Assembly: GCA_947494335.1 (NCBI GenBank)
Contig: CANLUT010000002.1
Coordinates: 62,001-126,000 of the forward strand
Length of the DNA stretch: 64,000 nucleotides
DNA from: Oligoflexales bacterium
GTDB lineage: Bacteria; Bdellovibrionota_B; Oligoflexia; Oligoflexales; RGVZ01
Direction of reading: 5' to 3'
This document shows, piece after piece, positions 1 to 64,000 of this stretch. The translations under genes and the position numbers were made by a program. The notes beneath the pieces were generated by a model. The model worked only from the letters and a program-made list of their open reading frames with translations, was not told where the DNA came from and made no database searches. Every line of letters begins with the position of its first letter. Within the stretch, counting starts at the first letter, position 1.

Positions 1-508
1 TCTGCCGCTCATCTGGATCTTCAATTTTTTTGGAAACACCGATGTGATTGAAGTAGGGGGAAAGCACAATATGACGTCCCGGGAAGGTGACAAACATACT
101 AAGCCGTGCGCCCTTACTTCCAATTGGCTCTTTGGCAACCTGGACAAGAATATCCTGACCATCACGCACAAGCTTTTCGATCGCGATTTTATTCCACTTA
201 AGCTTTTTCTCAATTTCTTCGTGACTAAGGTCGTCAATAGTATCTTTTAGCAGAGCGCGACTTTGTGCGATGAAATCATCACTTAACACGTCTGATACAT
301 ACAGAAAGCCGCTTCGAACCTCTCCGATATCCACAAAGGCTGATTGCATCCCCGGAAGCACACGCAAAACTGAGCCTTTGTAGATATTGCCAACCAGACC
401 ACGGTCACCGTGACGTTCGACAAAGAGCTCCGCCACTTGCTCCTTTTCCACAACGGCAATTCTGGTCTCGGCAACACAATGATTTACGATGATTTGTTTC
501 TCAATCAT
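1..508 (-). CDS. rng: Ribonuclease G/E family, N-terminal part (cut by window edge)
   Basis: Reading the minus strand from an ATG at 508 gives MIEKQIIVNHCVAETRIAVV and continues with a typical RNase E/G S1-like region, including GLVGNIYKGSVLRVLPGMQS and AFVDIGEVRSGFLYV. In this family the S1 domain binds RNA ahead of the DNase I-like catalytic domain that cleaves rRNA precursors and mRNA. About 169 codons are visible and the catalytic domain lies outside the window. The ATG overlaps the stop of the upstream waaA gene as ATGA, so the two are very likely co-transcribed and translationally coupled. Whether it is RNase G or RNase E cannot be decided from this part. Confidence 0.9.
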   Translation of the reverse strand, partial: MIEKQIIVNHCVAETRIAVVEKEQVAELFVERHGDRGLVGNIYKGSVLRVLPGMQSAFVDIGEVRSGFLYVSDVLSDDFIAQSRALLKDTIDDLSHEEIEKKLKWNKIAIEKLVRDGQDILVQVAKEPIGSKGARLSMFVTFPGRHIVLSPYFNHIGVSKKIEDPDERQ

Positions 509-1857
509 TTTGACACCGAAAAACCAAGAATGGGTTGATCTAGAATTTGCACGATTTTATCTGATGCCCCGGCCATAGACTCGGCAAATAGCTGGGTCTT
601 CTGACCCCTGTCTTGTAGTTCAGAAAAGAGACGAAGCCAATGCTTTCTGATGGCCTCCGGGTCATTTGAGTGAAATAAAACTCCAGCATGATTCATTGCA
701 ACAGCTTCTTGACTGTTTTTAAATTCCAGGCCGCAAGAAACGGGCAACCCCCACGCAGCTGGCTCCAAAACATTATGGACCTTGGCATGGACCGCACCGC
801 CGACCCAAGCAAAATCTGCAACGCCGTAAAGATCCGAAAGACGCCCCATCTCGTCAACCACGATGACGCGCGGCTGAGCTTTAATAAACTTAAATTTTGA
901 CGATTCAAGCTCGCTAAGAAGATCACATGTTAAGCCAGCTTTGGTGACTGACTCGTAAATATTTGCGACATTACCTGATGAAACATCGTGAGGCACAAGT
1001 AGCAGGCGAACACGCTCCAAGCCAGACTGCTTAAAAACATCCATCAAAAGCTCTACATCCGGAAGATGAACACTCCCTCCGATCAAAATCAGATCGGTAC
1101 CTTGAGGGTTCCAAACGTTTCGATAACGTTGTCGCATATCTCCTACAACTTGCTTCTGGGCCCGTGCCCGCTCCACAACGCGGTCGTACTTTGTATCGCC
1201 TGCAACTTGCAAACGCTCCGGTGGGATCAACAACCACTGTTCAAAAAACTTGGCATCTTCGGAGGACACAACACAAATTTGTTCCACTGACTTCAATAGC
1301 CATGCTTTTATCGCCAGATTTAAATTTTCCTTCCATTTAGCCTGGCGCCCAAAAAGAGACGGGACGACGGCATCGATAATGACCACAGGACCCCATTGCG
1401 ATGCGGCCCATGTAAATACTGGCCATACTTCATGTCGAATTACGATTGTCTTTGAAGGTCGTAACGCCGCAAACAGCGAGGTCCAAGCCCACACATGATC
1501 AGGAGGCGCTAAAGACCACGAGACGGAGTCCTTACGAGCATTGACGAATTTTGCACCGCTGACACTGAAGAAAAACACGTGGCATAACACATTGGATCTG
1601 CATGAAAGACGATCAATCAGCGGCTTGGCCTGCTCGTACTCACCGGCGGAACTACAGAAAAAGACAATGCAATCATCAAACCTCCGTCGGCGGCGGGCCA
1701 GCTCCACTGCATCCTCATGAGAGGACGGTCGTCCTTGAAGTTGCAGCTTCACCCTGTCACTAAAGATCGACACCACAAAGGATAGGGGCCACAAAAGACA
1801 CCGAACCACGATGGAAAAAAAGACCACAGCCATGACACGCGATAGATCCATCATCAC
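505..1857 (-). CDS. waaA: 3-deoxy-D-manno-octulosonic acid (Kdo) transferase
   Basis: The product is a 450-residue inner-membrane glycosyltransferase that adds Kdo to lipid A precursor on the cytoplasmic face. It has an N-terminal membrane anchor (about residues 7-31), the conserved SSAGEYEQ segment with the family acidic residue at E73, and a GT-B C-terminal half containing VAGDTKYDRV and GGSVHLPDVEL. Length is slightly above the usual 420-430. The start is GTG at 1857 or the adjoining ATG codons at 1854 and 1851; a GGGAGG motif lies 6 bases before the GTG. The heptosyltransferase stop overlaps this start, and the gene's own stop overlaps the RNase G start, giving a three-gene unit. Confidence 0.93.
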   Translation of the reverse strand: MMMDLSRVMAVVFFSIVVRCLLWPLSFVVSIFSDRVKLQLQGRPSSHEDAVELARRRRRFDDCIVFFCSSAGEYEQAKPLIDRLSCRSNVLCHVFFFSVSGAKFVNARKDSVSWSLAPPDHVWAWTSLFAALRPSKTIVIRHEVWPVFTWAASQWGPVVIIDAVVPSLFGRQAKWKENLNLAIKAWLLKSVEQICVVSSEDAKFFEQWLLIPPERLQVAGDTKYDRVVERARAQKQVVGDMRQRYRNVWNPQGTDLILIGGSVHLPDVELLMDVFKQSGLERVRLLLVPHDVSSGNVANIYESVTKAGLTCDLLSELESSKFKFIKAQPRVIVVDEMGRLSDLYGVADFAWVGGAVHAKVHNVLEPAAWGLPVSCGLEFKNSQEAVAMNHAGVLFHSNDPEAIRKHWLRLFSELQDRGQKTQLFAESMAGASDKIVQILDQPILGFSVSK

Positions 1858-2969
1858 AAAAGGCCTCCCTGAAGGAGAATGGACTTCAGATGCCTTGCGA
1901 CCGCAGGTGTATCAATTGAACTAAAACAAAGCTTGTCTCCATAACGGCACGAGCGTTTCCCATGCTTGCTACACGGCCTACACCCAAGAGTTGAGGAGTA
2001 TGCGGCACTTTGGGGCCCATGAGGCGCAAAACCAAATTCCTCAACAGTCGGCCCAAACAAGACAGCAACAGGTTTTCCCAAGGCTTCAGCGATATGAGAT
2101 AGCCCGCTATCATTTGTCAGTAGGCCTAATGTTTTGGAAATGGCAATCGCCGTGTCATCCAAAGAAAGTTTCCCAGCCAGATTCAGAACTGGCCCTCCCC
2201 AGTGAGTTTCATCCATCAATTCTACGGCCGCCTGGCGATCTTCAGGGCCGCCGATAAATACAATTCCGGGCAATGCTTGATCAGTGGGCCAAAGGCGGCG
2301 AAGCTCAACCAGTATATCCTTCAGCACCTCGGCTGGAGCGCGCTTGGTTGGGAAAGACGCGCCGGCAGCAACACCAAGCCATCGTCCAAACTGCATTTCA
2401 CGACACCATGAACTATCTTGCGTTGACCAAGAGGAGACGTCTAGCCGTGGCTTTGCCGATGTAACTGCCTCGGGATTGCCTAAACCGAAGGATTTTATCG
2501 CACTACCGACAGCATCCAGCATCATTTGATACTGCAGATCCCGCAAGTGACTCTTAGTGCTTCGGTAACGAAACAACCGTCCCCTGATCCAACTTTTCAG
2601 GACGAGCATCAGCCTAAAAGATCCTTTTTTGTCGGCAGAAAATACGGGGACCCCTGCTTGCTTAAGACGCCTAACCATCCAGCGGCTGCGGTGGTTTGTC
2701 TGTAAATCAATCACAGTACGGCATTGCTTGAGCGCATCCATTACAGCATTCATGGCCATGGAGGAGGCGTTAGAAGGAAGATCAACGACCGTCACGTTTG
2801 GCCAGCTTTTCTCAATGAGAGACAGCGTGGGTCGCCGCCCCACCCAAACAACTTCAGCCATTGGGTCTAGCTGCCTGATGTAGTCGAGACTTGCTGTTGC
2901 AAGCACAACATCACCGATGCTCGAAGTTCTGATGATTCCGATTTTCAACGGCTTTAACTCCTGCCCCAT
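1854..2969 (-). CDS. Glycosyltransferase family 9 (ADP-heptose:LPS heptosyltransferase type)
   Basis: The 371-residue protein begins with KIGIIRTSSIGDVVLATASL, the family 9 N-terminal motif. It also carries TNDSGLSHIAEALGKPVAVLFGPT, the nucleotide-sugar binding segment of WaaC/WaaF/WaaQ enzymes. Its likely role is transfer of a heptose to the LPS inner core. A Cys-containing stretch near the C-terminus (CRPCSKHGKRSCRYGDKLC) resembles the one seen in WaaF relatives. The stop overlaps the waaA start by 4 bases, so LPS-core genes are clustered. Which heptosyltransferase it is (WaaC, WaaF or WaaQ) is not resolved. Confidence 0.88.
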   Translation of the reverse strand: MGQELKPLKIGIIRTSSIGDVVLATASLDYIRQLDPMAEVVWVGRRPTLSLIEKSWPNVTVVDLPSNASSMAMNAVMDALKQCRTVIDLQTNHRSRWMVRRLKQAGVPVFSADKKGSFRLMLVLKSWIRGRLFRYRSTKSHLRDLQYQMMLDAVGSAIKSFGLGNPEAVTSAKPRLDVSSWSTQDSSWCREMQFGRWLGVAAGASFPTKRAPAEVLKDILVELRRLWPTDQALPGIVFIGGPEDRQAAVELMDETHWGGPVLNLAGKLSLDDTAIAISKTLGLLTNDSGLSHIAEALGKPVAVLFGPTVEEFGFAPHGPQSAAYSSTLGCRPCSKHGKRSCRYGDKLCFSSIDTPAVARHLKSILLQGGLL

Positions 2970-3134
2970 TAGCCCCTAATTATGCGAATCTACTAAAATA
3001 AAAGCCTTTTCGCGAGTCTTCGCCAAAGCCTCCCTGCACGAAAAGTTGGCAGGCAAAGTTGCTTCACCCTGAGTGGCAGCGTAAAATATTAGTACGAGCC
3101 CCATAATTATCTTTAGATTCTGAGAGGTTGCCCG

Positions 3135-4184
3135 ATGGATCGCGCTGCCAACCAACCGGTACAAAATGACCGCACTCGCTACCTTAATATTGTTTATTTT
3201 GTCGAGTCGGCGCGTAGCCACACGATTCGCATAAATCTGCGCTACGCTCGCTGGGCCATCGGTGCCGCAGCAATTGTGGTGGCATGGGCTGCAGGAAGCA
3301 TATTTTGGATTGCTTCTTTGCGCTGGCAAGTTGAGGAAACTCGCGAGCGACTTGAGTTATCGTTAACTACGATTTTCGATTATCAGATCAAAAACGACAA
3401 AGTGTTTGAATTGGCTTACCCAGTGGACGCGACTAAAAGCTACTACTCCGAAGCCGCACAACTTGCATCAAACAACCCGACCACAGAGACAAAAGTACAA
3501 ACTCCAGCGCCAGACCTGACTAAGCCGGCCGTAAATACGCCTACAAGTGACATCAAGCCAGCTGTAAGCAGTGCAAAACCGGACTCAACTGAGACCATGG
3601 CAAAAGTTGAAGCTAAACCCACCGAAGTTACCGTGAAATCGGACGTCCAGCCTAACCAGACTCTAGTTCCTAGCCAACCTGCGCTACTTGCATCTGCAGC
3701 TGCCACACAAGCTCAGCCAGTCGCTAAGATTGCCGACAATGCAGCAGCAAAACCTGCTGAGGTCGCTGGCTCACTTCTTGATATTTCCGGAACAAAGCTG
3801 GCTCGCATCGGCAACCGCATCGAACTTGTGTTCGACATCAATAACAGGCGCCCAGAGCGAGCTTCCGGTTATATTTGGGCTGTCGCAACTTTTTCCGGGC
3901 AAAATGGAAAAACTATGTATAGCGGCGCCCCTAATCACCTGCAGCTTGAATCGACTTCTGGAAAAATTAAATCATTCAAAAGTGGTTACCGCTTTGCGAT
4001 TCAACGCTACAAGAAAAAAGATTTTGAATTCAAGACACCGGCGAGCAAAGACTGGAAGCTAACCAAGGTCACGATTCACTTCACCGACATGAACAACAGC
4101 AAAGAGGATGTCATTAATGTTCCTGTCGAGCAGTTAGCATCGGGCCAGGGCTCTGAGGCACCGGCCACCGAGACTCCGCTTTAA
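3135..4184 (+). CDS. Single-pass membrane protein with Pro/Ala-rich linker, unknown function
   Basis: This 349-residue protein was not assigned to a known family. It has a short cytoplasmic N-terminus, one transmembrane helix (about residues 38-62), a coiled-coil-like stretch (VEETRERLELSL), a long low-complexity linker rich in Pro, Thr, Ala and Lys (about 110-205), and a compact C-terminal domain of about 120 residues beginning near LLDISGTKLARIGNR. The architecture suggests a periplasmic domain held away from the inner membrane. GAGAGG precedes the ATG. It lies 47 bases before the next lipoprotein gene in the same direction, so an operon with the next two genes is plausible. Confidence 0.75.
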   Translation: MDRAANQPVQNDRTRYLNIVYFVESARSHTIRINLRYARWAIGAAAIVVAWAAGSIFWIASLRWQVEETRERLELSLTTIFDYQIKNDKVFELAYPVDATKSYYSEAAQLASNNPTTETKVQTPAPDLTKPAVNTPTSDIKPAVSSAKPDSTETMAKVEAKPTEVTVKSDVQPNQTLVPSQPALLASAAATQAQPVAKIADNAAAKPAEVAGSLLDISGTKLARIGNRIELVFDINNRRPERASGYIWAVATFSGQNGKTMYSGAPNHLQLESTSGKIKSFKSGYRFAIQRYKKKDFEFKTPASKDWKLTKVTIHFTDMNNSKEDVINVPVEQLASGQGSEAPATETPL

Positions 4185-4231
4185 CTCCCTAATCGAGAAA
4201 ACCAGTCGTTTTCTGACAGGATAACTGGCTC

Positions 4232-6493
4232 ATGGCAACCCTCAGATTCACAACATGCAGTTTGCTTCTATGTATGCTGATCTCCACATGCAAAGAGACC
4301 AAATCCGACATTAATGTTTCAATTAAAGCAAAGTCAGCAGAAGGTTTTCCTGTCGCCGGGGCAATCGTCATTTTAGACGAGCAACAACTCGGTCAAACAA
4401 ACGGGTTTGGAACACTAGACACAACCATCAGAGTCAACGCTGGCAATCGCCATAAGATCACCGTGACCAAAGATGACGAAAAGTATTACTTTGCACCACA
4501 TGTTGAGACATTTACGTCAGAACCTGGAGAGCAAAAAAGCCTCAAAGTTGACGCGATGATGTACACAGTCCCAAAGCCAAAAATAAATAAAAAAAATGCC
4601 CAATCCGCTGAGACTCTGGGAGAATCAAACCAAAACCAGACGAACATCGAAAGCGCGGCCTTAGCACAAACGCTTCCTCTACCCTTGCTAGAAATCACCA
4701 AATTTCTTGACTCAAAACCGTCAGATCTAAAGACTGTCACAGCCGCTCCATCCGCCATTTTCACTGTCCATGTATACTCCGGACGCTTCCCACTGAATGA
4801 TGTGCGTGTGTCGTTTGCAAATCAAAACGGATTGAGCGCCAAATGTGTCAGTAATGACCGCGGTCGCTGCGTTCTCGAGGTTCAGACCTCTCTTCCGGAA
4901 GAAGGGACGTTAACGGCGCAAAAAACCGGATATCAGACCACCTCAACGAAGCTAACCGTAAAAGAAAATGACAACCATCGTTTAAATATGACACCGGGAA
5001 GCAGTCTTGATGTAAGAATCTCCCTGGCAAGTCCCTTTGAAACAAAGCCAGCATCCGGATTCTACATCAAAATTAGAAATCAAAATAACAACCCCGTCGC
5101 ATCAGACAGCTCGGGATTTGTGTCTATACCGGTAGACTCGAAGTTTCCTTTTGAAGTTGATATCACCCAGGCATCAACCGGTACAAGTGTTCGCCGCAAA
5201 GTCCAAGACGCAAAAGATCTCGACCTAAACGTCACCGTTTCCGACGGATCAACCGAGGGATGGACAAAGTGGTTCCGCTACCCCATTCACCTGAGTCATG
5301 AAGTGGCCAAAGAAAGTGGTCTGCTTGACTTCGAGCTCCTTGATAGCGCACTTCAAAATAAGTTTAAAAATGAGATCTTGACGGAAAGCGTTCGGAGTCA
5401 CACAACCCTTTCAAGTAACGCGCTGGCCTTGCTTCCAAATATTAGAAAGGGCAATCAGGCTCTGGAACTTGGAATAATTGCCATCACCAGCAAGGGGAAG
5501 ATTGCTGAATCGATTTACACAACGTTGCCATTGTCTTCTGTTACAGAAGATCAATGGCTTCGCGCCTACGATTCGGCATTACGAAATCTCTATGCCAAGC
5601 TCCCATGGCCAGGAACGGTTGCTGCAGTAAAGAACAGAGAGCTAGATATTGCCATCAAAGGGGAGTTTATCGACAAATCTGATCGGATTTCGGTTGAAAC
5701 GCCTCACGGACCGATGTCAGCTAGCATCAAAAAAATTAGTCAAAAAGGTGCGCGCATTTCACTAGATGCCGCAAGCCACCTCACGGCTGAAGATCTGGCC
5801 AAACTTATTGGCAATAAAGTTCAAAAAATTGTTCATGGAGCCTCTTCTACAGAAGATAAGCTGCCTAGCGAATTAGCCACTCTCGTATCCATAAAGTCAG
5901 AGCACAAAAGTCGACGCCTTGCGAGAAAATATCTAGCAGAAAATAATCCAGATGAAGCCATCAAAATTTTGACTGCCTCCCTTGATGAAAGCGCTTCATC
6001 TCTTGCAGATCTTGAATTTATCGTCACGATTGAAAATCAACGAGGCAAGTCAGACGGGATACTTCAGGCCCTGCAGAAAATGGTAGCATTGGCTGCCAAG
6101 CTAGGTAAAACTGCTTTGCTTCCTGTAATAGAAACTAATATTCAGCTTGTGCAGGTAGAAAATCTTCCAGCCCTTCAGGGCGATAGCAGTATTGCGAATC
6201 GCTTCGCCGAGATAGAGCAGAGTGCCAATGGTTTGAAATCCAAAATGCCGAATGACTTCTCCAGCTCTCAACAGGCGACTGCACTGTCCTATATTATTCT
6301 GACTGCTCAGCAAAAGGCGGCAGAATCAAACGCCGACTTATTGAAACTAGCCGCAATGAGTGACGCTTGGAGTGATTTCGAGAAAAATCTCGGCTCAACG
6401 GAAGATCTTCCGCATCAGGCTTGGCGAACATATGCCGGGAGGCAAAAAGATCGCACGTCGATGGGCTCACAAGACGATAATAGATCTCTTTAA
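4232..6493 (+). CDS. Large probable lipoprotein with carboxypeptidase-regulatory-like domains
   Basis: The 753-residue product starts with a hydrophobic signal segment ending in LISTC (C20), a slightly unusual lipobox. The N-terminal half contains repeated beta-sandwich-like segments such as VSIKAKSAEGFPVAGAIVIL and VHVYSGRFPLNDVRVSFA, which look like carboxypeptidase-regulatory or PEGA-type surface modules. The C-terminal half is mostly helical, with TPR-like content around YLAENNPDEAIKIL. No enzymatic motif was recognised. It lies between the membrane protein gene and a PilZ gene, with short gaps of 47 and 22 bases. Confidence 0.7.
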   Translation: MATLRFTTCSLLLCMLISTCKETKSDINVSIKAKSAEGFPVAGAIVILDEQQLGQTNGFGTLDTTIRVNAGNRHKITVTKDDEKYYFAPHVETFTSEPGEQKSLKVDAMMYTVPKPKINKKNAQSAETLGESNQNQTNIESAALAQTLPLPLLEITKFLDSKPSDLKTVTAAPSAIFTVHVYSGRFPLNDVRVSFANQNGLSAKCVSNDRGRCVLEVQTSLPEEGTLTAQKTGYQTTSTKLTVKENDNHRLNMTPGSSLDVRISLASPFETKPASGFYIKIRNQNNNPVASDSSGFVSIPVDSKFPFEVDITQASTGTSVRRKVQDAKDLDLNVTVSDGSTEGWTKWFRYPIHLSHEVAKESGLLDFELLDSALQNKFKNEILTESVRSHTTLSSNALALLPNIRKGNQALELGIIAITSKGKIAESIYTTLPLSSVTEDQWLRAYDSALRNLYAKLPWPGTVAAVKNRELDIAIKGEFIDKSDRISVETPHGPMSASIKKISQKGARISLDAASHLTAEDLAKLIGNKVQKIVHGASSTEDKLPSELATLVSIKSEHKSRRLARKYLAENNPDEAIKILTASLDESASSLADLEFIVTIENQRGKSDGILQALQKMVALAAKLGKTALLPVIETNIQLVQVENLPALQGDSSIANRFAEIEQSANGLKSKMPNDFSSSQQATALSYIILTAQQKAAESNADLLKLAAMSDAWSDFEKNLGSTEDLPHQAWRTYAGRQKDRTSMGSQDDNRSL

Positions 6494-6515
6494 GATTTAA
6501 AGTTGAGGATAATTC

Positions 6516-7439
6516 ATGGCCGACTCTACCTCCATAAAGAATGCCTCGGGTGCAGAGGACTCAAAATCTAAAGGCAAATCAGGCCAGGCGATTGAAGATT
6601 TCTTGCAGGCGCCAAAGAAGAAGCGAAAAAGTTACGTCATTCTTGCCACCGGTGACGGCGTTGACGAAGACACGGTCGCTGCAATTCAGAAATTCATGAA
6701 AACCCAATACTCGAAAATCAGTCTTGTTATCGCAAAAAATTCCGAAGAGGTTTTACGATACTCAACTAGAAATGTCATTTTGACGATTATTCACGATGAA
6801 TTCGTGTCAAGGCCTGAGACGCTCGCAATTGTACGCAAGTTAAAGGAGGCAAAAACAGACGGTCCCATGCCCACCCTATTCCTCACGAAAAATGCCCCTG
6901 CTCTTGTCGATCATTACCAGCGTGAACTACTGCCTTGGCATGAAGTTGATGAGTACGTACAACATGAGGACGTGCCGCGCCATGATATCTTCAGGAAAAT
7001 AAAGTCAGGGATTGAAACGCAGTTCCGCCGGCGAGCTAAGAGATTTAAGGTCGACATGCCACTGCATTTCCAGGTTTTAGACACAGGTGATGTGAAATAT
7101 GAAGGTCGCCTGATTGATTTCAGTTTACATGGAGCGTTGATCTCCACCACGAGTGGTGTCCACAATTTTTCGACCCGTGATCAAATCATGGTCCATCTAC
7201 CACTATCTAAGTATGTGAAAGGTGAGGCAGATATCCTCAGGATTTCCGCACGAGTTCGCCGTGTGCTGATCTCGGGTGATCAGGCTGGGTTAAGCTGGGA
7301 GTATCTTAGCGACGATAAATTGGCCGTTATGACGAAACTCCTATTTGCCATTGTCGACTCGTCACTGGCTAAATCTGCAAATGCGACCCGCACAAGGCTA
7401 TCGAAAAATCAGCCCGTCGGAATGAGTGAACCAACCTAA
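6516..7439 (+). CDS. PilZ-domain protein with N-terminal receiver-like domain
   Basis: The C-terminal domain (about residues 171-285) shows the two c-di-GMP-binding motifs of PilZ domains: RRAKR (RxxxR, R172-R176) and DFSLHG (DxSxxG, D201-G206). The N-terminal part (about 38-165) has alternating beta strands and helices (YVILATGDGVDEDTVAAIQK, NVILTIIHDEF, PTLFLTK), resembling a receiver fold, but I see no clear phospho-acceptor Asp triad. It probably binds cyclic di-GMP in the cytoplasm and signals to a partner. TTGAGGA lies upstream of the ATG. It follows the large lipoprotein gene by 22 bases. Confidence 0.82.
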   Translation: MADSTSIKNASGAEDSKSKGKSGQAIEDFLQAPKKKRKSYVILATGDGVDEDTVAAIQKFMKTQYSKISLVIAKNSEEVLRYSTRNVILTIIHDEFVSRPETLAIVRKLKEAKTDGPMPTLFLTKNAPALVDHYQRELLPWHEVDEYVQHEDVPRHDIFRKIKSGIETQFRRRAKRFKVDMPLHFQVLDTGDVKYEGRLIDFSLHGALISTTSGVHNFSTRDQIMVHLPLSKYVKGEADILRISARVRRVLISGDQAGLSWEYLSDDKLAVMTKLLFAIVDSSLAKSANATRTRLSKNQPVGMSEPT

Positions 7440-7627
7440 ATACCTGAAAATGCTCAATGGCGGCTCCGGACCCAGCGTTTAGTCATAGGATTCCGACTTA
7501 AAAGGGCTACAATTAATCAATATTTTTAGTTTGTTATAAATTTTATTTCAGCATCCTCTTGCCACCTCCGATACCTCCACTAACGGGCTTCGGGCGTGGT
7601 TTGCTATCGCAGCAAGGGGGACAAAAG

Positions 7628-8731
7628 ATGTCTAGGTCAAATAAAGTTAAATATCTTCGCCGGTCGATGGTGGCGTTGCTGAGCACAGCCGCACTGCTGA
7701 CCACTAGCTGCGACATGGGAGACCGAAGTGCACTTCGAGTTGCTGGTGGCCAATTCGATCTCCACCAGAAGTACCCAGGCACCGTCTATGTTGAAATGAC
7801 GGGTACCGATTTCGCTAAAAATCAATCTTCGATCAGAAACGTCGGCACAATTGTGGACATTGGCCTTCCGAATTCCTATGCGCTGATTCTCAGTCTTGCA
7901 GATGCCTTCTTTGAAAGCGGCGGCAAGGCAACTCTTCCAGTCTATAAGACAATTAATCTTAAGGTTTTCTTAAGCAATGGATCGAACGCTATCGACTTCC
8001 CTGCTGTAGCTATGATCCAGAATGGTACCTTTGAGGACACTCAGAAAAGAAGTTCTTCCATGCTTGCAGTAGGAATTAAAGCAGAACCGACTGGGTCAGC
8101 TCGCAACGCTGAAGTGGAGGGTTACGCAAAGAAAATATTTCTTGAAAGTCCTCTCGTAACAGAAAAAGGCGTTAACTTAAGAGACGCCAACACGAGCTTT
8201 ATCATGTTCTCCATCCCGAAGACTGCGCATCCCGCTCTCGCAAACATGGCTGTTCCTCAACTCATGACTGCCGAGGAGCGCCCAGAGGCTGCGGCGATCA
8301 AAGGTGCGATCGTTGTCGGCTTTGGTGAAAACACTATCGGTGGATCACGAGGGAAAGAGTTTGCTCTTGGCCCATCACTTCCCTCTGTTATGAAACGTAA
8401 TTTTGCGCCCATTGATGCATTGAATAAATCATCTGCAGATTACACTCCACTGCGTCTGCTGATTGGTTCATCCAAAGACGTTGCGCAGCAAATTTGGGAA
8501 TTCACTGGCTCGGGCCTGTGTGGATCTCCGGACGGCAAGAACTACGACACTGGAGCAGCTGTTTATATCGACGGAAAATTTGCTGGATTTGGAGTCCGCT
8601 CCACAGCAAAAAGCTCAGGCTTCAAAGGAACACTCGACTGCGGTAAGACCGATGCCAGTGACATGGTCACAATGGTCGTAAGCCCTAGTCAGCAGCAAAT
8701 TGATGAATTCAAGGCCCGAGTTAAGAAGTAA
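7628..8731 (+). CDS. Lipoprotein with a degenerate trypsin-like (S1) fold
   Basis: I chose the ATG at 7628, preceded by AAGGGGG, because it places a signal peptide ending in LLTTSC (C28) at the start; an in-frame upstream start exists but lacks this logic. The 367-residue product has a chymotrypsin-like order of segments: GTIVDIGLPNSYALILSLAD where the active-site His region should be, VVGFG matching the usual V.GWG strand, and NYDTGAAVYIDGKFAGFG where GDSGGPL...G.VS is expected. His is replaced by Asp, Ser by Thr, and no clear catalytic Asp is seen. It is therefore probably a non-catalytic pseudoprotease, though the fold call is by eye only. Confidence 0.5.
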   Translation: MSRSNKVKYLRRSMVALLSTAALLTTSCDMGDRSALRVAGGQFDLHQKYPGTVYVEMTGTDFAKNQSSIRNVGTIVDIGLPNSYALILSLADAFFESGGKATLPVYKTINLKVFLSNGSNAIDFPAVAMIQNGTFEDTQKRSSSMLAVGIKAEPTGSARNAEVEGYAKKIFLESPLVTEKGVNLRDANTSFIMFSIPKTAHPALANMAVPQLMTAEERPEAAAIKGAIVVGFGENTIGGSRGKEFALGPSLPSVMKRNFAPIDALNKSSADYTPLRLLIGSSKDVAQQIWEFTGSGLCGSPDGKNYDTGAAVYIDGKFAGFGVRSTAKSSGFKGTLDCGKTDASDMVTMVVSPSQQQIDEFKARVKK

Positions 8732-8754
8732 TCCACGAAGGAGAGGTTGGTCCC

Positions 8755-9006
8755 ATGAAACTGATTAAACAGCACAAAGTTGTTTTAGTGATCCTGATGG
8801 CATCTGCCCTTAGCAGTGGTTGCCAGCTTCTCGGACCTCTCATGGGTATGTTAGGCGGTGGCGGCCTTGCACTTGATGAAGGCGAAGAGGCCATGTATAT
8901 GGCTGCCCCTGACAGCGTTGCTCAAAAGCTTGGTTACCGCTGGGCAACTAGTGGCGAAACAGAAAAAGATGGTGGCTTTTTGTACGGAGCTTACAAGGCA
9001 AAGTAA
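8755..9006 (+). CDS. Small Gly-rich lipoprotein
   Basis: This 83-residue protein has a signal peptide ending in LSSGC (C23), then a Gly-rich run (GMLGGGGLALDEGEEAMYM) and a C-terminus GGFLYGAYKAK. AAGGAGAGG precedes the ATG. It resembles the next gene in lipobox, Gly-rich block followed by acidic residues and a final GG.LYG motif, so the two are probably tandem paralogues. Function is unknown; localisation in the outer or inner membrane is inferred from the lipobox. Confidence 0.75.
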   Translation: MKLIKQHKVVLVILMASALSSGCQLLGPLMGMLGGGGLALDEGEEAMYMAAPDSVAQKLGYRWATSGETEKDGGFLYGAYKAK

Positions 9007-9037
9007 CGGCCGGGCTTTTATCTTGGAGATCACAACT

Positions 9038-9331
9038 GTGAAAACAAACCTTTCAACCATCGTATTTCATGCAGTGCTCTTGGCGTCAGCCTTGATGTCA
9101 GGTTGTGGCATGCTTGGTGGCGGCGGAGGCTTAAGCGCTCTTGGAGACCTCAGTAAACTGATCCCTGGCGGCGCTGGACTAGCACTCTCAGAAAGCGAAA
9201 ACGAGCTTTTCATGACCAATCGTGAGGTAAATCGAGTGACTCCTGACTATGAGCCTCGACCAAGTAATAGCTCCTTCTCCGCACCAGACTCTGGCGGACT
9301 CTACGGCATCAGCTCATTGAGAGCTAGATAA
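9038..9331 (+). CDS. Small Gly-rich lipoprotein, paralogue of the preceding gene
   Basis: The start is a GTG at 9038 with TTGGAG upstream; the product is 97 residues. It shows a signal peptide with ALMSGC (C23), a GGGGG run, then GAGLALSESENELFM, which parallels GGGLALDEGEEAMYM in the preceding protein, and SGGLYGISSLRAR near the end. No catalytic motif is visible. A rho-independent terminator follows at 9371, so the trypsin-fold lipoprotein and the two small lipoproteins form one transcription unit ending here. Confidence 0.7.
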   Translation: MKTNLSTIVFHAVLLASALMSGCGMLGGGGGLSALGDLSKLIPGGAGLALSESENELFMTNREVNRVTPDYEPRPSNSSFSAPDSGGLYGISSLRAR

Positions 9332-9370
9332 ACGGCTTCCTTGGTCAATGTTTGAATAAATGTTCTCAGC

Positions 9371-9400
9371 CCCCGAGCCCCTTGTGAGCTCGGGGTTTCT
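9371..9400 (+). terminator. Rho-independent terminator of the lipoprotein operon
   Basis: An 8-bp GC-rich stem (CCCCGAGC at 9371-9378 with GCTCGGGG at 9388-9395) closes a 9-base loop and is followed by TTTCT. It lies 40 bases after the last lipoprotein stop. Confidence 0.8.
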
Positions 9401-9410
9401 GTATTATATT
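9382..9410 (+). promoter_or_regulatory. Probable sigma-70-type promoter of ssrA
   Basis: TTGTGA (9382-9387) and TATATT (9405-9410) are separated by 17 bases, placing transcription start about 9417, just before the mature tmRNA 5' end at 9429. The -35 hexamer sits in the loop and 3' arm of the terminator at 9371. Confidence 0.6.
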
Positions 9411-9428
9411 GGAGCGTTTTCCCTCGAG

Positions 9429-9783
9429 GGGGCCGTCATGGTTTCGACATGCACGGTCGTCGAGTCAAAGCGCATGTCCGGGGTGGGGACGTCACCCGGT
9501 TATTAAAGGCGTACCAACGCTTATTCGGCAACGAATACGCACTCGCAGCTTAATTAAGCTGCCGTCGAACTAAAAGCGGCTACGGCTTTTGGGGATGGCG
9601 CAATCGATGTAGCTTGGTGTCGGGCTCTTCCGTCTGGAGAGTCAGGCATGACGACAATCAGGCTGCGGTCGGATGAGCCTGTCTATGGGCGCGTAAGGCA
9701 AGAGGACAAATCATAAGACTAAACATGTAGTGCTTTTTCCGACGCGTGTATGGACGCGGGTTCGATTCCCGCCGGCTCCACCA
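9429..9783 (+). ncRNA. ssrA: tmRNA (transfer-messenger RNA)
   Basis: The 5' end GGGGCCG pairs with CGGCTCC before the encoded ACCA at the 3' end, forming the alanine-type acceptor stem with its G.U pair. GGTTTCGAC near the 5' end and GGTTCGATTCCCGCC near the 3' end match the tRNA-like domain. The tag frame at 9527-9553 reads GGC AAC GAA TAC GCA CTC GCA GCT TAA, giving GNEYALAA before the stop. Together with SmpB this RNA rescues stalled ribosomes and tags the peptide for proteolysis. It is a single-piece tmRNA of 355 nt. Confidence 0.97.
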
Positions 9784-9796
9784 GTTTTATCAAACG

Positions 9797-9833
9797 AACC
9801 GCCGTCCGGATGATGGATGGTGGTTGTTTTTTT
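9797..9833 (+). terminator. Rho-independent terminator of ssrA
   Basis: AACCGCCGTCC (9797-9807) pairs with GGATGGTGGTT (9815-9825), with two G.T pairs, and is followed by seven T residues (9827-9833). Confidence 0.88.
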
Positions 9834-9943
9834 CGAATGAATCAGGAAGTTTAGCAGCTTCAAACTTCCTAATTCTGCGGTTTGCTTGTTGGTTGGACGG
9901 GACGCGTTTCGGAGAGAATCAAACCCGGATATTTCAAGCCGAC

Positions 9944-10246
9944 TCACCAGCCAAAACACCGAAACTCAGCGCGAGCAATAAAGCAGACTTCATTCCCATA
10001 TGAACAATCCTCGTATTCAAATGGACCCACGCGCTCGGTATCGTGAACAGGGGCGCAGATAGCCTCCGCCTTCAAAATCGCTTCTTGTTCAGCCATCTCG
10101 AAGGATCTGGCAAAACAATCCCAAGAAGCTTTACAAGAGTAACGCCCTTCACTTGTGAATCCTTCGGGCGTGGCGTTTGCGGTCGCCCCTAACAGTACTA
10201 GTCCCGCCAGTGCCAACGCAGTTAGCTTCCATTTTCTCGATTTCAT
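9944..10246 (-). CDS. Small secreted Cys-containing protein
   Basis: The 100-residue product has a clear Sec signal peptide (MKSRKWKLTALALAGLVLLG through ATANA) and a mature part of about 75 residues containing six Cys, suggesting disulfides in the periplasm or outside the cell. AAGGAG lies before the ATG. It is transcribed divergently from the LysR-family gene, and the intergenic region holds a dyad typical of LysR sites, so it is a candidate target of that regulator. No family was recognised. Confidence 0.72.
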   Translation of the reverse strand: MKSRKWKLTALALAGLVLLGATANATPEGFTSEGRYSCKASWDCFARSFEMAEQEAILKAEAICAPVHDTERVGPFEYEDCSYGNEVCFIARAEFRCFGW

Positions 10247-10330
10247 TTTTGTACTCCTTGTTCCTTAATTTTCAGCTGCAGCCATACAAAAGCTTTGGCA
10301 GCCGCGAAGTAACATTTAGACAATTTAATT

Positions 10331-10347
10331 ATTGAACAAAATTCAAT
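10331..10347. promoter_or_regulatory. LysR-type operator (T-N11-A dyad)
   Basis: ATTGAA-N5-TTCAAT forms a perfect 6-bp inverted repeat containing the T-N11-A signature (T10333, A10345). It lies 23 bases before the lysR start in the divergent intergenic region. Confidence 0.6.
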
Positions 10348-10369
10348 TTAAACTAATTATATATAACCT

Positions 10370-11236
10370 ATGGATATAAATAGAGTTCGTTATTTTTGTG
10401 TTGTGGCAAACTGTGGCTCCCTTATCAAAGCCTCGGAGATTTTACGAATTTCACAGCCTGCCCTATCGAAAGCGGTGCGCGTACTTGAAGAAGAAGTGGG
10501 TTTGCCGTTACTCGAAAGAGAAGGACGAGGACTTCGCCTCACCGAAGCGGGTAAGAAATTCCGAGCCAGCGCTGAGCCAATTTTGAACGAATGGCTAGCC
10601 ATCCCCTCCCTGCTTAAGGGGCAGGCTCGAGAGACGATTCTTCGCATCGGATCATTTGAAGTTTTTACCACATATTTTGTTGGTCATCTCTTGAAACAAA
10701 TCACCCTTCCGGAATTCGAGTTGCACGAGTTCACGCCTGGTCGCCTGGAAGACGCTATTTGTGATGGGCTTATTGATGTTGGTATTACCTATCATCCGAT
10801 CTCGAGACGAAATGTTAATTTCACAGAAGTCACAAAAATACGAATGGGTATTTTTGGAAATGAAGCTTTTCTAAAAATACCATTTAGCGAATTGCCCTTT
10901 GTCATACCCAATGATCTTGTTCAGGGGACTCCATCAAAAGTCATGGGTCTGGATGGTTGGCCGGATCACAAATTCCCCCGAAGGACCGCCTTCAAAGTGA
11001 CCATGATGGAATCGGCTTTAGAGTTGTGTCGACGGGGCAAGGCAGTCGCTTATCTTCCCGAATTTGTCGTTGGTCTTCAAAACGAGGAAGTTAAGAATAA
11101 GTTTGAGTTAAAAGAGCTAGACTGCCCCATTCCCAAAAAAGACCGGCTACAAAGTGTTTTTATTGTTCAAGAAAGTTCTAAAGATGAGACCCCCTTCATA
11201 AGAGCCGTAGCGCGAGCCCTCCGCTCGCTAGCATAG
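10370..11236 (+). CDS. LysR-family transcriptional regulator
   Basis: The 288-residue protein has the LysR N-terminal winged helix: YFCVVANCGSLIKASEILRI followed by SQPALSKAVRVLEEEVGLPL and LEREGRGLRLTEAG. A periplasmic-binding-like effector domain follows (about residues 88-288). The effector cannot be inferred. No Shine-Dalgarno sequence precedes the ATG; instead TATATA lies about 5-10 bases upstream, so translation may be leaderless. A dyad at 10331 suggests autoregulation and control of the divergent secreted-protein gene. Confidence 0.9.
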   Translation: MDINRVRYFCVVANCGSLIKASEILRISQPALSKAVRVLEEEVGLPLLEREGRGLRLTEAGKKFRASAEPILNEWLAIPSLLKGQARETILRIGSFEVFTTYFVGHLLKQITLPEFELHEFTPGRLEDAICDGLIDVGITYHPISRRNVNFTEVTKIRMGIFGNEAFLKIPFSELPFVIPNDLVQGTPSKVMGLDGWPDHKFPRRTAFKVTMMESALELCRRGKAVAYLPEFVVGLQNEEVKNKFELKELDCPIPKKDRLQSVFIVQESSKDETPFIRAVARALRSLA

Positions 11237-11263
11237 GGGCATGCGGCAGCTTCCCTAGTAGCT

Positions 11264-11331
11264 AATTGGTGCCTCCCGACTGATTAACCGATATATTTGG
11301 AAAATGAATAATCAGTCGGATAGCACCAATT
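11264..11331. repeat. Palindromic repeat A, full copy 1
   Basis: A 23-base arm (11264-11286, core GGTGCCTCCCGACTGATTA) and its imperfect inverted copy (11309-11331, core TAATCAGTCGGATAGCACC) match at 20 of 23 positions and flank a 22-base loop ending TTTGGAAAATGAA. A further partial arm (GGCACCAATTAATTA) follows at 11335-11349. A second full copy in the same orientation lies at 12155, matching this one at about 59 of 68 positions by my count. Confidence 0.85.
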
Positions 11332-11373
11332 AATGGCACCAATTAATTACACAAATTAATTACGGAGATTGAA

Positions 11374-12147
11374 TTGGCCAAAATTTTTGTTAGTTTTGTC
11401 TTAGGAACACTTCTACACGGCTGTATATTTTTGTCTAAATCAGATTTGAAGCAAACCGCAGCTTCTGCTTGCAATTACGGTCAATCTAATACATGTCCAC
11501 AAGGTGAGTTCTGTATTAATGTCGATAAGGGCAAAACAGAATGTCGTAGCAATCTCAAAGAGGAACTGTTTGAGCTAGGATTTCCTTTTGAATCTATAAA
11601 TCCAGTTGTGTGCGATCAAGGACCTTTATCTCCTCCCGGTAATAGCCATACTTGGCTAAATACCGCATTTGCTCTTGATCTCCAATCCGACAGATCATCG
11701 TCTGAAGTACCAATTCTTTCAAGTGCAGAGGGACGAGTCATCGCGTTTAATGATTGCAATAACGAAAATGATCAGTGTGGACTTGGTTTTGGCAACGCGG
11801 TGAAAATTTTGACCGACAGTGGTCATCTTTTATTTTACGCGCATCTCAAGCGTACCCTCGTTAAAACTGGTGATCTAGTTAGAGTCGGTCAAAAAATTGG
11901 TATTGAGGGAACAACTGGATGGACTGGTGAAGGAAACCGCCATTTGCATTTAAGTGTCCACTACGACTGGCGAACAGCGGGTTTTGAATACTGGAAGCAG
12001 GCGGGATATCTCCCGGCATCGGTGCCGTTCAAAATGTTGATGTGCACTAATGGCTGTACAGCCGAGTGTAAAATGGCGGCAGTCGATGTTAGAACAATTG
12101 AATGTAAGCGGAATTCAAAAAGTGCTCCCGTTTTATGTACAAAGTAA
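11374..12147 (+). CDS. M23-family (LytM-like) peptidase lipoprotein
   Basis: The 257-residue product starts at TTG (11374) with CGGAG 6 bases upstream. Its signal peptide ends LLHGC (C17), so it is probably a lipoprotein. The C-terminal half has the M23 pattern: SHTWLNTAFALD with candidate zinc ligands H92 and D102, YAHL at H157, and NRHLHLSVH with H190 and H192. This family cleaves peptidoglycan cross-bridges or acts as an amidase activator. A Cys-rich segment (CPQGEFCINVDKGKTEC) lies between signal and peptidase domain. The gene stands alone between two direct copies of repeat A. Confidence 0.75.
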   Translation: MAKIFVSFVLGTLLHGCIFLSKSDLKQTAASACNYGQSNTCPQGEFCINVDKGKTECRSNLKEELFELGFPFESINPVVCDQGPLSPPGNSHTWLNTAFALDLQSDRSSSEVPILSSAEGRVIAFNDCNNENDQCGLGFGNAVKILTDSGHLLFYAHLKRTLVKTGDLVRVGQKIGIEGTTGWTGEGNRHLHLSVHYDWRTAGFEYWKQAGYLPASVPFKMLMCTNGCTAECKMAAVDVRTIECKRNSKSAPVLCTK

Positions 12148-12154
12148 GCTGATT

Positions 12155-12222
12155 AATTGGCGCCACCCGACTGATTAAGAAATAGATTTGGAAAATGAAT
12201 GATCAGTCGGATGGCACAAATT
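12155..12222. repeat. Palindromic repeat A, full copy 2
   Basis: A 23-base arm (12155-12177, core GGCGCCACCCGACTGATTA) and an inverted copy (12200-12222, core CAGTCGGATGGCAC) enclose a 22-base loop ending ATTTGGAAAATGAA, as in copy 1. It starts 7 bases after the stop of the M23-type gene. Confidence 0.85.
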
Positions 12223-12323
12223 AAGGCTGATAAAATAGGCACTACTTAGATGAAGAATTGGATATGGAAGAAAATAGCCCCGCCCTAATAATTCATGTCC
12301 ATCTAGATACTTCGAGAAGCACA

Positions 12324-12620
12324 ATGACAAAGAAAACAACCAAAGTCTTGCCTGGACCCGTCCATAGTTTACCAGCTGATCTGCTGAAGGCAATTAATGC
12401 AACGCCTGCGATCAAGAAGGTCTGGGGTGAACTGACACCCCTTGCGCAGAATGAGTGGATCTGCTGGGTCATATCGGCAAAAAAAGTAGAAACGCGGATT
12501 AAGCGAATTGAACGGGCGCAAGATGATTTGAAGGCTGGCAAAAAGCGACCCTGTTGCTGGCCTGGTTGCCCACACCGCAGGCCAAAATCTGCTAAGTGGT
12601 TTAACGACAAAACGGCGTGA
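12324..12620 (+). CDS. YdeI/OmpD-associated (OmdA) family protein
   Basis: The 98-residue product contains LPADLLKAINATPAIKKVWG, an NEWICWVISAKKVETRIKRI segment and GKKRPCCWPGCPHR, matching the helical pattern of YdeI/OmdA-like proteins. Relatives have been linked to bacteriocin or peptide resistance, but the biochemical role is not established. I start at the ATG at 12324, which has GAGAAG 6 bases upstream; a longer in-frame version from 12258 adds a non-conserved leader. A degenerate repeat-A fragment follows the stop at about 12625. Confidence 0.75.
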   Translation: MTKKTTKVLPGPVHSLPADLLKAINATPAIKKVWGELTPLAQNEWICWVISAKKVETRIKRIERAQDDLKAGKKRPCCWPGCPHRRPKSAKWFNDKTA

Positions 12621-12675
12621 AAGGTTTAATTAATCAGCGCCAATGGAATAGACTCAATAAAAAACGAGGAGCTAA

Positions 12676-13041
12676 ATGCAGATAATTCGTGGCAACGAGA
12701 TTGTGCACAAGAATCCTAGCCAAACCAAAGACTATCCGTACGCCCTATCGTCAATCTTATTTGAAACAGATCAACTATTTGTTTCTAGTGAACTTTTAGG
12801 ACCTGGAAAGAAGGCGTCTGCCCCCCATCGCCATCAACTTCAAGACGAGATAATCCTGGTGACCAAAGGCGAGCTACAAGTTTTTGAAGGAACGGAAAAA
12901 GCCACTCTCGCTGGTGGGGACTACGTTTGCTTTGCGGCAAATTCCCATAACGATCATTATATTGAAAATAATTCGGGAAAGGACGCCCAGTTTATTTTGA
13001 TTAGAAGAAGTAAGCATCTCCATGGAGACGTTCGGTATTAA
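12676..13041 (+). CDS. Cupin-domain protein
   Basis: The 121-residue single cupin has HRHQLQDEIILVTKGEL in motif 1 (two His and a downstream Glu as likely metal ligands) and a second-motif region with GGDYVCFAANSHNDHYIEN. ACGAGGAG precedes the ATG. Such small cupins may be metal-dependent enzymes or binding proteins, and the substrate cannot be told. Its stop lies 12 bases before a half-copy of repeat A. Confidence 0.8.
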   Translation: MQIIRGNEIVHKNPSQTKDYPYALSSILFETDQLFVSSELLGPGKKASAPHRHQLQDEIILVTKGELQVFEGTEKATLAGGDYVCFAANSHNDHYIENNSGKDAQFILIRRSKHLHGDVRY

Positions 13042-13053
13042 AAAAATGGAAAA

Positions 13054-13074
13054 CAGTCGAATGGCACCAATTAA
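13054..13074 (+). repeat. Half-copy of repeat A
   Basis: CAGTCGAATGGCACCAATTA plus one base matches the right arm of repeat A; TGGAAAA, reminiscent of the repeat loop, lies just before it. The module supplies the likely start codon of the next gene (ATG at 13061). Confidence 0.75.
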
Positions 13075-13522
13075 AATTTTTTATGACGCATTTTGCGTAC
13101 GAGATGGCGAAACGATGGCCTCGCTCTACGCCGATGACGTTGAATTTCAAGACCCAGTATTTCCTCAGCTTCGCGGCGAATATGCAAAATCCATGTGGCG
13201 CATGCTGTGTGAAAAGGGAGCCGACCTGGCTGTTACATACGAAATAATTTCATCAGACGGTGACACACACAAAGTCCGTTGGGATGCTCGGTATACATTT
13301 ACAGGAACAGGCCAACAAGTTCACAACAAGGTCCTGGCAACTTTAGTGGTCAAAGATGGAAAGATTACAAAGCACACTGATCAATTTAGCTTCTGGCGAT
13401 GGTCAAGGCAGGCATTGGGAGTTCCAGGACTTTTACTTGGATGGACGCCCGTGCTTCAGAAAAAAGTCCAAAATCGCGCCAGAAAATCTCTTGAAGCCTA
13501 CATGGCGCAAAAAAAGAATTAG
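13061..13522 (+). CDS. SnoaL/NTF2-like protein
   Basis: The product (153 residues from ATG 13061, 158 from ATG 13046) has the NTF2-like cone pattern: FYDAFCVRDGETMASLYADD, VEFQDPVFPQLRGE, VRWDARYTFTGTG and KITKHTDQFSFWRW. Members are polyketide cyclases, isomerases or ligand-binding proteins; no catalytic residue was assigned here. Both candidate starts lie in or beside a half-copy of repeat A, whose bases encode MAPIK. The stop codon TAG at 13520 also merges with a second half-copy, so the gene is bounded at both ends by repeat sequence. Confidence 0.75.
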   Translation: MAPIKIFYDAFCVRDGETMASLYADDVEFQDPVFPQLRGEYAKSMWRMLCEKGADLAVTYEIISSDGDTHKVRWDARYTFTGTGQQVHNKVLATLVVKDGKITKHTDQFSFWRWSRQALGVPGLLLGWTPVLQKKVQNRARKSLEAYMAQKKN

Positions 13523-13540
13523 TCGGATGGCACCAATTAA
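13521..13540 (+). repeat. Half-copy of repeat A between convergent genes
   Basis: AGTCGGATGGCACCAATTAA fills the 19-base gap between the SnoaL-like gene, whose TAG stop runs into it, and the convergent dipeptidase gene, whose stop begins 2 bases later. Confidence 0.75.
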
Positions 13541-13541
13541 A

Positions 13542-14306
13542 TTACTGGACGGGTTCTGTAAAATAGCGATCCGTAAATGGCTCTTCGGCGAGCGTATAGT
13601 GCCACCATTCTTTTTCGTAGTTTTTAAAGCCTGCCTGCTCCATGACAGTCTTTAGTAACAATCGATGGGCACGGGACGCGGGCGTAATCTGATCGTCTGC
13701 TGTATAAGAGCGTTCATCAAAACAATCAAAGGATGTCCCCATATTGAGTGACCCATCACGGTCATAGAGGCCCGGAACCGTAAAGCATGATCCTGAAGGC
13801 ACAGACGCCAAAGGCTTCATAACACCGGCAGGAGCAATCGTTAGATCAATGGTACTTCCCCGAGAGTGGCCCGACTTTTCAGCGATGTAGCCACGCTCAA
13901 ATAGCTTTTCGATATTTTCCTTAGGATAGTAAAAGCGTTTTAGCCTTAGATTATCTCTGCCCTTAGCCCAAGCCATGAAAGCCGCCACCGCTTCCTGCGG
14001 TCTATAACAATCATATGCCTTTAGACTAAGGCCCATAGGCTTTAATACCGCCTGCGCCTTGGCGAGACCGACCGCGGCCTGACTTGTGAGAAGACACTTT
14101 GACGCCTTATAGCCAGGGACAACTTTGCCGGTAAAGTTTGCGGAACTTGCGTAGCGAGCATCGACCATGATGGTTGAGTCGATGTCTTTAATGTCGACAA
14201 AGATAGTCTTTTTATCCGATGATCGAGCATCAGAGGCCTCCTCAGCAGTTGCCTCAAAGGAGAATCCACAGGCTATGCACATCACAAGACTAAAAATTTT
14301 TTGCAT
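13542..14306 (-). CDS. D-alanyl-D-alanine dipeptidase (VanX/DdpX, M15D family)
   Basis: The 254-residue enzyme has SGHSRGSTID (SxHxxGxxxD zinc motif, H147 and D154) and EKEWWHY (catalytic Glu and third zinc His), plus YDCYRPQ with the transition-state Arg. It cleaves D-Ala-D-Ala, in recycling or nutrient use of peptidoglycan fragments. I start at the ATG at 14306, which gives a signal peptide (MQKIFSLVMCIACGFSFEAT), so it is probably periplasmic. The longer frame to 14366 adds a non-conserved leader. No vanH or ligase gene lies nearby, so glycopeptide resistance is not implied. Confidence 0.87.
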   Translation of the reverse strand: MQKIFSLVMCIACGFSFEATAEEASDARSSDKKTIFVDIKDIDSTIMVDARYASSANFTGKVVPGYKASKCLLTSQAAVGLAKAQAVLKPMGLSLKAYDCYRPQEAVAAFMAWAKGRDNLRLKRFYYPKENIEKLFERGYIAEKSGHSRGSTIDLTIAPAGVMKPLASVPSGSCFTVPGLYDRDGSLNMGTSFDCFDERSYTADDQITPASRAHRLLLKTVMEQAGFKNYEKEWWHYTLAEEPFTDRYFTEPVQ

Positions 14307-14364
14307 GTCAGCCCCCATCAAGAAATCAAGATTTTTCAAGGTATCACAAATCGAGGCATGAAAC

Positions 14365-15171
14365 ATGTGCTACAGCGCATTAGTCAAACAAGACCTTAAA
14401 TATCTTGGCCGCCGCTACGGAGCCTTGGCTGTTAAAGAGCAGGTGGATGCTTATACGGAGGCTAGCACTAAGAACCCAAAAGATTTCCCACCACTCAAAG
14501 AACGCATTTATCCGGGCTACTACGCGCCAGTGATCTTTAATCGAGAGGGCAAACGAGTGAGCGAGGTCATGCGTTACGGAGCATTTCCCCCTGCCCACAT
14601 CATAGACCCAAGCAAGTACTCATCCTTTAATGCCAGGCGAGATAATCTCACGAGCACCTTTTGGGGTAACGCCTTCATGAAGCATCACGGCGTGGTCGTG
14701 TTAAACGGATTTTACGAATGGGTGGCTGTAAAAGATCTTCTTTCTGCTGGCGTGGTAAGACTAAGTGACATCGAAAAAGAATTTGCACGGCAAGCTGACG
14801 CTAGAAAACAAAAAATTATTTCTGAAGGAAAAGCATGGAAACCTACTCCTACAGAAAAAAAGTCAGCCATTGAGAGGCAAATCATCATTGAGTTCAAGCC
14901 AGAAGACGGCAACGATCTGATCGTACCCGCAATTTTTTCATATGCTCACGAGGATCAAGATTTGGCGGGCAAAGCTGGCTTTGCAGTCATCACAGATGAA
15001 CCCACCGCAGAAATCGAGCAGGCTGGACACGACCGCTGTCCTATCATCTTAGACGAACAAGACATCGACTCGTGGCTAAACCATGACAGCATGTCAGCTG
15101 AATTATTTCAAAGCTTTCTCGAGAAGAGGCGACGTGTCACATTTAGGCATGGACTAGCCATTGCCTCGTAG
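14365..15171 (+). CDS. SRAP domain protein (YedK/HMCES family)
   Basis: This 268-residue protein begins MCYS, placing Cys2 for formation of the thiazolidine crosslink with abasic sites in single-stranded DNA after removal of Met1. SFNARRDNL (N89), GFYEW (E118) and GHDRCPIIL (H222) supply the other active-site residues; the family more often has HxRMP. It therefore protects abasic sites at replication forks. It is divergent from the dipeptidase gene. Confidence 0.9.
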   Translation: MCYSALVKQDLKYLGRRYGALAVKEQVDAYTEASTKNPKDFPPLKERIYPGYYAPVIFNREGKRVSEVMRYGAFPPAHIIDPSKYSSFNARRDNLTSTFWGNAFMKHHGVVVLNGFYEWVAVKDLLSAGVVRLSDIEKEFARQADARKQKIISEGKAWKPTPTEKKSAIERQIIIEFKPEDGNDLIVPAIFSYAHEDQDLAGKAGFAVITDEPTAEIEQAGHDRCPIILDEQDIDSWLNHDSMSAELFQSFLEKRRRVTFRHGLAIAS

Positions 15172-15201
15172 CTCAAAGTCTTCTCGAGTTCTAATTACGA
15201 A

Positions 15202-15948
15202 TTATCGGGTTTTCAGAGTTCCTAGTCCGCCGTCGATACCAATCGTCTGACCTGTGACCCAGCTGGAGGCATCCGATAAAAGCCAAAGCATGGCTTCTAC
15301 GACATCCTCTGGCTTACCAAGCCTTCCGATCGGGTGCATGGACTCTGAGGCCTTACGAGATGGCTCACTGGCAAATAGTCGCGAGGTGAGGGGAGTCTCC
15401 GTGAGTCCAGGAGATATGCAGTTAACCCTGATTTTGCTGCGAGCATAAGTCGCCGCAGCCGATACCGTAAGACCCATGACCGCACCCTTGGCTGCGGCAA
15501 TGGCTTCATGGTTCTGCAAGCCAATTTGCGCCGCAGCAGATGCAACGAGAATAATACTTCCTCCCTGGTCCATCATAGCCTTACCGGCAGCACGCGTTAA
15601 TCCAAAGGCACTGGTTGCGTTAGCTGCCATAGTGGCTTCAAATTCTTTTTGGGTGGTTGCATGGGCAGACTTTAAAATCAAAGATCCTGTGCAGCAGACC
15701 GCCCCATTGATAGGCGCCACTGCCATTGCTGCACTCATAGCCTTTTCGTAACTTTCAAAATCAGCGCCGTCGATGACGGCCCCGGGAGCACCTAGCTCAG
15801 CCATCAGTCCGTTCAGTTTTCCCTCATCACGCGCCGCGAGAAAAACCTTCGCACCGTGACCCACAAGTCTTTTTGCCAGCAGGGAACCAATGCCTCCGGT
15901 GGCACCAGAAATAAAAAAATGCTTCCCACTTAAGCTTTCGTAAATCAT
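15202..15948 (-). CDS. Short-chain dehydrogenase/reductase (SDR)
   Basis: The 248-residue protein has the nucleotide-binding motif GATGGIG (15-21), a VASAAAQIG segment with the usual Ser, and ISPGLTETPL near the end. The usual YxxxK reads IAAAK, so the catalytic Tyr position holds Ile. I recall other SDRs with NHEAIAAAK, so this may be a natural subfamily. The substrate is unknown. It starts 3 bases after the glutathione peroxidase stop, indicating an operon. Confidence 0.85.
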   Translation of the reverse strand: MIYESLSGKHFFISGATGGIGSLLAKRLVGHGAKVFLAARDEGKLNGLMAELGAPGAVIDGADFESYEKAMSAAMAVAPINGAVCCTGSLILKSAHATTQKEFEATMAANATSAFGLTRAAGKAMMDQGGSIILVASAAAQIGLQNHEAIAAAKGAVMGLTVSAAATYARSKIRVNCISPGLTETPLTSRLFASEPSRKASESMHPIGRLGKPEDVVEAMLWLLSDASSWVTGQTIGIDGGLGTLKTR

Positions 15949-15951
15949 GGA

Positions 15952-16518
15952 TCACGGACCTTTCTCGTTAATTAGTGATTCGATCCTCTCAACAATTTCT
16001 TTACTTGTAGGATCGGCTGCAGATTTAAACCTGGCTGTCAGTTGGCCCTTGCGATTCACGAGAAACTTCTCAAAGTTCCAGTCAATCTCCCGCTTAAACT
16101 CCTTACCAGCCGTATCGGTCAGATATCTAAACAAAGGAATCTTCTCAGGCCCAGACACAGGCACTTTCGCAAAAAGAGGGAAGTCTACTTTGTAATTTAG
16201 CTCGCAAAATTCTTTGATCTCCTTGTTTGACTTAGGCTCCTGTCCACCAAAATCATTACTAGGGAAACCAAGAACCACAAGACCCTTGGACTTATACTTT
16301 GTGTAAACCTCTTCAAGGCCTTTAAACTGGGGCGTAAAACCACAGCCAGACGCGGTGTTAACAATCAAAAGAACTTTGCCCTTATAAGCAGACAGACTTT
16401 CCGTCTTACCCTTGATGGTCTTAACGTTAAACTCATATACCGACTTGTCTAAGGCAAATCCAGCTGACGAAAAGAGAAGCCCCAAACTTAGCCCTAGTCC
16501 CATTGCAAAAGCTTTCAT
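15952..16518 (-). CDS. Glutathione peroxidase family protein, exported
   Basis: From the ATG at 16518, preceded by GGAGGG, the 188-residue product has a signal peptide (MKAFAMGLGLSLGLLFSSAG, cleavage near FALD). The peroxidase motifs are NTASGCGFTPQ with peroxidatic Cys59, LGFPSNDFGGQEP with the Gln, and DWNFEKFLVN with the Trp and Asn. It is the Cys type and is probably thioredoxin-dependent as in other bacterial GPx, acting in the periplasm. A longer frame from 16539 is possible but has poorer start signals. Confidence 0.9.
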   Translation of the reverse strand: MKAFAMGLGLSLGLLFSSAGFALDKSVYEFNVKTIKGKTESLSAYKGKVLLIVNTASGCGFTPQFKGLEEVYTKYKSKGLVVLGFPSNDFGGQEPKSNKEIKEFCELNYKVDFPLFAKVPVSGPEKIPLFRYLTDTAGKEFKREIDWNFEKFLVNRKGQLTARFKSAADPTSKEIVERIESLINEKGP

Positions 16519-16615
16519 ATCAACCCTCCGAAGACTCATGGTAAGATGCTCAGCAGTGATTGTCTAAGCAAAAAGACTTCACAACCAATTGCACAAGTTC
16601 TAAGAAGGAAAAAAC

Positions 16616-17365
16616 TTGCTAAAAACTCTTCTTAATAGCCTTAAAGGCACAGACTGGGAGATGCTGACCGACTTCGTCTCACCAGTTTTTTTTGACGTCG
16701 TACCCACATTAGGCATGGCCAATGTCTTTGGAAAAATCGCTAAAGATTATGCCAATAAACCATTGTTTAGAAATGTCAGCGAGGAGATCCAAAGTAAGAT
16801 CGGCGATCCACTTGCTGTAAAACTAGCCCCCGGCGAAAAGGCCAACAATAAAGGCTGGATTCAAGAACTCTCTTCGGACGATAAAAAAAACTTTGGAGAA
16901 AAGGTCCTACAACTTTATTTTGCACAATTGTTTTCCTGTGACGTCAATATCTTGGATCTTCGAGCGCAGTCATTTTCGTCAATATCGACATGGTCTCCCA
17001 ACTCGATCTATTACCGCTGGAATCCAGAATTTAAAGACGCCGTAAGCTTGATGTATAAGGGGTTTTATTTAGACGACAATGAAGCCTTCAAAACTGGCCT
17101 TCGCCAGATGAACCTAGAGCACGCAGCAGATATTTTTAGATCCCACTTTGGCTCAGGAGATCAAGACGCCGTCGTCTTTAAGCTTTCTGAGTTTAAGAAG
17201 TCCTTTCACGCCATTTTTGTTTCGTGCAAGGAAAACCGTGCCAAGCTTCATCCTGATTTTTTCGCTCTCGGCGTTTACCTTGTGTGTCTTTATGATAACC
17301 TGGAGGCTCTTGGCGTTCCTCTCAACGTAAGGCGCGCCTTCTCGGCGGCACAAGGCTTATCATGA
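16616..17365 (+). CDS. Conserved-looking protein of unknown function
   Basis: The 249-residue product starts at TTG (16616) with AAGGAA upstream. No signal peptide or membrane helix is evident. Motif searching by eye found nothing catalytic; it is mostly helical, with segments such as LLNSLKGTDWEMLTDFVSPV. Its stop overlaps the next start as ATGA, so it is translationally coupled with the atypical SDR gene and probably works with it. Confidence 0.7.
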   Translation: MLKTLLNSLKGTDWEMLTDFVSPVFFDVVPTLGMANVFGKIAKDYANKPLFRNVSEEIQSKIGDPLAVKLAPGEKANNKGWIQELSSDDKKNFGEKVLQLYFAQLFSCDVNILDLRAQSFSSISTWSPNSIYYRWNPEFKDAVSLMYKGFYLDDNEAFKTGLRQMNLEHAADIFRSHFGSGDQDAVVFKLSEFKKSFHAIFVSCKENRAKLHPDFFALGVYLVCLYDNLEALGVPLNVRRAFSAAQGLS

Positions 17366-18795
17366 ATCAAACGAAGAAACACCTGACAGTAGCTATTGCC
17401 GGAGCCAGTGGATTTATCGGCAAAGCCCTGATTCAAAGGCTTCAAAGCGACCATAATATCGTAGGACTAAGCCGCTCAGCAGGCCGCGAGTCCGACGGTG
17501 TGACATGGAGAAAATGCGACCTCTTTTCTCTTAAAGAGTCCGAGGCTGCACTTACAGACTGTGACATCGCAGTTTATCTTGTGCATTCAATGCTTCCTAC
17601 GGCTCGCCTCACCCAAGGCCGCTTTGATGATTTAGACCTTCTCATTGCCGATAATTTTGCGCGGGCCGCAGCAAAAAATGGCATCAAAAAAATCATTTAT
17701 CTCGGTGGGCTGATTCCGGAAGGCGACATGTCCTTACACCTGCGAAGCCGACGTGAGGTTGAAGACGCACTCGGAAGCTACGGCGTACCCTGTATCACAC
17801 TTCGCGCAGGCTTGGTGGTTGGAGCCAACGGCTCGTCGTTTGATATGATGAAAAAACTCGTAGAGCGCCTTCCGATGATGATTTGCCCAAAGTGGACCTC
17901 AACCAGAACTCAACCGATCGCATTGTCAGATGCTACAACACTGATTGCAAATGTGATCGACGACCAAGAGCTTCCGGCTAGGGCCTATGACATCGGTGGC
18001 CCTGACGTCATCACGTATTTAGACATGATGAAAAGCACGGCTAAGGTCCTCGGTAAGAAAAGATTGTTTTTCCCAGTCTGGCTGTTTAGCCCAAAGCTAT
18101 CGAGACTATGGGTAAGGCTCGTGACAGGTGCTCCGATGCAGCTGATAGGCCCACTGGTAGAAAGCCTACGACACGTTATGGTCTGTAAAGATAACGCTTT
18201 GGCTGAACGTTACGGTTTAAAAACCATGTCTTTTGTGACGTCCCTGGAAAAGGCTCTGCGCGAAACCAAACCATCATCCAAAGATGTTTCATCAAGCTAT
18301 CCACAAACGGGGTTAACTAAGCTGGCACAGAGTCCGTCCGTTAATATCGTTTGTTCAGTACAAAGACTGCCGCTGCCTCCAGCACGAAACGCTGCTTGGG
18401 TCTCCGATCGCTATGCAAACTGGCTCATTCAGTTTCTTTATCCAATTATTCGCGTGGAACGAGACAATCACGGTTCGTTAAAATTCATGCTTAAATTTGG
18501 ACTTGAACGCTGGTCGATATCGCTTCTTGAGCTATACTATGCCCAAGATCGCAGCTCACCGCAGCGTCAGCTGTATTACATCCAAGGAGGAGCTTTGCTG
18601 TCATCAAAGGCTGCTGCCAAGGGACGATTTGAATTTCGTGAAGTTCTTCATAGCCAATATGTGATGGCTGCCATCTTTGATTTCGTTCCCGCACTTCCTT
18701 GGTGGATCTACAAGTCAACCCAAGCTCTCTTACATTTGTTTGTCATGTGGGCCTTCAAACTTGATTTGAAACAGCAAATAAAAAATCCACGGTGA
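17362..18795 (+). CDS. Atypical SDR / NAD(P)-binding protein with C-terminal extension
   Basis: The 477-residue protein has an N-terminal Rossmann domain (VAIAGASGFIGKALIQRL), YLVHSM and IIYLGGLIPEGD segments and LRAGLVVGANGSSF, as in YbjT-like atypical SDRs. The classical YxxxK is not evident. About 150 C-terminal residues (from near 330) resemble the extra domain of large YbjT-like proteins, including IIRVERDNHGSLKFMLKFGL. The reaction is unknown. A hairpin covers the stop codon (18787-18812). Confidence 0.75.
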   Translation: MNQTKKHLTVAIAGASGFIGKALIQRLQSDHNIVGLSRSAGRESDGVTWRKCDLFSLKESEAALTDCDIAVYLVHSMLPTARLTQGRFDDLDLLIADNFARAAAKNGIKKIIYLGGLIPEGDMSLHLRSRREVEDALGSYGVPCITLRAGLVVGANGSSFDMMKKLVERLPMMICPKWTSTRTQPIALSDATTLIANVIDDQELPARAYDIGGPDVITYLDMMKSTAKVLGKKRLFFPVWLFSPKLSRLWVRLVTGAPMQLIGPLVESLRHVMVCKDNALAERYGLKTMSFVTSLEKALRETKPSSKDVSSSYPQTGLTKLAQSPSVNIVCSVQRLPLPPARNAAWVSDRYANWLIQFLYPIIRVERDNHGSLKFMLKFGLERWSISLLELYYAQDRSSPQRQLYYIQGGALLSSKAAAKGRFEFREVLHSQYVMAAIFDFVPALPWWIYKSTQALLHLFVMWAFKLDLKQQIKNPR

Positions 18796-18812
18796 CTTAA
18801 TGGTCACCATGG
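18787..18812. terminator. Hairpin between convergent genes
   Basis: CCA-C-GGTGAC and GTCACC-A-TGG pair across a 6-base loop, with one mismatch. It contains the TGA stop of the atypical SDR and lies before the mscL 3' end, so it may end transcription from both sides. There is no clear T-run. Confidence 0.45.
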
Positions 18813-18836
18813 ACTTGTTTCATCACAAACGACAAA

Positions 18837-19304
18837 TCACTTCTTCGCGAGAAGATCTCTGATCTCTTTCAGAAGTTTTTGATCTTCCGTCTCGACTGGC
18901 GCTGCAGGCGCAGCGGCCGCAGCTTGCTGCCGCTTTTGCGCCATCAGAAAGCCCATAAACTTCACCATAAAAAGATAAAGCGCAAAGGCAACGATCACAA
19001 AGTTAATGCACTCACCAAAAAATTGGCCATAAGGAATCTCCTTGGCGCCAATCACAATCTTCCAACCCACGTATCCTTGCTCGCCTGGGGTAAGTAATCC
19101 AATCACTGGCATGAGGATATTTTTCACAAGTGAATCCACAATTTTACCAAAGGCTGCACCAATGATCACACCAACCGCCATGTCAACGACATTGCCCTTA
19201 AAGGCAAAATTACGAAACTCCTCGAGAGCTGAGCCCAGTTGCCTGGCTGCGCCCGTTGCACCTGATTGAAGTTGAGCTTTCATCCGATTCATGTTTCCAC
19301 CCAT
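18837..19304 (-). CDS. mscL: Large-conductance mechanosensitive channel
   Basis: The 155-residue protein has the MscL signature FRNFAFKGNVVDMAVGVIIG, the second helix NFVIVAFALYLFMVKF, and a C-terminal coiled helix (EDQKLLKEIRDLLAKK). It opens under membrane tension to release solutes in osmotic downshock. An N-terminal extension of about 25 residues (GGNMNRMKAQLQSG...) is longer than usual, and start sites at 19304 or 19292 are both possible. An Ala/Pro-rich stretch precedes the C-terminal helix. Confidence 0.95.
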   Translation of the reverse strand: MGGNMNRMKAQLQSGATGAARQLGSALEEFRNFAFKGNVVDMAVGVIIGAAFGKIVDSLVKNILMPVIGLLTPGEQGYVGWKIVIGAKEIPYGQFFGECINFVIVAFALYLFMVKFMGFLMAQKRQQAAAAAPAAPVETEDQKLLKEIRDLLAKK

Positions 19305-19501
19305 TCCTAAGGTTCATTAAATCGCCCGAAGGCGAAGGGCCTCTCGTAGTCGAAACCACGGTCGCAACTCAAGGAAAAAATAGACAAACCCCGGCAGAGG
19401 AGATGTCGTCTGTACGGTCAGGCGAGCACGGCTAGAGCCAGTCCCAACCACAATTAACCACAACCAACTAAAATCATTAATTAAATTTAACACTAATTTA
19501 A

Positions 19502-19531
19502 TTGACATGATTAATTTTAATGATCTATAAC
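19502..19531 (+). promoter_or_regulatory. Sigma-70-type promoter for the 19570 gene
   Basis: TTGACA (19502-19507) and TATAAC (19526-19531) are 18 bases apart in an AT-rich stretch. The implied start of about 19538 gives a leader of roughly 30 bases. Confidence 0.6.
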
Positions 19532-19569
19532 GCGCCTCTGTTTATACCCCTCCCGACCCGCGGAACATC

Positions 19570-21264
19570 ATGAAACGCCTCTTCATCCTCATCGTTTATT
19601 TGTTGGCTGCCACCAAGGTAGAGGCCGCAGGCCTTGAAGTGTACACCGGCGTCATACGGTACATGAATTCATCGCGCGTAACTTTAATGCGACTTTTTGT
19701 GATTCCGAAAGTTCATAGCGTAGCTCCAGATATTCATATGAATCTTTATCTCGGAGGCTTTGACTCCAACGAGATGATCCCAACTTACTTCGATGCCGTT
19801 GAAGTCGAGTCTGATGGAAGCTACGTTGTCTCTGACAAAAGAAACCAATACGAAGGATCTCCATTCAGAGTTCCTACGCTTTTTTTAAAGAAGAGAGTCG
19901 ACGGTGGCCTTGAAGGAGACCTTGTTTCCATCGAAAACGGCATTGCCGCCAACATTGACGTGATACCGGGTTGGTCCATTCGTGAGGACATGACTCAGGG
20001 CAAAACCGTATCGCCAGCCTTTGAGGGAGAATACATGGCCTCATGCCATGGCTATAGTCCTTCGAGAGTTGTGCAACTTCTAGAATTGATCGCCACTCGC
20101 TACGACATGAAGGACATGGCGATGGTCCCCGGGGGTGATCTAACCATTAAGTCCGTCAATTACCTGGGCGCCATGTCCTGTGCTCCCAGCATGTACCCGG
20201 GTGCTGTGGAAACCAACTGTGGATCCTTTGACCGTGGAAACTTTGATCACTATAACAATCGCTTAAATCTTCACTTGTCTCTTAATTGGCAATACTCATG
20301 TCAGGTTTCTGCGGAGGGAGATCTTAATTGTGAAGGGCCCCGCCGCGAGAGTTGCGAATTCATACGTCTAAAACCGCCAGCCGCAAGTGGACTGGACGTT
20401 ATTGGTCACCCCCCCACTCACGTGCTGGTCCCTATTCAGTCTTCTGCAAGTAATATCGAGACATCTGTTGGCCCTTGTGCCGAACTGGACGGCGTTTTGT
20501 TTGGGCTACTTCGCCATGCGACCACTGGCCTATATCAGCGTGTGCGCCTTGAGGCGCGGGCAAGAGAGGGAAGCTTCAATCAAGAAAAAGGCTGCCAACT
20601 TATCGGAGCCATTAAGCAGCATTTCAACAAGTTTGATGATGAGACGATCCCGCCTCTCACGCACGTATTAAGCGAGTCTTGGTTTTTGCCAAGCAAGGGA
20701 CAAGGCGCAATTGGTGCATCACGTGTCGGAGGTGATGCACATATCACCTTGGAAAGAGGAGACGGCTACTGGAGGGGGCTTTGGTACTCAAGCCTTTTTG
20801 GCTACGTCGGCGAAGTGATGTTTACCAAAAATCCTGCCATCTTTCCGGAGCTCGCGCTTAATCAATATGTCCCATCGATTTCCGGGATTTTCAAGCAAAG
20901 GCTTGATCACAACATCAGTATTGAACGCACCATATCGATTTCAGGTTATCCCGATACATCAGACACATCATCATTTGATCCGATTCGCCAGGTAAAGCTT
21001 TCGGGTAACCTCGAGACAACCGCCCTTGACTCCAACGACGAGCCTGGAATGAGCACTCTAGGTGGACTTGAGGTGATCACCTATAACTACTTTAATGGCA
21101 TTGCCACATTTCTCTCATCCTCAGCGTACTACTATATGCACGTCGGATGGGATAAACTTGATACGAAGATCATTACACGCAGATGGGGCGGGAACTACAT
21201 GCCAGTTAGTTGGTCTTGGGATTTCGTGCGAACTTATTCGTCGATAACTGAGCCCCCGAAATAA
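19570..21264 (+). CDS. Secreted or periplasmic protein of unknown function
   Basis: The 564-residue product has a Sec signal peptide (MKRLFILIVYLLAATKVEAA, cleavage near AGLEV). The mature part is rich in aromatic and beta-type segments (LYLGGFDSNEMIPTYFDAVE, YWRGLWYSSLFGYVGEVMF) and contains a Cys-containing central block (CHGYSPSR, SCAPSMYPGAVETNC). No family motif was recognised. A consensus-like promoter precedes it. The next gene follows by 27 bases in the same direction. Confidence 0.72.
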   Translation: MKRLFILIVYLLAATKVEAAGLEVYTGVIRYMNSSRVTLMRLFVIPKVHSVAPDIHMNLYLGGFDSNEMIPTYFDAVEVESDGSYVVSDKRNQYEGSPFRVPTLFLKKRVDGGLEGDLVSIENGIAANIDVIPGWSIREDMTQGKTVSPAFEGEYMASCHGYSPSRVVQLLELIATRYDMKDMAMVPGGDLTIKSVNYLGAMSCAPSMYPGAVETNCGSFDRGNFDHYNNRLNLHLSLNWQYSCQVSAEGDLNCEGPRRESCEFIRLKPPAASGLDVIGHPPTHVLVPIQSSASNIETSVGPCAELDGVLFGLLRHATTGLYQRVRLEARAREGSFNQEKGCQLIGAIKQHFNKFDDETIPPLTHVLSESWFLPSKGQGAIGASRVGGDAHITLERGDGYWRGLWYSSLFGYVGEVMFTKNPAIFPELALNQYVPSISGIFKQRLDHNISIERTISISGYPDTSDTSSFDPIRQVKLSGNLETTALDSNDEPGMSTLGGLEVITYNYFNGIATFLSSSAYYYMHVGWDKLDTKIITRRWGGNYMPVSWSWDFVRTYSSITEPPK

Positions 21265-21291
21265 CCATTTTTTGCTATTCACGGTCATCTG

Positions 21292-22023
21292 ATGTCTAAA
21301 CCTACTTGGATTTCGCACCGCGGTGTTCGCGATACTGGTTTCACGGAAAACTCGTTATCAGCGTTTAAGCTCGCTGTGAGTCAAGGATTTACCTGGCTTG
21401 AAACGGACCTTCGCATCACAAGCGATCATCATATTGTCCTCTGCCATGATCCCAGTCTAAAACGTCTTTTTGGCAAAGACCGACTGGTGCACAGCTGCAC
21501 GCGTGCGCAGCTCGAAGACTTAAAATATCCTTGCGGGCAGGGAATGCTTTTTCTAGATCAGTTTTTCACGGAGTTTGCTCGGCAGCGATGGACCTTTGAC
21601 GTCAAAATAGAAACAGCTCAGAATGTTCTTGGCACGCTGCGTACGATGGTTACAGCAATGCAGGACAGTCTGACCGTTGAGAAAAATATTACCTTTCTTC
21701 TTTGGTCTCAAGACGATCAATTACTTGCTGAAAAGCTCTTTCCCCATGCTTCATTTTTTGCACGAGATGATGAGTGCTGGCGCGCGGGGCTTGCCATTAT
21801 TGCTTGGCTACCATTTTTTGGGAAAATCACTGCCAATAAAGCCTACGCAGTTCCGCCAAAACTGTGGAATTTATCATTGTTCAAATCCCGGATTTTTAGA
21901 GCTTATCAGAAGCGAAATGCAAGAGTGATCGCATATCTACCCACTTGTAACGAGGATGCCTTGACTGCTGTTTCGGCGGGGGCTGACCTCATCTTGTCAG
22001 ACCGCCTATTTTTAGATCAATAG
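21292..22023 (+). CDS. Glycerophosphodiester phosphodiesterase (GDPD) family
   Basis: The 243-residue protein has the GDPD motifs ISHRGV, TENSLSAF, WLETDLRIT and VLCHDPSL, with the two catalytic His and the metal-binding Glu/Asp residues, and ends with ADLILSDR. Members hydrolyse glycerophosphodiesters to glycerol-3-phosphate and an alcohol. No signal peptide is seen, so it is probably cytoplasmic. Its place next to a hydrolase gene suggests lipid or head-group turnover. Confidence 0.88.
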   Translation: MSKPTWISHRGVRDTGFTENSLSAFKLAVSQGFTWLETDLRITSDHHIVLCHDPSLKRLFGKDRLVHSCTRAQLEDLKYPCGQGMLFLDQFFTEFARQRWTFDVKIETAQNVLGTLRTMVTAMQDSLTVEKNITFLLWSQDDQLLAEKLFPHASFFARDDECWRAGLAIIAWLPFFGKITANKAYAVPPKLWNLSLFKSRIFRAYQKRNARVIAYLPTCNEDALTAVSAGADLILSDRLFLDQ

Positions 22024-22070
22024 AACTTGTCTTGCTGCCATCTCCGGGACGATTAAGCTATAATTATCAG

Positions 22071-23054
22071 ATGGATAATTCAGCTCCCAGCTCACAAAGA
22101 TTTTCCGCCAACGCCCCCCGCAGCGAGTCTGATCTGATGTCAGATGTTCCTGAGGGTGGCGAGCTGTATCGCTCACTTTGTCCAGTTGATCACAAAAATA
22201 ATTGCGTTGCGATCCGGGGCATTCGCGCCAGGTCATCCCAAGGACTTCCGCCAATTTTAATTGTGCATGATGTTGGTGAGCGCTCCCATATGTATTGGGA
22301 CTGCATTAAGTTTATTTGCGAGCGCGGGACCAGCAGTTACTCTTATGATCAACGCGGGCATGGTGCCGATAGCGAGCTGTCAGGTCACTTAGATCGCTTT
22401 CAGGATCTGGTGTCTGATCTATTGCAGGTAACATCATGGGTGCGGCATATGCATAACGGCACACCACCGGTCATTGTAGGCCAAGGATACGGCGCCATTG
22501 TGGCCACAGAGCTAGGCTCCAAATTTCCGCAGTTTGTTTCAGGTATTGTCTTAGCTGCTCCCACTTTGGAACTTGCCTGGAAGCCAGGGCCTTTCAAACG
22601 ATTTGTCATTAAGCTTATGGCGGATCTTCTGCCACGGGTGAAAGTGCCTAAGGGACTTCATCCAAGATTTTCAAATCCACTACACCGCATCGTTGGCAAG
22701 ACCATAGCCACGCGACTTATACGCTCGCTCATGGGACCACGCCAGCTGCGCCTGACGTTTGCCTTTGCCCAGGAGCTCTTTGAAGCGATGGATAGCTTTG
22801 ATAAATCGTTTCAAGCAATCAAAAAACCCGTCCTGATCCTAAAGCCTGGTAACGACGAGGTCGCACGCTATGAGGCCATGGACGAAATTGCATCAAATCA
22901 TCCAAACCAGGAGCTGGTTATTTCCAGGACAGTAGCCAACGTCCACCACAATGGTTTCACCGAGGGAAAACTTCCGATGGCATCAATCCTCGAAGAAGTT
23001 CTTTCCTTTGCCAAAGCATCCACTAAACACCAAATAACTGAAACTGGAACATAA
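22071..23054 (+). CDS. Alpha/beta-hydrolase-fold protein lacking the nucleophile Ser
   Basis: The 327-residue protein resembles monoacylglycerol lipase-type hydrolases: ILIVHDVGERSHMYWD (oxyanion region), SYDQRGHGADS, and PVLILKPGNDEV with the acid, followed by VHHNGFTE with a His. The nucleophile elbow reads GQGYG instead of GxSxG, so the catalytic Ser is Gly (codons GGC CAA GGA TAC GGC). It is probably non-catalytic or uses a different chemistry. The ATG at 22071 has no Shine-Dalgarno; TATAAT at 22059-22064 makes a leaderless message likely. Confidence 0.75.
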   Translation: MDNSAPSSQRFSANAPRSESDLMSDVPEGGELYRSLCPVDHKNNCVAIRGIRARSSQGLPPILIVHDVGERSHMYWDCIKFICERGTSSYSYDQRGHGADSELSGHLDRFQDLVSDLLQVTSWVRHMHNGTPPVIVGQGYGAIVATELGSKFPQFVSGIVLAAPTLELAWKPGPFKRFVIKLMADLLPRVKVPKGLHPRFSNPLHRIVGKTIATRLIRSLMGPRQLRLTFAFAQELFEAMDSFDKSFQAIKKPVLILKPGNDEVARYEAMDEIASNHPNQELVISRTVANVHHNGFTEGKLPMASILEEVLSFAKASTKHQITETGT

Positions 23055-23057
23055 GTC

Positions 23058-25463
23058 GTGGACCAGCCGATCAATACATTATTCTCGTCAACGCTTGATG
23101 CCATGAATCGCACAAAGAGGCAGGCTCACTGGGCCTATATCTTGCTGTCAGTCCTCAGAGCTGTAGCCGTCGGAGCTATTGTTACCGCGCTTTGGACAAA
23201 AGTGAGCCCAGAGAGGCCTCTGCTTCATCTTGTGACTGGGCTTATTACGTTTTTTGGTATTCTCAGATTTTCCAGCATTTTTCGGGAACACAAGATCACC
23301 ACAGATGCCATGCTGGTAGGTCTTGATATGCAGTTTCCAAATGCAACGGTCAGTCCTTTTATTGCAGCTACTACAGAATTAGCAAGTGACGAATGGGCAC
23401 CGAGACTTCAGCGAGAAGAGAAAAGACTAAGAGCATGGGAGGCCCGTCGTCTGACAACCTTAGCAGGGTCTTTGTTGGTGCCTTTTTGCTTGGCGATTTT
23501 GTTACTCATGACCGCGCCTCTCAATATTGCGAATGCCCTGGTCGATGCTAAAAACGTATTTACGGCTTTATCTGGTGGTGTGACCCTTGACGTGATTGAA
23601 GGCGCAGCTCCTCCCAAAGACAAAAGCGCTAAACTGCAAACCAACTACTCTCTGTCAACGCTATCACCACCCACGATTGAGCTGATTCCTTCAAACATGA
23701 TTAAGCTCACCATTGTGCGTCTTGATCAGCTGTCCTCGCCTCCGACACTCACGCTACAGTCTAAAAGCGGTACCCCTCCACTAACCATTCAGCTCACCAA
23801 CACCAGTAGTCCTGAGCAGTCAGGTGGAATTTGGACAGCAGAGTTTTCCGCGGCTGAAAGTAGTGATCTGATTGTACCGATTATTGGATCAAAGCCTTTG
23901 GCACTCCTTCAGGTGCAAGAACTTCCAATTCCCAAAGTCCAGATGTCCATTGAAGGAGGACCCAGAGATCCTTGGCCAGATAATGAACTTGTTCCTCTAG
24001 CCATCCAAGTGAATGCCGTTCACCCGCTGGATAAGGTAAGACTTAGCATTACCGCTAAGGGGAAGACCTCCCAGGAGTCCGTTCTCACCATCTCCGGAGA
24101 AACCACCACCGTACAGACCTCCTATAAACTAAATCTTGTACCTTGGATGGAAGAAGACATCGTTGAATTTGATATCGTCGCAGAAGCCATTGACCGTGCT
24201 GACCCCACGCCACTGATCGGAAAAAGTCCGCCGATTCGTCTCAAAGTAGCGAGTGCCTACGGCCGCTACCGCGCTGCACTTGAGACCCTAAAGAAAGTAA
24301 AATCCTTACTGGATGACGCAAGAAGTAACGGCACTACCATACCAAAAGACGCCGTTCCAACGATGCAAAGTGTTATGCAGCAAAGTGAGAACACGCCATT
24401 TTTTGATGGCATGGACCGCGCCGAGCTTTCAAGACTGCAACAAAAACTCATGGAAGCCTCCAATCAAACAACGCCTGCAAAAATTCAAGACACGAGTGAG
24501 GCGATTGGAGATTTTCTTTTAGAGCATGAGATTTTGGATGACCGCGAAAGAGACCGCGACTTTTTTATCGCCGTAAGATCATTTTCCAGAGTCCTAGATC
24601 TTGAAAAACCCACACGCATTGAACAAGCAAAATATCTAGCGCAGCGCATGACCCAGTTTCTTGACGATCGTCATAAGCGGTGGACGATTCGGGTTAAACG
24701 CCTGAGTGGAGGCCATGAGCCACCAAGTTGGGGACGCATTAGCCAAAACCGGCCATTCCATCAGTATGTCAAAGACGCAGGGCGTGACGCCGACCAAAAT
24801 TCTAAAACGGCTCAAGGCCACTTAAGTAAAGCTGCGAGTGAATACCGCGCCTGGATCGAGGAGCTCGAAGCCAAGGAAGATCAGCTTAGAGCCAAGATGG
24901 AGCGCGAGCGTCAGCAGGGACTAGCCAATGCACGTAACGACTTAAAAGAAATCCAGCAGCGTCAGGATCAAATCTCTCAAGCCCTTGACCGAGCTCCGCA
25001 GCAAAGTCCAGAGCAACTTTCCGAGAAATGGCCAGCGGCTCGTGCCAACGAAAACTCCAACGTCAAACAAGCAAGCACTCTCTTAAACCGTCTTAGAGCC
25101 CTTGCCCCTCAGGCTGGAGAGCGTCTCGAGGCGGCCATCACTGCGATGGAAAACACCAATACCAAAGGCGAAGCCTCTCAGTGGGCTGAAGCAGAGGGTT
25201 CATCAGATCTTGCAGGGCGTCTTCTGCGTGATGCCGATTCGGCAGCAAGCTCCAGTCAGAAGCAAAAAGATCGCGGCCGTCGTCGCAAAAGTAACGGCGA
25301 CGAATATCACGGTAACTCGATCGGCGGGCAAGTCGAAATCAAAAGCGAGTACCGAGTCGATCCTCGTTACCGCGAAGACATTCTGCGCGACGTCGAGTCT
25401 GAGATGAATAACGATGAAAATAGAAATATTTTGGACGGCTGGCTTCGTCAGGTGGTGAGATAA
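23058..25463 (+). CDS. DUF4175-like large membrane protein
   Basis: The 801-residue protein starts at GTG 23058, 4 bases after the hydrolase stop. It has three N-terminal hydrophobic helices (about residues 25-45, 55-70 and 135-155), a beta-rich extracytoplasmic middle region, and a highly charged, helical C-terminal half with coiled-coil content (LEAKEDQLRAKMERERQQGL). This layout matches DUF4175 proteins as I recall them. The function is unknown. It is co-oriented with the dipeptide epimerase gene, 3 bases apart, which hints at a link to the cell envelope. Confidence 0.7.
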   Translation: MDQPINTLFSSTLDAMNRTKRQAHWAYILLSVLRAVAVGAIVTALWTKVSPERPLLHLVTGLITFFGILRFSSIFREHKITTDAMLVGLDMQFPNATVSPFIAATTELASDEWAPRLQREEKRLRAWEARRLTTLAGSLLVPFCLAILLLMTAPLNIANALVDAKNVFTALSGGVTLDVIEGAAPPKDKSAKLQTNYSLSTLSPPTIELIPSNMIKLTIVRLDQLSSPPTLTLQSKSGTPPLTIQLTNTSSPEQSGGIWTAEFSAAESSDLIVPIIGSKPLALLQVQELPIPKVQMSIEGGPRDPWPDNELVPLAIQVNAVHPLDKVRLSITAKGKTSQESVLTISGETTTVQTSYKLNLVPWMEEDIVEFDIVAEAIDRADPTPLIGKSPPIRLKVASAYGRYRAALETLKKVKSLLDDARSNGTTIPKDAVPTMQSVMQQSENTPFFDGMDRAELSRLQQKLMEASNQTTPAKIQDTSEAIGDFLLEHEILDDRERDRDFFIAVRSFSRVLDLEKPTRIEQAKYLAQRMTQFLDDRHKRWTIRVKRLSGGHEPPSWGRISQNRPFHQYVKDAGRDADQNSKTAQGHLSKAASEYRAWIEELEAKEDQLRAKMERERQQGLANARNDLKEIQQRQDQISQALDRAPQQSPEQLSEKWPAARANENSNVKQASTLLNRLRALAPQAGERLEAAITAMENTNTKGEASQWAEAEGSSDLAGRLLRDADSAASSSQKQKDRGRRRKSNGDEYHGNSIGGQVEIKSEYRVDPRYREDILRDVESEMNNDENRNILDGWLRQVVR

Positions 25464-25466
25464 ACG

Positions 25467-26555
25467 ATGGGTTGGACTGCCAACATCTCAGAAACCAACG
25501 CGCGTCAGATCGAAGCTGATATTCATGTGCCGTTTGCCATCTCATCAGAGACCTTAAATAAGGCTAGCTTTGTCTTGGTCCAAATCTTTGATGAGAATGG
25601 ACTTTGTGGTATCGGGGAGGCCAGCCCCTTTCCAACCCTCACTGGTGATAACGTCGAAGGCGTTCTTCCAAGTGTACGTGAAATCCTTGATCAGCTAACT
25701 GAGATGACGGCACTGTCAGGACTTAGGTATCTCAGGGGTATCCGCGAAGAGACATTCTTGGCATCACCTAGCGCCTACGTCGGCGTAGAAACAGCTCTGT
25801 GGGACTTATACGCTAAACAGCTTGGTGTTCCGCTGTCTGCCATCTGGGGTGGACGCATGTTTGAAAAGGTGGTGACTGACATCACGCTTCCAATCATGCC
25901 AGCACACTTAGTTAAGGACTTCTGGAGCCTATATGAAACCCACGGCTTTGAGGTGGTCAAGATCAAAGTCTCTGGCAACCTCTCAGAAGACACCGACATG
26001 ATTCACGCGATGCTTAAGCTTTTGCCGCGGGCTTCGCAGTTTACACTCGATGGTAATCAAGGTTACCGCCTCGATAACGCCAAAGCTCTGGTCGCCGCAC
26101 TTGCGCAGCATGAGGTAAGGCCTTTATTTTTCGAGCAGCCACTTCCTGCAGACGACTGGGATGGGCTAAAGCATCTAGAGGACGCAACCGGAATTCCGGT
26201 TTGCCTGGATGAGACCGTAGTGACTCCTGAAGACGCCATCCGCGTGGTAAGAGACCGCACGGCCAGCATGATCAACCTCAAGATCATGAAGTCAGGCATC
26301 GAAGAAACCATGCGTATTATTTCGATCGCCCGTTCATCGGGGATTGCCCTGATGATTGGTGGCATGCTTGAAAGCGAGATCGCCATGGGAACAAGCCTTC
26401 AGCTAGCTTGCGGTGTGGGCGGCATTCAGCATTTTGATTTGGACACACCCTTTTTCTTTAAAGAGCTTGTGACAAAAGATAGCCCCTGGCATCGCGGGAG
26501 TGCAGAGCTAGTCAGACCTGGCAGACCAGGACTTGGGCTGGAGCTGGCTAAATAA
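25467..26555 (+). CDS. Dipeptide (L-Ala-D/L-Glu) epimerase, enolase superfamily
   Basis: The 362-residue enzyme has KIKVSG (KxK with catalytic Lys), LDGNQGY (metal Asp), FFEQPLP, CLDETV and INLKIMKSG (second catalytic Lys), ending with a FDLDTPFF segment. This pattern fits L-Ala-D/L-Glu epimerases, which epimerise murein-peptide-derived Ala-Glu for recycling. Other muconate-lactonising-type functions cannot be excluded. It ends 34 bases before the convergent giant lipoprotein gene; a half-copy of repeat A lies between them. Confidence 0.87.
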   Translation: MGWTANISETNARQIEADIHVPFAISSETLNKASFVLVQIFDENGLCGIGEASPFPTLTGDNVEGVLPSVREILDQLTEMTALSGLRYLRGIREETFLASPSAYVGVETALWDLYAKQLGVPLSAIWGGRMFEKVVTDITLPIMPAHLVKDFWSLYETHGFEVVKIKVSGNLSEDTDMIHAMLKLLPRASQFTLDGNQGYRLDNAKALVAALAQHEVRPLFFEQPLPADDWDGLKHLEDATGIPVCLDETVVTPEDAIRVVRDRTASMINLKIMKSGIEETMRIISIARSSGIALMIGGMLESEIAMGTSLQLACGVGGIQHFDLDTPFFFKELVTKDSPWHRGSAELVRPGRPGLGLELAK

Positions 26556-26566
26556 AAAATAGAAAT

Positions 26567-26587
26567 ACGTCGGGTGGCACTAATTTA
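26567..26587 (+). repeat. Half-copy of repeat A
   Basis: ACGTCGGGTGGCACTAATTT plus one base matches the right arm of repeat A, lying in the gap between two convergent stop codons (26555 and 26590). Confidence 0.65.
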
Positions 26588-26589
26588 TT

Positions 26590-29500
26590 TTATGGAATTT
26601 GGGCGCTTTCGATGGTGGTAAAACCATTCCCACGACTAAACGTGACTGGAATTTGTCCGGATGTCGCAAAGTCCAATGAAATAGACGGTGAACTCACATC
26701 TATAAATGTTGTTAGCGACATGATGCCTGCCCAAGTACCGGTGTATTTTCGGTAATAAAGTTTCCCGTTCGTTGTCCATGTGACCACATAATTAGTACTG
26801 GTCCCACCAACATTGACAAAGCTTGGCCAATTTGAATTGGCGTCTGAAATCGGTCCACCCGAAAGCGTCCACCGACTGCCCGTGTAATCTGCTCGTCTCA
26901 AATCACCGGTTACGGCATCGCCGTAAACTAAGCTAGTAGAAGAGGTAGCAGAAATTGCTGAAAAACTTGTGACTTTGGCCAAAATATTTGGGGATAATCT
27001 GGCAATCCCAAAAGCACCACCAAACCAAATGTCGGATCCACTTATGCTTACCGATGACAATGGTGCCTCATAGCCGAGTGCAGTCCAAGTAGGACTTGAA
27101 AGATTTGACAATGAAACTTTCGCAAAATTCGGGCTAACAGTGCTTCCATTGACCTTGTCAAAACGTCCTCCAACGTATAACTGCGTACCGCTAAACTCCA
27201 AAGAATTTACCGATGCAACACAAGGAGTTGAACTACAGACGACACCCACATTCGCCGCGGCCCCAATGGGCACCCATAATCCCTCCGGGACTCCACTAGA
27301 CAAATTAATTGCTGCTAGATTATTGAAAACAGGGTTGCTCGAATTAATACTCAGGGTATCAAATTTTCCCCCGGCGACCAAAGAGCCAGTGGCATTGGCG
27401 CCAGAAAATGCCAACGAATAAACTGGACCATTAAATGTCTGGTAAACAGTTGTCCAACCTACCGCAGCTTCGTAGCGGCTTACTCCGGTACTATGAGCAA
27501 CGTAAAAGTTATTTCCAATTTTTATCGCGTCATTAATATCTTTGCTCAAACTATCCCCAAAACCTAAGCCTGACGGCCAAAGGCCGGTGGATCCAGAGCT
27601 TAACATATTTTCTAAGATATCGGTCACTGGTGAAGTTGTGTGGTCGACATGTCGACCAAGCGCGTAAATTTTGTTGCCTTCAACAATCAATCGCTGAGCA
27701 TGATAATCAGTTATATCCACTCCCACTTTAGCCCAAACTTCAGCAGAATATTTGAAAACTTTTGAAGTTGTATTATCTGTACCAGTGGCAAAGGCTACGT
27801 ATACCGTCCCCGAATCAACGATAACATCGCTGACATTTGCCGCATTTATGTCGCCTGGCAGGCTTATCGAGGTCCATCCTGCGCTATCGTTATAAACAAA
27901 TAAACCCGAAGGACTATATAAACTCCCGAGATACCCAGCACCCTTGGTCCAAACCAAAGAGATGTTGGTCCCTAAATTTAAAACTTTTTTGACCGGTTGA
28001 GTGAAACCCGCACCCAGGGCGGACCATTTTGCAGACTCAAAGGATGCGATACCTTTACTAAGCACTTTACCGGACTCCTGTAACGAGTTGTAAGCCTCTT
28101 TAAAAATGCCCCCGACAATTAACTTTCCAGCCTGTCTAACCAATGTTTTTGCCGGCCCACCACCGAGTCCCTCGCCGACGTTTTTCCAAATTGAACTTTC
28201 GTAAAGTTTAATCCCAAAGTCACCCACCACGTACACTGCATCGCCTTCCACCAAGATACCATTCACAGATCCTGGTCCCGGGCTAAAATCACTACATGTA
28301 CCTACACATGACCATAATGTAGTGGCTGAAAGAGAGACCTTAACCATTTTGTTTAACGTGGGTAATCCGCTCACTCCGGATACGGCCGTTATTCCGCCCA
28401 CCAAATAAAGATGGGTCACATCCGAGGCCATAGCCTTTATCTCGCCCGTTAGAGACGCAACATTCGGCCAACGCATTGAACTTTTTTCAAACTTTTTTAA
28501 CGCCGAGGCAGATGAGGCAGATCCACTTCCACTATAGCCTGCAGCATACAAAACTCCGTTTATATCATGTAAAGCGGTCACTGAGACTCCACTCCCGAAT
28601 CCAGAGTCTGCTGTGGACCAATCATTACCGTTTTCAGTTTTTACCAAGCGACCTAGAGATGTATTATTATTAAATTTGCTAAACGCACCCCCAACGAATA
28701 ATTCATCATTGGAAACGGCCATGGCCAAAATGGCACCGTCTACAACGCCCCCCGGAGCCGACCAAGCTCGCCCGTCCCAAGCTGCGATATTTTGAGCAGC
28801 CGTATTACCCGCCGATGAAAACAATCCACCAACATATATTTTCCCATTAAATTCTTGAATGGCGTTCACCGAACCCGACACCCCGGAACCAAGCGGCAGC
28901 CAACGCCAGCCGTTCCACTTTGCGACATTATTAGCAGCTATACCGCCAACGGAATCAAACTGTCCGCCAATGTATAGCTCACCTGCGATGACTTTCATGA
29001 CGTTCACAGACGCGGGTTGTTCGTTTCCATTTAAGGACACGCCAGCACGACCTGCCATAAGGAAACTGGTGGGACGCGAGGTGATTGAACTGGTAATTCC
29101 GGGTACAAAACCTGTTAAGCTACCAGCAGTAACGACGCCTTCGTAGCTAACCATTGCACCATCAGCTCCAGAAATTGTGACATTAAAGTTATCGAGACCT
29201 AGCGGAGCCAACACGAGGGACCCAAAAGAGGCTAGTTTGTGAGGGGTCTTTAATCCAGCGGATGAAAAATTGCCAGGAGCAGCCGATGTATATACGGCCG
29301 TACTCTTTTTAACATTTACTTCAAATAATCCCTGACTTTCTTGAGATGCCGCCACAACCAATTTATTGTCGGTTGCAAAAATCACAGAAGGATTTGAATA
29401 TTTTATAATTGATGAGCCTGTGAAAATATCTTGCGAAGCACCCCAAGAAACAGTCTGCCCATTAACAGTTCCACCTACTAACTTGACACCGGTGCCATCC

Positions 29501-32343
29501 TCTGAATACGCAATCACAACTTGATAGCTGCTATTAATTGACTTACCTACCACACCGAACTTCTGTACGTCCGAAAGAACAGGGCTCGCAATGACAGTCA
29601 AGGCCCCACCAGTGCCGTAATAACCATATTTGAGGCCGTCGGGACTTCGCCAAAACGCCCAATACCGCGTTCCGTCAAACACCACTTTTCGCTCATGAGA
29701 TGACGAGAGATCGCCGTAGACTGCTGAACTACTTGGTGGAGTGCCGCCGCCGCTACCGAGAGAAACGGCTTCCGTCGCGGTGATCGCCGCTGCATTCAGG
29801 TTCCCAGCAAGGTCTTCAACCGCACTCGCAGCGATTACTGGCTTAATATCTACTCCTGTTCCAGATGCCAAGGTCGCTTTGACGAGATACTCTTTATCAC
29901 TTGTTCCAGAGATTGAAGCGACCTCCCACGTGACGCTTGATACACCGCCGGAGACGTTCGTTATATCATTGGCTGTGAACGTGGTCGCCTTGATGGTCTC
30001 ATTAAATTGAATCTTGAAAATAACCGGAGCGGCGTTAGTAACTGAAGTCACAGAAGAGCCTTGCCCTGAATTGCGAATAAACGAACTTGATGAGGGCGCA
30101 ACACTGTCATACTTTACAGTCTTATTTGCAGCTGAGTTTGGATTACCTGCTAAGTCAGCGGCAACGCTCGCAGCCACACTTACCGCTACATCACCCTGAC
30201 CAACTGCGGTAACAACTAACGTGTAGTTTTTTGGATCTACAGGCGTAAAAGTGCCTTTGGTTCCATTCGTAACCGTGATGTCGCTATCGGCAAATCCAGT
30301 CACATCCTCAGAAAATGCAAATGTCCACGTGATCGAAGAATTGTTTGTAGGCCCTGGATCCCGATTGGATGATATCGCGAGCGTTGGAGCGGTGACATCA
30401 TAGACAATAGACCAAGGAGTCGACGCGATATTGCCATTTCTTGCAATATCCAACGCCAAATCCTGGGCGACACTCGCCGACACAGGTGATCCTGATGCGG
30501 TGATCGCCAATGTGTATACAGAATCGTTTACCTTTGAAAATGTGCCCTTGGTTGCGTTGGTCACCGTCACCTGACCAGCATTGACGAAACCGGTGACTGG
30601 TTCTGAAAATGTAAATGTCAGAGTAATCGCGTTTAAGTTTGTATGACCGGGACCCGGGACGGAGGTAATGCCAACCGTTGGCTGTTGGTTATCCCATTTG
30701 TAAGTTGCAAGCTTCACACAGTCAGAGACATTACCGTCGGCATCAGTGGCCTTTGCATAGATAGCAGTGTCGACATTTGCCGTCACAGCCGTGGTGAGTG
30801 TAAGCCCTGGACTTTCGAATCCTGACCTCGTTTCGAAACCCGATTTGGCTTGAGCGCAATTCTGATCGAAATAGAGTATTATTGAATCATTATCTTCAGA
30901 GAGAGTTCCTTTCAAAGTTGGCTTATCTGAATTGCCAACCCACACCTGAGTTGAGCCAGCGCTAGTGCTGACACCTGGAGCTATAGTTGAAAATTGGACA
31001 GTGGGCCGGTTTGCTTTAACAGTCACAGATTCACTTGTACCTGACAATGCATTCGCGTTACCAGCTGTGTCGACAACTGCATCGGCCCTTACCTTTATCG
31101 TGATAGAACCGTCAAACGTGAAATTGGAGAGACGTACTTTCGGAGTCTGTGATGTAGCGTCGATGATTTCAATCGTTAAACTGGCTGAGGTTGAGGGAAC
31201 ACCCGTAATATCTATCTTTGAGGTATCGAGGCTTCCGACCACAGCCTCAGAATAAGAGATGTCAAATGAGACGGACTCACCATATTTAACACTTGTAACT
31301 GAGGGGTTTGAGATGTTGATACCTGGCGGTATGCTGTCAAAAGTATACGTCGCCTCCGCCATAGGTGATGCCGCACCGGAAACTGTACAGGCGACAGCTC
31401 TAAATAGAACAGGAACAGAGCCCCACGTGACCCCAATGTTCGAGGTCAGCTCACTACTTGCTAAACCTTCAGTGCAGGAAGGCTTCGTTCCATCGACTGT
31501 GTAACGATATTCCTTAAATTTATCTTTTAGCTTTTCGGGATCACCTGTGAATGTAATCGTCACATTTTTGTATGGATCCTTATGAAGATTCGACGTTCCA
31601 AATTGACTTAGCGTGGGAGCTTTAATCGTGACACTTGACGCCAAATCCACCGCGCGTCCCGGTAGCTCAATTTTTGCTTTGACTTCCACTTTTGGAATCA
31701 CCGTCTGGTAGGTACCAAAGTGTTTGGCTGTAACGACCACTTTGCCGTCTTTCACGGTTAATTCTGAGCGTGGAATAATCCCTGAGTAGAACGTGCCGTT
31801 TTCTCCGACCTTCAGAGATTCGTATAAGACGGCCCAATTTTCATCGCCCGCAAGATTAAACCAAAGTGATGCTCCCGAGGGAGGTGGAAGCGTGATCTGC
31901 ATCGGATTCGATACATCAGTGGGCGGTGTCGACGAAAGGACAACCGGCTGACCAGCTCCGGAGAACCCAGAGCCTAGTCCGAGCGCAGCAGCCAGCGCGT
32001 CACTGGCGTTATTGGTTCCCTGCGCCAAAATCACATTAACGTCAATCGACAAACCGCCGGCAGGAATCAAGACCTGGGCGCCGTCAATCCCACTGCCAGC
32101 TCCGGCAGACATGCGTTGTGATGTTGTGGCATTTTTTGAAAACGTAGCACTCGTTGATCCATCTTGGGTTGTCGTCGCATTGACATCAACGGATTCGGCA
32201 CCCTGGTTTTTCATAGAGAAAACTTTGGAGCCCTTTGAACAAGAAGCTCCCAGCGTCACCACAATCGGCGCGACAAACAAAAGCCCCCGCGCCGCAAGCC
32301 GAAGGCTTACACTCGAGCGTCGATAGGGATCTTTTAAAGTCAT
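26590..32343 (-). CDS. Giant lipoprotein with Ig-like domains and propeller-like repeats
   Basis: The 1917-residue protein has a signal peptide ending TLGASC (C35). After an about 180-residue leader region comes a chitobiase-like segment (YRYTVDGTKPSCTEG), then at least four Ig-like domains with the pattern SxPxxxISNxxP...FSEDVTGF...VTNGTKGTF...YTLVVTA. The C-terminal half (about 870-1917) has many GGxF repeats such as ELYIGGQFDSVGGIAANNVA and KIYVGGLFSSAGNTAAQNIA, consistent with beta-propellers. It is probably anchored to the outer membrane and exposed. Adhesion or cargo binding is possible but unproven. Confidence 0.8.
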   Translation of the reverse strand: MTLKDPYRRSSVSLRLAARGLLFVAPIVVTLGASCSKGSKVFSMKNQGAESVDVNATTTQDGSTSATFSKNATTSQRMSAGAGSGIDGAQVLIPAGGLSIDVNVILAQGTNNASDALAAALGLGSGFSGAGQPVVLSSTPPTDVSNPMQITLPPPSGASLWFNLAGDENWAVLYESLKVGENGTFYSGIIPRSELTVKDGKVVVTAKHFGTYQTVIPKVEVKAKIELPGRAVDLASSVTIKAPTLSQFGTSNLHKDPYKNVTITFTGDPEKLKDKFKEYRYTVDGTKPSCTEGLASSELTSNIGVTWGSVPVLFRAVACTVSGAASPMAEATYTFDSIPPGINISNPSVTSVKYGESVSFDISYSEAVVGSLDTSKIDITGVPSTSASLTIEIIDATSQTPKVRLSNFTFDGSITIKVRADAVVDTAGNANALSGTSESVTVKANRPTVQFSTIAPGVSTSAGSTQVWVGNSDKPTLKGTLSEDNDSIILYFDQNCAQAKSGFETRSGFESPGLTLTTAVTANVDTAIYAKATDADGNVSDCVKLATYKWDNQQPTVGITSVPGPGHTNLNAITLTFTFSEPVTGFVNAGQVTVTNATKGTFSKVNDSVYTLAITASGSPVSASVAQDLALDIARNGNIASTPWSIVYDVTAPTLAISSNRDPGPTNNSSITWTFAFSEDVTGFADSDITVTNGTKGTFTPVDPKNYTLVVTAVGQGDVAVSVAASVAADLAGNPNSAANKTVKYDSVAPSSSSFIRNSGQGSSVTSVTNAAPVIFKIQFNETIKATTFTANDITNVSGGVSSVTWEVASISGTSDKEYLVKATLASGTGVDIKPVIAASAVEDLAGNLNAAAITATEAVSLGSGGGTPPSSSAVYGDLSSSHERKVVFDGTRYWAFWRSPDGLKYGYYGTGGALTVIASPVLSDVQKFGVVGKSINSSYQVVIAYSEDGTGVKLVGGTVNGQTVSWGASQDIFTGSSIIKYSNPSVIFATDNKLVVAASQESQGLFEVNVKKSTAVYTSAAPGNFSSAGLKTPHKLASFGSLVLAPLGLDNFNVTISGADGAMVSYEGVVTAGSLTGFVPGITSSITSRPTSFLMAGRAGVSLNGNEQPASVNVMKVIAGELYIGGQFDSVGGIAANNVAKWNGWRWLPLGSGVSGSVNAIQEFNGKIYVGGLFSSAGNTAAQNIAAWDGRAWSAPGGVVDGAILAMAVSNDELFVGGAFSKFNNNTSLGRLVKTENGNDWSTADSGFGSGVSVTALHDINGVLYAAGYSGSGSASSASALKKFEKSSMRWPNVASLTGEIKAMASDVTHLYLVGGITAVSGVSGLPTLNKMVKVSLSATTLWSCVGTCSDFSPGPGSVNGILVEGDAVYVVGDFGIKLYESSIWKNVGEGLGGGPAKTLVRQAGKLIVGGIFKEAYNSLQESGKVLSKGIASFESAKWSALGAGFTQPVKKVLNLGTNISLVWTKGAGYLGSLYSPSGLFVYNDSAGWTSISLPGDINAANVSDVIVDSGTVYVAFATGTDNTTSKVFKYSAEVWAKVGVDITDYHAQRLIVEGNKIYALGRHVDHTTSPVTDILENMLSSGSTGLWPSGLGFGDSLSKDINDAIKIGNNFYVAHSTGVSRYEAAVGWTTVYQTFNGPVYSLAFSGANATGSLVAGGKFDTLSINSSNPVFNNLAAINLSSGVPEGLWVPIGAAANVGVVCSSTPCVASVNSLEFSGTQLYVGGRFDKVNGSTVSPNFAKVSLSNLSSPTWTALGYEAPLSSVSISGSDIWFGGAFGIARLSPNILAKVTSFSAISATSSTSLVYGDAVTGDLRRADYTGSRWTLSGGPISDANSNWPSFVNVGGTSTNYVVTWTTNGKLYYRKYTGTWAGIMSLTTFIDVSSPSISLDFATSGQIPVTFSRGNGFTTIESAQIP

Positions 32344-32618
32344 GCCCTTGCCCCTTGTGAGAGGTCGTCGGATGACTTTGCCCCTAGCTTTAGATGAATC
32401 TGGGGATAAAATTACGGCAAAGGGATTTGGCTACTTTAGTCAATAAAATCATTATTTTAAATCTCTGCTGGTCAGCCCTGCCACCACCCGCCGAGCGAGG
32501 TTTGGCCCAAGGCCTTGAGCAAAGCCAGAGAGACTTTGTTTTTAATACTTAACTGGGCCTATACGTGTGCTATCTTAACAAGCCCAAGTTGCTCAATTCA
32601 CTGAGGGTTTAGCTAGCC

Positions 32619-34433
32619 ATGGAAGAAAAAGATAATCCACGCCTCTACCGCATTCGTCACTCGATGGCCCACGTCCTTGCACAGGCTGTCCAGACCAAAT
32701 ACCCAACCGCCAAACTAGGATTTGGTCCTCCGATTGAGCATGGGTTTTACTACGACTTTGATTTCTCAGGCACAGCCTTCAATGAAGCTGATCTCAAGGA
32801 GATTGAAAAAGGCATGCGTAAAATCATTGGTCAAGGCCAAGAGTTTAAACGCATCGACTGCGACAAAAATCAGGCCGTAGAAACCGTCAAAAAATTCCGC
32901 GACGAGCCCTTCAAGATTGAAAACATTCAAAACCTAGCGGGACGCGGCGAGAAAAACTTTAGCTTCTACACCAACGGTAACTTCATTGACCTTTGTGAAG
33001 GTCCCCACGTGGAGAACACAAGAGAGCTGCAAAGTGCGGCGTTCAAACTTGACCGCGTCGCAGGTGCTTACTGGCTTGGTGACGAGAAGCGTCCGATGCT
33101 TACCAGAATTTACGCTCTTTGTTTTGAAAAGCAGCCAGAGCTTGATGAATTTCTAAAGCGCCGCAAAATGGCCGAAGAATTTGATCACAAAAAACTGGGC
33201 AAAGAACTCGATCTATTTGAGTTTGACGACTTGGTCGGAAAGGGCCTTCCCCTTTGGCTTCCTAATGGCACGGTTATTCGTAACGAAGTGCAGAAGTTTG
33301 CTGAAGAAATGGAATTTAAGTACGGCTATAAGCGCGTGGCGACACCCAATATCGCCAAGCAAGATCTGTACTTAAAAAGCCAGCATCTTCCGGCCTACGA
33401 AGACTCCATGTTTCCTCCGATGATCGTGAAAGATGAAGACGGCACTGAGGCCACAAGGTTTTTCCTAAAGCCCATGAACTGCCCCCATCATCATTTAATC
33501 TATGCAAGTCGTATGCGTAGTTACCGCGATCTGCCGTTGCGTCTTGCGGAGTACGGAACTTGCTACCGCTACGAACAGTCTGGAGAACTTTCCGGACTTA
33601 TTCGCGTGCGCTGCATGTCGATGAATGACGCGCACATTTATCTTCGACTTGATCAGTTTGAAGACGAGTTTAGAAATCTGATGAAGATGTATCAGGAGTT
33701 CTACGATACGTTTAAACTTTCATCCTACCGCTTTAGACTCTCAGTGCGCGGCAAAGACAATGCTGATAAGTTCAAGGGAGACGTGGCCATGTGGGATAAG
33801 GGTGAAGCCCTGCTCGCCAAAGTCCTTAAAGACATCGGCGTTGACTACTACGTAGGAGAGGGTGAGGCAGCCTTCTACGGACCAAAGGTGGACATTCAGT
33901 TTAGAAACCTGATGGGCCGCGAGGAAACTGTATCGACCATTCAAGTGGACTTCCTTAGCCCCCTTAACTTTGATCTCAAATATACAGAGCAAGGTGGCAC
34001 TGAAGGCACTCCAGTGATTATTCACCGCGCACCGCTGTCGACTCACGAGCGTTTTATCAGCTACCTGATTGAATACTACGGCGGAGCATTCCCAACCTGG
34101 GCTGCTCCATTGCAGGTCAATATGGTGCCCGTCAATCAAGACTGCGAGGCGTTCTGCAAAACCTTGGCTGATGATTTGCATGCAGCCTTCATAAGGGCTG
34201 ATGTTGATACGACAGATAACAGCTTTAACAAAAAAATCCGTAACTCCACTGTTCGCAAAACGCCGATCACTCTGGTTATTGGCAACAAAGAGGTGGAAGA
34301 GGGTCGCGTGACCGTGCGCCGCTACGGCATCGAAAAACAAGAAAGCATGACGGTTTCTGAGTTTAAGTCCATGCTTCACGACGAGATTAAAACGCGCAAA
34401 ATGCTGCGCGAGCCGATGAGCTCTCTCATCTAA
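32619..34433 (+). CDS. thrS: Threonyl-tRNA synthetase, without N-terminal TGS domain
   Basis: The 604-residue class II synthetase begins directly with the editing domain (RHSMAHVLAQAV, H14 and H18; LCEGPHV with Cys) and has motif 2 around YRYEQSGELSGLIRVRC and motif 3 HRAPLSTHERFISYLI. MNCPHHHLI carries the zinc-site Cys. The E. coli enzyme has about 60 residues more at the N-terminus (TGS), which are absent here. The anticodon-binding domain closes the protein. GAGGG lies upstream of the ATG, and a terminator follows at 34466. Confidence 0.95.
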   Translation: MEEKDNPRLYRIRHSMAHVLAQAVQTKYPTAKLGFGPPIEHGFYYDFDFSGTAFNEADLKEIEKGMRKIIGQGQEFKRIDCDKNQAVETVKKFRDEPFKIENIQNLAGRGEKNFSFYTNGNFIDLCEGPHVENTRELQSAAFKLDRVAGAYWLGDEKRPMLTRIYALCFEKQPELDEFLKRRKMAEEFDHKKLGKELDLFEFDDLVGKGLPLWLPNGTVIRNEVQKFAEEMEFKYGYKRVATPNIAKQDLYLKSQHLPAYEDSMFPPMIVKDEDGTEATRFFLKPMNCPHHHLIYASRMRSYRDLPLRLAEYGTCYRYEQSGELSGLIRVRCMSMNDAHIYLRLDQFEDEFRNLMKMYQEFYDTFKLSSYRFRLSVRGKDNADKFKGDVAMWDKGEALLAKVLKDIGVDYYVGEGEAAFYGPKVDIQFRNLMGREETVSTIQVDFLSPLNFDLKYTEQGGTEGTPVIIHRAPLSTHERFISYLIEYYGGAFPTWAAPLQVNMVPVNQDCEAFCKTLADDLHAAFIRADVDTTDNSFNKKIRNSTVRKTPITLVIGNKEVEEGRVTVRRYGIEKQESMTVSEFKSMLHDEIKTRKMLREPMSSLI

Positions 34434-34465
34434 GGCTTGCCTTTTTCGCGTAATCATCTGGAAAT

Positions 34466-34489
34466 AGGGGGTTTATCACCCCCTTTTTT
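34466..34489 (+). terminator. Rho-independent terminator of thrS
   Basis: AGGGGG (34466-34471) pairs with CCCCCT (34479-34484) across a 7-base loop and is followed by a T-run. Confidence 0.88.
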
Positions 34490-34622
34490 CATATCACCAA
34501 TAGTTGCACGCCGCGCCTTTGCAGGCTCACCAATTCTGCTTAAAAACCCCTGATATGATAAAATTTTAGAAGCCCAAATAACGAGGACTCGACCCACCTT
34601 TTCCTAAGGGGATGGCCAAATT

Positions 34623-35906
34623 ATGCGCAAAATTATCGACACCAAGTCTCGCGTGACCGTGACCGCACTCATCTCCCTGGCAGCCATTAGCATTGCGGGC
34701 TGTAGAAGTCGTGAGACTACAAACGCTGGCAAGTCAAAGTCGGCAAACTCAAACTCCGAGCTTCGCGAGTACGAAGTTACTGACTGTCCGAAAACACTTT
34801 GCACGGCCGACACCACTATAGTGGGGCTAAACCCTCAGGAATCTGATCTCGTTGCCTTAGGCGTTAAAGGCTTTGAAGAGCAGATGGCTCTCGACGAATC
34901 CGCTATGGTCGACGATGTCAGAGGCCAGGAGGCCGAGCGACTATTAAACGAAGCCAAAATCGCCAATATCACGCTTAAAAATGTTCTCTCTAACGAGCAA
35001 AAACCAAAAACGGAAAACGTGGCCACGACTGGGCTCACGGCTCTCTTTGGCAGCTTGTCATCGGCTCTTTCCACGGGAGCAAAGCTAAATGAGTTTGCTC
35101 GTAATAATATTGAAGCTGAAAACGAAGAGCAGCGTGCAAAGACCATCAAGAAAATCCTCGGCCTCATCACTGAGACCAAAAAACTTCTAAAGCCAGAAGA
35201 CAAAGAAAAACTTATTTCAGTGCTCCCAGCTCTGAAAACAATTGCTGGCGATGACGGTTGGATCAACCGCGGCGATCTTCCTCGATTTCTACCAGTCATC
35301 CCTAACGTCGTCGGAGCGGTAGCCGATCAGAAAATTTCGCAAGGCTATGCGGAAGGAATCGCCGATCTTGCACGCTCTAGACCATTCGCATACCGCCGCT
35401 GGGTTAGGGCACCAAACGGCATTATTGGGCGCGTCGTCCAGCGTAACGTGAACGAACAGCTAAATAGCGCCTACTCTCAAAAGTGGGCTGCCATCCGAGA
35501 TGCATCGGCTCAGCTACAGCAAGGCTTCAACACACTGATGGATCAGATTGGTAGCGAAGGCTTCTACCTGGATATCGATGACGGCAGAAACTACTACGAT
35601 CCTGCTGCTGCCGTAGAAGAAGAGCAGATTGATACGCTCGCCAAGGCCGTTGTCGGTAAATCTTTGCGCGATATTGTTCAGGCTGCAGCCGATCGAGGAG
35701 GATCGGTCCAGGTTGGAGATCTTGATCTTGGACCGGCGGGCGTGATTTTAAACTCGGTCGTCTTGCCCGAGGGCATTCCCATTGGCGAGATTACTGCTCT
35801 TGTAAAAGAGTCTGAAGGGTTTACGAAAGAGGTATTTCCAAAAAACCTTCGCTTTAAATTAGCAGCAGATGGACGACTTGAAATAAAACGGCTTATCAAA
35901 CGATAA
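34623..35906 (+). CDS. Lipoprotein of unknown function
   Basis: The 427-residue product has a signal peptide with an ideal lipobox SIAGC (C27). The mature part has a low-complexity Ser/Asn stretch, a largely helical middle (DVRGQEAERLLNEAKIANIT, EQRAKTIKKILGLITETKKL) and a C-terminal region with the segment VGDLDLGPAGVILNSV. No family was identified. A hairpin covers the stop codon. It faces the Cys-tailed lipoprotein gene. Confidence 0.75.
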   Translation: MRKIIDTKSRVTVTALISLAAISIAGCRSRETTNAGKSKSANSNSELREYEVTDCPKTLCTADTTIVGLNPQESDLVALGVKGFEEQMALDESAMVDDVRGQEAERLLNEAKIANITLKNVLSNEQKPKTENVATTGLTALFGSLSSALSTGAKLNEFARNNIEAENEEQRAKTIKKILGLITETKKLLKPEDKEKLISVLPALKTIAGDDGWINRGDLPRFLPVIPNVVGAVADQKISQGYAEGIADLARSRPFAYRRWVRAPNGIIGRVVQRNVNEQLNSAYSQKWAAIRDASAQLQQGFNTLMDQIGSEGFYLDIDDGRNYYDPAAAVEEEQIDTLAKAVVGKSLRDIVQAAADRGGSVQVGDLDLGPAGVILNSVVLPEGIPIGEITALVKESEGFTKEVFPKNLRFKLAADGRLEIKRLIKR

Positions 35907-35910
35907 GCCG
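35889..35910. terminator. Stop-overlapping hairpin between convergent lipoprotein genes
   Basis: CGGCTTATC (35889-35897) and GATAAGCCG (35902-35910) form a perfect 9-bp stem with a 4-base loop, including the TAA stop. No T-run follows on the plus strand; on the minus strand the reverse complement runs into TTTTATTT. Confidence 0.6.
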
Positions 35911-35937
35911 CAAATAATCGTTGCGACCTAAGATCCA

Positions 35938-37281
35938 CTAACTTTGACAGCTGGAACAGGATCCGCAGGATCCACCGCAATTGCCATTTGCACAGTTGGA
36001 GCAGGTTCCGCCGCTACAGTTGCCACCACTGCAGCCTCCGCAGTTACCGCCACTGCAGCCAGCGGACGCAAGCTCACCGAAGAGGCCACCAAAACTATCT
36101 TTAAGCTTCGATAATCCACCCATGGAGCCTAAAACAGACTGCAAGCCACCACCACCTGCGCCGCTCATTAGAGACGAGAACAAGTTGGCAATGCCACCCA
36201 TTCCGCCTGCAGCACCTCCACCCGCCATGGATTGAAGTTTCCCAAGCAAGGGCATAACGGACGACAAGAGATCACCACCGGCCAGAGCAAAGCCACCGGA
36301 CTTACCGGCTGCTGACTCACGAGGCTGAGCTGATCCACCCATCAAAATGCTTGAAACATCCACAACTGCCGCATCAATATCGGCAAAGAGGTTACTTGAT
36401 TGCTTAAACTTCTGACGTGCCACATCCAATGATGTGCTGTTACAGTGAGCTGACTGGAATGAGTTCGCATACACATAATCGAGAAACTGGCTGCGACGTC
36501 CCTGATCTCTGAGTGCAGAGATACGATCCAGAGGCCCCAGCGTATCGCCGCTACGAAGCTCGCTCGCTACGTTTTGGCCAAGAAGATTCTTTAAAGCATC
36601 AAACTGATAGTTTTTCATGACAAGTAAGTCATTGAGGAAGGCATTTGCAACGCGCTCTTTGTGTCCAACAAAAGAGGTCGTTTCCTTATCGACAATAACA
36701 ATTCCCTTTCCACCTGGGGCAAGGGACAAGCGACTATAAAACTGAGCATACATATAGCCAAAGATCTGCGGGCCAAAATATCTGATCTTTTTAGCGTCTG
36801 GAGACTGAACGATCGTAAAAATCGGGGTCGACTTGCCACTCGGATCACTGACGAAGTTAAAACAACCGTCAGTAACTTCGCCTTGGGAGGCATCCAGAGA
36901 CTTTCCGAAATGAGCGTTTTTGCAAAGATCGGATGAGCGACTGGAAATTACGACCTGACCGCCAAGCTTAAGAAACAACGCCTCTGCTGATGGGGGAAGG
37001 GCCGAGAAGTAGTCTTTGACTGCGCGACGCAGGTCCGACTTTTTCTGCTCGGACAGTGCCGTAGTGTCGTTTTTGTCAAAAATGATGCTTGCATCAGAAA
37101 TCGTCGATGACGCGCTACCTTTGCACTGGTAAGCATCAATATTCAGTACACCGGATGCGATGCTATCGAGAGTCTTAATTCGTGCAGCGCTATCGATTTC
37201 CTTCTGCTTGCAAGAAGACAGTCCAAAGACTACGGAAAAAGACATCAGTGCAAGACCCGAGATCATTCGCGCGTTCATCAT
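35938..37281 (-). CDS. Lipoprotein with Cys/Gly-rich C-terminal tail
   Basis: The 447-residue product has a textbook lipobox LSSC (C24). The central domain is a soluble region of about 300 residues without a recognised motif. A Gly-rich segment (AGGGAAGGMGGIANLF...) leads to a tail from about residue 403 with ten Cys in some 40 residues, arranged as CSGGNCGGCSGGNCSGGTC and further repeats. The tail could bind metal or form disulfides. AGGAG lies before the ATG. Confidence 0.78.
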   Translation of the reverse strand: MMNARMISGLALMSFSVVFGLSSCKQKEIDSAARIKTLDSIASGVLNIDAYQCKGSASSTISDASIIFDKNDTTALSEQKKSDLRRAVKDYFSALPPSAEALFLKLGGQVVISSRSSDLCKNAHFGKSLDASQGEVTDGCFNFVSDPSGKSTPIFTIVQSPDAKKIRYFGPQIFGYMYAQFYSRLSLAPGGKGIVIVDKETTSFVGHKERVANAFLNDLLVMKNYQFDALKNLLGQNVASELRSGDTLGPLDRISALRDQGRRSQFLDYVYANSFQSAHCNSTSLDVARQKFKQSSNLFADIDAAVVDVSSILMGGSAQPRESAAGKSGGFALAGGDLLSSVMPLLGKLQSMAGGGAAGGMGGIANLFSSLMSGAGGGGLQSVLGSMGGLSKLKDSFGGLFGELASAGCSGGNCGGCSGGNCSGGTCSNCANGNCGGSCGSCSSCQS

Positions 37282-37463
37282 ATTGCTCTCCTGTGCTTTA
37301 CCTAAGGAGATGATATCGGTAGAATTTATGGGATAATTTAGTTAAAAATTTTATAGTGGTATTATCAGCACCTTAGAGGCAACCCAAAGACTTTCCCAGG
37401 CAATCGGAGAACGTGTTGGCTAAACTCAGTATTTCAATCTACAAGCCCTTGTCAGGAGTTTTT

Positions 37464-37787
37464 ATGCTAAAGAATTTCGCTATATTCACCATGATGTCTA
37501 TGTCAGCTGCTGCATTCGCAGAGCTTCCAGAGGCGAAAGTAGACTATGGCAATGTTTACCAAAGCCACGCGACCCTTGCGGGGCGTCTTACATCAAAGCC
37601 AACAGAACCACTGGGCGTGACGATTGAAAATGGCGGCCTAAAATATTCGACCATCACCGATGCAGACGGCAACTGGGGACTTGTTTTCAAGTACCGTAGT
37701 GGCAACTACACCATCAATACGTTTGAACTTCAAAATCCAGCAAGCAAGGGCTCTGAAGTAAAAGGAAAATTGGAGAACGCGCAGTAA
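37464..37787 (+). CDS. Small exported protein
   Basis: Starting at the ATG at 37464, with AGGAG upstream, the 107-residue product has a signal peptide (MLKNFAIFTMMSMSAAAFA, cleavage near AELPEA). The mature part has a compact beta-type pattern (VTIENGGLKYSTITDADGNW, LVFKYRSGNYTINTF) that may be a carboxypeptidase-regulatory-like or transthyretin-like domain. It faces the cyclase gene, 8 bases away. Confidence 0.7.
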   Translation: MLKNFAIFTMMSMSAAAFAELPEAKVDYGNVYQSHATLAGRLTSKPTEPLGVTIENGGLKYSTITDADGNWGLVFKYRSGNYTINTFELQNPASKGSEVKGKLENAQ

Positions 37788-37795
37788 CAGGCAGC

Positions 37796-39046
37796 CTACG
37801 CCACGGCACCTTTATTGAGAGGTCCGTTGGTAGTAGATGCTTCCACCACTTGCCAACCGTCCATCTTACCTTTTCCTTTCACCGTCAGGTCTGGAACTTT
37901 TAGAAGCACGAACGATTCATCCAGGTAATTTTTCGTGCTTTCTGTGATCAGAATTTTACCGGGAGTGGCCAAAGCCTCCATACGGCTTGCGGTATTGACG
38001 GTATCTCCCCAGAGATCATATGCAAAACGCCTTTCACCGATGACGCCGGCGACGACCGAACCAGAGTTCACACCAATGCGGATTTTTAACGATGTGCCAT
38101 TAAGCGAAAGCTTTTCTGCTGCAGCATTCAAAGCTAAAGCTAGGTTGATAATTTTACTCGCATGGTTTTCCGAGGGAGTAGGCACACCACAAACAGCCAT
38201 ATAGGCATCGCCGATCGTTTTAATTTTTTCACACCCAAACTGATATGTCAGACGATCAAAGGTTGAAAAGACCTCGTTGAGCCAACGGACCAATTCCTCG
38301 GGAGGCATCTTGGCCGAAGCCTCGGTAAAATTGACGATATCACAAAACATTACGGTGACATTATCAAAGCGCATCGCTTTTACAGAATGATCCTGCTTTA
38401 GCTCATTTGCGACTTCCGAAGGGAATGTCTTCTCCAAGAGGTCATCGGCACGTTCCGTTTCCTTTCGAAGTTGTTTTTCTGCAGAAAAAGTCTTGTACAA
38501 GTAAGATTCCGCCACGTTTGCTCCAATCGCCCCGATGGCATAAGCAATCCCCAGTATCACTAAGCATCGCACAGCCTGCTGTGACGACATGTCATCAAAT
38601 GAAATCAAAACGATGAAATTAGCGAAATAAATACCCCCAACGATCATGGCATCGAGCGTCAAAAGGCGAAACGAGGACATCGTAAATGCAAGTGCCAGCG
38701 CCGGAAGGGTAATATCAACATTTCCCGAATCTATCCGTCTGATTAACCAAATAACTGAAACACTATTGAGTATTAAAGAAAGGCTGAACAGAAACACCGG
38801 CCGACGATATTTTAAAAGCATTGATCGCTTGTGAAGCATGACAAAAAAAAGACAGATCGCCACTAACGTGAGACGAATGCTCCAGACTAACTGATAACTT
38901 TTGGGGAAGATATAAAAGTCCAGAGCCATGAAGCAAAGATAAAAACTTAGACCCTTATATACATCTTTATCGATCGAGCTAGATGCAAGCTCAACAAGAT
39001 AATGAATAAACTCTTTACGATCGTTCTTTCGCTTCGACACGGTCAA
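37796..39046 (-). CDS. Membrane-bound class III adenylate cyclase
   Basis: The 416-residue protein has about six hydrophobic helices (residues 30-190), then a class III cyclase domain from about 220: FCDIVNFT (metal-binding Asp), EKIKTIGDAYMAVCG (Lys and metal Asp), RIGVNSGSVVAGVIG, and YDLWGDTVNTASRM (ATP-selecting Asp with Asn and Arg for transition state). The Lys/Asp pair favours ATP over GTP, so cAMP production is inferred. Signal input would be through the membrane domain. Confidence 0.88.
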   Translation of the reverse strand: MTVSKRKNDRKEFIHYLVELASSSIDKDVYKGLSFYLCFMALDFYIFPKSYQLVWSIRLTLVAICLFFVMLHKRSMLLKYRRPVFLFSLSLILNSVSVIWLIRRIDSGNVDITLPALALAFTMSSFRLLTLDAMIVGGIYFANFIVLISFDDMSSQQAVRCLVILGIAYAIGAIGANVAESYLYKTFSAEKQLRKETERADDLLEKTFPSEVANELKQDHSVKAMRFDNVTVMFCDIVNFTEASAKMPPEELVRWLNEVFSTFDRLTYQFGCEKIKTIGDAYMAVCGVPTPSENHASKIINLALALNAAAEKLSLNGTSLKIRIGVNSGSVVAGVIGERRFAYDLWGDTVNTASRMEALATPGKILITESTKNYLDESFVLLKVPDLTVKGKGKMDGWQVVEASTTNGPLNKGAVA

Positions 39047-39345
39047 GCCTCCACCAGAGAGGTTTCGGCTATGAAGACATCTCCCTCAAGATCCACGATT
39101 TTGTGATTTTCATAAAAATCGCGAAATACTCAGGCCATCGTGGGATGTCCAGAAAGTTAAATGCACAGAAAAAGCTTTCCTTATTAATTCAAAGTAAGAC
39201 AAGACCCCCTTAAAGCTCTAATTCCACGAGCTTTTCAAGTAGCAGCGAATTCTGGTTATTATGGAGCTTTAATGAAAGCCCCCGCAGGCTTTATTTATGT
39301 TAAAGAAACTCAATTCAGATTCCGATTTCCACTACAGGAGGGATT

Positions 39346-40038
39346 TTGAAACAATTTAGTTTGATCAAGATTAATAGACCGACATCGGCAGTCGTCATCA
39401 ATGTGCGACAGATTATTTGCGTCCTAATTGCGGTTAGCTTTGTCGGCTGTGTTCCGCCAAAATCTACGAGCCGCAACAAAGCAGGCACGGGCACTCCATC
39501 TGGGTCGAATGGCTCTAATGGTGGCGGACAGATTTCAGCAGAAGCTTCAAAACTGTTTGATTTCTTATCGGATGACATAAACCGTAGAGCCACCCAAAAA
39601 CTGAATGGCAAACACGTTCACGAAGCAGTCAAACTGTTTGGAGAGATGGTTTATCTGTGCATAGCCGTGTCCGCGCAGGCGGGAAAATGTACTGTCTATC
39701 AGAATTTTGGAACACCAAAGTCCTACCAAGGCACATGCGCGACAAAGGTTTATGGATCATTGATTGGGATTTTCTGTAAGAAAGAAAATGGAGAAGACTG
39801 CGTGCCAGACTCTCAAGGCAGACCCGATACGACAGGTGCTATGCAATTATCTGAAAAATTCGAAGACGAGGCTCCTTCAGGCGACGACACCGGTGTTTTT
39901 GATCCTCTTAAAGATCCGATGGCTCCCAAGGATCACCGGGAAGAGGCTCTAAAGCTTCTTGATAAACCAACGTTTAAGAATCGCTGGAACGCAACGTTTA
40001 CGATCGATAACGATTCCTGCAATGATTTTATGAAATAA
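39346..40038 (+). CDS. Lipoprotein of unknown function
   Basis: The TTG at 39346 lies 3 bases after AGGAGG, which is tight. The 230-residue product has a long N-region followed by a hydrophobic stretch and SFVGC (C35). The mature part has a Gly/Asn/Ser-rich spacer, then a domain with six Cys (CIAVSAQAGKC, CATKVYGSLIGIFC and others), suggesting disulfides. No family was recognised. The region after it holds a palindrome and repeats. Confidence 0.65.
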   Translation: MKQFSLIKINRPTSAVVINVRQIICVLIAVSFVGCVPPKSTSRNKAGTGTPSGSNGSNGGGQISAEASKLFDFLSDDINRRATQKLNGKHVHEAVKLFGEMVYLCIAVSAQAGKCTVYQNFGTPKSYQGTCATKVYGSLIGIFCKKENGEDCVPDSQGRPDTTGAMQLSEKFEDEAPSGDDTGVFDPLKDPMAPKDHREEALKLLDKPTFKNRWNATFTIDNDSCNDFMK

Positions 40039-40072
40039 GTTTTTGATGTTCGAGATTCTCGATGGAGCCAGT

Positions 40073-40092
40073 CGACTCCGACGTCGGAGTCG
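40073..40092 (+). terminator. Palindromic terminator-like hairpin
   Basis: CGACTCCGACGTCGGAGTCG is a perfect 20-base palindrome followed by GGGGTTTT, 35 bases after the lipoprotein stop. Confidence 0.5.
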
Positions 40093-40144
40093 GGGTTTTG
40101 GGGCGGACAATCTGTTGCCACATGGAGAGGTTCTAGTTTTAGGA

Positions 40145-40176
40145 TTCATGTTTGCTAACGGTTTGCTATCGGACGA
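40145..40176 (+). repeat. Repeat B, copy 1 (32 bases)
   Basis: TTCATGTTTGCTAACGGTTT followed by GCTATCGGACGA matches copy 2 at 42646 at 30 of 32 positions. It is directly followed by a half-copy of repeat A. Confidence 0.8.
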
Positions 40177-40177
40177 A

Positions 40178-40201
40178 TTAATTAGTGCCACCCGACTGGT
40201 T
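40178..40201 (-). repeat. Half-copy of repeat A, inverted orientation
   Basis: TTAATTAGTGCCACCCGACT and four more bases are the reverse complement of the repeat A right arm. Confidence 0.7.
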
Positions 40202-40428
40202 CAGCATGTGCGGCTCCAGAGAAGAGTCGTTTTGCTCGAGTCTTTTTTATTGGAATCAGGTGTCTTTATTCTGTTATGTGGATTTAAACCGCAAGCATAA
40301 ATTTATTTCATATTTACAGCGTGTTAGAACGCACTATTGGTTGGGTTGCGAGGGGCAAAATTATATCAGACTTAAGTTCTGCTTCAGACACTCCGAACTC
40401 CTCTTAATATGCCAGGAGTGCGCTATTG

Positions 40429-42570
40429 ATGCCAAGAAATCGGCCAGTAAATTTTGGCAAAATCTCGATCATCTTAACGATGACCGCCGCTCTTGCTTGC
40501 ACGAAAAGCCCTCCCAAAGCCGTTGGGCCCATCGATGCCGCAACGTATAACAAGCAGGGCTCTGACGGGACCTATTCGTTAACCATTGTGCTTCCTAAGA
40601 CCGCTGCAACAGGCCTTTCGCTCGCCGGAGGAAATGAATCCACGGTCTCATACACCAGCTTCAACAGCGACGGAAATGAAACCGCGACTGGAGACGCTCA
40701 AGTATCCACAGATGCAGACGGCACGCCGACGGCTCAATTGAGCGTGGATCCCGATTCTATCTATGCAATTGAGACCCGAGATTTTGGTATCGTAATACCA
40801 CAAACAGGTGACGCCCCCGGGGCGAATCTTCAGGTTCCAATGACCCTCGCTGGCAAGAACGTGGTTGATGCATTCAAATCTCTTCCGAAGGAATCAAGAC
40901 CTTTTCTAAATCCCGCAGCAGCTGAGGTACTACTTCCCGCTGGTACTAAATATGATAACTCGACCATGAAGGATATGATGCTAGCTCTAGCCGAGCAGAC
41001 TAAAAGTATGCCTCTTGAAAAAAGACTTGAATTAAATCTAGAGCGAGCAAAAGTTGTCATTGACTACAAAGATATCGTTAAAAATTCCGGAGACCTCGAG
41101 GTCGCTTTCGTCAGCGCAACCGCTTCAGCTGGCAAAGCATTTCTCGCGTCCAATCCCGACTTAAGCACAAATCTAATCCTTAAACTGCTACAAAGGCCCG
41201 CAGAAGCTTTGACAGCAAATTCAAACTTGATCATGACGCTACCATCAACAACTAAATCGCAAGTCCTAAGCCAGGCTCTGGCGCGGCAAGTTGTAAGTGC
41301 AATTGTGGAAAACAACGACGGCAAACCATTTTCCACAACGGATTTAAAAAGAGTCACACCCACTTTGGAAAATGTTCAGGCCGGATATGTTGCTGCAAAG
41401 TCATATAGTGACGCCTTCGCTGAGAAGTTCATTCAGTCCGTGAGATCAGCATCATTTGCCGACGACGGAAAATCAAAACATTTTGACCCTGAAAAGTTTA
41501 CTGGCACTGTCAGCGAAGCTTTGGATCGAGTCAGCTCGTTGCCCGACATGCAAGCTTTCTTTGGCAATAAGGAAAGATTGGAGAGCAATACGCCAGGCTG
41601 CGTTGAGTGGCGCGAAAAATGTTCCGGTGAGACGCATCCCGATCCACAGAAAGTTGCTTCGGACCTGCAAAATGCAGCACATGATCTCATAGGCCTCCTA
41701 ACGAACCTTAGCGATACAGACCAAGCAATCCTATCCTGCTCATCAGGCCTCACTCAGCAAGCGATCGGCAGCGCAACCGAGTGTGCAAATGGTGGCTGTG
41801 TTGACGGAACTGGTATTTTAAATCAGGGCGCTAAAGCAGCTTGTGCAATCAACGAATGCCTCGAAAATTTCATGGAACATAATCCATATGTCGAGGCCAT
41901 GTCTGTTACTTGTGAAATTGGAGATAAGCTTGGCGAGGCCATCGAATGTAATGGCTTCCCCGGCCTAGGTGGAGGATTAGCCAGCCTCTGTGATACTGAA
42001 ATTAAGAATAGAAAACCGCCGGAGTTAAAGCCTTGTCCTTACTCTCCAAGTGTTCCCGCATGCAGTAGTGATGGCAGACCCCTTAGCGAAGGTGATATTG
42101 AAACAGCGTGTCTTAATCAAGTTGACGGCTACAATAGCGATCAAGATTTCGCCCTATTTCAAGGAGCATGTCTGGCAAGGTGCACGTCATTGACTGGTGA
42201 AGCGGCAAAAAATTGTGAACCCACCCCACCACCTCCATCATCATTCTGCGCTGTAGGTGACGTCGTATACGGAGGGTTCACTTACTCCAATTTGACGGCC
42301 GCTCAGTGCGAAGAAATTGGACTCTATTCGTGTTACGGAAATGAACCTAATTCACCTTGCAGGTGTGGCCACCCACAGAGCGCCCCCAGCTGCACGGAGT
42401 ATTATCAGATGACCGTTGAGAACTCCTACCCAGGTGTAGTTTTGCCGATTCCGCAGGAGCTTTGCCCAGACGCGTTGCTTGAGGCTGCAAAGCAAATCAA
42501 TAACCCAACAGACTGCGCAGGTTTGTCAGCCAGCAATCCCGGCTTCAACATTCGCTGGATCCAAAAATAA
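40429..42570 (+). CDS. Large Cys-rich lipoprotein bracketed by repeat B
   Basis: The product (713 residues from ATG 40429; TTG 40426 is also possible) has AGGAG upstream and a signal peptide ending AALAC (about C24). The N-terminal half is beta-type (DGTYSLTIVLPKTAATGLSL) then helical; the C-terminal third has many Cys (CVEWREKCSG, CANGGCVDGTG, CPYSPSVPACSS, CYGNEPNSPCRCG), as in disulfide-rich surface domains. Direct copies of repeat B flank it at 40145 and 42646. No family was recognised. Confidence 0.75.
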   Translation: MPRNRPVNFGKISIILTMTAALACTKSPPKAVGPIDAATYNKQGSDGTYSLTIVLPKTAATGLSLAGGNESTVSYTSFNSDGNETATGDAQVSTDADGTPTAQLSVDPDSIYAIETRDFGIVIPQTGDAPGANLQVPMTLAGKNVVDAFKSLPKESRPFLNPAAAEVLLPAGTKYDNSTMKDMMLALAEQTKSMPLEKRLELNLERAKVVIDYKDIVKNSGDLEVAFVSATASAGKAFLASNPDLSTNLILKLLQRPAEALTANSNLIMTLPSTTKSQVLSQALARQVVSAIVENNDGKPFSTTDLKRVTPTLENVQAGYVAAKSYSDAFAEKFIQSVRSASFADDGKSKHFDPEKFTGTVSEALDRVSSLPDMQAFFGNKERLESNTPGCVEWREKCSGETHPDPQKVASDLQNAAHDLIGLLTNLSDTDQAILSCSSGLTQQAIGSATECANGGCVDGTGILNQGAKAACAINECLENFMEHNPYVEAMSVTCEIGDKLGEAIECNGFPGLGGGLASLCDTEIKNRKPPELKPCPYSPSVPACSSDGRPLSEGDIETACLNQVDGYNSDQDFALFQGACLARCTSLTGEAAKNCEPTPPPPSSFCAVGDVVYGGFTYSNLTAAQCEEIGLYSCYGNEPNSPCRCGHPQSAPSCTEYYQMTVENSYPGVVLPIPQELCPDALLEAAKQINNPTDCAGLSASNPGFNIRWIQK

Positions 42571-42645
42571 TTAACTTTGGGGACCCACCGCAAAGTAGAT
42601 CAGACCGTCCGACCAACGGCACACCGTTAAAGAGGGATTCCCGTT

Positions 42646-42677
42646 TTCATGTTTGCTAAAGGTTTGCCATCGGACGA
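42646..42677 (+). repeat. Repeat B, copy 2 (32 bases)
   Basis: TTCATGTTTGCTAAAGGTTT followed by GCCATCGGACGA lies in the same orientation as copy 1. An imperfect inverted arm (GTCCGACCAACGGCACACCG, about 42608-42627) lies upstream. Confidence 0.8.
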
Positions 42678-42703
42678 TGTTGTGCACCCACCCCAAAAAG
42701 AAA

Positions 42704-42730
42704 CGGCCCTGATTTATTCAATCAGAGCCG
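42704..42730 (-). terminator. Terminator of the initiator tRNA gene
   Basis: CGGCCCTGATT (42704-42714) and AATCAGAGCCG (42720-42730) pair with one mismatch; on the minus strand a T-run (from AAAAAGAAA) follows. Confidence 0.78.
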
Positions 42731-42740
42731 TGACTTAGTT

Positions 42741-42816
42741 TGGTAGCGGGGACAGGACTTGAACCTGTGGTCTTCGGGTTATGAGCCCGACGAGATACCA
42801 ACTTCTCCACCCCGCG
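42741..42816 (-). tRNA. Initiator tRNA-fMet (anticodon CAT)
   Basis: The minus-strand sequence folds as a tRNA with CCA encoded. The anticodon arm CGGGCTCATAACCCG has the three consecutive G-C pairs typical of initiator tRNAs. The first base pair is C1.U72, a mismatch; most bacterial initiators have C1.A72. T-loop GGTTCAAGTCC and the D-arm look normal. Confidence 0.93.
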
Positions 42817-42869
42817 TCATTTGGGACCCCTTTATAGGCTGCTGGCTGAAAAGTGTCAATGAAAGAAAA

Positions 42870-42895
42870 CCCCCAAGTCTTCGATGACTTGGGGG
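42870..42895 (-). terminator. Rho-independent terminator of the aconitase gene
   Basis: On the minus strand CCCCCAAGTC and GACTTGGGGG form a 10-bp stem followed by TTTTCTTT, 27 bases after the stop. Confidence 0.88.
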
Positions 42896-42921
42896 CTCTT
42901 GTTGGACTTGGTTTTCAGCGA

Positions 42922-45330
42922 TCAGTCCTTCATGAGGTTTAGTGCAGAGCCTGCCTTAAACCACTGAATCTGCTCGGCATTATAACTGTGCTTGGCTTCA
43001 AAGCTGTCTTTGGAGCCGTCGGCGTGTGTGATGTCGACGTGCAGGTTTTTGCCAGGTGCAAAGGTGGAGAGGCCACGGATCGAAAGCTTATCTCCGTCAC
43101 GAACCTTCTCCCAGTCACTTGGGTTAGCAAACGTCAGAGCAAGGCCCCCTTGCTTCTTGAGGTTGGTTTCGTGGATACGAGCAAAGCTTTTCACAATCAC
43201 CGCACTCACACCAAGAAATCTTGGTGACATCGCTGCATGCTCACGACTGGATCCTTCACCATAGTTTTCGTCACCAACAACGACCCAGCGTACACCGCGT
43301 GCCTTATAGTCACGGGCAACTTCGGCCACCGTTTTCACGTCACCGGTGAACGCGTTCTTGGTTTTGCCGATGTCTTTTTCCATGAATGCATTGGTCGCAC
43401 CAAGGAACATGTTGTCAGAAATCTTGTCCAAGTGACCGCGGAAGGCTAGCCACTTACCAGCTGGTGAAATGTGGTCGGTCGTTGTTTTGCCTTTGGTCTT
43501 AAGAAGAAGCTGATGTTCTACGAAATCTTGTCCATCCCACGTACCGAACGGTGCAAGAAGCTGTAGGCGAGGGCTCTTTGGACTAACGGCAACTTTTAGT
43601 TTGTCACCGTTTTCTGCAGGCTCTGCAAATCCAGCTGTGCCCTTGGCAAACCCTACCATCGGAAGCTCAGCACCCATCGGTGCGCGCAGACGAATCTTCT
43701 GACCAGCTTTGTTGGTCAAATAATCGGTGTAGGGATTAAAGGAAAGACTTCCTGAGATCGCATAAGCCACAACCATTTCTGGTGAGCTGATGAAGCCTAG
43801 AGTTTCTGCGTTGCCATCGTTACGGGCGCGGAAGTTTCGGTTAAAGCTAGTGACGATGGAGTTTGGAGTACCATCTTTCATGTCGTCACGCTTCCACTGA
43901 CCGATACATGGACCGCAGGCGTTGGCCATGACCACAGCGCCAAAGTCTTCAAAGACTTTAAGCAGTCCATCACGCTTCATCGTGTTGTAGATCTGATCAG
44001 AGCCTGGAGAGACAAGGAACTGGCTCTTAGCTTTAAGTCCTTGCTCCATCGCGTACTTCACAACACTCGCTGCACGCGAGATGTCTTCGTAGGAGCTATT
44101 GGTACAGCTTCCAATGAGGCACGCAGAGATTCTGTCGTGGTAGCCTTTTTCTTTTACTTCACCACCAAGTTTTGAAACTGAGCGCGCAAGGTCAGGAGTA
44201 TGAGGACCAACGATCTGCGGCTCTAGCTCAGAAAGATTAATCTCGATCACTTCATCGTAGAAACGCTCTGGGTGTGCTTCACAGTCAGCGTCTGCTCTGA
44301 GGTGTTCTGCATAATGATCTGCAAGATCTGCCAGCGCTGTACGCTCAGTGGTACGAAGGTATGTTCCCATGCGCTCATCGTAAGGGAAGACTGAGCATGT
44401 CGCGCCAAGCTCTGCACCCATGTTGGTGATGGTCGCTTTGCCGGTACAAGAAATGGATTTTACTCCTGGGCCAAAGTATTCAACGATTTTGTTGGTTCCG
44501 CCCTTAACAGTGAGCTTGCCACAAAGTGCTAAGATCACGTCTTTTGGAGAAGTCCAGCTTGAGAGAGAGCCTGTGAGTTTTACGCCAATAAACTTGGGAT
44601 TGAGAAGTTCCCAAGGCATGCCAGCCATCACGTCTACGGCATCTGCACCGCCCACACCAATGGCACACATGCCAAGGCCGCCAGCGTTTGGCGTGTGGGA
44701 GTCTGTCCCGATCATCAAACCACCGGGGAACGCATAATTTTCAAGGACTACTTGATGAATGATACCGGAGCCTGGCTTCCAAAAACCAATGCCGTATTTT
44801 TTGCTGGCAGAGGCAAGGAAGTCATACACTTCATCGTTATCTTTATTGGCTGTCTTCATGTCAGCTGCAACGCCCTTACGAGCGACGATCAAGTGATCGC
44901 AGTGCACAGTCGATGGAACAGCCACTTTCTTTTTGCCAGATTGGATGAACTGCAAAATAGCCATCTGCGCAGTCGCATCTTGCATCGCGACGCGGTCAGG
45001 ACGCAGCATGATAAAGCTTTTGCCGCGTGTGTACTGACTGACGTTCGTGTCGTTATCTAAGTGCGAGAAAAGAATTTTCTCTGCAAGGGTTAGCCCGCGA
45101 CCAAGGTCTTTGCGGTAGCGCTCAAGCTTTTGTCCCAATGCTTGATAATGTTTTGCAACAACCTCTGGACGAGTGGCGCATACACTCACCTTTGCTTTGC
45201 CAGATGATTTCGCCGCTGACTTTTTTGCGGGAGCAGATTTTTTTGCCCTCGCTGTTTTCTTTTTGGCAGAGGGTTTTGCTTTCTTAGGGGACTTCTTTGC
45301 GAGGATTTTTTTTGCGGATTTTGAGGTCAT
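42922..45330 (-). CDS. acn: Aconitate hydratase (mitochondrial type) with lysine-rich N-terminal tail
   Basis: The 802-residue enzyme has the [4Fe-4S] Cys in GSCTNSS and ACGPCIG, DSHTPN and [10 protein letters not shown] motifs, matching aconitases that convert citrate to isocitrate in the TCA cycle. Its sequence is closest in pattern to the mitochondrial type rather than AcnA/IRP or AcnB. I start at the ATG at 45330; this leaves a tail of about 47 residues made almost only of Lys, Ala, Ser and Pro ([20 protein letters not shown]), like histone H1 tails, before the conserved domain. A longer frame to 45378 is less likely. Confidence 0.9.
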
Positions 45331-45404
45331 AGACGTGTGGTCCTTTCTCGGATTTCTACACCCTCCAGATTGCCACAACCCCCCAAAATATCAAGGAAAT
45401 GCCT

Positions 45405-45507
45405 AATTGGGGGACACACGACTGATCCCAATTAACTGACCTTATTTGGGTTTGGTCGCCTGTCCCCAAATTCACCAAATTTGGGTTTGGTCGTGTGTCC
45501 CCAAATT
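45405..45507. repeat. Three-arm REP-like element
   Basis: Arm A (45405-45433, GGGGACACACGACTGATCCC) is inverted relative to arms B (45445-45472) and C (45480-45507), which share TTTGGGTTTGGTCG and TGTCCCCAAATT and differ at 2 of 28 positions. The GACACACGACTGAT core resembles repeat A, so the families may be related. Confidence 0.75.
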
Positions 45508-45556
45508 GCGAAATTCCCTTTGACGTCGCGGGTTTCCGGGAATAAGGTACGAGGCG

Positions 45557-45784
45557 ATGAGCACTTTAATAGCACACCCAGTCAACAAAGAAGAGCCCTC
45601 GCCACAAGGCGCGGCAGAGTGTTTATCGGATCCCCGCATCATTCGTCGCGTTGAAACTGTTTGTGAACTTTTTGAGATGGCTTACGAGATCAAGTCGTTA
45701 GAACTAAAGCGCAGACATCCCTATTCAACTGAACAGTGGATCCACACCGAGACACTTCGGCTGATTGAAGCAGGAACCAGGTAA
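45557..45784 (+). CDS. Small helical protein paired with a nucleotidyltransferase
   Basis: The 75-residue product is mostly helical in its second half (RIIRRVETVCELFEMAYEIK) and has no signal peptide. GAGG lies just before the ATG. It ends 6 bases before the nucleotidyltransferase start, so the two are co-translated; a partner or antitoxin-like role is possible but not shown. Confidence 0.65.
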   Translation: MSTLIAHPVNKEEPSPQGAAECLSDPRIIRRVETVCELFEMAYEIKSLELKRRHPYSTEQWIHTETLRLIEAGTR

Positions 45785-45790
45785 GAAAAA

Positions 45791-46342
45791 GTGAAGGCAG
45801 TCGATATTCGCGCCGGTCTTCGGCTCGTCGTGAAAAACTTAGAAACTGGACAGATTCCATACATGATTGTTGGCTCTATCGCTGGCTCAATCTATGGAGA
45901 GCCTAGGCTTACGAATGACCTGGACGTAGTGTTGGCCATGGATGCAACCTCCGTAGACGCGATTATTCAGTCATTTAACGCGACACAATTTTACGTCCCG
46001 CCTCGCGAGATTTTTATTCAAGAAATATCCAGAGGCGGCCAGACCAACCTAATTCACCATGGTAGTGGCATTAAAATCGATCTTATGTTCCAAAAGAGAA
46101 CTCCGCATTCTGTTGAAGAATTCAGACGCAGAGCTCGCGTGGAAATCTTGCGTGGACTTCAGGCCTGGGTGGCGGCACCTGAGGACGTAATCATTGCAAA
46201 GCTTCGCTTCTACCGTGAAGGGGAATCAGCGAAGCATTTGACCGATATTCGCGGCATCCTGGCAAACACCCAAGTCGACCGCGAATACTTATCAAAATGG
46301 GTTAAGACCCTGGACCTCGAAAAATATTTTGCGAAGATATAG
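45791..46342 (+). CDS. Nucleotidyltransferase-fold protein (AbiEii/DUF6036-like)
   Basis: The GTG start at 45791 has AGGTAAG upstream. The 183-residue protein contains YMIVGSIAGSIYGEPRLTND followed by LDVVLAM, the GS...DxD pattern of the pol-beta nucleotidyltransferase fold, then KIDLMF supplying a third acidic residue, and a C-terminal PEDVIIAKLRFYREG segment. Proteins like this occur in toxin-antitoxin-like pairs and abortive infection modules (AbiEii), but also in other settings. The partner is the 75-residue gene. Confidence 0.78.
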   Translation: MKAVDIRAGLRLVVKNLETGQIPYMIVGSIAGSIYGEPRLTNDLDVVLAMDATSVDAIIQSFNATQFYVPPREIFIQEISRGGQTNLIHHGSGIKIDLMFQKRTPHSVEEFRRRARVEILRGLQAWVAAPEDVIIAKLRFYREGESAKHLTDIRGILANTQVDREYLSKWVKTLDLEKYFAKI

Positions 46343-46385
46343 AGACCTGTCACACCCATTGGCCAAGGTCTGCTGCGCCCAAATT

Positions 46386-46844
46386 TTACTTGTTTAATTT
46401 GGCTTTCATCTTGTCGGCTAGCTCATTGAGCTTCACGGCAAGATCTTGCAACTCGTCGCCGTCACGGAGCAAAAGTTTCGAGGGGACGCGCTCCTCGAGG
46501 AGCTCATCCACGAAACGGTGGATTGAAACCAGGGGACCATAGATTTTGTGAGTGTAGTGGACAGCCACGTAAAACGTTGTGCCAACAAAAAGGAGCACAA
46601 GGGATCCGATCATAATCATGGGAGTCGATAGTTTGCCCAAGGTCAATGACGCGTCGCCACCGGAGAGCTGGAAATAGGTTTTTACCGCAGCAAACACATC
46701 GGAAAGAATCCAGTAGACCAGTCCACCGATCAACAGCGAAAAGATCACGTTAACCACAATAAACATGAAGCCAAGCTTGATCTGGAAATAGGGTTCCACC
46801 AGCTTTGAGCGCACGCCGCCGCGACGACCCTTGATACTTGCCAT
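46386..46844 (-). CDS. Two-helix membrane protein with a terminal HAMP domain
   Basis: The 152-residue protein has two transmembrane helices (about 22-47 and 76-98) and a C-terminal HAMP-like domain (HKIYGPLVSIHRFVDELLEE to the end, with an RDGDELQDLAVKLNEL second helix). No kinase, cyclase or chemoreceptor output domain follows. It could act by pairing with another signalling protein. It is convergent with the nucleotidyltransferase pair. Confidence 0.75.
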   Translation of the reverse strand: MASIKGRRGGVRSKLVEPYFQIKLGFMFIVVNVIFSLLIGGLVYWILSDVFAAVKTYFQLSGGDASLTLGKLSTPMIMIGSLVLLFVGTTFYVAVHYTHKIYGPLVSIHRFVDELLEERVPSKLLLRDGDELQDLAVKLNELADKMKAKLNK

Positions 46845-46945
46845 GCTGATGTCACTCCCCGTTTGGTTTTCCTGCTATAAATTCTAGCAAGCCACGGCCT
46901 GATTGAAAATCTTTTTTATAATCAAATGTTAGAAGCAAAAAGACG

Positions 46946-47674
46946 TTACTTTACGCGAGGCAGCATGCCCAAGAATACAGCAACCGCAGGAGCCGCCGTG
47001 CGCGCTCGCAAGACCCAGGGACCAAGCCGAACAGGCTTAAAGCCCGAAGCCTTGGCAGCCGCTTCTTCCCGCGCAGAAAAGCCCTTTTCACCACCAATGA
47101 GAGCCACGATCCCGCCGCGATCACCTTTTACGCTAGCTTGAATGCCAATGAGATCTTCGTCAGCCTCGGGAAGCATGATCCATTTATGCTCAAACGTAGA
47201 GACCGCACCGAGCGCATCACTCAAACTATCAAAAGCGTCCACTGCGACTGACCACGGTCTTTTGGATTGCTTTAAAGCTGATTGAACGAGCCTTTGCCAA
47301 CGCTCCGAGGCGCTATCAGCCACTCTGAACTTTGGTGTATCTTCTTGGCGGTATATCAAAATCCTATCGACACCAAGCTCCACCAGAGGAGCAATCAAAT
47401 CATCCACGTCTCCTGGCTTTAGCGCTCCAATTAAAACCGCTCTGGTCCACGAATCTCTGGGGTGACAAAATTCTTGGACCTCCGTGACAGAAACTTTTGA
47501 CTTAGAGTCGATTTGTAGCCGCCCGACTCCCGTGACTCCCTGGCCGTCCATCACCTCAACGGTTTCGCCATCTGGAAGGCGAAGGACTTTCAGCGCATGC
47601 GTCACCTCCTCATCATCCAAGATCCAGTGACCTTGAGATAACTTTTTTGCAAAGAATCGATACGTGTGCGCCAA
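46946..47674 (-). CDS. rsmE: 16S rRNA m3U1498 methyltransferase
   Basis: The 242-residue SPOUT-type enzyme has the N-terminal PUA-like domain (HTYRFFAKKLSQGHWILDDE) and the SPOUT knot region with LIGGEKGFSAREE and LGPWVLRARTAAPAV. It methylates U1498 of 16S rRNA in the small subunit. The start is TTG at 47674, preceded by AGGTAGG. It follows prmA by 16 bases. Confidence 0.92.
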   Translation of the reverse strand: MAHTYRFFAKKLSQGHWILDDEEVTHALKVLRLPDGETVEVMDGQGVTGVGRLQIDSKSKVSVTEVQEFCHPRDSWTRAVLIGALKPGDVDDLIAPLVELGVDRILIYRQEDTPKFRVADSASERWQRLVQSALKQSKRPWSVAVDAFDSLSDALGAVSTFEHKWIMLPEADEDLIGIQASVKGDRGGIVALIGGEKGFSAREEAAAKASGFKPVRLGPWVLRARTAAPAVAVFLGMLPRVK

Positions 47675-47690
47675 AGTAAAACCTACCTCG

Positions 47691-48650
47691 CTACTTCGTA
47701 AACGTCAGACAAGCCCAACCCTCAAGATCAGATTTATCGACCAGCTTCATGCCCTCAGCCTTTGCCAGACGTGTCATCTCCACTTCGTCTTCCACAAGAA
47801 CGCCGGAGAGAATTAAAAGCCCATCTTTGCGCGTAATCTTTGCGAGCTCGGGAATGATCTTTTGCAGGACCACAAACAAGATGTTGGCAATGACCACATC
47901 AAACGGCGGCTGAAACTCAGGCCTGCCAGAAACTCCCGCCACAGGAGAACTTCCCTGCCACAGAGGAAGATTTAAATGATTAAGCTTGGCGTTATTTTCC
48001 GCTGATGTCACAGCGTCAGGATCGATGTCACTTCCGGCTACAGATTTAAAACCTAACTTCATCGCGCCTAGGGCCAATATTCCGGTGCCTGTGCCCACAT
48101 CCATCAGTCGCCAGTCCTTAAACGGAGCTCCGTTTTTTGCCAAGGCTTCCAAGCGGCGAAGAACGACCTGGGTCGTCGCGTGTTGGCCCGTGCCAAAAGC
48201 CATGCCTGGCTCAACCACCAAAGGAATTTTGTTTTTGGGAATATTTTGGCTATCCCACGGCGGATAAATATAAAATTTTTCTGTCTCGATAGGTTTAAAG
48301 CTTTCCTTCCAACCCTCAAGCCACTCACTTGTTTCCATGGAGTGAATAACCACATCAAGTCCTTCCGGAAAATCTCGCAAAACTTGACTGCGGAGATCTT
48401 CCAAAAGCTCTTTACTATATTTGTAAACTGAAACCGGAAGCAGATCGCCTCCGAGCTCTTCATAAAAATCCCTTGTCGAAGGGCCTGTATATTCGTTGTC
48501 AATATCAAGGCCGTCCATCACACCTTCGACAAACTCGTCAATTCCGTGAGCAGAGAGCCACTCCATCACCTTCGCCTTCGTCTGGCGCGCATGTCGATCC
48601 TTGGGATCAAAGGAGAGTCGAAGTTCAAAGGTTATTTGCGGGTAGGACAT
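47691..48650 (-). CDS. prmA: Ribosomal protein L11 methyltransferase
   Basis: The 319-residue SAM-dependent enzyme has the PrmA segment EPGMAFGTGQHATT, motif I LMDVGTGTGILALGAMKLG, acidic motif SDIDPDAV and VIANILFVVL. It trimethylates ribosomal protein L11. It lies in the order TPR-like gene, prmA, rsmE, a pairing of translation-linked methyltransferases. Confidence 0.92.
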   Translation of the reverse strand: MSYPQITFELRLSFDPKDRHARQTKAKVMEWLSAHGIDEFVEGVMDGLDIDNEYTGPSTRDFYEELGGDLLPVSVYKYSKELLEDLRSQVLRDFPEGLDVVIHSMETSEWLEGWKESFKPIETEKFYIYPPWDSQNIPKNKIPLVVEPGMAFGTGQHATTQVVLRRLEALAKNGAPFKDWRLMDVGTGTGILALGAMKLGFKSVAGSDIDPDAVTSAENNAKLNHLNLPLWQGSSPVAGVSGRPEFQPPFDVVIANILFVVLQKIIPELAKITRKDGLLILSGVLVEDEVEMTRLAKAEGMKLVDKSDLEGWACLTFTK

Positions 48651-48690
48651 AGTTGCAAGCTTTCAGCAATTGGTGATTGCGGCATTGTGG

Positions 48691-50496
48691 TCAACGCATC
48701 AGGCCTAAAGGTCCGATGGGGGACGCCATAAATTCTGATGACGACAGATAGCTTGTTTTTGTGGACATGTCATCCATGCTCATACGAACTTTCTGAGCAG
48801 CGTCCATTTGACCAGCTCCGGTGAGTGCTTCGGTGTAAAGATTTGCTAACCCTGACCACTGCGGGTGTTTGTTGTAAATCGGCATCATGGCGGCGGCGAT
48901 CTCCTTATACTGATCACGACCACCACCAGATGATTTCACCTTGGCCAACCTAAATTCTGCAATCACCACGTCAATCCAGTCTGCATTGGTCTTATTTTTA
49001 AATGTTTGCAGATTTACCGCCGTGCGCGCGGCTTCTTTCAGATTTCCAGCCCTGACGTAGGCCACTAGAAGTCCAGCCCAAGATTGCCAGGTATTACGGA
49101 ACTTAACGGCCGACTGAAACGCGGCGATCGCATCCGGAAGTCGCTCACGACTGCGCATCTCGAGAAGGATTGAACCCAAAAGGTGACTGCTCACACCGTC
49201 AAGACCATCTTTAGACCTGACAGTCAAAAGTCTGTCTGCTGCACCTGCAGAATCACCTGTTAGCATCAAAGATCGGGCAGCTATTACAAATAAATCGCGG
49301 CGTAGGTTAGGATCCATTGGAAGCTTGAGTGACTCGCTCGCCAAAGGACCTGCAACTGCACTCACCTGCCTTCCAAGACCCAATGTCAGCCCCATATTGG
49401 CAATTGGAATGAAAGCCAAAGGGTCACTCTTAAATGATCCTGGGTGTTTCTGGATGGTCTCACCAATCTGAGTTGAAAATCCGCGTGCCTGATCACTACT
49501 TCGAATGCCAACAGAAGCTGAAGCAAAACGCGTCGAAAGATCGAGAGCGCGCCAACGAGAAACATCGGACGACGTCGTGGAAACGTTTTTAGCCATACCC
49601 ACTAAAACTGCCAGCTCATCGCGTCTATTCTCGCGAAGAACCTGCTTAAACCTCGCATCAAAAATCATGCGTCTAAAACTGTAGTCTCCCTGAAGCATAC
49701 CCATCACGTCTTGAAAGAGCTTTGTTGACGGACTGCCTTCCATCGCAGTGGCTGATGCAAATTTTAAAACTGCCTGCTCACGTATCGTCAAAGACTTCAG
49801 GGCCACGGGTGATAGTTTTGCAATTGGCCGTAAGACTGACTTTGATCCGCGATTGGCAAGTAGCCATGCTTTCAAACTACAATCAGAGTTTGCACCCCAG
49901 ACCTGACATTTACCGCGCAGATGCGAATCGACCTGCGGCCAAAGCCCCGCTGCAACAGCCATGTACAGAGGATCAATAGGACCAAATCCAGGGACACCGC
50001 TTGTGCTAGCAGTCATTGGTCGCGCAGCAATTTCCCTGTCCATGTGACGTTCAAACTTTTTTGCACGCTTAGTCCAGACAGGAACATAGTCAGCCAAACT
50101 AATTCCTAAGTATTGTTCCGCTATACTTTGGGACTTTTTGCGAAACTGTCCTACATAGTTCCAAGCTAGAATGAAGGAGCCCATCACAACGCTGGTAAAT
50201 AGAAAAAACCTGAGCACAGGATTCATGGCAACGGTGCCTTGAACAACTGTCTGCCTGTTACGAAAAAACGTAGAAATTTCTTCAGCCTGCTGATTGGGAT
50301 CAAAAGGCTTATCGGGCTGCATGTTAGGAGGCACGATCCCCTGGCCTAGCTGCTGGTTCGGGGCACTTTGAGGAAGCTGAACGCCAGGTGCCATGCCAGG
50401 CCTAAGGACCTGAAGATTTTTGGCTGAGCCTTCAGATAGCTCCAAACTTTCGCCTGGAGTACTAGGTAGCGTTGTTTTTTGACTGTTTTGACTCAA
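48691..50496 (-). CDS. Single-pass membrane protein with helical repeats
   Basis: The 601-residue product starts at TTG 50496, with GGGGG 7 bases upstream. A Pro/Gln-rich cytoplasmic N-terminus of about 90 residues precedes a single transmembrane helix (VLRFFLFTSVVMGSFILAWN). The large extracytoplasmic part is helical and TPR-like (DAIAAFQSAVKFRNTWQSWA, AARTAVNLQTFKNK). No enzyme motif was seen. It shares its direction with prmA and rsmE. Confidence 0.72.
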   Translation of the reverse strand: MSQNSQKTTLPSTPGESLELSEGSAKNLQVLRPGMAPGVQLPQSAPNQQLGQGIVPPNMQPDKPFDPNQQAEEISTFFRNRQTVVQGTVAMNPVLRFFLFTSVVMGSFILAWNYVGQFRKKSQSIAEQYLGISLADYVPVWTKRAKKFERHMDREIAARPMTASTSGVPGFGPIDPLYMAVAAGLWPQVDSHLRGKCQVWGANSDCSLKAWLLANRGSKSVLRPIAKLSPVALKSLTIREQAVLKFASATAMEGSPSTKLFQDVMGMLQGDYSFRRMIFDARFKQVLRENRRDELAVLVGMAKNVSTTSSDVSRWRALDLSTRFASASVGIRSSDQARGFSTQIGETIQKHPGSFKSDPLAFIPIANMGLTLGLGRQVSAVAGPLASESLKLPMDPNLRRDLFVIAARSLMLTGDSAGAADRLLTVRSKDGLDGVSSHLLGSILLEMRSRERLPDAIAAFQSAVKFRNTWQSWAGLLVAYVRAGNLKEAARTAVNLQTFKNKTNADWIDVVIAEFRLAKVKSSGGGRDQYKEIAAAMMPIYNKHPQWSGLANLYTEALTGAGQMDAAQKVRMSMDDMSTKTSYLSSSEFMASPIGPLGLMR

Positions 50497-50664
50497 AGAG
50501 TTGCCCCCGTTTACCTAGGTGAGGTATCGGTAGGTGGGGTCCTCTATGGATCCCTTTCGCCGGGCTTCGTCATAACCAACTAAAATAATTATACTTATTT
50601 ACAACCGTTGATCTTTGTCAGGTGTTTTCTAGAGGATCCCCCATCCGAGTCTAGATCTATCCCT

Positions 50665-50683
50665 GGGGATTTGTTAAATCCCC
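50665..50683 (+). other. Leader hairpin before the acireductone dioxygenase gene
   Basis: GGGGATTT and AAATCCCC form an 8-bp stem with a 3-base loop, 42 bases upstream of the start. There is no T-run, so it may be a leader structure or a chance hairpin. Confidence 0.35.
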
Positions 50684-50725
50684 GATGAATTGATTGCCGT
50701 AATTTACCTGGAGGGTCACTGCGCC

Positions 50726-51247
50726 ATGGCGATTTTAGAGTTTCGCGGAGAGACGTGGACAAATCCAAAAGAAATAAAGTCCGTACTTTCGAAGTATGGA
50801 ATTCCTTACGAATGTTGGGGCACGCATAGTCTTACAGACTCATCGGCAGATGGAGTTTTAAAGTCATATAGCCACGATATCGGTCGTCTTAAGGTAGAGC
50901 GCGACTATGTGACTGAAGACGTCATCGCTCTTGATCCCACAACTCCAAATCTCGATGTGCTGCTTGCCAAGTTTTCAGATGAGCACCACCACACTGACGA
51001 TGAAGTGAGATTTACCGTGGCTGGTGAAGGTGTTTTTGAGATCAACGTCACGGCTGAAGAACGTGTGAAATTTACGGCTGAGCCCGGAGATCTCATCGTT
51101 GTTCCTGCGTGGCGTCGTCATTTGTTTTATCTAACGGCGAAAAAAACCATTCGCTGCATTCGACTTTTCAAAGACAAAAGCGGATGGGAGGCTCATTACC
51201 CATATGCTCAAGAAGGAAGCTCCGAAAGGACGCTGCATTTTGCTTAA
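50726..51247 (+). CDS. mtnD: Acireductone dioxygenase (cupin)
   Basis: From the ATG at 50726, preceded by GGAGGG, the 173-residue protein has HHHTDDEVRF (metal ligands H87, H89, E93) and PAWRRHLFYL with the fourth ligand His. This matches acireductone dioxygenases of the methionine salvage pathway, which oxidise the acireductone to the keto acid of methionine with Fe or Ni. The other salvage genes are not in this window. A terminator follows at 51261. Confidence 0.87.
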   Translation: MAILEFRGETWTNPKEIKSVLSKYGIPYECWGTHSLTDSSADGVLKSYSHDIGRLKVERDYVTEDVIALDPTTPNLDVLLAKFSDEHHHTDDEVRFTVAGEGVFEINVTAEERVKFTAEPGDLIVVPAWRRHLFYLTAKKTIRCIRLFKDKSGWEAHYPYAQEGSSERTLHFA

Positions 51248-51260
51248 TCAGATGCCGTGA

Positions 51261-51299
51261 AAGCCGCGCTGGGAAAGAGTTCCCGGCGCGCTTTTTATT
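51261..51299 (+). terminator. Rho-independent terminator of mtnD
   Basis: An 11-bp stem (CGCGCTGGGAA with TTCCCGGCGCG, one G.T pair) closes on AGAG and is followed by CTTTTTATTT. Confidence 0.88.
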
Positions 51300-51335
51300 T
51301 GTGCAAAAGAGCAGAAAAATTTTTTTACGAGACAC

Positions 51336-51364
51336 TTGACAAGCAAACTTTGATATCGAACAAT
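51336..51364 (+). promoter_or_regulatory. Possible promoter for the 51515 gene
   Basis: TTGACA (51336-51341) with AACAAT (51359-51364) at 17 bases; the -10 hexamer matches consensus at 4 of 6. The predicted start near 51371 precedes the DnaA-box cluster. Confidence 0.4.
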
Positions 51365-51433
51365 GGCTCTCCATTTCAAGCACCCGTCTCTGTGATTCCC
51401 GTGAGAATTTAAGCGAGGGCTCTGTCTAGAATC

Positions 51434-51493
51434 TGTGGATTTGCAAACAGCTTATCCACGGGTTACCAACATATTGTCCACAGCTTATCCCCA
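51434..51493. promoter_or_regulatory. Cluster of DnaA-box-like 9-mers
   Basis: TTATCCACG (51452-51460), TTGTCCACA (51474-51482) and TTATCCCCA (51485-51493) are on the plus strand; TGTGGATTT (51434-51442) is on the opposite strand as AAATCCACA. The E. coli consensus is TTATCCACA. Four sites in 60 bases just before the 51515 start suggest DnaA binding there. Confidence 0.6.
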
Positions 51494-51514
51494 ACCCTTA
51501 GGAACGCGTAAGTC

Positions 51515-52108
51515 ATGGCAAATTCTGGAAAAAATAATGCAAGTCACGAGCTGCGGGACGAAATTCACAATCAATCGTTACACAAAAGCTTTTTACACCG
51601 TGAGTTCCTAACTTGGCTCTGGTACTTCGCTGAAACCAGTGAGGGTCGTTTTGACATCGTCACTAAAAAAGGGCCGAAAAAATCTGCACAGATTTGGATG
51701 GATGACCGTATCGTGCTGACAGCAAAAACGGGCAGAGCTCACGAGCACATCATCAAGGGCGGAGTACCCAGTACAAGTGATGAGGCGGCTGTTGCGTTAG
51801 AATCCGGCAAATCCGTAAAAGAAATGCGCATTGCCGTGGAAATCGAAGACTGCGGGCTATTTCAGGCGACCTTAGGCGGTGACGACATCACACCAAAAGG
51901 ACTCGTACTGCCGGAGCCTAATCCAAATGTCGAAAACTCAGTCCTTGATCAGCGTATTGACGCCGTAGATCTGTTTTCAGTGGCCATCGACACCTTGTTC
52001 TTGAAATTTATGGATGAACGAACCGACAAGCTATGGGACACTAGTCGTATGAACTCCATCAGAAATTGGATTAAGACGAGGCGCCATGAGCCAAAGACGA
52101 TTCACTGA
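51515..52108 (+). CDS. Protein of unknown function, faintly RdgC-like
   Basis: The 197-residue product contains LHREFLTWLWYFAETSEGRF, which resembles a segment I associate with RdgC-type recombination proteins, but the protein is shorter than RdgC (about 300 residues), so the link is weak. No signal peptide or membrane helix is seen. The start codon is just after the DnaA-box cluster. Its 3' end overlaps the start of the next gene by 23 bases. Confidence 0.6.
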   Translation: MANSGKNNASHELRDEIHNQSLHKSFLHREFLTWLWYFAETSEGRFDIVTKKGPKKSAQIWMDDRIVLTAKTGRAHEHIIKGGVPSTSDEAAVALESGKSVKEMRIAVEIEDCGLFQATLGGDDITPKGLVLPEPNPNVENSVLDQRIDAVDLFSVAIDTLFLKFMDERTDKLWDTSRMNSIRNWIKTRRHEPKTIH

Positions 52109-53441
52109 TTTTCTCAAAGATCAAAGCCGCTGGCCTGAGTGGGCGCAGCGGCTTTTTCATTACATATCGATCTACAGTCAAGACGTGAGGCGTAGTGACC
52201 TTCCCAAACAGGCCTCAGCCATGGCCTACGTCACTCTCTTTTCTCTCGTGCCAAGCCTGGCAGCCATCTTCACAGTCATTGGTTTGTTTCTTCCAATTAT
52301 GGGAGAGCATAGCTCCATCATGGAGTACGCGCGCCAATTTTTACTCAAATATCTTGCCACGGGCAGTGGCGAGGACGTGGTCAGCTATCTTGAAAAATTC
52401 TTGGCAGGGTTAAATTTAAAACGTATCGGTATGTCGGCATTTGTGGGGCTTATCGTCACGTTAATTATTCTTCTGCGCCAGATAGAGGACGCACTTAACG
52501 CCATCTGGATGGTCCACACATCAAGGCCCATGATCACAAGGTTTGTTTCGTTTTGGCTTTTCTTGACCCTTGGGATGTTCTCAATAAGTGTACTCGTCGG
52601 CTTAACGACCAGTTACTCAGTGACAGCGTTTATCACTCAAAAAACAATTCAAGCAGCAGGCAAGGCAGACAATATCCCTGTGCTTTCGATGGTGACCAGT
52701 TGGGCTTTTACATGTCTGGTCTTTTTTCTTGCTTACAAAATCATTCCAAACTGCGAAGTGCGTAATCACGCCGCCCGAGGTGGCGCTCTCCTTGGGGGAA
52801 CAGTCTTCTACATCGTCAGCAAACTTTACGGCACTTATGTAACCAGCTTTGCTAGCTATAAGACCATCTACGGAACCCTGGCAGCTCTGCCGATATTTTT
52901 GCTCTGGATTTACATGTGTTGGTTGATTTTACTTGCTGGCGCTCTGTTAGCCTGGCGTTGGCAAAATGGTTGGCCTCCCATGAAAAAAGAAAAAACAATC
53001 GAGATGACAGAAAATCTTCTCGATGAACACCGCAATAGATCTATTCGCGGCATGCTTCCTGCTCTGATCATGATTGCCATCTATGAAAGATTTCGTCAGG
53101 GCAAAGGCCACGATGTCACTTCGTTAGTTGAAGAACTAAAGCTTCCCTACGCTTGGTGTTATGACGCCGTTAGTTTATTACGCGAGTTAGGATTAGTCGC
53201 CCCAGCCAAAGTCATCCAAGCAGACAAAACAGAGGCCGAGCACATTCTGCCAACACACCCGCCTGAGAAGATCTCCTTTAAAGACCTGACAAACATGACA
53301 GACGCACCCGTAAGCGAATGGCTTGAGACCTGGGAACCCTTATCCTCTGAATCACTTAAGTCATTTAAAAAAGTCGCCAAATCAACAGGCTTGGATTTCC
53401 ACCGGGTTGATGCGATGACGTTTGCTTCGGTGGTGCTTTAA
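52086..53441 (+). CDS. YihY/BrkB-family inner-membrane protein
   Basis: The 451-residue protein has DLPKQASAMAYVTLFSLVPS, typical of the YihY/UPF0761 family, and about six membrane helices to about residue 300 (LAAIFTVIGLFLPIMG, FVGLIVTLIILLRQ, WLILLAGALLAWRW). A winged-helix-like C-terminal domain follows. The family was once called ribonuclease BN, a misnomer; its function is unclear. It starts inside the preceding gene, so the two are probably coupled. Confidence 0.88.
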   Translation: MSQRRFTDFLKDQSRWPEWAQRLFHYISIYSQDVRRSDLPKQASAMAYVTLFSLVPSLAAIFTVIGLFLPIMGEHSSIMEYARQFLLKYLATGSGEDVVSYLEKFLAGLNLKRIGMSAFVGLIVTLIILLRQIEDALNAIWMVHTSRPMITRFVSFWLFLTLGMFSISVLVGLTTSYSVTAFITQKTIQAAGKADNIPVLSMVTSWAFTCLVFFLAYKIIPNCEVRNHAARGGALLGGTVFYIVSKLYGTYVTSFASYKTIYGTLAALPIFLLWIYMCWLILLAGALLAWRWQNGWPPMKKEKTIEMTENLLDEHRNRSIRGMLPALIMIAIYERFRQGKGHDVTSLVEELKLPYAWCYDAVSLLRELGLVAPAKVIQADKTEAEHILPTHPPEKISFKDLTNMTDAPVSEWLETWEPLSSESLKSFKKVAKSTGLDFHRVDAMTFASVVL

Positions 53442-53473
53442 TTCCCTTTGAGGTGATAATTGATTCGAGATAC

Positions 53474-54934
53474 TCAGGTTGCCAAGGCTTGCACAATCGT
53501 CAGATGAAACTGGCTTCCACCGCCTTGGTTGTTTTCAGCGTGGACATCCCCTCCGTGCAGCTTTGCCATGGCACGGGCCAAGGACAAGCCGATACCCACT
53601 CCGCCAGCAATCCTGTTACGGGCTGTGTCGACTCGAAAGAAGGGGTCGAAAATCTTTTCAAGAAGCTTTTGAGGAATGCCTTCACCTTGATCTGCAACAG
53701 TGAAGGTTAAGCCATCTTTGCCGTGTTTCTTGCAGGTGAGAGTCACCACACCGCGCTCCGGAGAGTGCTTGACGGCATTAGACAGCAAGTTACCGATAGC
53801 CAAAGACAGGTAATTTTCTGCGGCAAGAAACTTTGATGGCGCCGACGTACCGACAACCTTAACCTCAATCTGCTTCGTCTTACCAAGTTGTTCTGCCTTA
53901 CCAGCTACGGTCTCAAGAAAGTCGTTAGTGACGACCATGGCCTTTGTGGTGGGAAGACCACCAGTTTCGGCGCGAGCAAGGAGGAGAAGATCCTCCACTG
54001 TCGCAGCCATATTCACCGACTCACGCTGAATGGTTTCCAGTGCCGAGCGGTATTCTTCAGGACTTCGATTTCGTCTAAGAGCCAGTTCTGTCTCACCACG
54101 AATGGCAGTTAGAGGCGTCCTGAGCTCGTGAGATACGTCACTATTAAACCTCTTTTGACGTTCAAAGGCATCTTCGAGGCGGCTTAGCATCAGGTTAAAG
54201 GTTGACGCGAGATCGTAAAGTTCATCGCGCACCTTAGGCACCTCAATCCTATGGGAAAGATCTGTTGCTGACAGTCGATCTGCAGCTCTGCGCATGCCGT
54301 CAACCGGAGCTAAGGACTTTCTAGCCATGATGTAGCCAGCTAAGATCGAAACCGCGAGAATGGCCGGTATCGCCAAAAAAAACACGTTACGAATCTCGCG
54401 CAGGGTAGACCAGGTGGCATCCAGAGGTGCTCCCACCTGGACCAGCGTGCCACTAAATATGCCTCCCACCATCACAGGCATCGTAAGCTGCCTGAGGGGT
54501 GGCTTATCTTGGCGATTCCAGGTTTCAAAGGTGTGAAGTCCCTGTTCGGCTCGCGCCATCGCCAGCTTGGTAATCGGTAGGGACACATCATCACGCGCAG
54601 ATTTGCTGCGGACGTTTCCACTAAGATCCACAAGACGCGCATAGGCATTGACCTCGCGACCACTCAGAAAATTATCCAAAAACTGGTCAAGACCGACCGC
54701 TAGGTTTTCGGAAGATTTACTGGCACGCATGGACTCTGCAGACGCGAGAAGGGCTGCGTCTACGGACTTAAGCAAATCTCGTTTGACCAGGTTATACATA
54801 CCAAACCCGACAAGCGGCAAAAGAACCGTCATCAAAATACAGTGGCCAAACGCTAGCCGAACACTGATAGGCAAGCGGGCCACGTACTTCGTGACAAAAC
54901 GTCTTTTTATTCTTGTAAGGTCCAGGGACAACAT
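53474..54934 (-). CDS. Sensor histidine kinase (CusS-like)
   Basis: The 486-residue protein has two membrane helices (about 30-50 and 183-203) flanking a periplasmic sensor domain, a HAMP segment, HisKA with SHELRTPLTAIRGE (H269) and an HATPase domain (NLLSNAVKHSP, DQGEGIP, GVGIGLSLARAMAKLHGG). It follows the response regulator gene by 24 bases. The layout is that of CusS-type heavy-metal sensors, but the metal is not proved. Next to it is a His-rich transporter operon. Confidence 0.92.
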   Translation of the reverse strand: MLSLDLTRIKRRFVTKYVARLPISVRLAFGHCILMTVLLPLVGFGMYNLVKRDLLKSVDAALLASAESMRASKSSENLAVGLDQFLDNFLSGREVNAYARLVDLSGNVRSKSARDDVSLPITKLAMARAEQGLHTFETWNRQDKPPLRQLTMPVMVGGIFSGTLVQVGAPLDATWSTLREIRNVFFLAIPAILAVSILAGYIMARKSLAPVDGMRRAADRLSATDLSHRIEVPKVRDELYDLASTFNLMLSRLEDAFERQKRFNSDVSHELRTPLTAIRGETELALRRNRSPEEYRSALETIQRESVNMAATVEDLLLLARAETGGLPTTKAMVVTNDFLETVAGKAEQLGKTKQIEVKVVGTSAPSKFLAAENYLSLAIGNLLSNAVKHSPERGVVTLTCKKHGKDGLTFTVADQGEGIPQKLLEKIFDPFFRVDTARNRIAGGVGIGLSLARAMAKLHGGDVHAENNQGGGSQFHLTIVQALAT

Positions 54935-54958
54935 ATCAATGTCAAAGACACCTAATGG

Positions 54959-55636
54959 TTAAGTTGGTTGCTCCAGCATGTAGCCGTGACCACGAACTGT
55001 CTTAAGCATAGGGTTGTCAAAACCCTTGTCGATTTTTGAACGTAAATAACCAACATAAACGTCAACCACGTTGCTAGATGGCTCAAAGTCCATTTCCCAG
55101 ACATGCTCGCTTAGCTCCGAGCGTGATACGACCTTGCCAGCATTGCGACCAAGGTACTCGATCAGAGCATATTCCTTACTGGTCAATTCAATCACTTGAC
55201 CAGCTCGTGACACTTCCTTACGAGCAGGATCAATTTTCAAATGGCCCACCTCAATCACCGCACCCGCATAGTCGGTGGTTCTGCGGCGCATCAGCGAGCG
55301 GCAGCGCGCAAGAAGTTCATCTAAGCTAAAGGGCTTAGTCATGTAGTCATCAGCACCGCCATCAAGGCCTGTGATCTTATCTTTGACCTCGTCGCGGGCC
55401 GTTAGCATCAACACGGGAGACTTAACTCCAGCAGCGCGCATGGACTGCAGAGCAGATATGCCATCCTTACGCGGAAGCATCACATCAAGAATGACTAGAT
55501 CATAGGGGTTTTCCGTGGCAAGCCACTCACCCTCAATTCCGTCATGGGCTAAATCAACCGCGTAGCTTTCCTCACGCAAAGCGCGCTGAAGCAGATTTGC
55601 GATCACCATGTCATCTTCGACAACTAAAATCCTCAT
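54959..55636 (-). CDS. OmpR/PhoB-family response regulator
   Basis: The 225-residue protein has a receiver domain (VVEDD, phospho-acceptor D51 in VILDVMLPRKDG, conserved Lys in MTKPFSLDEL) and a C-terminal winged helix (IELTSKEYALIEYL, VVDVYVGYLRSKID). It is the partner of the following kinase and probably binds DNA upstream of metal-response genes. Direct targets are not visible. Confidence 0.94.
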   Translation of the reverse strand: MRILVVEDDMVIANLLQRALREESYAVDLAHDGIEGEWLATENPYDLVILDVMLPRKDGISALQSMRAAGVKSPVLMLTARDEVKDKITGLDGGADDYMTKPFSLDELLARCRSLMRRRTTDYAGAVIEVGHLKIDPARKEVSRAGQVIELTSKEYALIEYLGRNAGKVVSRSELSEHVWEMDFEPSSNVVDVYVGYLRSKIDKGFDNPMLKTVRGHGYMLEQPT

Positions 55637-55786
55637 TTCAAAACTCCTTCCTTGAAACCGTGTGCTTGGGGTTTACAAGTCACGACCAAGGGAAAAAAGG
55701 CCATGACTTACGTATAGTTCAGCACAATCAAGATGAGAAGCTTATTAGTAAGGCACTTTAAACATAAAATGGAGAGAAAGCTGACC

Positions 55787-56308
55787 TCAGTCGGGTCGGT
55801 AAGATTCGACAAATTCCCCGTAAATTTGGAAACTTGCGGTGCCATACTGGTGAGTTTGACTGGTCACACGCAGAGTCCCCTCAACCATCACCGGGCCGAA
55901 AAGAGTCTTCGCCGGGCCTGCCACCATGCGCACATACACCATCTGATTGGACGGAGGAGGGGGGGCATGAATGCATGCCTGAGGGTTGGGCACCAACAAA
56001 AACTCGGTCACGTCCGCCCGATTGTCTTCTAAGGGAACCATAAACCCAGGAGATCGGATCTTCTGGCCATCCAATACCTGCAGGTCTGGTGGCATATTCG
56101 AAGTAGCCGGATCGTACTGACGGTACATCCCCCAGTCGACGACCTTTAAGCCGGTGGTTCCCCTTTTGCTGCCAACCGACACACCGTAGATAATGACAGC
56201 GACCACAGGGAGCGCAAACAATAAACCAAGAATGATCTTACGCGACATGGGCATGGCCGAAGGATCTTTTAGTAAATCCTTACTTGAGGCATCATTCACG
56301 GCGCGCAT
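55787..56308 (-). CDS. DUF3299 protein, membrane-anchored
   Basis: The 173-residue protein has one N-terminal membrane helix (ILGLLFALPVVAVIIYGVSV) and a DUF3299 domain: GFMVPLEDNRADVTEFLLVP, then CIHAPPPPSNQMVYVR. As I recall, DUF3299 proteins accompany ABC transporters in bacterial zinc uptake-type clusters (for example the Zrg genes in Vibrio), which fits the neighbouring His-rich permease. It lies 18 bases after the permease gene. Confidence 0.82.
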   Translation of the reverse strand: MRAVNDASSKDLLKDPSAMPMSRKIILGLLFALPVVAVIIYGVSVGSKRGTTGLKVVDWGMYRQYDPATSNMPPDLQVLDGQKIRSPGFMVPLEDNRADVTEFLLVPNPQACIHAPPPPSNQMVYVRMVAGPAKTLFGPVMVEGTLRVTSQTHQYGTASFQIYGEFVESYRPD

Positions 56309-56326
56309 CCTTCCATCACTTAACTC

Positions 56327-57712
56327 TTAAAACCGAGTGCCTAGACCATCATGCATGGCAGACCGGTAGGCATTGATAGACGCTAGCACACCTGCCACGC
56401 AACCGACAATCACCATAGCGAAAGCAAACCAAAAATCTTCGGTCGAAAAACGAACGAGTCCAACTGCAACTGAAAACTTTCGTTCGATCCAAGGGGCAAG
56501 CATTGCTAGTCCTGCGTACATAAGCCCGGCACCGCAAAAGATACCTGCCAGCACAAGAAATACTGCCTCTCCTGCAAGCATGGAAAAAATAGTCAGAGGA
56601 CTTGCCCCCACAGCACGCAGAATCATCATCTCACGCCTACGATAGCCACTAGCGATATAAAGCGAAACAAAGAGACCAAGTATTCCGGCGATCACCACGC
56701 AAAAGCTTACAATTGAAAGGGCCGTCTCAAAAATAGAGAGGTTTTTCCACAGTTCTGCCATGGCCATGCCGGGTAGGATAGCAAGGAGCGCATCACCCTC
56801 CCAAGTATTGAGTTTTCGCTGAAGGTTGAGAGACTCCATGCGATTTTTGGCACCAAGAAAAAATCCACTCACCGCTGTTACTTTTAGTTTGCCTCTATCC
56901 ATCTCAAAACTTGAGTCTGCATGTTTATGATCGTCATCATGACTGTCATCGTGACTATCGCCATGATCGTCAGCATGGTCATGGTGTTCGTGACCCTTCA
57001 GATCTTTCTTTTCTTTTGTGGCGACAGGATGCTCGTCTTCATGATCATGGGGAGATTCCGCGATAAGCTCTCTATGTATTTCTGCCATTCCAACAAGTGA
57101 GACAAAAACCGATCGATCAAGTGGCGTACCTGTTGGTTCCAAAACACCGACCACAGAAAACGGATGGTCTTCGTGCTTTTCAAATCCATCCCCGTCCTCA
57201 GTATGACCATGGCTAAGCACAATTTTTGTACCCAAGGTGAGGCCCAAAGACCGAGCAACATCAGAGCCAATCGTGGCTTCATCGTCTTTTTGAAAGGCCT
57301 GACCTGCCGCAAACCTTATGGCATTGCCATCACGATACTTGTATCGCTCAAAAAGCTCGGCTGTGGTCCCAACAACAGGAAACCCCTTAAAGCCATCACC
57401 CATACTAAAAGGAACGACCCAATCAACCTCGGGCTGGTTTTTTGCAAACTCTACGGCCTTCATCGATACGCTGTGCGTGGGCGAGCCCACATGGAAAACC
57501 GAGTAAAGAAGAAGTGACAGTGTGCCCGACCTGGGTCCCACAATTAGATCAACGCGACTAATAGCGCCGCTAAAAGCGTCGCGGGTAGCCTCTTTGGTTC
57601 TGCCCACCCCAACAAAAAGCGCCACACTCAAAGAAATGGAAACAATGGTCAACACAGTGGCGACACGACGATGCCACAAAGACTTTAACGCCAAAGAGAA
57701 GATACCACTCAT
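56327..57712 (-). CDS. FtsX/MacB-type ABC permease with His-rich loop
   Basis: The 461-residue permease has one N-terminal membrane helix (about 17-37), a large extracytoplasmic domain and three C-terminal helices, the MacB/LolE layout. An insertion at about residues 222-264 has 12 His in 43 residues, mixed with Asp and Glu (GHEHHDHADDHGDSHDD), and should bind metal such as zinc. Its start overlaps the stop of the ATPase gene. Confidence 0.88.
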   Translation of the reverse strand: MSGIFSLALKSLWHRRVATVLTIVSISLSVALFVGVGRTKEATRDAFSGAISRVDLIVGPRSGTLSLLLYSVFHVGSPTHSVSMKAVEFAKNQPEVDWVVPFSMGDGFKGFPVVGTTAELFERYKYRDGNAIRFAAGQAFQKDDEATIGSDVARSLGLTLGTKIVLSHGHTEDGDGFEKHEDHPFSVVGVLEPTGTPLDRSVFVSLVGMAEIHRELIAESPHDHEDEHPVATKEKKDLKGHEHHDHADDHGDSHDDSHDDDHKHADSSFEMDRGKLKVTAVSGFFLGAKNRMESLNLQRKLNTWEGDALLAILPGMAMAELWKNLSIFETALSIVSFCVVIAGILGLFVSLYIASGYRRREMMILRAVGASPLTIFSMLAGEAVFLVLAGIFCGAGLMYAGLAMLAPWIERKFSVAVGLVRFSTEDFWFAFAMVIVGCVAGVLASINAYRSAMHDGLGTRF

Positions 57713-58404
57713 ACGGCACCCCCTTCGCGGAATGACGCACGGTTAATTTCAACTAAAGAAAGACTACGGTCAAAGGCTGATGCCAAAGACCTATCATGAC
57801 TCACAAACAAAACCGCGCTTGAACTAGCCTTAACATGAGTGCGCAAGGTGTCGAGAAAACTTTGTCTGGCATCAGCATCAAGTGCTGACGTGGGCTCATC
57901 GGCTATAATCAGCCCGGGACTGCCGATCAAGGCACGGGCCACCGCAACACGCTGCTGCTGTCCAATACTCAGTTCAGTGACCGCAGTTTCAAGATAAGGG
58001 CCAAGACCAAGCTGATTGAGTAGATGTTTTGCCTCTTCTTTGGCAGAGGAAAAGCCTTTTGATACCTGTCGCCCGAATTTGATCGGAAGCACCACGTTTT
58101 CGATCACATCAAGGTAAGGGACCAGATTAAAAACCTGAAAAATGAAACCAATATCTCGAGCTCTAAATTTATCGCGCTCTGACTGACTCATTGCACTGAG
58201 CTTACTGCCGAGCACCTCTACGGAGCCCGACTGCGGCGCATACAGCCCGCCAATAAGAGCAAGTAAGGTTGATTTTCCAGATCCACTCGGACCATGGAGA
58301 AAAACGCGCTCACCAGAGGCAATATCTAGCTTTGAGACTTGAACCACGTCCGGAAGACTAGCTCGGTATCGAAAAGATACTTGAGCCAAAGAGACAGCTG
58401 ACAT
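57709..58404 (-). CDS. ABC transporter ATP-binding protein (LolD/MacB type)
   Basis: The ATPase has Walker A GPSGSGKST, signature LSIGQ, Walker B LIIADEP and an H-loop VSHDRS. It is of the MacB/LolD family and pairs with the FtsX-like permease. I start at ATG 58404 (231 residues) because GAGGG lies 11 bases before it; ATG 58413 is the alternative. The stop overlaps the permease start as ATGA. Confidence 0.92.
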   Translation of the reverse strand: MSAVSLAQVSFRYRASLPDVVQVSKLDIASGERVFLHGPSGSGKSTLLALIGGLYAPQSGSVEVLGSKLSAMSQSERDKFRARDIGFIFQVFNLVPYLDVIENVVLPIKFGRQVSKGFSSAKEEAKHLLNQLGLGPYLETAVTELSIGQQQRVAVARALIGSPGLIIADEPTSALDADARQSFLDTLRTHVKASSSAVLFVSHDRSLASAFDRSLSLVEINRASFREGGAV

Positions 58405-58452
58405 TAATTGCATACCCTCGCGTCAAAGTTACTTCAGACCGCGAGGACGCGT

Positions 58453-58809
58453 TTATGCCGCAAATTCATCATCAAGCGGTACAGTTACCAACCCTAGAGA
58501 TGTAAATCGTCCTCGCACGTCCAGCATTCTATCAAGACACTGCAAGCCGACGCGATATGTATTTTCAATGCCCAAATGACTTTCGACCCACATCACTTCA
58601 AATGGAATTCGCGCTCCGCCGATTTCTAAAATTAGAGTATCGCGATTTTGAAAGCTGCCAACCAGGACACAACCAAATCCATGATGACTCACATCAACAC
58701 CACGAAACTCGAAGCGCATGCCACTTGCAGAATGGACGCCGTGCCCTTTGCAGTGAGGAGTTACTCCGTAGCGCGGCGCATGATCGAGTCGTCGTTGTCT
58801 TCTTGTCAT
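58453..58809 (-). CDS. Small PilZ-like domain protein
   Basis: From the ATG at 58809, preceded by GGAGG, the 118-residue product has RLDHAPR in the N-terminal region and DVSHHGFG (DxSxxG) as in PilZ domains. The first motif is spaced differently from classical RxxxR, so c-di-GMP binding is uncertain. The gene lies before the metal-transport operon and is divergent from the flagellar cluster. Confidence 0.68.
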   Translation of the reverse strand: MTRRQRRLDHAPRYGVTPHCKGHGVHSASGMRFEFRGVDVSHHGFGCVLVGSFQNRDTLILEIGGARIPFEVMWVESHLGIENTYRVGLQCLDRMLDVRGRFTSLGLVTVPLDDEFAA

Positions 58810-58964
58810 CCCAACCTCCAACCTAGAAGTCTTCGGCAAGGACTCGATAAAACTTTAGTTTTCAGGCTTTTTTTTCACAATACCAAGGGGCAGATAAGCC
58901 AATGAAACTACAGTCGAAATATTGGCGCAACGGTCATGAGCTTGACGGACCATGACTTCAACAC

Positions 58965-59039
58965 GCCAAAGTTCCGCCACCCCATTCGGCAAAAAGAATC
59001 CGGAAAATGGTAAAGAAATTGCCGGTCGGAAACTTTGGC
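58965..59039. promoter_or_regulatory. Split inverted repeat overlapping the sigma-54 promoter
   Basis: GCCAAAGTTCCG (58965-58976) is mirrored by CGGAAACTTTGGC (59027-59039), with one extra base, across 50 bases. The second arm overlaps the -24 box. It is a candidate activator site or a looping pair. Confidence 0.5.
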
Positions 59040-59051
59040 ACGGCATTTGCT
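59036..59051 (+). promoter_or_regulatory. Sigma-54 promoter of the flagellar cluster
   Basis: TGGCACGGCATTTGCT matches the sigma-54 consensus TGGCACR-N4-TTGCW at every position. The -24 GG and -12 GC have the standard 10-base spacing. Transcription would start near 59062, about 50 bases before the 59113 start. Confidence 0.85.
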
Positions 59052-59112
59052 TCTCTCCCTTTGAATCAATGTCATCGCCATTTAATCGACACTTGAACCA
59101 AGGATGGTCCAA

Positions 59113-61461
59113 ATGAAGTGGAGTACCCAGCTCGCGTTAGGTTTATTCCTTTGCGCCGTCGCGCTAACGGGGACCATCGCAGCAAAAACACCAAGTGTAA
59201 GCCCTAGCTTTGCGCAGATGATCATCGCTTTCGCCGGTGAAAGGCCGTTTAACTATGAATGGGTCAAGGCAGACAACGCATTGGTATTGCGCTTTCCTAG
59301 TAGCGCACCATCTGAGCTTGAAGCCCTCAATGACTATGACGAAAGACTAGTCCGACGCGTTCTGGTTAAAGATCTTGGGCCTCAGGGTAGTGAAGTCCGA
59401 CTTGTACTTCGCGACAAGGATGTGCGAGCGGTCGTCAGTACATTCAAAGAACCATTTCGGGTCGCCATCGATCTCTTTGATAAATCCTATGCGGAGCACC
59501 AAGACCCAGAAACTGGGCTTCCGGTCGCTGCTACATCTCAAGGTGCCGGGCATGGCAAAGAAGCTGCCGAGCACAAGCTGACGCAGAATCCACCGTCAAC
59601 GGTCCCGTCCAACTCAAAACAGCAAGAGTCTGTAGGGACTCCGAAACGTAAACTCATGCAAGCTGAGGCCCCCGAGCTAACGTCTCCCAATGAATTAAAG
59701 GCCCTAATCAGTAAGATACCTCCGGGCACAGGAAAAGCTTGGGGCACGTATCCTCCATATATTTACCGCATGCAGCTTGCACCGTACGAAGGCCGAGAAG
59801 CACCGGCAGCTGAGATATCACATTTACAAGCAAAGGCCATGACGACCTCTTCGGCAATGGCTGACTATGCCTCAAAACTTTACGACTTTGGCCACGAGGG
59901 CCGCGCATTGGCGGCCTATCAGCAGGTTCTTCAGAAGGAACCTGAGGTTTTTGAAAAAGACGCAATTCATCTGTGGAAATTTGCTGAGACTCACCTCGGC
60001 CAAGGCAATATCACTTTGGCAGACGGTTACTACCAAACACTCATTGAAAAACACCCAGACCATATGATGGCCCGATTTGCGCGCCTTAGAAAGCTCGATA
60101 CTCAAGCGATCAAGGCACTCCAGGCTGGACAACCATCTCACCTGGCTACGTTATCGGAAAAAGCCGGAAGCATCGCTGCGCGCGATAGTGCAGAACTCAT
60201 GGCGCTCATCGCGATCAGATCAAGCTGGTGGAATGATGCTGGCATCGATCAAAGCTCACGAAAAGCTCTACCCGTCTGCCCCGAAGAAACTCAGGTTCTC
60301 TTAACTAAGATTCTGCCGAAGGTAGAAAATCCGCGCACGGCGTATGTCGCGTCGGCCCTAATTGCTCAGAAGGTTACAAGCTCAGAAACATCCTGGCAAA
60401 ACGATTATGCCACATGGCTATCCGGGTTTTTCAAACGCTATAAGGGATCCGATGTTGAGCAGCAGCGAGATGCGCTCTCTATGGCGGCAAAGACACGAAT
60501 TTCTAAGCAATTTGCAGATCTATTTGCGGCCAACCAGTATGTAGAGGTTGTGACGCTCTATTCTGAGCTGCCATCTGAAATGAAATCCATCGCAAAAGAT
60601 CCTGTCGTCTCGTGGCAGATCGGAGAAAGCTACAGAAGCCTTGGCCAGCAAGATAAAGCCATCGACTTTTACAAGAAGGCTTCTTCGACTAACGTCACCG
60701 TTGATCGATTCAAATCAGGTTTCTGGCTAGGCGCATTAGCAAGCAAGCGAGCTAGCGAACTGAGGTCAACCGCAGGCAATCAGGCCGCAATTAGACAGAT
60801 GGACTCCGAGAGCAAGAAAGCCGACAGCGTTATGGACGAAACCTGGTCCAAACTCAAAAGTGACGAGAAGGCTCTGATCATGACCGCTCTGAGCAATCCA
60901 TTGCAAGACGTGGTCGCATCAGATGCCAAGTTGAGAACGCCGCCAAGAATTATCCTTGAGCAGTACAAGACGGCTCTAAACAAAAACTCTCCTAAGCTTA
61001 ACGCGACAAACGGTACTGCCTCTACCGACTGGCTAGGTAATTTCAGCCCATCAGCATCAACTGTTCGCCTACTTGATGATCTTGGCAGGAAATTTGCAGA
61101 CCTAGGAATGACCGCAGAGCGCAGACAGTCGATGGAATTAATGAAATTTCTAAAACCAAGCCAGTTCGAACAGGACAAAGAGGCCGCCAAAATGTGGGAA
61201 TCCGAACTGACAAAACTTGCAGAAGAGTACCGTAAGGCAGACGAATTCCTGGAGGCGGGCGAGATCTACACGCTAGTCGGCGACTCTACGACTCAGACAG
61301 AAAAACGCGCTGAGTCTCTCTACAAAGGTGGTTTGTTACTTTTCCGAGCCGGCAAAAAGCAGGAAGCGATTAGCGCCTTGGAAAAAGCAAAAAGTGATTC
61401 TTCAAATCTATTTTACTCAAAATTGGCATCGGAAAGACTCAACCAAATCGACACGAAATAA
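59113..61461 (+). CDS. Exported protein with AMIN-like N-terminus and helical repeats
   Basis: From ATG 59113, with AAGGA upstream, the 782-residue product has a signal peptide (MKWSTQLALGLFLCAVALTG then TIAA). Residues 30-130 have an AMIN-like beta pattern (PFNYEWVKADNALVLRF, EVRLVLRDKDVRAVV), a low-complexity linker follows, and the rest is helical, TPR-like (EGRALAAYQQVLQKEP, LGQQDKAIDFYKKAS). It is the first gene behind the sigma-54 promoter, so a periplasmic role in flagellar assembly is inferred. Confidence 0.8.
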   Translation: MKWSTQLALGLFLCAVALTGTIAAKTPSVSPSFAQMIIAFAGERPFNYEWVKADNALVLRFPSSAPSELEALNDYDERLVRRVLVKDLGPQGSEVRLVLRDKDVRAVVSTFKEPFRVAIDLFDKSYAEHQDPETGLPVAATSQGAGHGKEAAEHKLTQNPPSTVPSNSKQQESVGTPKRKLMQAEAPELTSPNELKALISKIPPGTGKAWGTYPPYIYRMQLAPYEGREAPAAEISHLQAKAMTTSSAMADYASKLYDFGHEGRALAAYQQVLQKEPEVFEKDAIHLWKFAETHLGQGNITLADGYYQTLIEKHPDHMMARFARLRKLDTQAIKALQAGQPSHLATLSEKAGSIAARDSAELMALIAIRSSWWNDAGIDQSSRKALPVCPEETQVLLTKILPKVENPRTAYVASALIAQKVTSSETSWQNDYATWLSGFFKRYKGSDVEQQRDALSMAAKTRISKQFADLFAANQYVEVVTLYSELPSEMKSIAKDPVVSWQIGESYRSLGQQDKAIDFYKKASSTNVTVDRFKSGFWLGALASKRASELRSTAGNQAAIRQMDSESKKADSVMDETWSKLKSDEKALIMTALSNPLQDVVASDAKLRTPPRIILEQYKTALNKNSPKLNATNGTASTDWLGNFSPSASTVRLLDDLGRKFADLGMTAERRQSMELMKFLKPSQFEQDKEAAKMWESELTKLAEEYRKADEFLEAGEIYTLVGDSTTQTEKRAESLYKGGLLLFRAGKKQEAISALEKAKSDSSNLFYSKLASERLNQIDTK

Positions 61462-61499
61462 ATCTTAGGCTCAATCACACTCGACGAAGGAGATGAACC

Positions 61500-62585
61500 A
61501 TGACCATGAATCGCCCAATGAACGCAGCACAGGCAGTTCCAAATCCTGTTAGCCGTGAGGACTATGTCTCCTACGCGCAACAAGCGACTGCTAATGCTAG
61601 TAGCCGTCCAGCTGCCGCGAAGTACTTTCTCGCAGCCGACGACAAAATGCTGCGTATTCAAGATGTCATTGAGCAGATTGCCAACGCTAACGTTCCTGTC
61701 CTCGTAACCGGAGAAAGTGGCGCGGGTAAGGAAATCATCGCTAAGGCTATTCATAATGCGTCAAATCGTCGTGATAAGACCTTTGTAGCCATCAACTGCG
61801 CAGCCCTTCCTCCATCACTTCTTGAAGCGGAACTCTTCGGATATGAAAAAGGAGCATTCACCGGTGCTCACCAGCGTCATGCAGGAAAGTTTGAGCAAGC
61901 CCAAGGTGGAACACTACTCCTTGACGAAGTTACGGAAATGGAACCAGCCCTTCAAGCTAAGCTTCTTCGTGTCCTACAGGAGCGTGAAATTGAAAGACTA
62001 GGCGGAAGCGGTCCAATCCCAGTTGACGTCCGTATTATCGCTACAACCAACAGAAATCTTGCCACCGCCGTCGAAAATGGCCAGTTCCGCCAAGATCTCT
62101 ACTACCGTCTCCACGTCATCAATATCGAAGTCCCAGCTCTCCGCGACCGCCCACGCGATATTGAGCTTCTCGCAAACCATTTCTTGGCTCTATATAGTGA
62201 TCAATTCAACAAGGCTCTTCTGAGTTTTGCCCCTGACGCTATTAACAAACTAATGACCTACCGCTGGCCAGGCAACGTTCGCGAACTAAATAACGTGATT
62301 CAAAGAACTGCACTGCTTGCCAACGCGCAAATTATCACGGCGCGTGACATCCCTGTAGAACTTGGCCAGGAAATCAGCGCCGACAACTGGATTGCAGCAC
62401 TCCCCATCGGCAAATCCCTGGCAGAGGTAGAGACACAGTTCATTCTTGAAACCCTTAAGTTCCATGACGGCAACCGCACCCATGCAGCGCGGACGTTAGA
62501 TATTTCACTTCGCACCTTGCGAAATAAAATTAATGAGTTTACCGCGCTTGGACTTCACGTGACGGCAGCCAACGGAGGCAAGTGA
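61500..62585 (+). CDS. Receiver-less sigma-54 activator, flagellar type
   Basis: The 361-residue protein has an AAA+ domain with Walker A GESGAGKE (71-78), GAFTGA (118-123) for contact with sigma-54, Walker B GGTLLLDEV and a C-terminal Fis-type helix-turn-helix (NRTHAARTLDISLRTLRNKI). The N-terminus of about 45 residues is too short for a receiver domain. AAGGAG lies before the ATG. The stop overlaps the flgB start, so it is likely the FlrC/FlbD-like master activator of the flagellar genes. The activator is transcribed from the sigma-54 promoter. Confidence 0.93.
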   Translation: MTMNRPMNAAQAVPNPVSREDYVSYAQQATANASSRPAAAKYFLAADDKMLRIQDVIEQIANANVPVLVTGESGAGKEIIAKAIHNASNRRDKTFVAINCAALPPSLLEAELFGYEKGAFTGAHQRHAGKFEQAQGGTLLLDEVTEMEPALQAKLLRVLQEREIERLGGSGPIPVDVRIIATTNRNLATAVENGQFRQDLYYRLHVINIEVPALRDRPRDIELLANHFLALYSDQFNKALLSFAPDAINKLMTYRWPGNVRELNNVIQRTALLANAQIITARDIPVELGQEISADNWIAALPIGKSLAEVETQFILETLKFHDGNRTHAARTLDISLRTLRNKINEFTALGLHVTAANGGK

Positions 62586-63010
62586 TGAGTAGCATCATCG
62601 GCGGACTTTTCAATTTCAGCGACCGTCTTCAGATCGAATCTCTGAATCAGAGAAATCGTCGGTCTGAGGTCATCTCATCCAACATCGCCAATGCCGAAAC
62701 TCCTGGCTACCGCGCATTTGGTTACGATTTTGAAAAGCAGCTGCAAGATCTTGCGAAGATGAACGAGCCGATTGCAGTGAAAGTTTCTGATCCACGCCAC
62801 ATGCGTAACAACTTCACTCAAACCGATGGCACAATCAAGCCAGACGTTTACGTGCGGCCGACGGAATCTGTAGATGAGGACGGCAACACAGTGGATATGG
62901 ACACTGAAATGGCTCAGCTTGCACAGAACCAGATCCTATTTAAAACTGCAGTTGAAACACTGAATCGTAAAATTGGTACACTTCGATACGCCATCAATGG
63001 AGGTCGCTGA
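62585..63010 (+). CDS. flgB: Flagellar basal-body rod protein FlgB
   Basis: The 141-residue protein has the rod signature RSEVISSNIANAETPGYRAF at its N-terminus and the conserved C-terminal helix (NQILFKTAVETLNRKIGTLR). It forms the proximal rod. GGAGG lies 6 bases before the ATG at 62585, which overlaps the activator stop by one base. Confidence 0.95.
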   Translation: MSSIIGGLFNFSDRLQIESLNQRNRRSEVISSNIANAETPGYRAFGYDFEKQLQDLAKMNEPIAVKVSDPRHMRNNFTQTDGTIKPDVYVRPTESVDEDGNTVDMDTEMAQLAQNQILFKTAVETLNRKIGTLRYAINGGR

Positions 63011-63012
63011 TT

Positions 63013-63450
63013 ATGGGATTTTTTAAGTCCATGTCCATCAGTAGTTCCGGGCTGAGTGCTCAGCGTCTAAGGATGAATACGCTAAGCGCAAACCTCGCAA
63101 ACGCCAACACAACAAGAACAGACGAAGGTGGGCCATATCGTCGCCGCGACGTCGTCTTCACGGCAAATCCCACAGGATCGCCGTTTGAGGATTTTCTCAA
63201 TGGCACCCACGGAGCCCAGCTGAGCGAGGTCAAAGTCGCCGATATCCACCAGGACACAAAAGAACCTCGTCGTGTTTATGATCCAACCCATGCGGACGCC
63301 GACTCTGATGGTTATGTTGAAATGCCTAACATTCAAGTCATGACTGAAATGGTGAACATGATCACGGCAACGAGAGCATATGAAGCCAATGCGACGGCAA
63401 TCAATGAGGCAAAACAAATGGCGGTTAAATCTTTGGAAATTGGTCGCTAA
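63013..63450 (+). CDS. flgC: Flagellar basal-body rod protein FlgC
   Basis: The 145-residue protein has SISSSGLSAQRLRMNTLSAN then LANANTT, the rod family motif, and VEMPNIQVMTEMVNMITATR followed by AYEANATAINEAKQM at the C-terminus. It forms the proximal rod with FlgB and FlgF. It starts 2 bases after the flgB stop. Confidence 0.97.
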   Translation: MGFFKSMSISSSGLSAQRLRMNTLSANLANANTTRTDEGGPYRRRDVVFTANPTGSPFEDFLNGTHGAQLSEVKVADIHQDTKEPRRVYDPTHADADSDGYVEMPNIQVMTEMVNMITATRAYEANATAINEAKQMAVKSLEIGR

Positions 63451-63499
63451 GACTACCTAGTTTGCTGGTTATTTAACAGATTCATAAGGAGATTTCACC

Positions 63500-63835
63500 A
63501 TGGCTATTTCTACTGCAAAAAGCGCAGCTCAGGAAGTTTTGGCACAAATCCGTGAAATTCAGTCTGAGAGTCGCAAGCCTGCAAACGTCACCGTTGGTGA
63601 CAGCAAGCAGTCGGGCACCTCCTTTATGGACCATTTGAAGTCTGGATTTGAAGAAGTTAATGGAATGCAGAAGAAGGCTGACGCCATGGCCATGCAAGTT
63701 GCCTCCGGTAAAAGCGAAAATCTTCATGAAACGATGATTGCTACAACGCAAGCAGAGATTAGCTTTAACCTGATGGTACAACTCAGAAACCGCGCCCTTG
63801 AGGCCTATCAAGAAGTTATGCGAATGCCGGTTTAA
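63500..63835 (+). CDS. fliE: Flagellar hook-basal body protein FliE
   Basis: The 111-residue protein has FMDHLKSGFEEVNGMQKKAD and a conserved C-terminal helix (LHETMIATTQAEISFNLMVQ then LRNRALEAYQEVMRM), as in FliE. It joins the MS ring and the rod. AAGGAG is upstream of the ATG. Confidence 0.95.
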   Translation: MAISTAKSAAQEVLAQIREIQSESRKPANVTVGDSKQSGTSFMDHLKSGFEEVNGMQKKADAMAMQVASGKSENLHETMIATTQAEISFNLMVQLRNRALEAYQEVMRMPV

Positions 63836-63879
63836 TAGCGCCCTAACCTGAATAGATGCCACGAAAGCGGGAGTAACGA

Positions 63880-64000
63880 GTGAATAACATCGGCGAATTT
63901 TTTAGAAAATTGGGAACCCAGATTCAAACGTTCTGGTCTTCTCTGAGCCTCACACGAAAAATTACGATTGCAGGTGCTATGGCACTTGTACTGGCAGCTG
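63880..64000 (+). CDS. fliF: Flagellar MS-ring protein FliF, N-terminal part (cut by window edge)
   Basis: From GTG 63880, preceded by GGGAG, the frame reads VNNIGEFFRKLGTQIQTFWS followed by SLSLTRKITIAGAMALVLAA, the cytoplasmic start and first membrane helix of FliF. Position after fliE supports the call. The remaining, ring-forming domains lie outside the window. Confidence 0.87.
   Translation, partial: MNNIGEFFRKLGTQIQTFWSSLSLTRKITIAGAMALVLAA

Follow-up and report, generated by a model that had tools for sequence, protein, structure and literature searches.

The 32-base direct repeat described here (repeat B) is probably a pair of arm-type, integrase-binding sites left by former tRNA-Met integrative elements whose integrases are now gone. 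Two copies lie in the window, by which we mean the whole 64,000-nucleotide stretch of Oligoflexales DNA that was analysed. A first-pass annotation had placed the copies at 40145 and 42646 in the same orientation with one gene between them, and had noted that another repeat, repeat A, adjoins copy 1; we confirmed both observations. The features of the locus, with the roles that we propose for them, are as follows.

40145 to 40176, plus strand: repeat B copy 1, with tandem 11-mers at 40150-40160 and 40161-40171 (10/11 alike); proposed arm-type site pair.
40178 to 40197, minus strand: repeat A half-site directly beside copy 1; a dispersed palindrome.
40426 to 42570, plus strand: gene of 714 codons with a TTG start, for a putative Cys-containing lipoprotein; the single open reading frame filling the interval and proposed stranded cargo.
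42646 to 42677, plus strand: repeat B copy 2, with 11-mers at 42651-42661 and 42662-42672 (8/11 alike); proposed arm-type site pair beside the tRNA.
42703 to 42731, minus strand: terminator-like hairpin after the tRNA-Met, conserved in relatives.
42741 to 42816, minus strand: tRNA-Met (CAT), an Rfam match and the proposed integration target; its 3' fragments border elements in relatives.
42922 to 45378, minus strand: aconitase-like gene; the conserved neighbour used to locate the same site in relatives.

The two copies of repeat B were identical at 30 of 32 bases, on the same strand at a spacing of 2501, and the identity ended sharply at 32 bases on both sides of each copy. With up to 3 mismatches allowed, the 22-base core matched twice in the window compared to no matches in 100 shuffles. 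The same search of the whole 3.34-Mb genome also returned only these 2 matches, and none for a reversed control pattern. Repeat B is thus neither a dispersed repeat family nor the common intergenic element that a genome search might have revealed. Same-strand 32-base pairs with up to 2 mismatches and within 3 kb of each other occurred only twice in the window, as repeat B and as repeat A.

Each copy consists of two tandem units, GTTTGCTAACG and GTTTGCTATCG in copy 1 (10/11) and GTTTGCTAAAG and GTTTGCCATCG in copy 2 (8/11). Period-11 pairs at 10/11 were found in the window only at copy 1 and in one T-rich stretch, and the tandem identity of copy 1 was matched by none of 400 shuffles of its 120-base flank. 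Copy 2 alone, taken as a tandem pair, was not significant, being equalled by 17.5% of the shuffles of its 120-base flank (P 0.175).

Copy 2 lies 63 bases beyond the 3' end of the tRNA-Met, just past the terminator hairpin, and the tRNA-Met itself is intact. No displaced 3' fragment of this tRNA was found between 30 and 42.6 kb of the window, and the rest of the genome gave only two matches at E = 1.28. Likewise, no integrase or integrase remnant was detected at 32-43 kb; the genome has three genes with PF00589, none of them near the tRNA-Met site of the window. Beside copy 1, neither a terminator nor a tRNA end was found. An 11-base stretch left of copy 2 that is alike to the end of an integrase in a relative (G005) was considered as a hidden integrase remnant and rejected (shuffle P 0.25). 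The MAPEG and ABC1 genes, which lie next to the uninterrupted site in G006 and G007, could not be used as a marker of the outer edge; the ABC1 homologue is on another contig here.

Using 42560-43400 of the window as a query, we obtained matches in 7 of 10 genomes of the family, several of which carry extra partial copies of the 3' part of the tRNA together with its downstream sequence. Eight stretches around the tRNA-Met sites of relatives were read. Integrases, integrase remnants, and tRNA 3' fragments were present at the tRNA-Met of G001, G005, and G009, and a tRNA fragment at that of G004. Two elements stand in a row beside the tRNA-Met of G001. The first carries defence-type genes along with an integrase-like gene whose Pfam score is below the cut-off (L067:14409-15656); the second has an integrase gene (L066:10251-11399) that ends against a tRNA 3' fragment. 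The defence-type genes of G001, at L067:144-8247 and 13358-14359, include DUF499, DUF3780, a DUF1156 methylase, a PLD-helicase, and a type IV restriction-like gene.

The order in G005 is tRNA, a B-like pair, HTH and PIN genes, a decayed tRNA end with terminator and B copy, and integrase remnants. The window shares this layout, a small cargo segment with a B-like copy on each side; in G005 the outer copy is followed by integrase remnants, and the flank of copy 2 is partly conserved there. In G009 a HipA-like gene is accompanied by integrase remnants and by an outer copy of the terminator; the genes after that outer copy are those found directly after the tRNA in the uninterrupted sites of G006 and G007. 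Where the tRNA fragments break off, 5 of the 6 sites examined contained GGGTTATGA, from the anticodon-loop region. Four of these 5 departed from the tRNA sequence within 3 bases, and the middle site of G001 did so 9 bases further on; the remaining site, the outer copy of G005, was too decayed to place the break. Cargo in G001, G005, and G009 was mostly of defence, toxin-antitoxin (HTH and PIN, HipA-like), and satellite type, and exported-protein genes were not the usual content between B-type sites. No tandem 11-mer pair better than shuffles was found at the uninterrupted tRNA-Met sites of G006 and G007, nor in the tRNA-side flanks of G009 and G004. Judged from these sequences, integration in this family has a hot spot at the tRNA-Met.

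Tandem pairs next to integrases were sought more widely. The G005 integrase fragment matched in 6 of 43 genomes of the order, and an alignment of three integrase sequences retrieved 48 loci in named genomes and 1 distant locus in viral contigs. At each of the 48 loci, the span from 30 bases before to 120 bases after the stop codon was searched for tandem pairs with at most 1 mismatch, and the counts were compared to those in shuffles. Pairs of period 11 occurred at 6 loci (L085, L088, L089, L091, L092, and L095) vs 0.05 expected. For periods 7, 8, 9, 10, and 12 the counts were 8, 3, 1, 1, and 1 loci vs 6.75, 2.55, 0.85, 0.3, and 0.05 expected.

A tRNA scan of 16 loci placed a tRNA-Met directly downstream of the integrase in L088, L089, L090, and L091, and a tRNA-Met 3' fragment was read downstream in L085 and L087. 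With the second integrase of G001 and L078 (from G022), these are the 8 integrase-bearing tRNA-Met sites. Pairs of 10/11 or 11/11 were present at 5 of the 8 (L085, L088, L089, L091, and G001), in each case at the integrase end facing the tRNA; L090 had a pair of 8/11, and L087 and L078 had none worth the name. The final codons of the G001 integrase gene are overlapped by both the tandem 11-mers and the terminator (L066:11346-11399), and in L091 the pair begins at the stop codon. L086, which has the same integrase as L074 of G004, had neither a pair nor a tRNA downstream. The three integrases of the genome under study were followed by an exact period-10 pair (L082, C1:253464), by an exact period-12 pair and a tRNA-Arg (L083, C1:823979), and by nothing, respectively.

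We propose repeat B as an arm-site pair because tandem short sites between an integrase and a tRNA core look like arm-type sites. Tyrosine-recombinase elements would insert into the 3' half of the tRNA-Met, and repeat B would be the integrase-side arm of attP, each copy offering two tandem 11-base sites to which the N-terminal domain of the integrase may bind. A complete element would have the order integrase, B-type pair, terminator, and tRNA 3' end up to the anticodon loop. Both copies in the window would have lost their integrase. Copy 2 would be a scar that has kept its native place next to terminator and tRNA. Copy 1 is most likely what remains of a second, older element lying further out in a tandem array like that of G005; the terminator and tRNA fragment of that element were probably lost at the point now adjoined by repeat A. 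On this reading the enclosed gene may be stranded cargo.

Copy 1 could have another origin. Copy 2 might be the old flank of the tRNA and itself the scar of an arm site, with copy 1 arising as a 32-base duplicate during entry or rearrangement of the gene segment rather than as a trace of a second element. Such a local duplication is possible, if unlikely, and it agrees with the conserved place of copy 2, with an identity that stops so sharply on both sides, and with the lack of a terminator or tRNA end after copy 1. However, 32 bases is long for a target-site duplication, and it would be odd for the derived copy to keep the better tandem pair (10/11 vs 8/11). In addition, G005 has, in a single row, tRNA remnants and two B-like copies, so tandem elements do occur at this site.

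The copies might instead be the two arms of one attP, now separated as attL and attR of a single element with one gene. Exactly one gene does lie between them, and Cluster J mycobacteriophages are described as having arm pairs to either side of the core (PMC3706429). This arrangement is nevertheless improbable, as the far core would be expected left of copy 1 and no tRNA 3' fragment was found there, and the sequence that we read beyond the core in G004, G013, and G001 was unlike repeat B. We give slightly less credence still to a live, minimal cassette, in which the integrases of passing elements would act in trans on an integrase-less unit of one unique lipoprotein gene with an arm-type pair at each end, moving it into and out of the tRNA-Met site.

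An ordinary intergenic motif with a regulatory or structural role, such as part of the tail of the tRNA transcript or the site of a shared regulator, occurring twice by chance, is also a very doubtful reading of repeat B. The position of copy 2 just past the tRNA terminator and its partial conservation in G005 would fit such a motif. However, repeat B was absent from the uninterrupted tRNA-Met sites of G006 and G007, copy 1 is not near any tRNA, and the genome has no further copies. Repeat B was rejected as a known RNA as well, the only Rfam match being the tRNA.

Repeat A has a different character. Its half-site occurs at 29 places genome-wide on both strands, compared to none for the control, and many of these, read with their flanks, proved to be arms in palindromes with the form GGTGCCACCCGACT ... 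AGTCGGGTGGCACC. The repeat is REP-like, TTAATTGGTGCCACCCGACT being separated from its reverse complement by a loop whose length varies, and is sometimes clustered; it is also found at 11262-13540 of the window. No Y1-type transposase (PF01797) that could account for it was found in the genome. Repeat A is unrelated to repeat B and has no special tie to it despite abutting copy 1. Other palindromes were seen in the same sequences. A perfect one, ACTCCGACGTCGGAGT, lies at 40075-40090, left of copy 1, and a nearly equal one, CTCCGACGTCGGAG, lies near a repeat A copy in L017. A further repeat type, palindrome-like and with GTCCCC at its end, stands in tandem at 45434-45503 of the window and also beside a repeat A copy in L017 (GGGGACACACGAC ... 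GTCGTGTGTCCCC).

The annotation had read repeats A and B as two families doing the same thing, and suggested that they may mark swappable surface-protein loci. That parallel fails, with repeat A a dispersed palindrome of 29 half-sites that no Y1-type transposase was found to explain, and repeat B looking like an attachment-site part tied to one tRNA gene. The part of the idea that stands is that the locus varies: unrelated cargo lies beside the tRNA-Met in relatives, and the gene between the copies, which may have a lipoprotein signal, is an orphan. Surface proteins are not borne out as the theme, as the cargo in relatives was mostly not exported proteins, one gene of G001 (L066:3098-4387) having been read by eye as a putative, kelch-like lipoprotein, and repeat B has one pair only; we consider a pair of systems marking such loci scarcely credible.

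The enclosed gene had been described as encoding a Cys lipoprotein. Its product is likely a lipoprotein, but the prediction is weak, since the Cys context, ALAC, is not an ideal lipobox. The gene had no Pfam match, no homologue in 37 relatives or in 57 other genomes of the phylum (overlapping sets), and none in the plasmids or phages searched. A single-sequence structure model was uninformative (mean pLDDT 43). Foreign composition was considered and rejected, the GC of the segment being equal to that of the window. The gene is thus an orphan, which is in line with cargo, though orphan status is not proof of it. Further putative lipoprotein genes (a signal-like start with Cys) lie nearby at 34623-35906, 35938-37281, and 39346-40038; the first two had no Pfam match, and the third had one sub-threshold match only.

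Arm-type sites with a comparable arrangement have been described. The attP of Cluster J mycobacteriophages is located 3' of int; its arm sites come as paired, imperfect direct repeats of 10 bp, and the core edge falls within a tRNA anticodon loop (PMC3706429). Five arm sites with a 10-base consensus are reported for ICEMlSym-R7A (PMC11963761), and arm sites are described as bound by the N-terminal domains of integrases (PMC2951348). The sites proposed here resemble those of the first two systems, as these accounts present them, in being paired short direct repeats 3' of a tyrosine-recombinase gene, beside a tRNA-gene core edged in the anticodon loop. They differ in their period of 11, in being candidate sites known from sequence, and in the missing integrase at the window copies (PMC3706429, PMC11963761). 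Short direct repeats beside both an att core and an integrase gene were found in relatives; the window copies have no integrase, and only copy 2 has the terminator and tRNA.

As in the tRNA genomic islands and tandem arrays of the Islander account (PMC4383910), the target tRNA is regenerated, relatives carry 3' fragments and integrases, and several elements stand in a row in G001; unlike those islands, the window has neither a displaced tRNA fragment nor an integrase. CIMEs are described as integrase-less decayed elements that keep their att sites, the classical ones being 1.2-13 kb (PMC7563491). The segment is alike in being small cargo beside a target gene and in lacking genes for recombination or transfer: between the copies there is a single gene, with no Pfam match, and none for recombination, conjugation, or mobilisation. 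It is unlike a CIME in that no second core attachment site was found in the window; repeat B is at both ends, and the core (the tRNA end) is at copy 2 only. In addition, the most decayed elements are described as farthest from the target gene in that system, whereas the segment here adjoins it (PMC7563491). Functionally the locus resembles a decayed genomic island in a tRNA gene, or a CIME, as these sources define them; both are defined in part by a far attachment site, which was searched for and not found here, and we therefore assign the locus to neither (PMC4383910, PMC7563491).

Taken together, a repeat pair that resembles a cassette would be explained as the trace of a known process. Integration beside a tRNA gene is a known kind of hot spot, and the one here looks like it holds one unique, possibly exported, protein gene. 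The tRNA-Met site would be a spot at which defence, toxin-antitoxin, and orphan genes accumulate in members of this order, and the tandem 11-mer between integrase and tRNA may serve as a mark by which decayed elements can be recognised after the integrase has been lost.
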